Shown: in pieces, positions 1-32,111 of the stretch
How positions within the stretch are numbered: the stretch's first letter is position 1
How the letters are laid out: every line of letters starts with the position of its first letter
Source of the DNA: Saprospiraceae bacterium
GTDB taxonomy: Bacteria > Bacteroidota > Bacteroidia > Chitinophagales > Saprospiraceae
Assembly: GCA_015490175.1 (NCBI GenBank)
Contig: WFYJ01000044.1
Coordinates: 1 to 32,111, forward strand
Direction: 5' to 3'
Length of the DNA stretch: 32,111 bases
The notes under the pieces: generated by a model
Seen by the model: only the letters and a program-made list of their open reading frames with translations
Databases searched by the model: none
Told to the model about the DNA's origin: nothing
Program-made: the position numbers and the translations under genes

Positions 1-1
1 G

Positions 2-874
2 CCCCCCACTACCCCCAAAAACCAAACTTCCGCGCCCAAACCAACAATGACTACCCCACCCCCGGAATCGAATTTGTCTGCACCAAGGTCACAGCGCCCC
101 GGGCCGGAACGAATTGGTGATGCCAAGGCCACCGAACCGACACAGGAACCAGAACAACAACCGGCCCCGACCCCGGCTACTCCGACCGTCGAACCCGAAG
201 TGACGCCTTCCGAGGAAGCCGCAGCTCCTGCCGTCATGAGCCATGCCCTCTGGGACGAGCTGCTGCGCACCTGGGTCAGCGCCGACGGGCACGTCAACTA
301 CAAAGGCCTGAAGTCGGCCGAGGCCAAACTGGACAAATACCTGGCTCAGCTTGCGGCCAACGTACCGGCATCTTCGGCTTCGCGCACCGAAGCCATGGTC
401 TACTGGATCAATGCCTACAATGCCTTCACGGTCAAGCTGATCCTGGACCACTGGCCCGTCAGCAGTATTCGCGACATTCACGGTGGCAACCCGTGGGACG
501 TGAAGTGGATCGAGCTGGGCGGCAAGAAGTACTCCCTCAACCAGATCGAGCACGACATTTTGCGGAAGCGCTACAAGGATGCGCGCATCCACTTCGCCGT
601 AAACTGTGCTGCTCGTTCGTGTCCCCCCCTCTACAATCGGGCCTTCACTGCCGAAAACCTCGATGCGGTGCTGGACCAGCGGACGCGCGCGTTCATCAAC
701 AACCCGCGCTACAACCGCATCAGCCCCGACAAGGCCGAGTTGTCCAGAATATTTGAGTGGTATCGCGAAGATTTTGGCGACCTGGTGGCGTACATCAACC
801 GCTACAGCAAGGTCAAGCTGAAGCCGGGCACCCGGATCAGCTTTGTGGAGTACGACTGGAGTCTGAACGATTGA
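2..874 (+). CDS. DUF547 domain-containing protein (5' end cut by window)
   Basis: The frame is open from base 2, with no stop before the first ATG at 47, and no signal peptide is visible. The true start therefore probably lies upstream of the window. The first 60 or so visible residues are a Pro/Thr/Glu-rich linker. The DUF547 domain follows, from about ALWDELL to the end. Recognisable DUF547 blocks are the YWINAYNAFTVKLIL segment, the HFAVNCAARSCPPL segment with its paired Cys, and the C-terminal FEWYREDF stretch. The family is common in secreted or envelope proteins of Bacteroidota, and its biochemical role is not established. A Pro-rich spacer before the domain fits an envelope-anchored protein (inference). 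The next gene on the same strand starts 165 bases on, with a possible hairpin between, so it is probably transcribed separately. Confidence 0.88.
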   Translation, partial: PPTTPKNQTSAPKPTMTTPPPESNLSAPRSQRPGPERIGDAKATEPTQEPEQQPAPTPATPTVEPEVTPSEEAAAPAVMSHALWDELLRTWVSADGHVNYKGLKSAEAKLDKYLAQLAANVPASSASRTEAMVYWINAYNAFTVKLILDHWPVSSIRDIHGGNPWDVKWIELGGKKYSLNQIEHDILRKRYKDARIHFAVNCAARSCPPLYNRAFTAENLDAVLDQRTRAFINNPRYNRISPDKAELSRIFEWYREDFGDLVAYINRYSKVKLKPGTRISFVEYDWSLND

Positions 875-900
875 CCGTTTCCATTTTTCTTCGCCAAGAC

Positions 901-928
901 AGCGCCCGTACCCGAGTGGTCGGGCGTT
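901..928 (+). terminator. weak hairpin after the DUF547 gene
   Basis: AGCGCCCG (901-908) pairs with CGGGCGTT (921-928) with one G-U pair and a 12-base loop. It lies 27 bases after the stop codon. There is no proper T-tract, so termination is only a possibility. TACTTTG at 930-936, just after it, resembles a shortened -7 box for the next gene. Confidence 0.35.
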
Positions 929-1038
929 GTACTTTGTGGGCCGGGCGGCGCGCTCCGGCAGGTCGTTTTTTGCGGAAGCAAAAATGTGGCTACTTTCAGG
1001 CGCTCAATTTTTGTGAAAACAAAATCAATCACCCGATC

Positions 1039-3582
1039 ATGAAACAAAACATGCTGTGGACGGCCGGCCTGTGGCTGTGCCTGCTCGCTGCGCCTGCGCT
1101 CCTGCTGGCGCAAAACGGAACGCAAAAGGAGGAAAAGGAAGGCACGGAACAAGCCGAGAAAAATGGCGACAAGAAGAAGAAAAAAGGCAAGACGTACGAA
1201 GACATCATTACCGAAGATGCCGTGACCGACAGCGGCCTGTTCATCGTGCACAAGGTGGAAGACAAATACTACTGGGAGCTGCCCAGAGACCTGTTCGAGC
1301 GCGAGATCCTGGTGGTGAGCCGCATTTCGGGCCACGTCAAGGGCCTCAACTTCGGCGGCGCCGGCATGAAGAGCCGTCCGCAGCAGGTAGTGCGCTTCCA
1401 ACTGCACGACAACAAGGTGATCCTGCGCTCGGTGAGTTACACGGCCGTAGCCGACACCTCCAAGCCCATTTACCAGTCGGTGCGCAACAACAATTTCGAG
1501 CCGGTCATCATGACTTTCAAGCTGGCGTGCTACAACAAGGACAGCAGCGCCGTGGTCTTCGAGCCGGGCGCCCTGTTCACCACCGACGTGCCCATGCTGG
1601 GCGCCTTGAACGAGTCCACCTCGAAGCGGTTCGGCATCCGCGGGCTGGACAGCAAGCGCAGCTTCATCGAATGGATGCACGCCTATCCGGAAAACGTGGA
1701 GGTGCGTCATGTGCTGACGTACCGCGGCAGCGAAAAGCTGCCGGCCAACCGCACCACGCGCACCCTCTCGGTCGAGATGAACCAGTCGTTCATCCTGCTG
1801 CCCGAAGAGCCCATGCAACCGCGGCTCTACGACAGCCGCGTGGGCTACTTCTCGATCCAGCAGTTCGACTACGGCCTCGACGAGCAGAAGGCCGCCAGGC
1901 GGCGTTACATCACCCGCTGGCGCCTCGTGCCCAAAGACATCGAAGCCTACCAGCGCGGCGAGCTGGTCGAGCCGGTCAAACCCATCGTTTACTACATCGA
2001 CCCGGCTACGCCCGAAGAGTGGCGCCCCTACATCAAGCAGGGGGTGGAGGACTGGCAGAAAGCCTTTGAGAAGGCCGGATTCAAGAACGCCATCATTGCC
2101 AAAGACCCGCCCAGCCCCGAAGAAGATCCGGAATGGAGCCCGGAAGACGTGCGCTACTCGGTCATCCGCTACGTGGCTACCGACATCCAGAACGCCATGG
2201 GGCCCCACGTGCACGACCCGCGCACGGGCGAGATCCTCGAGAGCGACATCATCTGGTACCACAACGTGATGAACCTGCTGCGCAACTGGTTCTTCATCCA
2301 GACGGCAGCGGTGAATCCCGACGCCCGCAAGGTGAAGTTCGACCAGGAGCTGATGGGGCAGCTCATCCGCTTTGTCGCGGCCCACGAAGTAGGTCACACG
2401 CTGGGCCTGCCGCACAACATGGGCGCCAGTCCGGCCTACCCGGTCGATTCGCTCCGTGCCCCGGGCTTCGTGCAGCGCATGGGGGTAGCCCCCTCGATCA
2501 TGGACTATGCCCGCTTCAACTACGTGGCCCAGCCCGAGGACGAGGGCGCCGGCCTGATGCCAAAGATCGGCCCCTACGACGAGTGGGCCATCATCTATGG
2601 GTACAAGTACTTCCCGGGCGTGGACGAGGTGGAGGAAGAGAAAAAGATCCTGCACGAGATGATCCTCGAGCGCGCCGACGACCCCATTTATCGCTATGGT
2701 CAGCAGCAGGGGCGGGTGATTGATCCCAGTGCCCAAACCGAAGACATCGGCGACGACGCCATCGAAGCCGGCAAGCTGGGCATCGCCAACCTGAAGCGCA
2801 TACGCGAAAACCTCATCGAGTGGACCTCGACCCCCGGCAAGGATTACAGCGACCTGCGCGAGCTGTACGGCCAGATCGTGCGCCAGTTCCGCCGCTACAT
2901 CGGCCACGTGGCCAACAACGTGGGCGGCGTGTACGAATACGACAAAACGGCCGACCAGGAAGGCCCCGTGTACACGCACGTGCCTCGCGAGAAACAGCAA
3001 CGGGCCGTGCAGTTCCTCATCGAGGAAGTGTTTCGCACGCCCACATGGCTGATCGATCCTGAAATCCAGTCGCGCATTGGCGGCGCCGGTGTCATGGATC
3101 AGGTGCGCGGCCTGCAACTCTACGCCCTGGGTACGCTCTTCCGCGCCGACCGCCTCAAGCGCATGATGGAAAACGAAGCCCTCAACGGCGGGCAGGCCTA
3201 TGCCCCTCGCGAGCTGTTCGACGACACGCGTCGCGCCATCTTTGCGGGCATGGCTCAGGGACGCACCCTCGACGGCTTTGAACGCAATCTGCAACGGGCC
3301 TGGGTGCAGCAGATGGGCGAGCTGTTGCGCCGCACCGGCACCGACTACGACATGACCGACATCAAGGCGCTGGCATGGGCCGCCCTCGACCGCATCGAAC
3401 GCGACATCGACCGCTATGCCAAAAAACACCGAGACGAGCTGACGCGTGCCCACCTGCTCGAGCTGGCCGACCGCATCGAAGCGATCAAGGCAGGCCGGGC
3501 CTGGCCGCAGGCTTCCGGCTCGGGTTCCCGTCCACGTGCCCTGGTCGAGGAAGGGCACATGAAGGGTTGCTGGGAAGAGTAA
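1039..3582 (+). CDS. secreted zinc-dependent metalloprotease, DUF5118/DUF5117 family
   Basis: A protein of 847 aa. The start at 1039 is chosen because it opens directly into a signal peptide (MKQNMLWTAGLWLCLLAAPA, cleavage near LLAQ). The open frame extends upstream, but that part looks non-coding. After a Lys/Glu-rich linker come a DUF5118-like segment (about residues 50-100), a DUF5117-like beta-rich region (about 100-300) and the catalytic domain. The metzincin motif HEVGHTLGLPH is at 449-459: H449, H453 and H459 would bind zinc and E450 would be the catalytic base. A Met-turn candidate, SIMDYARF, follows about 35 residues later. Length and order match the Bacteroidota zinc-dependent metalloprotease family. 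No T9SS C-terminal domain is apparent. It should act in the periplasm or at the cell surface. The substrate is unknown. Confidence 0.93.
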   Translation: MKQNMLWTAGLWLCLLAAPALLLAQNGTQKEEKEGTEQAEKNGDKKKKKGKTYEDIITEDAVTDSGLFIVHKVEDKYYWELPRDLFEREILVVSRISGHVKGLNFGGAGMKSRPQQVVRFQLHDNKVILRSVSYTAVADTSKPIYQSVRNNNFEPVIMTFKLACYNKDSSAVVFEPGALFTTDVPMLGALNESTSKRFGIRGLDSKRSFIEWMHAYPENVEVRHVLTYRGSEKLPANRTTRTLSVEMNQSFILLPEEPMQPRLYDSRVGYFSIQQFDYGLDEQKAARRRYITRWRLVPKDIEAYQRGELVEPVKPIVYYIDPATPEEWRPYIKQGVEDWQKAFEKAGFKNAIIAKDPPSPEEDPEWSPEDVRYSVIRYVATDIQNAMGPHVHDPRTGEILESDIIWYHNVMNLLRNWFFIQTAAVNPDARKVKFDQELMGQLIRFVAAHEVGHTLGLPHNMGASPAYPVDSLRAPGFVQRMGVAPSIMDYARFNYVAQPEDEGAGLMPKIGPYDEWAIIYGYKYFPGVDEVEEEKKILHEMILERADDPIYRYGQQQGRVIDPSAQTEDIGDDAIEAGKLGIANLKRIRENLIEWTSTPGKDYSDLRELYGQIVRQFRRYIGHVANNVGGVYEYDKTADQEGPVYTHVPREKQQRAVQFLIEEVFRTPTWLIDPEIQSRIGGAGVMDQVRGLQLYALGTLFRADRLKRMMENEALNGGQAYAPRELFDDTRRAIFAGMAQGRTLDGFERNLQRAWVQQMGELLRRTGTDYDMTDIKALAWAALDRIERDIDRYAKKHRDELTRAHLLELADRIEAIKAGRAWPQASGSGSRPRALVEEGHMKGCWEE

Positions 3583-3588
3583 TATTTG

Positions 3589-3720
3589 GTTTAGGGTTTA
3601 GAGTTTAAAGTTTTTCTTTTTGATTACCAGTTTTTTGTCAAATCCTCGGTTCTTCGGTTCTTCGATTGCTCATCCATTGCAACCGCAGCTTTCAGCCGCA
3701 GATGGCCGCAGTTTGCGCGC
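3589..3720 (+). repeat. composite intergenic repeat, copy 1 (7-mer / linker / 8-mer / CGCAG block)
   Basis: Order: heptamers of the TTTAGGG / TTTAGAG / TTTAAAG type (3596-3610), a linker to 3641 containing TTGATTACCAG, octamers CGGTTCTT repeated (3646-3663), CATCCATTG, then CGCAG-spaced units (3682-3722). The 38 bases 3604-3641 match 30049-30086 with two mismatches. A degenerate inverted copy lies at 31390-31488. The open frame running through here (3666 onwards) is an upstream extension of the next gene and is not credible coding sequence. Confidence 0.75.
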
Positions 3721-3900
3721 AGTTTTTGGCCAAGTTGAGGGTTTGCGCGACGCATTCGTTTTTCAAAACAGGCCTGGTGCGCCCGGCTGCGCTGCGTTGT
3801 CAGGGGCAGGAACGAGGCAGTGTGCGCAAGGCTTTTGCCACGGTCGTGAACCCGGGATTTGCCGGATCGGCTCCGCGGTCAAATCCAAACGTTTGGTTAA

Positions 3901-3938
3901 AGGCGCTTGCCGGTAAAGACATCCACCGGCAAGCGCCT
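3901..3938 (+). terminator. perfect 14-bp inverted repeat next to a promoter
   Basis: The arm AGGCGCTTGCCGGT (3901-3914) and its exact complement (3925-3938) enclose a 10-base loop and are followed by AATTTT. It could end read-through from the metalloprotease transcript. Its 3' base also begins the -7 box at 3938, so a role as an operator is possible. The T-run is short. Confidence 0.55.
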
Positions 3939-3945
3939 AATTTTG
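3938..3945 (+). promoter_or_regulatory. -7 box TAATTTTG for the thioredoxin-like gene
   Basis: An exact match to the Bacteroidota TAnnTTTG -7 consensus, 42 bases before the start codon at 3987. No TTG sits at the usual 17-23 base spacing upstream, because the inverted repeat occupies that position. Confidence 0.55.
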
Positions 3946-3986
3946 GCACGGATACCATTTTGCGAAAGCAAAAACCAAAAGAACCA

Positions 3987-5417
3987 ATGAGCAAGCTGAC
4001 CCGAATGATGATACTCGGCCTGTGGATGGCCATCAGCATGGTGCATGCCGCCGCCCAGGAGTATCGGATCGAAGTGAAAGCAAACGGGTTTGCGCACGAC
4101 ACGCTGTTGCTCGGCTACTATCTGGGCGACAAGCAATACGTGCGCGACACGACGGTGCGCCGCGGACAATCCTTCGTGTTTGAGGGGAGCGAACCGTTGC
4201 CGCCGGGCATGTACATGCTCGTTTTCCCACCCGAAAACCAGTTCGTCCAGTTTCTGGTGGACGAGGACGACCAGCGCTTCGAGCTGCGTATGGACTTTGC
4301 CGACTTGGCCCACAGCGTCAAGGTGCGTGGCTCGGCGCAGAACGAAGCCTTCCAGCGCTACCTGTCGTTTCTCGAAAAGCAGCGCCTCAAAGCCGAGGAT
4401 TTGCGCAAGCAGCTCGAACAGGCCGAAGACGAGGCAGCCAGGAAGGCCATCGAGGACCGGTTGAAGGCCATTGATGAGGAAGTAAAAAACTACCAGTTGG
4501 CCACGATCGAGAAGTATCCCGGCACGCTGCTGGCCAAAATCGTGGAAGCCAACCTGCCGCTGGACGTGCCCGAGTTCGAGGGCGAAGATGCCCAGTTCAA
4601 GAAGTGGCAGTGGGCCAAAAAACACTACTTCGACCACATCGACCTGGCCGAGCCGGGCCTGCTGCGCACGCCCTTCCTCCAGCAACGCGTGGACTACTAC
4701 GTGGACAAGATGATCGTGCAGCACCCCGACAGCATCAACATGGCGCTCGACACCCTGCTCGAACGCATGCGCCCGGCCCCCGAGACGTTTCAGTACTTTC
4801 TCGTCCATTTCCTCAACAAGTACGCCCGCAGCAAAATCGTCGGCATGGATGCCGTGTACGTCCACCTGGCGCTCACCTACTACGCTACCGGTCAGGCGCC
4901 CTGGACCGACGAGGAGACCCTCGAGAAGATCCTCGACAACGCGCGCAAGCTGGAACCGCTGCTCATCGGCAAAATCGCGCCCGACATCCGCATGCAGACG
5001 CGCGACGGCCGGCCCGTCAGTCTGCACGAATTCGAGTCGCCCTACACGGTGCTCTTCTTCTGGGATCCCGACTGCGGGCATTGCAAAAAGTCGATGCCCG
5101 ACATGATCGAGTTCTACAATCAGTTCAAGGACAGGGGCGTGGAGATCTTCGGGGTGTGCACCAAGTTCTACAACGAGGCCGACAAGTGCTGGAATTTCGT
5201 GGATGAAAAAGGCATCGGCATCTGGCTCAACACCATCGACCCCTACCACCAGTCGAAATACAAGACCATCTACGACATTCGCAGCACGCCCCAGATCTAC
5301 GTGCTGGACAAAGACAAGCGCATCCTCGTCAAGCGCATCGGTGCCAAGCAACTGCCCGAAGTCATGGAGCAAATCCTGAAAAACGAAGGCGAGGGCGCCG
5401 AGACGCCAGGTCAGTAA
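3987..5417 (+). CDS. periplasmic thiol-disulfide protein (DUF4369 + DUF5106-like + thioredoxin fold)
   Basis: A protein of 476 aa. The ATG at 3987 is preferred because it begins a signal peptide (MSKLTRMMILGLWMAISMVH, then AAAQ) just downstream of a -7 box. Residues about 20-115 resemble the DUF4369 domain that precedes thioredoxin domains in Bacteroidota. A helical DUF5106-like middle follows, with a charged coiled-coil stretch around KQRLKAEDLRKQLEQAEDE. The C-terminal TlpA/ResA-like thioredoxin domain (about 330-470) carries the active site DPDCGHCKKS with C363 and C366. A cis-Pro candidate is in STPQIYV. The expected role is disulfide reduction or isomerisation in the periplasm. The gene converges on cytoplasmic trxB across a shared terminator. 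The pairing is thematically neat, but no functional link is shown. Confidence 0.92.
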   Translation: MSKLTRMMILGLWMAISMVHAAAQEYRIEVKANGFAHDTLLLGYYLGDKQYVRDTTVRRGQSFVFEGSEPLPPGMYMLVFPPENQFVQFLVDEDDQRFELRMDFADLAHSVKVRGSAQNEAFQRYLSFLEKQRLKAEDLRKQLEQAEDEAARKAIEDRLKAIDEEVKNYQLATIEKYPGTLLAKIVEANLPLDVPEFEGEDAQFKKWQWAKKHYFDHIDLAEPGLLRTPFLQQRVDYYVDKMIVQHPDSINMALDTLLERMRPAPETFQYFLVHFLNKYARSKIVGMDAVYVHLALTYYATGQAPWTDEETLEKILDNARKLEPLLIGKIAPDIRMQTRDGRPVSLHEFESPYTVLFFWDPDCGHCKKSMPDMIEFYNQFKDRGVEIFGVCTKFYNEADKCWNFVDEKGIGIWLNTIDPYHQSKYKTIYDIRSTPQIYVLDKDKRILVKRIGAKQLPEVMEQILKNEGEGAETPGQ

Positions 5418-5446
5418 TTTTCAGTCGAGGCTTCCGCCAAAAACTG

Positions 5447-5482
5447 CAGGGGCGATCCGCAGTGGATCGCCCCTGTTTTTTT
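5447..5482. terminator. bidirectional intrinsic terminator
   Basis: CAGGGGCGATCC (5447-5458) pairs perfectly over 12 bp with 5464-5475, with a 5-base loop. It is followed by seven T on the plus strand. A short A-run at 5439-5443 gives a T-run on the minus strand. It separates the convergent thioredoxin-like gene and trxB. Confidence 0.9.
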
Positions 5483-5506
5483 CGTCTGGCTGGAAGTCCG
5501 GAATAC

Positions 5507-6445
5507 TCAGATCAGCTCTTTTTCGACGAGGTAGCGCTCGGCTTCGAGGGCGGCCATACAGCCGGTGCCGGCAGCGGTGACGGCCTGGCGATAGACCTTG
5601 TCCTGAGCATCGCCGGCAGCAAAGACGCCTTCCACATTGGTGGCCGTACTGTCGCACTTCGTCTTGATGTAGCCGGTTTCGTCCATGTCGAGCCAGTCCT
5701 TGAAGATGTCGGTATTGGGCTTGTGGCCGATGGCCACGAAAAAGCCCTCGACGGGCAACACTTTCTTCTCACCCGTTTTGTTGTTCACCACGCGCACCCC
5801 TTCCACGGCATCCTCGCCGAGAATTTCCTCAGCTTCGGTATTCCAGTGCACGATGATGTTGGGCGTGTGGAACACGCGCTGCTGCATGATCTTGCTGGCG
5901 CGCATCTCGTCGCGGCGCACGAGCAGGTGCACCTTGGGGCAGAGCTTGGCCAGGTAGGTGGCTTCCTCGGCGGCCGTGTCGCCGCCACCCACGACGGCCA
6001 CTTCCTTGCCCTTGAAGAAGAACCCGTCACACACGGCACAGGCGCTCACGCCTTTGTTGAGCAAGCGCTGCTCCGACTCCAGACCCAGATACTTGGCGCT
6101 GGCACCCGTGGAGATAATGACGGTATAGGCCTGGATTTCCTCGCCCCCTTCGGTCCAGAGGCGATGCACCGGACCGCTGAAGTCCACTTTGCTGATGAGC
6201 TCGTAGCGGATGGTGGTGCCGAAGCGCTCGGCCTGCTTTCGGAAGTCTTCCATCATTTCGGGGCCGGTCACCCCGTCGGGGTAGCCGGGGAAGTTTTCGA
6301 CGTCCGTGGTGGTCATGAGCTGCCCGCCCGGCTCCATGCCGGTAAAGAGCACGGGTTCGAGGTTGGCCCGGGCCGCATAGATGGCCGCCGTATAGCCGGC
6401 AGGCCCCGACCCGATGATCACGCATTTCAATGGAGTGTCAGCCAT
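5507..6445 (-). CDS. trxB: thioredoxin-disulfide reductase
   Basis: A protein of 312 aa, the usual size for low-molecular-weight bacterial TrxB. It transfers electrons from NADPH via FAD to thioredoxin. The FAD-binding GSGPAGYTAA motif is at about 12-21, the redox-active pair CAVC at C136 and C139, the NADPH-binding motif GGGDTAAEEA at about 153, and the C-terminal FAD motif FAAGDAQD near 280. All key residues are present. The ATG at 6445 lies 57 bases after an exact -7 box. It follows metK on the same strand with a 129-base gap and has its own promoter. Confidence 0.97.
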   Translation of the reverse strand: MADTPLKCVIIGSGPAGYTAAIYAARANLEPVLFTGMEPGGQLMTTTDVENFPGYPDGVTGPEMMEDFRKQAERFGTTIRYELISKVDFSGPVHRLWTEGGEEIQAYTVIISTGASAKYLGLESEQRLLNKGVSACAVCDGFFFKGKEVAVVGGGDTAAEEATYLAKLCPKVHLLVRRDEMRASKIMQQRVFHTPNIIVHWNTEAEEILGEDAVEGVRVVNNKTGEKKVLPVEGFFVAIGHKPNTDIFKDWLDMDETGYIKTKCDSTATNVEGVFAAGDAQDKVYRQAVTAAGTGCMAALEAERYLVEKELI

Positions 6446-6501
6446 TTCCTTTCCGTTTTTCTGTTTGCAAAAAGGGCCGTCGAGGCCATTACTTCAGCGC
6501 G

Positions 6502-6509
6502 CAAAGGTA
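6502..6509 (-). promoter_or_regulatory. -7 box TACCTTTG of trxB
   Basis: Reads TACCTTTG followed by CGCGCTGAA on the minus strand, an exact TAnnTTTG match. The sequence ACCTTTGCGCGCTGAA recurs upstream of ettA. No clear -33 TTG was seen. Confidence 0.7.
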
Positions 6510-6574
6510 GGCGCCACGGCCCCGTCCACATGTGATCGGGGCGACAGTTCGCTCCGACGGCTCGCCTGCTGTGG

Positions 6575-7822
6575 TCAAAGGCCGAATTCGGCGCGTATGG
6601 CGTCCACCATGTCGAGTTTTTCCCAGGTGAACGTTTCCACTTCGCGCTGCTGGCCGCTGGCATCCACGACGACCTTCTTTCCGGGCTGACGTCCCATGTG
6701 CCCATAGGCGGCCGTCTCGCGGAAAATGGGGTTCTTCAGGCCGAAGCGACGGACGATGGCTGCAGGGCGCAGGTCGAACAGCTTCAGCAGGCGCCGCGCA
6801 ATCTCGCCGTCCTTCAGGCCGGGCACCTTGCAGGTGCCATAGGTTTCGACGAACAGCCCTACCGGCTCGGCCACCCCGATGGCGTAGGCCACCTGTACGA
6901 GGCACTGGTCGGCCAGGCCGGCCGCCACCACGTTTTTGGCGATATGGCGCGTGGCATAGGCGGCCGAGCGGTCCACTTTCGAAGCGTCCTTGCCGCTGAA
7001 GGCGCCGCCGCCGTGTGCCCCTTTGCCGCCATAGGTGTCCACGATGATCTTGCGGCCCGTCAGGCCCGTATCGCCGTGCGGTCCGCCAATGACGAACTTG
7101 CCCGTGGGGTTGATGTGGTAGATCACGTCGTCGTGGAAGAGACGCTGCACGCGCTCGGGCAGCTTGGCCAACACGCGCGGCATCAGGATGTGCTTGACGT
7201 CGTAGGCGATCTGATCGAGCATTTCCTGCTCGCCGGCAAACTCGTCGTGCTGGGTCGAGAGCACGATCGTCTGGATCTTTTCGGGCTTGTGCTCGTCGCT
7301 GTATTGCAACGTCACCTGCGACTTGGAATCGGGGCGCAGATAGGTCATCTGCTGGCCCGCCTTGCGGATGGCTGCCAGCTCGCGCAGCATCAGATGCGCG
7401 ATTTCGAGCGCCAGCGGCATGTAGTTGTCCGTTTCATTGGTCGCATAGCCGAACATCATGCCCTGGTCGCCGGCACCCTGCTCGTCCTCGTGCTTGCCCA
7501 CATCGACACCCATGGCGATATCGGGCGACTGTTCGTGGATGGCCGAGATGACGCCGCAGGAGTCGGCATCGAACATGTATTCCGAGCGGGTGTAGCCGAT
7601 CTGGCGGATGACCTCACGCGCGATTTTTTGCACGTCCACGTAGGCACGCGAGCGCACCTCGCCGGAAATAATGGTCAGACCCGTGGTCACGAGCGTCTCA
7701 CAGGCCACTTTCGAGTCGGGATCCTGGACGAGAAACGCATCGAGGATGGCATCCGAAATCTGGTCGGCCACCTTGTCGGGATGGCCTTCGGATACCGATT
7801 CCGAGGTAAAAAGATAGGACAT
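6575..7822 (-). CDS. metK: S-adenosylmethionine synthetase
   Basis: A protein of 415 aa, starting [17 protein letters not shown]. The frame is open far upstream, but this start matches the family and sits 72 bases after a -7 box. It makes SAM from ATP and methionine. Visible signatures are [16 protein letters not shown] (13-28; the early His and Asp contribute to ATP and metal binding), [12 protein letters not shown] (116-127) and [17 protein letters not shown] (P-loop-like GGGAFSxKD). Length is slightly above the 380-400 typical of enterobacteria, with an insertion-rich middle as often seen in Bacteroidota. It is cytoplasmic and feeds methylation, including potentially the SAM-dependent methyltransferase encoded at 30.4 kb. 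Confidence 0.98.
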
Positions 7823-7894
7823 CGTCGGTTCAGATTTTCTGGTTAACTCATCAGTGTCAGTGCCTTTCGGCAAATGCCGCCCGGTGGCGACGTG

Positions 7895-7902
7895 CAAAGA
7901 TA
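7895..7902 (-). promoter_or_regulatory. -7 box TATCTTTG of metK
   Basis: An exact TAnnTTTG match on the minus strand, 72 bases before the metK ATG. The leader contains a small hairpin, TGCC-GAAA-GGCA (7862-7873 on the plus strand), which belongs to the recurrent GNAA-loop motif. Confidence 0.65.
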
Positions 7903-7929
7903 GAAATTGGCCCCAACCGCCGAACGGCG

Positions 7930-8550
7930 CTAACGCACCTCGCAATGGAACATTTCCTTCCACCCGCCCGTCGTCTCCATGCGGCCAGTGAGCCGATCCC
8001 CCACCTGCACGGGACCCACCCCTGCCGGGGTGCCCGTAAAGATGTAATCTCCCACCGTCAGACGGAAGAACCTGGACACGTAAACGATGATGTCGGTGAA
8101 GGAGAAAATCATGTCGGCGGTATTGCCTTCCTGCACGGTCTGCCCATTCTTTTCGAGCGCAAAGCGGATGCCCGACAGATCCACCTCCTCGACGGGCACG
8201 AAGGGGCTGACCACGGCCGAATCGTCGAAGGCCTTGGCGATCTCCCAGGGATGGCCCTTTTTCTTGCATGCCGCCTGCAGGTCGCGGGCCGTAAAGTCAA
8301 TGCCCAGCGCCACCGCATCGAAACAGGTTGGAGCAAACTCGGGTTGCACGTGGCGTCCGTTTTTGCAGATGCGCAGCACCACCTCCACCTCGTGGTGGAT
8401 GTCGTTCGAGAACTCGGGATAGTAGAAGGGTTTGTCGTTGACGAGCAATGCCGTGGAGGGCTTCATGAACACCACCGGCTTTTCCGGCACGGGGTTGTTC
8501 AGCTCTCTGGCATGGTCCACGTAGTTGCGACCAATGCAAATGATCTTCAT
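7930..8550 (-). CDS. fumarylacetoacetate hydrolase (FAH) family protein
   Basis: A protein of 206 aa consisting of just the FAH catalytic domain. Conserved features are the N-terminal [13 protein letters not shown] block, the FMKPSTALL segment, the metal ligands in [10 protein letters not shown] (Glu pair), the [10 protein letters not shown] motif and the C-terminal [15 protein letters not shown] loop. Small members act on acylpyruvates or oxaloacetate (hydrolase, decarboxylase or isomerase activity), so the exact substrate cannot be assigned. It starts 42 bases after the CotH-like gene and ends 107 bases before metK. CATCTTTG upstream is one base off the -7 consensus, so transcription may be its own or read-through. 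Confidence 0.92.
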
Positions 8551-8592
8551 CTTCCGTCGGCTTTGTTTGTCGAGGCGCCAAAGATGATGGTT

Positions 8593-10203
8593 TTACTCGA
8601 CCTCGACAAACCCGAAAGCGCCGCGTGCAGGCCACGTGATCGCCATGCGCGGGCCCTCGGCAATGAGGTAGTACTGCATGGCCGACACGCCCTCCACCGA
8701 CACGCCCCACACGTGGTCGCCAGGCATCTCGTCGGCATGGCTGCCGTCGTCGAACATCTGCACGTAGTGCCAACGATCGGTCGGGTCGCGCCGCCACACC
8801 AGCCACATCCCTTCGGCATCCTTGCTGTCGGCATTGATGATGACCGAATCGTCGAACACCAGCGGGCGCACCGCCTCCACCGAAGGGGGCGGAATCCGGA
8901 ACAGCGGATGCCCCGACAGGTAACGGGTACGCGCCTCCATCAATTCTCTGATGCCGATGATGGCACTCCGCCCCGCCATGACGGTGGTGTCGAGGTTGCG
9001 CTCGAAGGCCTCGTAATCGTACAGGCGGTGCGGGTCGCCCTTCACTTCCTCGCGGATGAGCGTCCGGATCTGTTCGGCGCGGTCCACGTACCATCCATTG
9101 GCGAAATTGTCCTGAAGGATGGTCCATACATGGCCGAGATACACCTTTCGGTAAAGGGGGTTGGCCAGCAATTTGACGATCAGCGGACGGGTCGGGTTTT
9201 TCGTCTTGTAATGCAAAAAGGGACTGAGCGTCTGCAGCTCTTCGTTGGTCAGCGGACGCTTGCGCAAGCCATCGAACCGGAAGCCCCCGAAGCTCAGGTT
9301 CATGTCCCACACCAGGGGAGTCATCAGACCGTCGGGCGTTTCGAACAGGTAGTAGTTGTGGCTCAGACGGCCCGTGTAGCTGTCCAGATTGACCAACACA
9401 CTGTTGAAGGCCAACATCCACAAAGCAGCGTCGACGTTGAGCAGGGTATCCACGTGTTGCGGCTCTTTGTTGAGTACGCGCACCAGCCGGATGAGGTCAT
9501 TCCATCCCTTCTTGCTTTTCAGCTCGTACAGGCCGTCGTAGCAGGCCGGATCCTCGCCCAGGTACATGAGCGAGGCCTTGCCGTCGCCTTCAGGGCAATG
9601 CTCCGGGCGATCCTTCCACCATTCCGGGTCGCATTTCACGAAAGTGCCTTTATTCGTCCCAAAATGCGCCTTGAGGAAGTGCTTGTCCACCGACTGCGTG
9701 TTGTGATACAGCCCCAGATACTCGCCATTGACCCATACTCTGGCGAAGTTGCAGCGCGGCGCAGGCATGTATTTGCGCGCGATTTCATAGGAGAGGATCT
9801 CGCGCAGAAAGCCGGGGTCGCGAAACGAGTTGGACAGCTTGATCGTCTCTATGCCGCCGGGGAATCGCTGCCCTTTTCGCTCGAAATCGGCCTCGATATT
9901 GAACGGCAGTTTTTTGCCCCCGTGTTTGCGCACCGAATTGTAGGAACTGTTGCCTTTGTAGCGCACCCCTACCCTTTCGAACACCTGCCCGTCAATGGTC
10001 ACCGTGGCCGGAAGCCGCACCTTGTCGCGCTTCAGACTGTCGAGCACCCGATCCCAGTCCGGCCGGTCGAATTCGATGCGAATCTCGACGATGTGTTCGG
10101 GATCGTACAAATCGGCCTGGGCAACCAGTTGGCCCTGAATAGCCGGCAGGCCGAGCAGTGCGCAAAGAAGCCATTTTGCCCCCGTGAAAGTCATAGGACT
10201 CAT
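8593..10203 (-). CDS. CotH-like kinase-fold secreted protein (downstream paralogue)
   Basis: A protein of 536 aa from the ATG at 10203, which overlaps the stop of the upstream paralogue as ATGA and suggests translational coupling. An ATG at 10194 is an alternative. The signal peptide runs to about residue 28 (cleavage near LVAQA). The CotH domain covers about 35-420, with a conserved SHNYYLF (281-287) and VWDMNLSFGG (298-307). In this family the Asp-rich WDxD-like site binds metal; here the second acidic position is Asn. A C-terminal beta-domain carries DDGSHADEMPGDHVWG. CotH proteins are atypical protein kinases best known from spore coats. The role in Bacteroidota is unknown but exported. 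Confidence 0.9.
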   Translation of the reverse strand: MSPMTFTGAKWLLCALLGLPAIQGQLVAQADLYDPEHIVEIRIEFDRPDWDRVLDSLKRDKVRLPATVTIDGQVFERVGVRYKGNSSYNSVRKHGGKKLPFNIEADFERKGQRFPGGIETIKLSNSFRDPGFLREILSYEIARKYMPAPRCNFARVWVNGEYLGLYHNTQSVDKHFLKAHFGTNKGTFVKCDPEWWKDRPEHCPEGDGKASLMYLGEDPACYDGLYELKSKKGWNDLIRLVRVLNKEPQHVDTLLNVDAALWMLAFNSVLVNLDSYTGRLSHNYYLFETPDGLMTPLVWDMNLSFGGFRFDGLRKRPLTNEELQTLSPFLHYKTKNPTRPLIVKLLANPLYRKVYLGHVWTILQDNFANGWYVDRAEQIRTLIREEVKGDPHRLYDYEAFERNLDTTVMAGRSAIIGIRELMEARTRYLSGHPLFRIPPPSVEAVRPLVFDDSVIINADSKDAEGMWLVWRRDPTDRWHYVQMFDDGSHADEMPGDHVWGVSVEGVSAMQYYLIAEGPRMAITWPARGAFGFVEVE

Positions 10204-11846
10204 TTGTTGAGTTCGGCCAGGGTGATGCGGTGGCCCCGCCACATGTAGTCGGCCGGGCTGAAGTTGACCGAGGCGACGTTCCAGGCTTCGAGATAAAACT
10301 CGAGGGCGTCTTTCCCGTGGGGCGGCACGATCTCCACGCCATACACTCCATCGCCTGCTTTGCCGTCGTGGTGTTTGCCGTCATCGGCCATCATCATTTG
10401 CTGATAGGGCCGGCTGCCGTCGAAGCGATACCAGATGCGCACGGCATCGGGTCTTTTTTTCACCTCGACCGAAATTTTGAAGGAAGTGACCCGCTCGGGC
10501 GAAAAGGGCTTCCGCCGCTCGTAACGGATCGAACCGAACTGCGGCGGAATGACCAGAAGCGCATCGTGCTTGCGCAAAAAATTGGCCCTCGGCACCATGA
10601 GGCGCACCAGGCCGGGAATGCGCGAGTACTCGCCAATGGTCTTGTTCATGGCATTGTCGAACTCTTCCATGCTGTAATAGCGATTCGGGTCGCGCAGGTA
10701 GTCCTCGCGGATGAGTGCGCGCAACTGTTTGGCCCGATCCAGCCAGCGGTTGTCTTCGAACCAGTCCTGCAAAATCGCCTGCATGTGGTGAATGTAGCGG
10801 TTGCGCCAGGGAGTCTGCTGCAATAGCGCGCTGATGAGCGGGCGCGTGGGGTTGTCCTGATGCAGCAGCGGGTCGAGCGTGACGAGTGCTGCGTTTTTCA
10901 GATCCGAGCCCGTGCCGATGTTTTTGTAGGAACCAAAAGCAAAGTTCAGGTCGCCGAGCAATGGCACGAACCGCCCCGTGCTATCCATGTAGAGGTAATA
11001 GTTTCGTGCCGGATGCCCGGAATAGCTGTAGAGATTGACCACGACGTTGTTGAACGCATGCATCCACAGCGTCCGATCGATGTCGAGCAGGTCACCGGCC
11101 TTTTCGGGCTGTTCGCGCAAGGTTTCGGAAAGCCGCTTGAGGGCATCCCAGCCCCGCCCGTGCAGGGCGTCGAAGTGGTGGAGATAGCATTTCGTCGCCG
11201 GTTCATACACCAGCGAGCCCCAGGCTTCGCGGAAACAGCCTTCCGGCACCTGGTTGTCCGTCTGCTCCCTGACGGCAAACAGTGGATTGTCGGCATCGCC
11301 GAAGTGCGATTCGAGAAATGCAGCATCATCCACCGGCTCGACGTTGACCATCAACCCGTAGTAGGTGGTGTCCACATACAGGCGGGCATAGTTGGCCAGC
11401 GGCGCTGGCATGTACTGGCGGGCTATTTCGTAGCCCAGCACCTCGCGCACCATGCTCGGGTCGCGCAGGGCGTTGGAAAGGTAGAGCCGGGTGTAGCCTT
11501 CGTAGCTTTGCCCCGCGTGGATGTAATCGAGTTGAATGTCGAAGCTGTTGCGCGCCTGTCCGGGCCGGAAGGCGCGCGACCTGTGGTAGCGAACGCCGGC
11601 TTCCGGAAATGCCTGTCCATTGATTTCCACGGTAGCCAAAACCATCTCATCGCCATTGACCCGCAGGCTGTCCAGCACGTAGGTCCAGTTCATCCCTTCC
11701 GGAAAAACGATCCGCACGTCCTGGATTCGGTCCGGGTAATACAGATGGGTGCTGTCGGGTTGGAAGAGCTGTGCGTCGAGGCGGACTGAACTCATCAAAA
11801 AAAGAGCCCCAACGAGCATGAGGATTCGGGGTGAAAGTCGGTACAT
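10200..11846 (-). CDS. CotH-like kinase-fold secreted protein (upstream paralogue)
   Basis: A protein of 548 aa with a signal peptide (MYRLSPRILMLVGALFLMSS, then VRLDAQ). The CotH domain follows the same order as the neighbour: beta-rich N-terminus, YEIARQYMPAPLANYARLYV (139-158), RNYYLYM (281-287) and LLGDLNFAFGSY (297-308). The C-terminal domain contains DDGKHHDGKAGDGVYG. The two proteins share blocks across their whole length, so they arose by tandem duplication, but they are well diverged. The usual Trp before the metal-site Asp is Gly here, and the second acidic position is Asn. Upstream lies about 580 bases of repeats. No strong promoter was recognised. Confidence 0.9.
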   Translation of the reverse strand: MYRLSPRILMLVGALFLMSSVRLDAQLFQPDSTHLYYPDRIQDVRIVFPEGMNWTYVLDSLRVNGDEMVLATVEINGQAFPEAGVRYHRSRAFRPGQARNSFDIQLDYIHAGQSYEGYTRLYLSNALRDPSMVREVLGYEIARQYMPAPLANYARLYVDTTYYGLMVNVEPVDDAAFLESHFGDADNPLFAVREQTDNQVPEGCFREAWGSLVYEPATKCYLHHFDALHGRGWDALKRLSETLREQPEKAGDLLDIDRTLWMHAFNNVVVNLYSYSGHPARNYYLYMDSTGRFVPLLGDLNFAFGSYKNIGTGSDLKNAALVTLDPLLHQDNPTRPLISALLQQTPWRNRYIHHMQAILQDWFEDNRWLDRAKQLRALIREDYLRDPNRYYSMEEFDNAMNKTIGEYSRIPGLVRLMVPRANFLRKHDALLVIPPQFGSIRYERRKPFSPERVTSFKISVEVKKRPDAVRIWYRFDGSRPYQQMMMADDGKHHDGKAGDGVYGVEIVPPHGKDALEFYLEAWNVASVNFSPADYMWRGHRITLAELNK

Positions 11847-11979
11847 AGTACAGTTGGTCTGTTTCGCAATGTGAAGAAGACAGGGCGCGAACCCCCGTTC
11901 ATGAGCCGTGCAATATTAACAAAAAGGCTCTATGATGCACTTTCGCAAATGGGAAAGTGTTGGATCGGGTACAAAATGC

Positions 11980-12037
11980 GGTGGTGTCCTTGAATTGACA
12001 ATTGCACATCCCGAAAATGAGCCAGGGGCAATAAGGT
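11980..12037 (+). repeat. GGTGGTGTCCTTGA module, copy A
   Basis: Begins GGTGGTGTCCTTGA and runs through CACATCCC and GGGGCAATAAGGT. It matches 29958-30014 along its length with scattered differences and one indel. It lies upstream (by transcription) of the CotH pair. The rest of 11847-12150 shows nothing else I can name. Confidence 0.6.
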
Positions 12038-12151
12038 TCAGGGTTCCGAATTGAGGCCCCTGAAAAAAGTGGCGTGCAGAAACCTGAACTTTTTACGGTC
12101 GGATATTTGGCTTTTTATCAAAAAATTGTAAATCAATTATTTGCGAATAAA

Positions 12152-12423
12152 TTTCAACAGACCGCAGCTTTCAGACGCAGATGGACGCAGTTTGAGCGCA
12201 GTTTTTGATCTGTTGTTGAGGGTTGAGCGTGTAGGGTTGAGGGTTTACAACTCTGTGAAAATCAGTGTATGCTCAGTGGCGCTCTGTGTAACTGAATGAT
12301 CTTCCAGACGCAGAAGACGCAGCGCTGACGCAGTTTGCGCAGTTGGTCACTCCATCACTCTTCTCACCAACTCGGAAAATCGTCCATCGTCTGAACAATC
12401 TTCCGACTTTTTTCAGCAGGCTC
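12152..12423 (+). repeat. composite intergenic repeat with inverted partner at 31892-32105
   Basis: Units in order: CGCAG-spaced block (12162-12205), TTGAGGG heptamers (12216-12245), a 58-base block (12241-12298) built from CTCTGTG / CAGTGTATG / CTCAGTGGCG units, a second CGCAG block whose 28 bases 12325-12352 recur exactly, and CGACTTTTTTCAGCAGGCTC (12404-12423). Each of the last three has a near-identical inverted counterpart at the window's right end; the 58-base block differs at only two positions. It abuts the pfkA stop codon. Confidence 0.8.
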
Positions 12424-12429
12424 AGGACG

Positions 12430-13422
12430 TCAGATGGCCAGCATTTCTGCAATGCGCAACAACTGCTCGTTCGGCGGCTTGACTTTGCTGATGGCATCCT
12501 TGAGCGGCGTGAACTTGATCTTGTTGTCCACGTACCCCACCATGACGTTGCGTTTGCCTTCGAGCAGCCCTTCCACTGCGGCCTGTCCCAGCCGGCTGGC
12601 CAGGACGCGATCGTGAAAGGTGGGCGCCCCGCCACGTTGCATGTGTCCGATCACGGTGACGCGGATATCGAAGAGGTCCAACCGCTTGCGCACCTCTTCG
12701 GCCACTTGCTGGGCGCCGCCGGTCTTGTTGCCTTCGGCCACCACGATGAGGTTGAACAGCTTTTTGCGTTTGGCGGCGATGCGCAACATGTCCACCAGCT
12801 CCTCGATCGTCGTTTCTTTTTCCGGAATCAAGGCATAGCCGGCACCGGCGCCAATGGCCGTATTGAGCGCGATGAGTCCGGAGTTGCGGCCCATCACCTC
12901 TATGAAAAACAGCCGGTTGTGCGACTCGGCCGTGTCGCGGATCTTGTCGGCGGCCTGGATGGCCGTATTTACTGCGGTGTCGAAGCCAATGGTGTAGTCG
13001 GTACCGTACAGGTCGTTGTCGATCGTGCCCGGAATGCCGATAAAAGGCACGCCGTATTCTTCGGTGAAGACGGTGGCGCCGGTAAAGGTGCCGTTTCCAC
13101 CGATGGCGATGCAAGCGTCGATATCGTAGGCACGCAGGGATTCATATGCCGATTTGCGTCCTTCAGGTGTCATGAAGCGCTCCGAGCGCGCCGTTTTGAG
13201 CACCGTCCCGCCGCGGTGCATGATATTGCCCACATCGCGCTTCTCCATCAGAATGAAGTCTCCGTCAATCATGCCTTCGTAGCCGCGCAGGATGCCATAG
13301 ACGTGCAGGTCGTAATAGGCGGCCGTACGCACCACAGCACGCAGGGCCGCATTCATGCCGGGCGCATCGCCACCCGAGGTGAACACCGCGATGCGTTTTA
13401 TTTCCTTTCCGTTGGATTTCAT
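12430..13422 (-). CDS. pfkA: ATP-dependent 6-phosphofructokinase
   Basis: A protein of 330 aa, close to the 320 of the bacterial enzyme. It phosphorylates fructose 6-phosphate to the 1,6-bisphosphate, the committed step of glycolysis. Visible motifs are TSGGDAPGMNAALRAVV (15-31), the catalytic PGTIDNDLYGTDYTIGFDTA (131-150, with D135 the catalytic base equivalent), EVMGRNSG (175-182) and AEGN. The nucleotide-site motif reads GGNGT (108-112), where E. coli PfkA has GGDGS. Gly after this position, rather than Asp, is the ATP-type rather than PPi-type signature. The gene starts 37 bases after the sugar-kinase gene on the same strand, so the two are likely cotranscribed. Confidence 0.96.
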   Translation of the reverse strand: MKSNGKEIKRIAVFTSGGDAPGMNAALRAVVRTAAYYDLHVYGILRGYEGMIDGDFILMEKRDVGNIMHRGGTVLKTARSERFMTPEGRKSAYESLRAYDIDACIAIGGNGTFTGATVFTEEYGVPFIGIPGTIDNDLYGTDYTIGFDTAVNTAIQAADKIRDTAESHNRLFFIEVMGRNSGLIALNTAIGAGAGYALIPEKETTIEELVDMLRIAAKRKKLFNLIVVAEGNKTGGAQQVAEEVRKRLDLFDIRVTVIGHMQRGGAPTFHDRVLASRLGQAAVEGLLEGKRNVMVGYVDNKIKFTPLKDAISKVKPPNEQLLRIAEMLAI

Positions 13423-13459
13423 GTGGCGAATCGTTTTTGAACGAACCGGAATCCGGATT

Positions 13460-14332
13460 TCAGATGTCGGAAGACATCCCCGAGGGCGATTGCACCCTCC
13501 GGTGGTAATGTACCAAGCGGTCGATCGGCTTGTGATCGATGACGCCCGGCTTCAGTCCACGGGCAGCGAGTGCCGCCTGAAGCAACTCGCGAAAATGCCA
13601 GGCCACCGAACCGACAAAATGAACAGGCAAACGATCATGGCCTTCGTACTTGCACACATGGCGCACGAGGAACTCATCGAAGCAGCCCATCACCAGCTTG
13701 CGCACGGACGGATCCTGCTGATGCGTGCCGAGAAATCGGGCAAACGATGCGAGGTACACGGCAGGAGCCTCGTCCCGATAAATGTGATCCAGCACTTCCT
13801 TGCGCCCCCCCGGAACCATGGCCTCCAGCTCCTCGGCCAGATGTGTCGGCAATTCTCTGTAAAACCAGCAGCGCAAGAGCTCCTTGCCCAGATGCGAGCC
13901 ACTTCCTTCATCACCGAGCAAAAATCCCAGATTGGTCACATTGTCCACCTCGCGCCGGCCGTCGTACAGGCACGAGTTGCTGCCCGTGCCCAGAATGCAC
14001 GCAATGCCCGGCTCATTCCCGCAGGTGGCTCTGGCCGCACCGAGCAAATCGTGCTCGATGTGGACCGTAGCCCTCGGGAAAAGCCGACGCAAGGGCCGGG
14101 CTATCACTTCCTTCCGATCTGGATCCCAGCAACCGCTGCCATAATACCAGATCTCTGAAACGGCATCGACAGGCACGTGTGGCGCCAGCTCCTTTGCCAG
14201 CGCCTCGCTGATGGTCTCTTCACTGTGATAGTTGGGATTGAAGCCCCGGGTATGGACCATGCGCACCTTGTCCTCTCCCTCCAGCAAGACCCAGTCTGCT
14301 TTGGTCGATCCGCTATCCGCAACAAGAATCAT
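13460..14332 (-). CDS. BadF/BadG-family ATPase, probable N-acetylglucosamine kinase
   Basis: A protein of 290 aa with the ASKHA-fold phosphate-1 motif at the start (LVADSGSTKADW, 3-14), ILGTGSNSCLY in the middle (phosphate-2-like) and LGDEGSGSHLGKELL next to it. VHFVGSVAWHF near the C-terminus is the adenosine-motif region. Bacteroidota members of this family are commonly called N-acetylglucosamine kinases, but activator ATPases of 2-hydroxyacyl-CoA dehydratases share the fold. The absence of dehydratase genes or Cys-rich motifs favours the sugar kinase. Its position directly upstream of pfkA supports a role in feeding amino-sugars into glycolysis (inference). Confidence 0.85.
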   Translation of the reverse strand: MILVADSGSTKADWVLLEGEDKVRMVHTRGFNPNYHSEETISEALAKELAPHVPVDAVSEIWYYGSGCWDPDRKEVIARPLRRLFPRATVHIEHDLLGAARATCGNEPGIACILGTGSNSCLYDGRREVDNVTNLGFLLGDEGSGSHLGKELLRCWFYRELPTHLAEELEAMVPGGRKEVLDHIYRDEAPAVYLASFARFLGTHQQDPSVRKLVMGCFDEFLVRHVCKYEGHDRLPVHFVGSVAWHFRELLQAALAARGLKPGVIDHKPIDRLVHYHRRVQSPSGMSSDI

Positions 14333-14355
14333 GGTATTGGTCAGTTAGGAACCGG

Positions 14356-14411
14356 CATGCCCGACTAATCAACACTCCCCGAAAGGATCTCCAGTATCAT
14401 TATTCGGGCAT
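14356..14411 (-). promoter_or_regulatory. inverted repeat in the leader of the sugar-kinase gene
   Basis: CATGCCCGA (14356-14364) and TCGGGCATG (14403-14411) are exact complements, 38 bases apart. They sit between the -7 box at 14464 and the start codon at 14332. A second short hairpin (AGCCT...AGGCT, about 14437-14452) is nearby. It may be an RNA leader structure or an operator. Confidence 0.4.
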
Positions 14412-14463
14412 GACCGCCGTGAACAAATAGCCATTGTAGCCTTTCGGTAGGCTGCAGACACGG

Positions 14464-14471
14464 CAAAAGTA
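14464..14471 (-). promoter_or_regulatory. -7 box TACTTTTG of the sugar kinase-pfkA pair
   Basis: An exact TAnnTTTG match on the minus strand, 132 bases before the start codon at 14332. No convincing -33 element was seen. Confidence 0.6.
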
Positions 14472-14534
14472 GTGTAATCCTGACACTAAGAGAATCACCC
14501 GAAGCATCCTTCGCGGCAATTTTTCGAACCCCAT

Positions 14535-14564
14535 TTTGTTTTAAAACATTTTGTTTTATTTTTG
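14535..14564 (+). promoter_or_regulatory. promoter TTTG-18-TATTTTTG
   Basis: TTTG at 14535-14538, an 18-base spacer, and TATTTTTG at 14557-14564. It matches both halves of the Bacteroidota housekeeping promoter and lies 40 bases before the glucosaminidase ATG. It also rules out the longer reading frame that begins at a TTG inside the promoter. Confidence 0.8.
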
Positions 14565-14604
14565 CCCTGTCGCCCCGATTTTTGAAACAAAAAATTCAGC
14601 AGTC

Positions 14605-15456
14605 ATGATTCGGTATTCCTGGTCTCCCTATCGGCAAGATGCCACATCCCAACCACAGAGGGCATCAGCGGTCGCCACGCGCGTTCCGGCCTGGTTGAGC
14701 CGCTACTGGTTCCACCTTTTGACGGCTTTGCTCTTACTCTGGTTCGCCTTGCAAAAGAATGTACAGATCACGATCGAGGTGAGTCCACGACAGGCCCAGG
14801 ACAGCCCATATGCTCAGGCCTCCGTGCTCAAGGCCAGCCTGCCGGGCATCACGGCCAGTTCGCTTCCTGTCTCCGCATCCATGGCGCCACCGGCTACTTC
14901 CCAACGGCCGGCCCGCTGGAAGCCCGAAGATTTCCACAACCTCACTTTCGTCCTCGATCCCGACTATGCCCGCCGGAACGGGGTTCCCGACGACATCGTC
15001 CGGATGAAGCTGGCCCAATGCAAGAAATACATCGAACGGTTTGCCCGTGTGGCCATCACGGAAATGGAGAAATACGGCGTGCCTGCCAGCATCACCCTGG
15101 CACAGGCACTGCTCGAGTCGGACGCCGGCGCCAGCAAGCTGGCCCTCGAGTCGAACAACCACTTCGGCATCAAATGCCGTCGGGAATGTCTGGACTGCAC
15201 CTGCCGCAACTATGCCGATGACGACAAGTACGACATGTTCCGCGTCTTTTCTACGGCATGGGAAAGCTTCCGCACCCACAGCCGACTGATGCACGACGAC
15301 CGCTACAAGCACCTGCTGCAATACGGCAACGACTACCGCAAATGGGCCGAAGGACTCGAGGCGGCCGGATACGCTACCGACCCCCAGTATGCCGAAAAGC
15401 TGATCCAGATCATCGAGTTCTTCGACCTGTTCCTCTTCGACCGGCAAGCGGCATGA
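14605..15456 (+). CDS. membrane-anchored glucosaminidase-domain protein (GH73/FlgJ-like)
   Basis: A protein of 283 aa. The basic N-terminus is followed by one transmembrane segment (about 35-50, YWFHLLTALLLLWFAL), so it is anchored in the inner membrane facing the periplasm. After a Ser/Pro-rich linker comes the glucosaminidase domain (about 130-280). The catalytic Glu is E171 in ITLAQALLESDAG, followed by SNNHFGIKC and the SFRTHSRLM block. The insert CRRECLDCTC contains four Cys, as in many Bacteroidota homologues. It should cleave the GlcNAc-MurNAc backbone of peptidoglycan. It converges on ftsE; the FtsEX complex activates cell-wall hydrolases in other bacteria, so the proximity is suggestive but unproven. 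Confidence 0.93.
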   Translation: MIRYSWSPYRQDATSQPQRASAVATRVPAWLSRYWFHLLTALLLLWFALQKNVQITIEVSPRQAQDSPYAQASVLKASLPGITASSLPVSASMAPPATSQRPARWKPEDFHNLTFVLDPDYARRNGVPDDIVRMKLAQCKKYIERFARVAITEMEKYGVPASITLAQALLESDAGASKLALESNNHFGIKCRRECLDCTCRNYADDDKYDMFRVFSTAWESFRTHSRLMHDDRYKHLLQYGNDYRKWAEGLEAAGYATDPQYAEKLIQIIEFFDLFLFDRQAA

Positions 15457-15477
15457 AGCCGGCTCCGACCCACGCAC

Positions 15478-15513
15478 CGAGGGCTGAGGCACTGATTGGT
15501 GCCTCAGCCCTCG
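15478..15513. terminator. 15-bp hairpin between convergent genes
   Basis: CGAGGGCTGAGGCAC (15478-15492) pairs perfectly with 15499-15513 around a 6-base loop. There is no long T-tract on either side. It lies between the glucosaminidase stop and the ftsE stop and probably limits transcription from both directions. Confidence 0.65.
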
Positions 15514-15594
15514 CTCATTTCCATGTCCGCGCAGGATCGACCATTGGCGCCACACGGACGCCCGCGTCCCACTATCCGGATCCAGGCGCTTGGC

Positions 15595-16293
15595 TCACAG
15601 CATCACGTCCTGCTGGTCGAAAATGCGGCCATCGCGGCAATGGATGATGCGGGCCGGGAACTGCTCGATGACGCGATAATCGTGCGTGGCCAACAACACG
15701 GCCGTGTGGCGCTCTTTGTTCAGCCGCCGCAGCAACATCAGAATTTCGTCGGCGGTATCGGGATCGAGGTTGCCCGTAGGCTCATCGGCGATGATGAGTA
15801 CCGGCTCGTTGAGCAATGCCCGCGCAATGACGACGCGTTGCTGTTCGCCGCCCGAGAGCTCGTGCGGCATCTTGTCTCCCTTTTCTTTGAGATCCACCTG
15901 CTCGAGTGCGGTTTCAACAAGGTGGACGCGTTCGTCGCGCCGGCGCCGGCCCGTGGCGCGCAACGCGAAATCCAGATTGTCGAAGACCGAGCGGTCATCG
16001 AGCAGGATGAAGTCCTGGAACACCATGCCCAGGCGGCGACGCAGCAGGGGGATGGTCTTGCGCGTCAGCCTGTTCAGGTCGTATCCGGCCACGATCCCCC
16101 GCCCGCTCGCCAGCGGCAAGGCTGCATAGAGGGCCTTGAGCAAAGTGGACTTGCCGCTTCCCGTCTTGCCAATGAGATAGGCAAACTCGCCCTCAGCCAG
16201 TCGTAGCTGTACATCTTTGAGGACGACACGCCCACCCTGCGCGATGGCGGCATCCACGAGCTGCACGATGTGTGGAGTTTCCATGATGGGCAT
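15595..16293 (-). CDS. ftsE: cell-division ABC ATPase FtsE
   Basis: A protein of 232 aa. The start at 16293 (MPIMETPHIVQL) or the ATG at 16284 fits the family better than the longer frame, which would run into the upstream gene. Walker A is GKTGSGKST, the Q-loop is VFQDF, the signature is LSGGEQQRVVIARAL, Walker B is VLIIADEPTGNLD and the H-loop is ATHD. FtsE pairs with the membrane protein FtsX to transmit divisome signals to peptidoglycan hydrolases. FtsX is not adjacent, as is frequent in Bacteroidota. Related LolD-type ATPases share most motifs; the length and N-terminus favour FtsE. The gene lies 34 bases after the GT39 gene, so it is probably in its transcript. Confidence 0.87.
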   Translation of the reverse strand: MPIMETPHIVQLVDAAIAQGGRVVLKDVQLRLAEGEFAYLIGKTGSGKSTLLKALYAALPLASGRGIVAGYDLNRLTRKTIPLLRRRLGMVFQDFILLDDRSVFDNLDFALRATGRRRRDERVHLVETALEQVDLKEKGDKMPHELSGGEQQRVVIARALLNEPVLIIADEPTGNLDPDTADEILMLLRRLNKERHTAVLLATHDYRVIEQFPARIIHCRDGRIFDQQDVML

Positions 16294-16327
16294 TTTGCGA
16301 AAGCGAAGCCGCAATATCGCAATCTCC

Positions 16328-18007
16328 CTACTCTTCCCGCTTGCGCAAAAAGACAAAGCCGTTTTTGCGACCTGTTTCCTCGAGCATGGGATAGCGGCGC
16401 TGCAACTCCGGCCAGCGATGCACTTTCGTCACCACGAACAGCGGGCGCGGCAACGGCCGGTACATGAGCGTGTCGAACGGAATGCCCTGCACGCTCGTCT
16501 CGGGCCGCACACGCGCGTAAAACAGATGCGCATAGCTCTTGAAGCCGGCCGTGGTGACCGAGACGTCCTGGCCCTGCAGCCCTTCGTAGAATTCGATGGC
16601 GGCGCGTTGGCTGTAGCCCTCGATGCGCTTGATGTGCACGATGATGGCCAGGCTGGTGAAGAGGGCCGAGGCGAGGAGCAGGCCGAGTACGGCACCGCGC
16701 ATGTGTGTTTTCCGCCTTGCGGCAAACCACACCAGTCCGGACAGCAACACGATCGCGGTCAGCAGGCTTTCGGCGAGGGACCACTGCACCTCGGCATCGA
16801 GGTTGGCTTGCGCAAAGGGATCGTTGGCTGCAAGCGCTTTCAGCCACTCGGGATGTTGCCCCAGGATGGGTGCCGCCACCACAGCAAGCACGAACAGCAT
16901 GCCGATGCTCCACAAGAGCGCGGACTGCCAGCGCATCCAACGGTGTCGGCCCTCCGCGAGTCCCATGATGGCCAATGCCCCCAGAAAGGTGACCGGGAAG
17001 TAGGCAAGAGAAGAATAGTGGACGATTTTGGATTTGACTATGGTAAACAAGGCGAGCACGACCACCAACAGGGCAACCATCCATCGCCAGAAGGAGGCCA
17101 ACCCCTGCCCGGGCTGCATTTGCCGAAAGGCACTACCTGAAAGCATCCGCAAGCCGATCACCGAAACGGGAAAGCACCCCACGAGCAACACGACGAAGTG
17201 GTAGCCCGGAAAGCCGCCATGCCCGGCATCGGGCGTGCTGAACAACCGGTACTGATAGCGGATGAACTCGATGAAAAACTCCGGGCCGTTTTTGGCCATC
17301 TCGACGCCAAACCAGAGCGCAGGCACCACCGCCGCAACTACCGACCAGGCGAAAAAGCGCAGCGCAAGCACCCGGAAAGCAGGTGCGCTCTGCCAGAGCC
17401 ACCAGACACCAAAGGTGAGTGCACTCACCAGCCACGCTACCGGTCCTTTGGTGAGGATGCCAAGTCCGAGCAATACTCCCCCCAGCACCAGCGCGCGCCA
17501 GGGATGCGCCGCTCGGAAAGGCATGGGCACCACATCCGACAGGCCCAAAAGCAAAAAGTACTGCCCCGAGAAGATGAACAGGTTGAACCACGGATCAATG
17601 ATGCCCGACCTGGCGTAGAAATGCGGCAACAGGGCACCCAGCCAGCACAGGGCCCACCACAGCCCCAGGCTGCGGCTGTGTATCTGGCGGCCGGCCCGCA
17701 TCAGCAGCACGAGCGTCAGCAGGCCGGCGATGGCGTTGGGAAAGCGGGCGGCATATTCGTTAACGCCCCACAGCTTCATACTGGCGGCCTGGAGCCAGAA
17801 GAAGAACGGCGGCTTCTCGTAGAATGGCTGAAACCCGATCTGTACCCGCAGGTAGTCGCCGCTTTCCAGCATCTCGCGGGCGCACTCGGCAAAGTTGATC
17901 TCGTCCCAGTCGAACAGGTGGACGCCTCCGAGGAACGGCAAAAAGCAAACGGCCCCGAAGAGCAGAACCGCCCACTCAGGGCGCATGGCTGGTTTTATCG
18001 TGCCCAT
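16328..18007 (-). CDS. GT39/ArnT-like integral-membrane glycosyltransferase
   Basis: A protein of 559 aa with about 11-12 hydrophobic segments. The first periplasmic loop carries DWDEINFAE (33-41), with the Asp-Glu pair typical of PMT/ArnT-type GT-C enzymes that use polyprenyl-phosphate sugars. YEKPPFFFWLQA and the RFPNAIAGLLTLV segment follow as in the family. The C-terminal third is a soluble domain. The donor sugar and acceptor are not readable from sequence; lipid A, glycan or protein are all possible. The start at 18007 overlaps the RluA-like gene by 13 bases. An ATG at 17986 would remove the overlap. It is cotranscribed with its neighbours. Confidence 0.9.
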   Translation of the reverse strand: MGTIKPAMRPEWAVLLFGAVCFLPFLGGVHLFDWDEINFAECAREMLESGDYLRVQIGFQPFYEKPPFFFWLQAASMKLWGVNEYAARFPNAIAGLLTLVLLMRAGRQIHSRSLGLWWALCWLGALLPHFYARSGIIDPWFNLFIFSGQYFLLLGLSDVVPMPFRAAHPWRALVLGGVLLGLGILTKGPVAWLVSALTFGVWWLWQSAPAFRVLALRFFAWSVVAAVVPALWFGVEMAKNGPEFFIEFIRYQYRLFSTPDAGHGGFPGYHFVVLLVGCFPVSVIGLRMLSGSAFRQMQPGQGLASFWRWMVALLVVVLALFTIVKSKIVHYSSLAYFPVTFLGALAIMGLAEGRHRWMRWQSALLWSIGMLFVLAVVAAPILGQHPEWLKALAANDPFAQANLDAEVQWSLAESLLTAIVLLSGLVWFAARRKTHMRGAVLGLLLASALFTSLAIIVHIKRIEGYSQRAAIEFYEGLQGQDVSVTTAGFKSYAHLFYARVRPETSVQGIPFDTLMYRPLPRPLFVVTKVHRWPELQRRYPMLEETGRKNGFVFLRKREE

Positions 18008-18717
18008 TTTCGCAATTGCTTTACGAGGGCTGCCATGTCGCGAGGCAGAGGCGCCTCGAAGGTCATCCGCGCTTCGGTGGCGGGATGGGTGAAGGTGAGC
18101 TGTTCGGCATGCAGGGCGCTGCGCGACAGCAGCGGGCGCTCCTCTTCGCCCTTGGCCAGACGATAATTGCGTTTGATTTCAGAGAGGTAGAAAGCGTCTC
18201 GGCGCCCGTAAAGCGGATCGACCACCAGCGGATAGCCCAGTGCCTGGAAATGCACGCGCACCTGGTGCATGCGGCCGGTGAGGATCCAGGCGCGCACCAG
18301 CGTGAAATTGCCGAGGTATTCGACCACCTGGTAGCGGGTTCGAGCCGGTTTGCCTTTGGCCGAAACCACCACCCGCACGGGTTTGGAATCAATGGGCATG
18401 AGGGGCTTGTCAATCATCCCTTCCTCGTAGTGCAGTCGCCCTTCGACGATGGTCAGATAGGCTTTTTCAACCTCCCGATGTTCAAACTGCAACGACAGCT
18501 GGCGGTGGGCTTCCTCGGTGCGCGCCATGACGAGAATGCCCGAGGTCTCTTTGTCGAGCCGATGCACGACGAAGACACGCCCGTAGCGCTCCTGCATCAT
18601 GTGGTAGAGGTTGGCTTTTTCGGGCGCATACCGGTCGGGCACGCTCAGCAGAAAAGGAGGCTTGCTGACGACGAGCACGTGCTCGTCTTCGTATATGACT
18701 TGTGGTCTTCGTTTCAT
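17995..18717 (-). CDS. RluA-family pseudouridine synthase
   Basis: A protein of 240 aa. The catalytic motif HRLDKETSGILVMART (Asp is the nucleophile) lies near residue 52. Other family blocks are VIYEDEHVLVVSKPP at the start, ILTGRMHQVRVHFQALGYPLVVDPLYG and SRSALHAEQLTFTHP. There is no N-terminal S4 domain, so it resembles the short RluA/TruC-like group rather than RluC/RluD. The target RNA (23S rRNA or tRNA) cannot be assigned. It is first in a three-gene group with the GT39 enzyme and ftsE, with a good -7 box 69 bases upstream. Confidence 0.93.
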   Translation of the reverse strand: MKRRPQVIYEDEHVLVVSKPPFLLSVPDRYAPEKANLYHMMQERYGRVFVVHRLDKETSGILVMARTEEAHRQLSLQFEHREVEKAYLTIVEGRLHYEEGMIDKPLMPIDSKPVRVVVSAKGKPARTRYQVVEYLGNFTLVRAWILTGRMHQVRVHFQALGYPLVVDPLYGRRDAFYLSEIKRNYRLAKGEEERPLLSRSALHAEQLTFTHPATEARMTFEAPLPRDMAALVKQLRKWAR

Positions 18718-18785
18718 CGGTCGGGAGCTTTGGTGGTGGATACGGGCAGGCCGTGCGTATCATCCACAGACCTTTTTTCAGGCCG

Positions 18786-18793
18786 CAAAGTTA
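18786..18793 (-). promoter_or_regulatory. -7 box TAACTTTG of the RluA-GT39-ftsE group
   Basis: An exact TAnnTTTG match on the minus strand, followed by CGGCCTGAA. This is very similar to the udk promoter (TAACTTTGCGCGCC). It sits 11 bases beyond the end of the DUF481 gene. Confidence 0.7.
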
Positions 18794-18803
18794 GCCATAC
18801 ACC

Positions 18804-19595
18804 CTAACTGCCCCACCGCAGTCGAATGCCGTTTTGCAACGACCAGATCAGGGCCGGCGCCCGGGGCAGCTCGCGCTCCAGCCGGTAGTCGTAACTCAAT
18901 TGCAGGCGCACGATGAAAGTGAGCACCCGGGTGAGGGCCAGCTCGAGGGCCGACTGCCCGCTGATGCGCCAATCGCGCCGAAAGGTGAGTGCGGGTTGGT
19001 AGTACATCGTGGTGCTCCACACGCCGCCTTCGTAGAGGCGCAGCGAGCAGGAAACGTAGGTGTTGAGGCGCAGCGCGCGAAAGCTGAGCGCCGTATCCTT
19101 GATTTCGTCGTATTCGGCCATGAGGCTGAGCCCGCCATTGGCCCGGTGGGCGTCATTTGCCGAAAGGCGAAACCGCACTCCGCTGCCTGCCAGCGCACGC
19201 AAACGGATGAGCTGCTGCTCGTTGTACTGCCACTGGGCAAACGATTCCCAGGCCAGGCCCTGCTGCGCCCACTTGCGGGCCAGGCGCAGGTGGGCAAAGC
19301 CGCGGTTCACGAAGCGATCCTGGTTGACACTGACGAGCGAGAATTGCTGCAGGGCAAGCACATGCCAGCGGGGCCATGCCTTTTCGAAGCGGGCCGACTC
19401 GCTGATACTGATCACGCTCCTCGTATTTTGCACCAGCGAAAATCCGAGGTCGGCCTGGCCCACCACCCCCGCAGAATCCCACTGCAAGCTGCGCCGATCT
19501 TCGATATTGACGACCTGGGCCGGCAGCGCTTCGGCATAGAGGCAAAAGAAAAGCAGCCCGCCAAGGCAGGCCAGGGTGTGCAGCCTGTACATCAT
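18804..19595 (-). CDS. DUF481 outer-membrane beta-barrel protein
   Basis: A protein of 263 aa from the ATG at 19595. A TTG at 19613 is in frame but only 3 bases from the udk stop. The signal peptide is MMYRLHTLACLGGLLFFCLY, then AEALPAQ. The mature part is a series of amphipathic strands with alternating aromatic residues and ends in a hydrophobic strand (LIWSLQNGIRLRWGS), as in DUF481/YdiY-like barrels. The function is unknown. The gene lies 21 bases after udk and likely shares its transcript. A link to nucleoside metabolism is not evident from the sequence. Confidence 0.83.
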   Translation of the reverse strand: MMYRLHTLACLGGLLFFCLYAEALPAQVVNIEDRRSLQWDSAGVVGQADLGFSLVQNTRSVISISESARFEKAWPRWHVLALQQFSLVSVNQDRFVNRGFAHLRLARKWAQQGLAWESFAQWQYNEQQLIRLRALAGSGVRFRLSANDAHRANGGLSLMAEYDEIKDTALSFRALRLNTYVSCSLRLYEGGVWSTTMYYQPALTFRRDWRISGQSALELALTRVLTFIVRLQLSYDYRLERELPRAPALIWSLQNGIRLRWGS

Positions 19596-19616
19596 CGGAT
19601 GGGGTTTGGTCAAGCG

Positions 19617-20300
19617 TCAGAAATTGCGATCCTGCATTTCGAGTACGCCGCCGGGTTTTTGCGGCAATTCGAAGGGTTCGTGTTCGAGGTAATTGCGCAA
19701 AAAACCGGTAAGCACATTGAGCGCCATCTCGAAATGGCGGTTGTTGTTGATGATCAGGTCGGCTTCCTCGCGGTAGGGCTTGATGTACTTCTCGAAGGTG
19801 GGCAACACGTGGTGCTGGTAGCGGTACAGCACGTCGTCGAGCGGATAGTTGCGCTCGATCCGGTCGCGCTGGATGCGGCGGATGAGCTTGAGGTTGTCCT
19901 TGGCGTGGAAGTAGATCTTCAGGTCGAGCCGCTTGCGGATCTTCTTGTAATGGAGCACGAACAACCCTTCGATCACGAGGATGGGTGCCGGCTTGAAGGT
20001 GAGCATGCGCGGCTCTTTGTCGGGGTTGTTGAAGGTGTACTCGCGCCGGGTGACTACTTCGCCGCGAATGAGCCGCTTGATGTCGGCCTGGAAGGCTTTC
20101 TTGTCGATTGAGCGGGGCAGGTCGAAATTTTTCACGCCGAATTCATCCACTTCCTGTTCTTCGCGCGGGCGGTAATAGTCGTCCTGGGAAATGATGCACA
20201 CCTCCTCTTCGGAAAATCGTTCGCGCAAGCGACGGATGAAGGTCGTCTTGCCACTGCCGCTGCCCCCGGTGATGCCAATGATGAACGGACGGTGCGCCAT
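19617..20300 (-). CDS. udk: uridine kinase
   Basis: A protein of 227 aa. The P-loop GGSGSGKTT (12-20), the QDDYYRP lid/substrate segment, NFDLPRSID and EGLFVLHYKKIRKRLDLKIYF are as in Udk, which phosphorylates uridine and cytidine using a nucleoside triphosphate. Phosphoribulokinase shares the fold, but the length and context fit Udk. It is divergent from a CNT nucleoside transporter 149 bases away, giving an uptake-and-trap pair for pyrimidine salvage. An exact -7 box lies 20 bases before the start codon. Confidence 0.95.
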   Translation of the reverse strand: MAHRPFIIGITGGSGSGKTTFIRRLRERFSEEEVCIISQDDYYRPREEQEVDEFGVKNFDLPRSIDKKAFQADIKRLIRGEVVTRREYTFNNPDKEPRMLTFKPAPILVIEGLFVLHYKKIRKRLDLKIYFHAKDNLKLIRRIQRDRIERNYPLDDVLYRYQHHVLPTFEKYIKPYREEADLIINNNRHFEMALNVLTGFLRNYLEHEPFELPQKPGGVLEMQDRNF

Positions 20301-20320
20301 AGATTGCCCCTTTTGGCGCG

Positions 20321-20328
20321 CAAAGTTA
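20321..20328 (-). promoter_or_regulatory. -7 box TAACTTTG of udk
   Basis: An exact TAnnTTTG match on the minus strand, followed by CGCGCC, 20 bases before the udk ATG. The implied 5' UTR is very short, about 10-15 bases. Confidence 0.7.
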
Positions 20329-20381
20329 GCGCCTGGCCGCCAACTTGCCTACTGCTCCGCATTGATGGTCAGATCGCAGAT

Positions 20382-20412
20382 TTTGCACCTTGCTTTGCGG
20401 GGCTTACTTTTA
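20382..20412 (+). promoter_or_regulatory. promoter TTTG-19-TACTTTTA for the nucleoside transporter
   Basis: TTTG at 20382-20385, a 19-base spacer, and TACTTTTA at 20405-20412 (last base off consensus), 37 bases before the ATG. It is divergent from the udk promoter. Confidence 0.5.
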
Positions 20413-20449
20413 GCCCGGTATTCCGACAAAGCAAAACAAAAAAAGCCAA

Positions 20450-21790
20450 ATGGAAATCGCATACAGTGTGCTTAGAGGGGTGTTGGGCATGGCAGCGCTG
20501 CTGGGTATCTGTTACCTGTTCAGCGCCAATCGCAAAGCCATCGACTGGAAGCTGGTGGGTGGCGGTGTGCTGCTGCAGTTTTTGCTGGCCGTGGGTATCC
20601 TGAACGTCGGATTCATTTCCACCTTCTTCCAGTGGGTGGCCGACGGCTTCGTCGCGTTGTTGGGTTACACCGATCGGGGGGCTGCTTTCGTCTTCGGCGA
20701 ATGGCCCGACGAGACCTGGATCCAGACGATGGACTACAGCACGGGCGCCACCCCTTCGTTGGTGGCCCACAAGGTGGGCTACATCTTTGCCTTTCGGGTG
20801 TTGCCCACCGTGGTGTTCTTCTCGGCCTTCTCTGCCATCCTGTTCTATTTCGGCATTTTGCAAAAAATCATCGAAGCATTTGCCTGGCTGCTGGGCCGAT
20901 TCATGACCCTGTCGGGTGCAGAAAGCCTTGCCGCTGCCGCAAATGTTTTCATCGGTCAGACCGAAGCGCCGCTCGTCATCCGGCCGTATCTGGAACGCAT
21001 GACCAAATCCGAGATCCTGTGCCTGATGGTGGGCGGAATGGCTACCATTGCCGGTGGCGTGTTCGCCTTGTTCGTGTCGCTGCTGGGCGATCAATATGCG
21101 ATCCACTTTCTCACGGCATCGATCATCTCGGCACCGGCCGCCATCGTCGCCGCAAAAATCCTCTACCCGGAAACCGACGTGGAAGCCATACACCGCTCGG
21201 CCAAAATCCCCAAGGAACGGCTCGGCGCCAACGTCCTCGATGCCATCTCCATGGGTACCACCGACGGCGTGCGCCTGGCCGTCAACGTGGGCGCCATGCT
21301 GCTGGTGTTCATCGCCCTGATCGCACTGCTCAACGGCATCCTGGGCTGGATGGGCGACTGGACCGGCATCAACGAGCTGATCGTGGCCTCCACCGATGGC
21401 CGCTTCCAGGGCCTGAGTCTCGAATACGTGCTCGGCCTCCTGTTCGCGCCTTTTGCCTGGCTGCTGGGCGTACCTTCCGACGAAGTGCTCGTGGTAGGCC
21501 AATTGCTCGGCAAGAAAACGGCCATCAACGAAGTGGTCGCCTATGTCGATCTGGCCAACATCATCAAGGGAGGCACGGGCATCGGGCTGTCGCACAAATC
21601 CGTCATCATCGCCACCTATGCCCTCTGCGGCTTTTCCAACTTCTCCTCCATCGGCATCCAGATCGGCGGCATCGGCGCCCTGGCGCCCAACCAGCGCGAA
21701 ACGCTCACGTCCTTCGGCATCAAGGCGCTGATCGGCGGCACCGTGGCCTGCTTCATGACGGCCATCGTAGCCGGCGTGCTGGTGGGGTGA
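20450..21790 (+). CDS. concentrative nucleoside transporter (CNT/NupC family)
   Basis: A protein of 446 aa with about 8-10 membrane segments. CNT hallmarks are all present: VVFFSAFSAILFYFG, the substrate/sodium-site motif GQTEAPLVIRPYL, GGMATIAGGVFALFV and ALCGFSNFSSIGIQIGGIG near the C-terminus. It imports nucleosides with sodium or protons across the inner membrane. It is longer than E. coli NupC (400 aa), mainly through an insert around residues 70-105 (FGEWPDETWIQTMDYSTGAT), which is usual in Bacteroidota CNTs. Divergent udk supports pyrimidine nucleosides among the substrates. The stop codon runs directly into a tandem repeat. Confidence 0.95.
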   Translation: MEIAYSVLRGVLGMAALLGICYLFSANRKAIDWKLVGGGVLLQFLLAVGILNVGFISTFFQWVADGFVALLGYTDRGAAFVFGEWPDETWIQTMDYSTGATPSLVAHKVGYIFAFRVLPTVVFFSAFSAILFYFGILQKIIEAFAWLLGRFMTLSGAESLAAAANVFIGQTEAPLVIRPYLERMTKSEILCLMVGGMATIAGGVFALFVSLLGDQYAIHFLTASIISAPAAIVAAKILYPETDVEAIHRSAKIPKERLGANVLDAISMGTTDGVRLAVNVGAMLLVFIALIALLNGILGWMGDWTGINELIVASTDGRFQGLSLEYVLGLLFAPFAWLLGVPSDEVLVVGQLLGKKTAINEVVAYVDLANIIKGGTGIGLSHKSVIIATYALCGFSNFSSIGIQIGGIGALAPNQRETLTSFGIKALIGGTVACFMTAIVAGVLVG

Positions 21791-21912
21791 CGGAGTGACA
21801 GAGAGACGGAGTGACAGAGAGACGGAGTGACGGAGAGACGGAGAGGCGGAGAGATGGAGCGACAGAGTGATGGAGAGAGGAGTGCCGATTCAACCGATTC
21901 CACCGATTTCAC
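21791..21912 (+). repeat. 8-bp tandem repeat followed by a 9-bp tandem repeat
   Basis: 21791-21880 is a run of about eleven degenerate octamers (GACGGAGT / GACAGAGA / GACGGAGA / GATGGAGC types) starting at the transporter stop codon. 21886-21912 is three exact-phase 9-mers: CGATTCAAC, CGATTCCAC, CGATTTCAC. The octamers are the complement of the CACTCCGT units at 30215-30277. Unit length and absence of spacers exclude CRISPR. Confidence 0.85.
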
Positions 21913-21959
21913 CGGGACGTGCGCATCCCGCCATGTGCCCGATCGCAAAATCACCCGCT

Positions 21960-23675
21960 ATGGATCTTCGACTGTGTTTGCTGTTCGTCCTGTGTGCCCT
22001 GGTTTTTGGCTGCAGCCAAAACAAATCCACTGAAAAGGCCGACCTGATCCTGACGCATGGCCGAATCTACACGGTGGACGACCAACGTCCGTGGGCCGAG
22101 GCCGTAGCCATCAGGGGACAACGCATCGTCGCCGTGGGTACCGCCGACGAGATAGAAGCCTGGCGCGGCGACAGCACGGAAATCATCAATCTGGAAGGGC
22201 ATTTCGCCATACCCGGATTCATCGAGGGTCATGGCCACTTCAGCGGCCTGGGCAGCAGCCTGATGAACCTCAACTTCATGAAAGCCCGCAGTTGGGACGA
22301 GATCGTGGAGATGGTAGCCGAACGCGCCAAAACGGCCAGGCCCGGGGAGTGGATCACGGGCCGCGGCTGGCACCAGGAAAAGTGGGCGCACAGCCCCGTC
22401 CGCCAGGTGTTTGGCTATCCGTTCCACGACGCGCTCAGTGCCGTCACCCCGGACAATCCGGTGGTACTGCGCCATGCCAGCGGACACAGCCTCTTTGCCA
22501 ACGAAGCCGCCATGAAGGCCGCCGGCGTCACGCGCGAGACGCCCGACCCCAAAGGAGGGCGCATCGTGCGCGATGAGCAGGGCAACCCCATCGGCGTCTT
22601 CGAGGAGCGCGCCATGGAACTCGTCCTCGCCGCCTACCGGCAATACCTCAGCACCCTGTCGGAAGCGGAATTGCTGGCCCGGTGGTACGAAGGCATCGAA
22701 AAGGCGCAGAAAGAATGCCTGCGCAAAGGGGTGACCAGCTTCCAGGATGCGGGTTCCTCCTTCGAGGAAATCGAACGGTATCGCAAAATGGCCGAAGCGG
22801 GCCGGCTCGACCTGCGCCTGTGGGCCATGCTGCGCCATTCCTGCGACGAGATGAAAGGACGCCTCGACGGCTTCCCCATTATCGGCGTGGGCGACGGATT
22901 TTTCACCTGCCGCGCCATCAAATCGGAACTGGACGGCGCTCTCGGCTCCTACGGCGCCTGGCTGCTCGAACCCTACAACGACAAACCCGACTTCACCGGC
23001 CAGAACACCACTCCCATCGAAGAGGTGAAGTGCATTGCCAATCTGTGCGTGCAACGCGGCATGCAACTGTGCGTGCACGCCATCGGCGACCGCGCCAACC
23101 GCGAATTCCTCGACCTCTGCGAGGAGATCTTCAAGGCGCATCCCGACAAAAAGGACTGGCGCTGGCGCAGCGAGCACGCCCAGCACCTGCATCCCGACGA
23201 CATTCCGCGCTTTGCACAACTGGGCGTCATTGCCTCCATGCAGGCCATTCACTGCACCTCCGACGCGCCCTTCGTCGTCAAGCGCCTGGGCGAACAACGC
23301 GCACGGGAAGGCGCCTACGCCTGGCGCGCCCTGCTCGATGCCGGCGCCGTAGTCACCAATGGCACCGACACGCCCGTAGAAGACGTGGATCCCCTCGCTT
23401 CGTTCTACGCAGCCGTCACCCGCAAGCGCGCCGACAACGGGATGGAGTTCTTTCCCGAGCAGGCCATGACGCGCGCAGAAGCCATCTATTCCTACACCAT
23501 GGCCAATGCCTGGGCCGCCTTCGAAGAACACGAAAAGGGCAGTATCAGCCCGGGCAAGTACGCCGACATCGTGGTGCTGAGCAACGACCTCACTACCTGC
23601 CCGGCCGACAGCATCCTGTCCACCCGCGTACTCATGACCATGGTGGGCGGAAAGATCAAGTACCGGGCCGAGTAG
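21960..23675 (+). CDS. lipoprotein amidohydrolase (Amidohydrolase_3 / YtcJ-like)
   Basis: A protein of 571 aa. The ATG at 21960 is chosen because it opens a lipoprotein signal (MDLRLCLLFVLCALVFGC, Cys at 18), although Phe at the -2 position of the lipobox is unusual. The longer frame upstream is repeat sequence. Features: IIDLEG-like INLEGHFAIPGFIEGHGHF with metal ligands H91 and H93, VHAIGDRAN (His ligand), SEHAQHLHPDD (His) and TNGTDTPVEDVDP with the catalytic Asp, then the C-terminal GKYADIVVLSNDL strand. YtcJ-type enzymes hydrolyse N-acyl or formamide-like bonds. The substrate is unknown. Confidence 0.92.
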   Translation: MDLRLCLLFVLCALVFGCSQNKSTEKADLILTHGRIYTVDDQRPWAEAVAIRGQRIVAVGTADEIEAWRGDSTEIINLEGHFAIPGFIEGHGHFSGLGSSLMNLNFMKARSWDEIVEMVAERAKTARPGEWITGRGWHQEKWAHSPVRQVFGYPFHDALSAVTPDNPVVLRHASGHSLFANEAAMKAAGVTRETPDPKGGRIVRDEQGNPIGVFEERAMELVLAAYRQYLSTLSEAELLARWYEGIEKAQKECLRKGVTSFQDAGSSFEEIERYRKMAEAGRLDLRLWAMLRHSCDEMKGRLDGFPIIGVGDGFFTCRAIKSELDGALGSYGAWLLEPYNDKPDFTGQNTTPIEEVKCIANLCVQRGMQLCVHAIGDRANREFLDLCEEIFKAHPDKKDWRWRSEHAQHLHPDDIPRFAQLGVIASMQAIHCTSDAPFVVKRLGEQRAREGAYAWRALLDAGAVVTNGTDTPVEDVDPLASFYAAVTRKRADNGMEFFPEQAMTRAEAIYSYTMANAWAAFEEHEKGSISPGKYADIVVLSNDLTTCPADSILSTRVLMTMVGGKIKYRAE

Positions 23676-23749
23676 AAAGGCGTCCGCACGCTCTGCTCGA
23701 CTCCGGCGTCCCCGCAGCAGACGCATTCGCCCAACCCAAAACCCTGCCC

Positions 23750-24556
23750 ATGCTTTCGCAAAAAGCCACCTTGCTGCTGTGCCTCCTTTTGAGTTGCCTG
23801 GCCACCAACGCCCAGGAGCTCTTTCCCGTGTCCATGGGCCAGCTCGCGGCTACCAGCGGGGCCGCCACCGATGATTTGTCGGGCTGGTTCGACAATCCCG
23901 CGGCGACGGGCCGGATGGAGCATCCCGGGATGCATCTCTTTGGCGCCAGCCCGTTCGTCGCTCCGGGTTGGGGCTCATCCTCACTCATAGCCGGATTGCC
24001 TTCCGGCAAAAACGTCCTCGTGCTGGCCGCCCACACGCGCGGCGCCAGCTATTTCAACGAAACGAGCGTGCGGCTCGGCAGCGCACGAGCCCTCAATGAA
24101 AGGCTGCGCCTGGGGCTGCACGTCGGATTGCGCGCCCAGCGTGCCGACAACTACGAGCCCGAATACCTCCTCGAAGCGGGCATGGGCCTGCAGGTGCGGC
24201 TCTTTGGTTCGTGGCGCGCCGGTGCCGCCGTCATGGGGTTGCCGGGCTTTGTGCTCGACCGCTACCCTGCCCCGGCCCTGCATTTCGGCCTGACCGGCGC
24301 GGTTGAGGAAGGCCTCCAGCTCAACTTTTCGATTGCGCAGTCGGAAGTCTTCGGCCTGGATTGGCGGGCCGGCCTGGCGTGGCAAGTGCAACCCGCCCTG
24401 GTGCTCACGGCCGGCCTTCGACATGCCGGCATCGCGCAGCCATCGCTGGGCCTGGGCTGGCTGCTTCATCGCAAGTGGTCGTTGTGGCTGGCCACTCAGT
24501 ATCATCCCCGACTCGGCTGGACTCCCGGCATCGAACTCCGCTTCGGCCAGCGTTGA
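23750..24556 (+). CDS. outer-membrane beta-barrel protein, PorV/UPF0164-like
   Basis: A protein of 268 aa. The ATG at 23750 begins a clear signal peptide (MLSQKATLLLCLLLSCLATN, then AQE). Immediately after it, MGQLAATSGAATDDLSGWFDNPAATG resembles the start of PorV/UPF0164-type barrels (a short helix, then ASGW-N-PA). The rest is alternating amphipathic strands of about 10-12 residues with Gly turns, ending GWTPGIELRFGQ. It is shorter than PorV proper (about 390 aa), so I do not call it a T9SS component. It lies 74 bases after the amidohydrolase. It may be cotranscribed. Confidence 0.75.
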   Translation: MLSQKATLLLCLLLSCLATNAQELFPVSMGQLAATSGAATDDLSGWFDNPAATGRMEHPGMHLFGASPFVAPGWGSSSLIAGLPSGKNVLVLAAHTRGASYFNETSVRLGSARALNERLRLGLHVGLRAQRADNYEPEYLLEAGMGLQVRLFGSWRAGAAVMGLPGFVLDRYPAPALHFGLTGAVEEGLQLNFSIAQSEVFGLDWRAGLAWQVQPALVLTAGLRHAGIAQPSLGLGWLLHRKWSLWLATQYHPRLGWTPGIELRFGQR

Positions 24557-24582
24557 TCCGATGCCGACATTCCTTTTTTCCG

Positions 24583-24590
24583 CACCTTTG
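24583..24590 (+). promoter_or_regulatory. probable -7 box CACCTTTG upstream of ettA
   Basis: One base off TAnnTTTG, but ACCTTTGCGCGCTGAA (24584-24599) is identical to the trxB promoter region. It implies a leader of about 125 bases that includes an AT-rich stretch (24660-24722). Confidence 0.45.
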
Positions 24591-24722
24591 CGCGCTGAAC
24601 GAACGCCATGCGCCAGCCGGTTTTCCCACAAAATCAGCAACTTGTACTCGGCCTGTCGGCAGATTTTTTCGTTTTTTTTGAAAAATAACGGTGAGAAAAT
24701 TTTGGAAAAGTAAAAGCAAATT

Positions 24723-26399
<1,677 letters not shown>

Positions 26400-26479
26400 A
26401 CGGGCCGGCACGGCACAACCGGTGAAACGGGATGTGGGCTTTTTGCGCAAGCGAGGTTTCAGGTTTGGGCAGAAAGCCC

Positions 26480-26487
26480 TACATTTG
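26480..26487 (+). promoter_or_regulatory. -7 box TACATTTG of rpsP
   Basis: An exact TAnnTTTG match followed by CGCCTCGAA, 70 bases before the rpsP ATG. The nearest TTTG upstream is only 12 bases away, so the -33 element is unclear. Confidence 0.65.
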
Positions 26488-26499
26488 CGCCTCGAATTG

Positions 26500-26530
26500 A
26501 CCCGACGTCTCTTTACGGGAGTAATCGGGT
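26500..26530 (+). promoter_or_regulatory. hairpin in the rpsP leader
   Basis: ACCCGA (26500-26505) pairs with TCGGGT (26525-26530), with a possible inner CTC/GAG stem. It lies within the predicted 5' UTR. It could be an autoregulatory ribosomal-protein leader; the structure is short and unproven. Confidence 0.35.
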
Positions 26531-26557
26531 ATGGTTAAACCACAAACATGTTGATTC

Positions 26558-27118
26558 ATGGCAGTTAAAATGCGTTTGCAACGCAAGGGCCGCAGAAAGC
26601 GCCCATTCTACCACATCGTGGTAGCCGACAGCCGTGCGCCGCGCGATGGCAAGTACATCGAGCGCATCGGTACCTACAATCCCATGACCAAGCCTGCGAC
26701 CATCAACCTGGATCGCGACAAGGCTTTTGAATGGCTCATGAAAGGGGCTCAGCCTACCGATACGGTGCGTGCCATCCTGCGCTTCAAGGGCGTGCTGTAC
26801 CGCAAGCACCTGATGCGTGGCGTGAAGAAAGGCGCACTGACCCTCGAACAGGCAGAACAGATGTATCAGGAATACATTCAGGCCAAAGACGCCAAAATCG
26901 CGGCGCGCTTCGAAGCGGCTGCCGAAGAGCGCCGTGCATGGCATCGGGCCATCTCGGGTGAAGCACCGACTCCGGCCAAGGCCGAAGAAACTGCTGCCGA
27001 AACACCTGCTGCTGAGGCCGAGGCTCCGGCTGAAGAAGCGGAAGCTCCGGCTGAAGGAGCAGCACCCGAGGCAGAAGCAACTGCTGCTCAGGAAGAAGAA
27101 ACCAAGACGGAAGAATAA
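26558..27118 (+). CDS. rpsP: 30S ribosomal protein S16 with long acidic C-terminal tail
   Basis: A protein of 186 aa. Residues 1-82 are canonical bS16 (MAVKMRLQRKGRRKRPFYHI, then VVADSRAPRDGKYIERIGTYNP). A Lys-rich helical segment (to about 130) and an Ala/Glu/Pro/Thr-rich tail (about 135-186) follow. S16 stabilises 16S rRNA folding in the 30S subunit. Extended S16 proteins occur in Bacteroidota; this tail is encoded by imperfect GCTGAAGAAGC-type repeats. The rimM-trmD-rplS partners often linked to rpsP elsewhere are absent, so the gene stands alone between its own promoter and terminator. Confidence 0.97.
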   Translation: MAVKMRLQRKGRRKRPFYHIVVADSRAPRDGKYIERIGTYNPMTKPATINLDRDKAFEWLMKGAQPTDTVRAILRFKGVLYRKHLMRGVKKGALTLEQAEQMYQEYIQAKDAKIAARFEAAAEERRAWHRAISGEAPTPAKAEETAAETPAAEAEAPAEEAEAPAEGAAPEAEATAAQEEETKTEE

Positions 27119-27139
27119 TTGTATTTTCGGCCTGTTGCA

Positions 27140-27181
27140 AAAGCGCCATTTGCCGCAAGGCAGATGGCGCTTTCCATTTTT
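27140..27181 (+). terminator. rpsP intrinsic terminator
   Basis: A 15-bp stem (27140-27154 with 27159-27173, one G-U pair) around the tetraloop GCAA, followed by CCATTTTT. The apex TTTGCC-GCAA-GGCA belongs to the recurrent GNAA hairpin motif. Confidence 0.9.
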
Positions 27182-27202
27182 GACGGTTTGTGGCCCGTTG
27201 GC

Positions 27203-27233
27203 TTGCATCCCATGCGCGCATTTGCTACATTTG
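27203..27233 (+). promoter_or_regulatory. promoter TTG-20-TACATTTG
   Basis: TTG at 27203-27205, a 20-base spacer, and an exact -7 box TACATTTG at 27226-27233, followed by an 80-base leader to the ATG at 27322. Confidence 0.75.
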
Positions 27234-27266
27234 CCGCTGCAAAATTTCACTTTTTCCCAAGTCTCG

Positions 27267-27300
27267 AACCTGGCAAGGCCCAAAGTGGCTTTGCCAGGTT
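27267..27300 (+). promoter_or_regulatory. 10-bp hairpin in the leader of the 27322 gene
   Basis: AACCTGGCAA (27267-27276) and TTGCCAGGTT (27291-27300) pair perfectly. A GGCC/TGGC inner pairing is possible. It is downstream of the promoter and 21 bases before the start codon, and is followed by CCGTTTTAAAA. It could be an attenuator or an mRNA-stability element. Confidence 0.5.
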
Positions 27301-27321
27301 CCGTTTTAAAATACTCAAGCC

Positions 27322-28716
27322 ATGGTACCACTCGATAAGGCCTACGAAGAGCATCTCGAGGCAATCAAGGAGCATCTGCAACAGTCGGAATTGCTCGCGC
27401 AATACCTCGATACGGAAGAAGAAGAGGATTACCTCGCGCTCAAGGAACTCTATGAGCCCCACATCGCCCAGTTGTACGAGCAGGTGGCGACGGAGAACCC
27501 CCTCCAGCTGATCGACCTGGAACGCAAGCTCATGGACCCGGGGCTGGAAGGGCTCTTTCTGCAGCGCATCCTCGGCTTTGCCGTGCTGCGAGGTGTGGTG
27601 GACGAGCAAACGATGAAGTACGTTTTTCCCCAGGAACACTTCAAGGAAGTGCTCACGGCTATTTGCCATTCATCCAACTTCGAAATCCTGAAAAAGCGCA
27701 TCGGCCAGACCATCCAGATGGGTTTTGCACTCAGCTCCGACATCTGGGTGACCAACCTGATCAATTCGTTCGAGGTGCGCCGCATCCGCAACTACCTGAA
27801 TGCCCAGCGCCTGGAACGCTACCGCACGCCCGAAGCGCGCCGCGAAGCACTGGCGCGCTATCGCAAGCAGTTCGAAAACCAGAATTTCTACACCACACAG
27901 TTCCCCGAATCGCTCAACGAGCTGAGCGTCTGGGCCGAGTCGATCAGGCAATTTCTCATTTACCGCATCACCCAGGGCCTGCCCAACGACAGCATCAAGC
28001 CCTATCTGCATCAGTTCGTAATGAACGAAACCTTCCTTGGCTCACGCGATCACCTGTACATCGCCATGCTCTATGCCATGTACTTCGATCGCAGTGAAGA
28101 GGAAAACGAAGCGCTCAAAAAGCTCTTTACGCGCATGCGCAAGGGGCTCGAGTACTTTGAAGAATGGTTTTTCGACATCTTGCTCGAGCTGCACAACCGG
28201 CCGGATATCGAAGTCGATGCCGAGGCCGATCTGCGCATGAGCAAAGTGATCGATCGAAAGCTCAAGGACGAGGTCGCGGCATACTACGATCTCATGGAGA
28301 CCCTGCACGGAAAGGGCTTCCAGCACGAAGAAGCCCTCGAAGCCGTCAAGGCCTTCTACGATGCGCATCCGGGCCTTTCGACCATCAACGAGTGCGTGCG
28401 GCGCACTCTGTTCCAGTACTTCAGCCACATCCTCAGAAACCTGGACGAGTCGGAATATCCCGAGATGTTCCGGCTGTTCGGGCACATGCGCGCCTACATG
28501 GATGTGTTTCTCAATGAAAAATTCAAGAGCGACCTCAAGCACGAGCTGCTGGCCTACATCCGCCGCCTGCAGAAAACCTATACCGACAAGCGCGGCAAAG
28601 ACTATCAGGACATCAAAAAGTTCGTGGCCGGCAACTTCCCGGAAGCAGGCCTGCTCACCGACAAGCAAGTGGTCGAACTGTTCAAGACGCGGCGCAAGAA
28701 GAAAGCCAGCGCCTGA
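27322..28716 (+). CDS. all-helical cytoplasmic protein, family not recognised
   Basis: A protein of 464 aa with no signal peptide, no membrane segment and no motif I can name. It is rich in Glu, Lys, Leu and Tyr and predicted almost entirely alpha-helical. The N-terminus is acidic (YLDTEEEEDYLALKELYEPH) and the C-terminus strongly basic (LFKTRRKKKASA). The middle contains repeated aromatic/charged helices such as YFEEWFFDILLELH and FQYFSHILRNLDE, reminiscent of helical-repeat scaffolds (weak inference). Codon use matches its neighbours. It has its own strong promoter and terminator, so it is a monocistronic gene that is expected to be expressed. I assign no function. Confidence 0.9.
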   Translation: MVPLDKAYEEHLEAIKEHLQQSELLAQYLDTEEEEDYLALKELYEPHIAQLYEQVATENPLQLIDLERKLMDPGLEGLFLQRILGFAVLRGVVDEQTMKYVFPQEHFKEVLTAICHSSNFEILKKRIGQTIQMGFALSSDIWVTNLINSFEVRRIRNYLNAQRLERYRTPEARREALARYRKQFENQNFYTTQFPESLNELSVWAESIRQFLIYRITQGLPNDSIKPYLHQFVMNETFLGSRDHLYIAMLYAMYFDRSEEENEALKKLFTRMRKGLEYFEEWFFDILLELHNRPDIEVDAEADLRMSKVIDRKLKDEVAAYYDLMETLHGKGFQHEEALEAVKAFYDAHPGLSTINECVRRTLFQYFSHILRNLDESEYPEMFRLFGHMRAYMDVFLNEKFKSDLKHELLAYIRRLQKTYTDKRGKDYQDIKKFVAGNFPEAGLLTDKQVVELFKTRRKKKASA

Positions 28717-28744
28717 CGAAAACGCCGATCGGCTACAAGACACA

Positions 28745-28784
28745 GCGCCCCATCTGCTTTGCATGCGGGTGGGGCGCAGTTTTT
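28745..28784 (+). terminator. intrinsic terminator after the helical protein gene
   Basis: GCGCCCCATCTGC (28745-28757) pairs with 28765-28777 (13 bp, two G-U), 7-base loop, then AGTTTTT. Confidence 0.88.
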
Positions 28785-28911
28785 CGCAGGGGTGCCACGG
28801 CTTCGGGCCCTCATTGGTCGGCTAATCCGTTGCGTTTGTCCACCGCGCTTTTCTGGTGCCGACTTTCGTCGTACTTTGACGGAAGTCGAAAATCCAAAAA
28901 ATCCTGGAACC

Positions 28912-29856
28912 ATGGCAGAATTGTTCCTTCCCTTCTTCCTGCTGCTCATCATCGTCATCAGCGGCATTTTCACCGTCAAGCAACAGACGGCAGCCGTCGT
29001 GGAGCGCTTTGGCAGGTTTCACAGCATTCGCCAGCCCGGCCTGCACTTCAAAATCCCGTTCATAGACAAAATCGCCGGACGCGTAAGCATGAAAATCCAG
29101 CAGCTCGATGTACTGGTGGAGACCAAGACCAAGGACGACGTGTTCGTCAAATTGAAGGTATCGGTACAATTCCGGATCTTGCGAGAGAACATTTTCGACG
29201 CGTTCTACAAGCTGCAAAACCCGCTCGAACAGATTACGGCCTACGTCTTCGACGTGGTGCGCGCCGAAGTGCCCAAGCTCAAGCTCGACGACGTGTTCGA
29301 ACGCAAGGACGACATCGCCATCGCCATCATGAGCGAGCTGCAGGAAGCAATGAACGACTACGGGTACATCATCGTCAAAGCCCTGGTGACCGACATCGAT
29401 CCCGATGAGGAGGTCAAGCGCGCCATGAACCACATCAACGCCGCCGAGCGCAACAAGGTGGCCGCCGAATTCGAAGCCGAAGCCGAACGCATCCGCATCG
29501 TGGCCAAGGCCAAGGCCGAAGCGGAAAGCAAGCGCCTGCAGGGCCAGGGCATCGCCGACCAGCGCCGCGAAATAGCCAAGGGGCTGGAAGACTCGGTGGG
29601 CGTACTCAACCAGGTGGGCATCAACTCTCAGGAAGCTTCCGCACTGATCGTGATCACCCAGCACTACGACACGCTGCAGGCCATGAGTGAAAATACCAAC
29701 AGCAACCTCATCCTCTTGCCCAATGCGCCCTCTGCCGCATCCGACATGCTGACGCAGATGGTAACCTCACTGGCGGCCTCGCAACGCCTGGGTGAGGAAA
29801 TGCACGAAGCCAATGCATTAAAGTTGAAAGAAAAGGAAAAGCAATCGCATTCGTAA
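28912..29856 (+). CDS. SPFH/band-7 (stomatin-like) membrane protein
   Basis: A protein of 314 aa. The ATG at 28912 begins an N-terminal membrane segment (MAELFLPFFLLLIIVISGIF); the in-frame upstream extension is the preceding terminator region and is rejected. The SPFH domain follows (TAAVVERFGRFHSIRQPGLH to about residue 180). A long Ala/Glu/Lys coiled coil (NAAERNKVAAEFEAEAERIR) comes next, then a tail with AQ/NSN-type C-terminal segments. The order resembles slipins and plant HIR proteins rather than FtsH-linked HflC. Such proteins oligomerise in membranes as rings or microdomain scaffolds. A near-consensus -7 box (TACTTTG, 28872-28878) lies upstream, and a good terminator follows. Confidence 0.93.
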   Translation: MAELFLPFFLLLIIVISGIFTVKQQTAAVVERFGRFHSIRQPGLHFKIPFIDKIAGRVSMKIQQLDVLVETKTKDDVFVKLKVSVQFRILRENIFDAFYKLQNPLEQITAYVFDVVRAEVPKLKLDDVFERKDDIAIAIMSELQEAMNDYGYIIVKALVTDIDPDEEVKRAMNHINAAERNKVAAEFEAEAERIRIVAKAKAEAESKRLQGQGIADQRREIAKGLEDSVGVLNQVGINSQEASALIVITQHYDTLQAMSENTNSNLILLPNAPSAASDMLTQMVTSLAASQRLGEEMHEANALKLKEKEKQSHS

Positions 29857-29922
29857 GGGGTGTGTGCCTCTGACCTGAATGCCACACCATCAAGATGCAA
29901 ATTTTTGTTTCGTCCTGATTTC

Positions 29923-29945
29923 AGCCTCCTTCGGGAGGCTTTTTT
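29923..29945 (+). terminator. intrinsic terminator with TTCG loop
   Basis: AGCCTCC (29923-29929), loop TTCG, GGAGGCT (29934-29940), then TTTTT. It is a textbook terminator for the SPFH gene. Confidence 0.92.
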
Positions 29946-29957
29946 GCACTTCGAAAT

Positions 29958-30323
29958 GGTGGTGTCCTTGACCAGATGATTCCACATCCCAAAAATGAAC
30001 GGGGGCAAAAAGGTGTAGCGTGTAGAGTTTAGTGTTTAAAGTTTAAAGTTTAAAGTTTTTCTTATTGATTACCAGTTTGTTGTCAAGTTTTCGATTCCTC
30101 GATTCCTCGGTTCTTCGGTTCCTCATTCATTGAAACCGCAGCCTTCGGTCGCAGAAAACGCAGTTTGAAATCAGTTAATCGAGGGCACTACCAAGCGTTT
30201 TTTGATGGTTGAATCACTCCCTCACTCACTCCCTCACTCCGTCACTCCATCGCCCCCTCACGCTGTCGCTCCGTCTCAAAATTCCCCAACCGGATTGCGC
30301 TGAGTATAATCAAGGACACTACC
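29958..30323. repeat. repeat cluster bounded by 14-base imperfect inverted ends
   Basis: GGTGGTGTCCTTGA at 29958-29971 and TCAAGGACACTACC at 30310-30323 are inverted copies matching at 13 of 14 positions and bound 366 bases. Inside are the second copy of the GGTGGTGTCC module (29958-30014), TTTAAAG heptamers (30030-30055), the TTGATTACCAG linker (to 30086), CGATTCCT/CGGTTCTT octamers (30091-30123), a CGCAG block (30133-30165) and CACTCCGT octamers (30215-30277). No open frame is credible. It may be a non-autonomous element or coincidental ends around a repeat cluster. Confidence 0.55.
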
Positions 30324-30366
30324 TTCCAAATCTTGGGTATCCCCTTTCTTTGCACGCAAACCCCGA

Positions 30367-31191
30367 TTGCTCGTGGACACACATCGACTACGCGCTTTGC
30401 TCAAGCATTACCTGCGTGCCCGAACGCGCTTTCGCTTGCACAGTCCTTTTGCCTACCAACTGGCTTGCGAAGTACTCGATGACGACCGCCACTACTATGC
30501 CTTCGACGAAATATCCTACCTGTACCGCCGCCTGCGCAAAAGCGACGAGCCCATCGAGCTGATCGACCGGGGGGCTGGCAGCCGGCGCAGCGTCAGCCGA
30601 CGCACTACAGTAGGCGAGGTGTTTCGCACGGCAGGCAGCTCGCTTTTCTTCTACAAATTCCTTTTCCGGCTGGTGCGATTCTTCCAGCCCGAAAACATCC
30701 TGGAACTCGGAACCAACCTGGGTCTCTCCGCGCTCAGCATGCACCGCGCAGCGCCACGAGCCCGACTGATCACCATAGAGGGCTGTCCCAATACGGCTGC
30801 TTTCGCAAAAAAGCTGTTTGCCGAAAGGCAGGCTCGAGTGGAAGTGGTTCAGGGACTGTTCCGGGAAGCCCTGCCACATGCCCTGGACCACCTGCAGCGG
30901 GTGGATTTCGCGTTCATCGACGGGGACCACCGAGGAGAAGCCACCCTCGAATACTTCCACATGCTGCTGCCCTACACCCACCCCGGCTCCATCCTCTTCT
31001 TCGACGACATCTACTGGTCGGCCGACATGGCGCAAGCGTGGGCAGCCATCAAAGCGCATCCCGATGTGCGCTTCACGGCCGATTTCTTCTTTGGAGGGCT
31101 GGTTTCCTTTCGAAAGGAGCAGGTCGTGCCCCTGCATCTCCATCTGATTCCAAGGCGGTTCAAACCCTGGCAAATGGGATTCGTGGAGTGA
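30367..31191 (+). CDS. class I SAM-dependent methyltransferase
   Basis: A protein of 274 aa if begun at TTG 30367. GTG at 30373 is as good, and there is no ATG before the in-frame TAA at 30307. The central Rossmann domain shows SAM motif I as ILELGTNLGLSALSM (about residue 118), followed by LITIEGCPNTAAFAKKLF, the acidic motif FAFIDGDHRGEATLEYF and ILFFDDIYWSADM. This is the arrangement of the Methyltransf_24/O-methyltransferase group. The N-terminal 100 residues are basic and aromatic, with an HSPFAYQLACEVLDD segment seen in Bacteroidota homologues. The substrate is unknown. The gene begins 44 bases after the right end of the repeat cluster, so its promoter may lie within or next to it. Confidence 0.88.
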   Translation: MLVDTHRLRALLKHYLRARTRFRLHSPFAYQLACEVLDDDRHYYAFDEISYLYRRLRKSDEPIELIDRGAGSRRSVSRRTTVGEVFRTAGSSLFFYKFLFRLVRFFQPENILELGTNLGLSALSMHRAAPRARLITIEGCPNTAAFAKKLFAERQARVEVVQGLFREALPHALDHLQRVDFAFIDGDHRGEATLEYFHMLLPYTHPGSILFFDDIYWSADMAQAWAAIKAHPDVRFTADFFFGGLVSFRKEQVVPLHLHLIPRRFKPWQMGFVE

Positions 31192-31212
31192 GCGCCTGCA
31201 AGCACAAAAAAA

Positions 31213-31271
31213 CTCCTGCATCAAGGGAGGTTGGACCGATGCAGGAGCACGAAACATACTATGAGAAAACT
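31213..31271 (+). ncRNA. leader-like hairpin 1 followed by ATGAGAAAACT
   Basis: CTCCTGCATC (31213-31222) pairs perfectly with GATGCAGGAG (31238-31247); the loop is AAGGGAGGTTGGACC. Preceded by AAAAAAA and followed by ACATACTATGAGAAAACT (31254-31271). It is 21 bases after the methyltransferase stop, so it might also act as its terminator, but no T-run follows. A short frame starts at ATG 31261 (MRKL...) and runs into repeat sequence. Confidence 0.5.
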
Positions 31272-31357
31272 ACACGATTGCTTGCCTGAATGCCTTTGCC
31301 CCGACGGGCGCAGCCACCCCAAACGCTTGCCGCAAAAAGCTGAATGGACGATAAACT

Positions 31358-31392
31358 ATGGTCAATGGTCAATCGCCAATGGTCAATCGCCA
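31358..31392 (+). repeat. 7-bp tandem repeat (ATGGTCA / ATCGCCA)
   Basis: Five consecutive heptamers in perfect phase: ATGGTCA, ATGGTCA, ATCGCCA, ATGGTCA, ATCGCCA. A degenerate echo (AATAGTCAATGGACGCCA) lies at about 31834-31851. Confidence 0.8.
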
Positions 31393-31488
31393 AACTGCGC
31401 GGATCCGCACCTGAAAGCTCTGGTTTGATGGATGGGGAACCAAAGATTTGAGGATTTGACCAAACAACTGATAGTCAAGATGAAAAAC
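31390..31488 (-). repeat. degenerate inverted copy of the 3589-3720 repeat
   Basis: Read on the minus strand it gives a GAAAAAC-start linker (31488-31456) resembling TTGATTACCAG...TTGTCAA, then CAAATCCT octamers, CATCCATC, and a CTTTCAG/GCGCAG block. This is the same order as copies 1 and 2. Confidence 0.55.
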
Positions 31489-31562
31489 CCTGGTGTACTC
31501 ATCCCGCCAGTTCTTGAGCGTAAAATGGCACAAATTTGGAAATAATTAATATGACGATTGGC

Positions 31563-31743
31563 TACCTTTCAAAAAAACCTACACCCTCGAAGGGACTTCA
31601 AGGTGTAGGACGATTAAAACATACTATGAGAAAACTGATGTAAAGATAAAGCCGCCCACCTTGAAAGGAAACACCCGACACCTGACAGGTGTCGTTGCTT
31701 TATCCCGAAAAGCCGGCCTCACAATGAGCGGTTGGCTTTTTTT
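31563..31743 (+). ncRNA. candidate structured RNA with hairpin 2 and intrinsic terminator
   Basis: A -7-like box TACCTTTC (31563-31570; TTTG 24 bases upstream) is followed at once by hairpin 2: CCTACACC (31578-31585) with GGTGTAGG (31602-31609), with inner GAAG/CTTC. Then comes ACATACTATGAGAAAACT (31619-31636), shared with hairpin 1. Next, GATAAAGC (31645-31652) can pair with GCTTTATC (31697-31704), enclosing a GACACCT/AGGTGTC hairpin (31677-31693). A terminator ends it. The only frame after the ATG is five codons (MRKLM, stop). I do not recognise the RNA family. Confidence 0.5.
31708..31743 (+). terminator. strong intrinsic terminator
   Basis: AAAAGCCGGCC (31708-31718) pairs with 31730-31740 over 11 bp (two G-U), followed by a run of seven T (31737-31743). 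No protein gene ends nearby, which implies that an RNA is terminated here. Confidence 0.82.
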
Positions 31744-31891
31744 ATTGAGCGGCAAGTCTGCGTCAGGTATTAGCCCAACTTTACCCGGAGGATCATGTTA
31801 TACCCAACGCAATTCGGTTTGGGAATTATTGACAATAGTCAATGGACGCCAAACGATTGTTTGAGATGGAGAGAAGAGAGATGGAGTGAAA

Positions 31892-32105
31892 GAGTGACCA
31901 ACTGCGCAAACTGCGTCAGTGCTGCGGCTGAAAGCCGCGGTTTTTGGCAGAGGAACCGGGGAACCGAAGAACCGAGGATTTGACTCAAGAGCCTGCTGAA
32001 AAAGTCGAAAAACATTCAGTTACACAGAGCGCCACTGAGCACGCACTGATTTTCACAGAGTTGTAAACCCCAAACCCTGAACTCTGAACGCTCAACCCTC
32101 AACGA
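31892..32105 (-). repeat. inverted partner of the 12152-12423 composite repeat
   Basis: On the minus strand: TTGAGGG/TTCAGAG heptamers (32105-32071), the 58-base block (32070-32013), CGACTTTTTCAGCAGGCTC (32007-31989), CGGTTCTT octamers (31976-31955), a CGCAG block including the exact 28-base match (31919-31892), and a CACTC run. Module order differs partly from 12152-12423: the CAGCAGGCTC piece and octamers sit before, not after, the CGCAG block. Confidence 0.8.
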
Positions 32106-32111
32106 AGGGTA

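Follow-up and report, generated by a model that had tools for sequence, protein, structure and literature searches.

Most of what is known about regulatory RNA in Bacteroidota comes from genera of the gut and the mouth. In Bacteroides thetaiotaomicron, according to the available text of the report (PMC11697453), the 5' seed of the small RNA (sRNA) FopS binds near the start codon of a susC mRNA and stops its translation, an effect opposed by the RRM protein RbpB. FopS and GibS are RNAs of ~65-70 nt in which a single-stranded 5' seed is followed by a terminator; the same text mentions one FopS-like sequence in a phage, and in the part available it names no dedicated two-component system for FopS. 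Two other groups of sRNAs are tied to such a system. LhrC1-5 of Listeria monocytogenes are multicopy sRNAs that without exception depend on LisRK, and the available part of the report (PMC4132741) describes C-rich target motifs, one of them in the terminator, and a block of translation. The streptococcal csRNAs, as far as the available text on them goes, are a family of similar sRNAs under one two-component system and make up part of the CiaRH regulon.

We describe here two units at the right end of a 32,111-nucleotide stretch of Saprospiraceae DNA (contig WFYJ01000044.1; hereafter the window, meaning the whole stretch that was analysed). They belong to what is apparently an undescribed sRNA family that joins FopS-like anatomy to the multicopy design of sRNAs tied to a two-component system. 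The units are ~66-70 nt long, with a single-stranded 5' segment and a terminator as in FopS and GibS; unlike those, they occur in tandem arrays beside a histidine-kinase gene and are accompanied by LytTR-like repeats. The likeness to LhrC and the csRNAs is one of design only. LhrC belongs to another phylum and differs in sequence and regulator, and in the available part of its account (PMC4132741) it has CU-rich sites in three places and nothing like the present 5' segment with its antisense match to a start codon; the csRNAs likewise come from another phylum and have another regulator.

Scans with Rfam 15 returned no family at threshold, LhrC and csRNA families included, either in the window end or in six further loci. 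No FopS match appeared in the window end (E <=1) or in the six loci (E <=5), where the presence of FopS in that release is unconfirmed. The window end gave one match (E 0.63), away from the units. The six loci gave four, with E of 1.2-4.9 and far under the gathering scores; those over units, to atoC RNA (L151) and Pseudomon-1 (L165), were taken as chance. In the open-licence PMC literature we found no paper on Saprospiraceae sRNAs, an absence that is not proof; the nearest finds were the FopS report, for paralogous sRNAs with a two-component system in Bacteroidota, and a genome paper on Flavobacterium columnare, for LytTR together with small RNA.

The explanation that we favour, and hold to be reasonably probable, is that the two units belong to a group of three or more neighbouring genes for trans-acting sRNAs that are switched by a kinase and a LytTR regulator and whose seed pairs over start codons. 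The kinase would sense a signal, the regulator would bind 21-bp-phased TACCGTTnnCT repeats and thereby activate several sRNA genes, and the common unpaired 5' segment would act as a seed for pairing with mRNA start regions, a role suggested by the FopS precedent of a 5' seed at start codons (available text of PMC11697453). What emerges is a well-delimited candidate family of sRNAs, widespread in a group of bacteria that is common in the environment; its upstream regulator is predicted, and its seed lends itself to direct testing.

Two hairpin units on the minus strand

The preliminary description had reported a hairpin plan shared by positions 31213-31271 and 31578-31636, and a check of the sequence found both copies there, laid out as described (Table 1). 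A search of the window for the 18-mer common to both copies, with up to three mismatches, gave two matches, both in the units, versus a mean of 0.00 in 100 shuffles. The stems had also been said to differ completely, which proved wrong: CCTGCATC of copy 1 and CCTACACC of copy 2 are identical at six of eight positions, and at the remaining two the opposite arm carries a compensating change. Folded as the minus strand, each copy formed a single hairpin, and an equally good fold was obtained in none of 200 shuffles. In minus-strand order copy 2 presents the -7-like box TATCTTTA, 4 nt, the 5' segment AGTTTTCTCATAGTATGTTT, the hairpin and seven T. Each unit looks like a compact sRNA gene: a -7 box of the Bacteroidota type, degenerate in copy 1, then an unpaired 20-nt AGUUUUCUCAUAGUAUGUUU, and finally a hairpin whose loop is rich in C, followed by a U tract, the last two having the appearance of an intrinsic terminator. 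A sigma-70-type scan, which admits only loops of 3-8 nt and uses a promoter rule that is not that of Bacteroidota, returned no promoter or terminator at the units.

Table 1. Coordinates of features at the right end of the window (R1, covariance model of the family; G142, a genome of the same genus)
Feature	Position	Strand	Remarks
Methyltransferase gene (context)	30367-31191	+	Pfam Methyltransf_24, 5e-20; a homologue, by eye, borders the G142 array (L312)
sRNA gene, copy 1 (predicted)	31206-31271	-	66 nt, RNA 31271 -> 31206; R1 77.7 bits; fold -19.7 kcal/mol, z -4.6
Terminator hairpin and T7, copy 1 (predicted)	31206-31247	-	sequence, fold, family covariation
A7, copy 1	31206-31212	+	
Stem CTCCTGCATC, copy 1	31213-31222	+	followed by 15-nt loop AAGGGAGGTTGGACC
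Returning stem GATGCAGGAG, copy 1	31238-31247	+	followed by 6 nt
18-mer ACATACTATGAGAAAACT, copy 1	31254-31271	+	
Unpaired 5' segment AGTTTTCTCATAGTATGTTT, copy 1 (presumed seed)	31252-31271	-	near-invariance in family, predicted fold
Place of -7 box, CAGGCAAG, copy 1	31281-31288	-	degenerate; G142 has TAACTTAG there
sRNA gene, copy 2 (predicted)	31571-31636	-	66 nt, RNA 31636 -> 31571; R1 63.7 bits; fold -18.2 kcal/mol, z -4.1
Terminator hairpin and T7, copy 2 (predicted)	31571-31609	-	sequence, fold, family covariation
A7, copy 2	31571-31577	+	
Stem CCTACACC, copy 2	31578-31585	+	followed by loop with CGAAGGGACTTC
Returning stem GGTGTAGG, copy 2	31602-31609	+	followed by 9 nt
18-mer, same as copy 1, copy 2	31619-31636	+	
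Unpaired 5' segment AGTTTTCTCATAGTATGTTT, copy 2 (presumed seed)	31617-31636	-	near-invariance in family, predicted fold
-7-like box TATCTTTA, copy 2	31641-31648	-	4 nt before RNA; last base off TAnnTTTG
Perfect palindrome CGACACCTGACAGGTGTCG	31676-31694		between LytTR-like repeats and -7 box of copy 2; possible regulator site
LytTR-like repeat AACCGCTCATT	31723-31733	-	-97 of copy 2; 21 bp from TGCCGCTCAAT repeat
LytTR-like repeat TGCCGCTCAAT	31744-31754	-	-118 of copy 2; pair score 15.0, threshold 14.5

The hairpin was examined in an alignment of 67 units, all gathered by the exact 20-mer and a required perfect stem of at least 6 bp beside a T run. RNAalifold, unaided, recovered the same 10-bp stem. 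Two-sided changes were present in nine of the ten pairs, amounting to 111 such cells compared with 29.6 in shuffles; 94.9% of the cells were paired, none of 500 shuffles scored as high on any of five measures, and pairing fell to 28-51% when the partner was slid by 1-3 columns. Because the stem had been a criterion for these units, more weight attaches to a count in which it had not: a perfect stem of at least 6 bp beside a T run was present in 152 of 165 unique full copies, and of the remaining 13 several showed a broken stem or a short T run, while in a few no hairpin could be made out clearly. The selected RNA structure that the preliminary description had proposed is upheld by these results, and the RNA identity and structure of the units are strongly supported.

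The 5' segment is near-invariant. Among 86 unique model matches the main letter was found in at least 83 at each of positions 2-19, in 80 at position 1 and in 78 at position 20, figures that somewhat overstate the invariance because the matches came from loci among the best-scoring. A variant with an insertion, TGTTTATTCTCATAGTATG, retains the core. The loops are C-rich, with CCTCC in 56 and CCTTC likewise in 56 of 137 units, and one could envisage that the RNAs act mainly through the loop (CCUCC or CCCUUC) on G-rich sites before starts, as UCCC-motif sRNAs do, the 5' segment being an element for protein binding or stability, for example for an RRM protein. The CU-rich motifs of LhrC, one of which lies in the terminator (PMC4132741, in the part available), offer a parallel. 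The genome from which the window comes encodes one RRM_1 protein, to be compared with RbpB of the FopS system; on the other hand, 17 of the 137 loops have no such motif, whereas the 5' segment hardly varies. To our knowledge Bacteroidota rarely use Shine-Dalgarno pairing, which also counts against action on such sites, and we consider it unlikely that the loop is the main site of action.

Promoters, phased repeats and gene neighbourhood

The -7 consensus of Bacteroidota promoters is TAnnTTTG. A TAnnTT(T)G box lay 8-19 nt before the RNA in 131 of 177 non-redundant upstream sequences, compared with 1-9 of 177 for six other intervals, and we infer that such units are transcribed from this box. 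In copy 1 CAGGCAAG stands where G142 has TAACTTAG, so that transcription of this copy may be weak, or the copy may be in decay. FopS genes are described as having canonical sigma-ABfr promoters (available text of PMC11697453).

Upstream of the -7 box, many promoters carry two or more TACCGTTnnCT units in 21-bp phase, at about -118, -97, -76 and -55 from the RNA start. These repeats exceeded the 99% threshold of dinucleotide shuffles in 101 of the 177 family promoters; measured against plain shuffles, they were detected in 55 of 96 kinase-linked promoters and in 49 of 92 others. Counted as single spacings, 21 bp occurred 89 times, 20 bp 34 times and 22 bp 13 times, with 3-6 occurrences for 18, 19, 23, 24 and 29 bp and 10-19 for 14-17 and 25-28 bp. 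The repeat consensus derives in part from the same promoters, so that the score is not independent of them; the spacing peak and the fixed positions are the stronger evidence. LytTR direct repeats are mostly 12 bp apart, in a minority 11 or 13, and lie upstream of activated promoters (PMC6193735), and the promoter-proximal repeat pair of AgrA is centred near -60 (PMC4227749), both according to the available text. The sites described here resemble these in having an 11-bp unit every 21 bp, with ~10-12 bp between cores, and differ from them in comprising up to four phased repeats, in having sRNAs as outputs and in being predicted from sequence.

Flanking proteins were clustered for at least 122 loci (at least 117 from the collection scan and five longer ones), not all of which are independent and many of which are cut. 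With the sRNA strand taken as forward, a homologous large protein lay upstream in 46 loci, a second protein preceded it in 20, and a convergent protein followed the sRNAs in 26. Pfam searches with one representative per cluster assigned TPR and His_kinase to the upstream protein, Response_reg and LytTR to the second, and Transglycosylase, Transpeptidase and BiPBP_C (PBP1C-like) to the convergent one. The large upstream protein is a TPR/LytS-type histidine kinase, and the arrays often lie directly downstream of its gene. In 33 of the 46 cluster members, where many loci are cut and the label is given by similarity alone, no N-box was visible within the stretch examined; a count of kinases by the N-box motif (nine loci) was too narrow, and the BLAST cluster (46 loci) was used instead. 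A second recurring place is bordered on one side by the gene for a ribose-phosphate pyrophosphokinase, seen in 12 loci, and on the other by that for a rhodanese protein, seen in 15. Loci L019, L025, L063 and L067, among others, form a separate syntenic single-copy class in that place, with the stem TCCTACTGCC and repeats in 20-21-bp phase.

In the genome of the window, contig C95 carries a third sRNA copy followed by a kinase gene (TPR_12, 3e-20; His_kinase, 5e-20; HATPase_c, 5e-5, which misses its cut-off) and then, by eye, by IscA-like and IscS-like genes. The corresponding gene row of G142 is kinase, three sRNAs, methyltransferase. Given this row and the kinase beside the C95 copy, the right end of the window and C95 are probably adjoining pieces of one array. 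Within this genus the kinase has no regulator gene next to it; the regulator's best match in the window's own genome is unlinked (C52:33689-34432, E 3.8e-37, the next being 1e-9) and has Response_reg and LytTR domains. Against the threshold of 14.5 passed by the repeat pair of copy 2, the pair of the C95 copy scored 16.0 and that of copy 1 scored 12.5, below the threshold, and the three G142 promoters scored 11.0, 14.5 and 12.0, none above it.

Support for control by LytTR is good at the level of the family and weaker for the copies in the window. We weighed the alternative that the RNAs are real and under the control of some other regulator, with the repeats and the nearby kinase as bystanders, or that their main effect is feedback on the kinase and regulator genes next to them. 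The weak repeats of the own-genus promoters fit such a view, as does the class between the pyrophosphokinase and rhodanese genes, which has repeats with no adjacent kinase; the 21-bp spacing peak and fixed positions in so many promoters, and the LytTR regulator gene that forms part of the gene group at 20 loci, argue against it, and we regard it as distinctly improbable. Under the kinase and LytTR model, the regulator would act directly on the phased repeats of these promoters.

A stringent search for repeat pairs in 20 genomes gave 59 matches, compared with 25 for the reversed pattern (8 of the 25 in one genome), and none of the matches was in the window's own genome, G142 or G320. Among 30 repeat-pair loci inspected, 8 lay before family sRNAs and 20 elsewhere, some within genes. 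At L432 (G359) a repeat pair is followed by a -7 box, by the shortened seed TTTCTCATTTG and by a terminator whose loop is CCCTCCT, with TTTCTCAT retained; at L411 (G417) one precedes another short terminator-ended unit. The model R1 detects neither unit; the two may be relatives that have diverged, or additional sRNAs belonging to this regulon.

Distribution of the family

In the genome of the window, R1 found three strong copies, namely the two in the window and C95:340-409, together with a diverged copy that scores 38.9 bits at C49:13381-13440 and a weak match on C9 (E 0.04). G142 has three tandem copies in a 534-bp stretch of C11 and one more on C22. Within Saprospiraceae, 157 of 298 sampled genomes and 70 of 112 genera had matches at E <=0.01, with up to seven copies each, and the other 141 genomes had none under Infernal's stricter filters. 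The preliminary description had made its case depend on further copies whose stems stay paired, and such copies were found in large numbers. In a sample of the class, 7 of 295 genomes matched, two of them of the same genus (E <1e-11) and five others at E 0.0027-0.006; in a sample of the order 21 of 198 did, 16 of them inside Saprospiraceae and five outside it at E 0.002-0.009. Inspected by eye, none of the ten matches outside Saprospiraceae had a clear -7 box where one would be expected, and in these samples the family was not convincingly present elsewhere.

Two to four exact copies were present in 50 of at least 117 loci from the collection scan, at a median spacing of 256 bp, and among the matches listed the copies lay on the same strand in all 50. 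The several copies per genome, and one unit in a contig of a viral collection, would fit a mobile or REP-like repeat that has no RNA function. The uniform direction of the copies, the recurring syntenic places, and the fixed distances at which promoter boxes and repeats are conserved make such a repeat very improbable. The unit in the viral-collection contig (L445:515-577) has the exact 20-mer, a GTGCGATG/CATCGCAC hairpin and TTTATTT, scores 40.9 bits with R1 and lies just past the end of an open frame; it is possibly a phage-borne sRNA, comparable to the FopS-like phage sequence (PMC11697453, available text). At L231, L292 and L005 (the C49 locus of the window's genome, G000), the seed complement stands behind other GC-rich hairpins; these are probably diverged family members, the C49 one being matched by R1 as noted above.

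The 5' segment and translation starts

The complement of the RNA 5' segment, ACATACT-ATG-AGAAAAC, is shaped like a translation start. The preliminary description had read ATGAGAAAACT on the plus strand as a typical start of exported proteins, and had suggested that the units are parts of an RNA regulator or 5' leaders of such genes, since lost or separated from them. The RNA regulator stands as probable. The strand was misread, because the seven A are the U tract of a minus-strand terminator and the promoter box lies beyond the 18-mer; the leader reading, for all the resemblance of ATGAGAAAACT to an exported-protein start, is refuted, given that in 165 unique copies the frame opened by the ATG has a median length of 10 aa (at least 60 aa in five, at least 100 aa in two) and that promoter box and terminator sit on the other strand. 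ATGAGAAAACT may instead represent, as the complement of the RNA 5' segment, a pairing partner of the RNA rather than a coding sequence.

Because the seed is antisense to a sequence resembling a translation start, ACAUACU-AUG-AGAAAACU, pairing over start codons is its most likely mode of action, and the RNAs would in this way block translation of a set of mRNAs. If the seed acts on the start codons of exported proteins, a two-component system would be linked to envelope remodelling via RNA. A bolder form of the model, which we put forward tentatively and hold to be rather doubtful, is a circuit common to the whole family. In it the TPR kinase and the LytTR regulator would switch on a whole set of sRNAs, and their invariant seed, being antisense to AUG-AGA-AAA as a generic start of signal peptides, would let a single RNA sequence reduce the translation of many exported and outer-membrane proteins together.

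Computed tests for targets of the seed were weak or negative, and we claim no target. Allowing one mismatch, CATACTATGAGAAA gave 132 matches in 20 genomes compared with 29 for the reversed pattern; 45 were set aside by position as sRNA copies and 87 examined, a few of which (such as L252, L270 and L292) are still sRNA-like. One permuted control pattern gave 38 matches, of which 30 were examined. Sites for the seed complement were about twice as frequent as those for the permuted pattern, and the share at gene starts was alike, 35 of 87 and 12 of 30, each ~40%. CATACT, with up to one mismatch, preceded the ATG at 12 of 927 ordinary starts, versus a mean of 5.8 for its permutations (rank 3 of 90). 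Given the equal share at gene starts and a CATACT frequency about twice that of the permutations at ordinary starts, the excess may reflect start-site composition.

CATACTATGAAAAA occurs in three genes for DUF6089-type outer-membrane proteins in one genus, and CAGACTATGAGAAAACT in one of another genus. As a conserved target DUF6089 was unconvincing: mean agreement with the 20-nt target was 9.4 (31 starts) in sRNA-bearing genomes versus 7.9 (30 starts) in sRNA-free ones, with starts chosen by a heuristic that was often plainly wrong. Thirty loci were taken from each side, one of the 30 sRNA-bearing loci yielding no start; the sRNA-bearing set also included five loci chosen for seed or control matches, of which three had no frame, L278 had the wrong frame and L339 came from the permuted control. 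The DUF6089 matches listed, from which the loci were drawn, numbered 108 in 20 genomes with the sRNA and 47 in 20 genomes without it.
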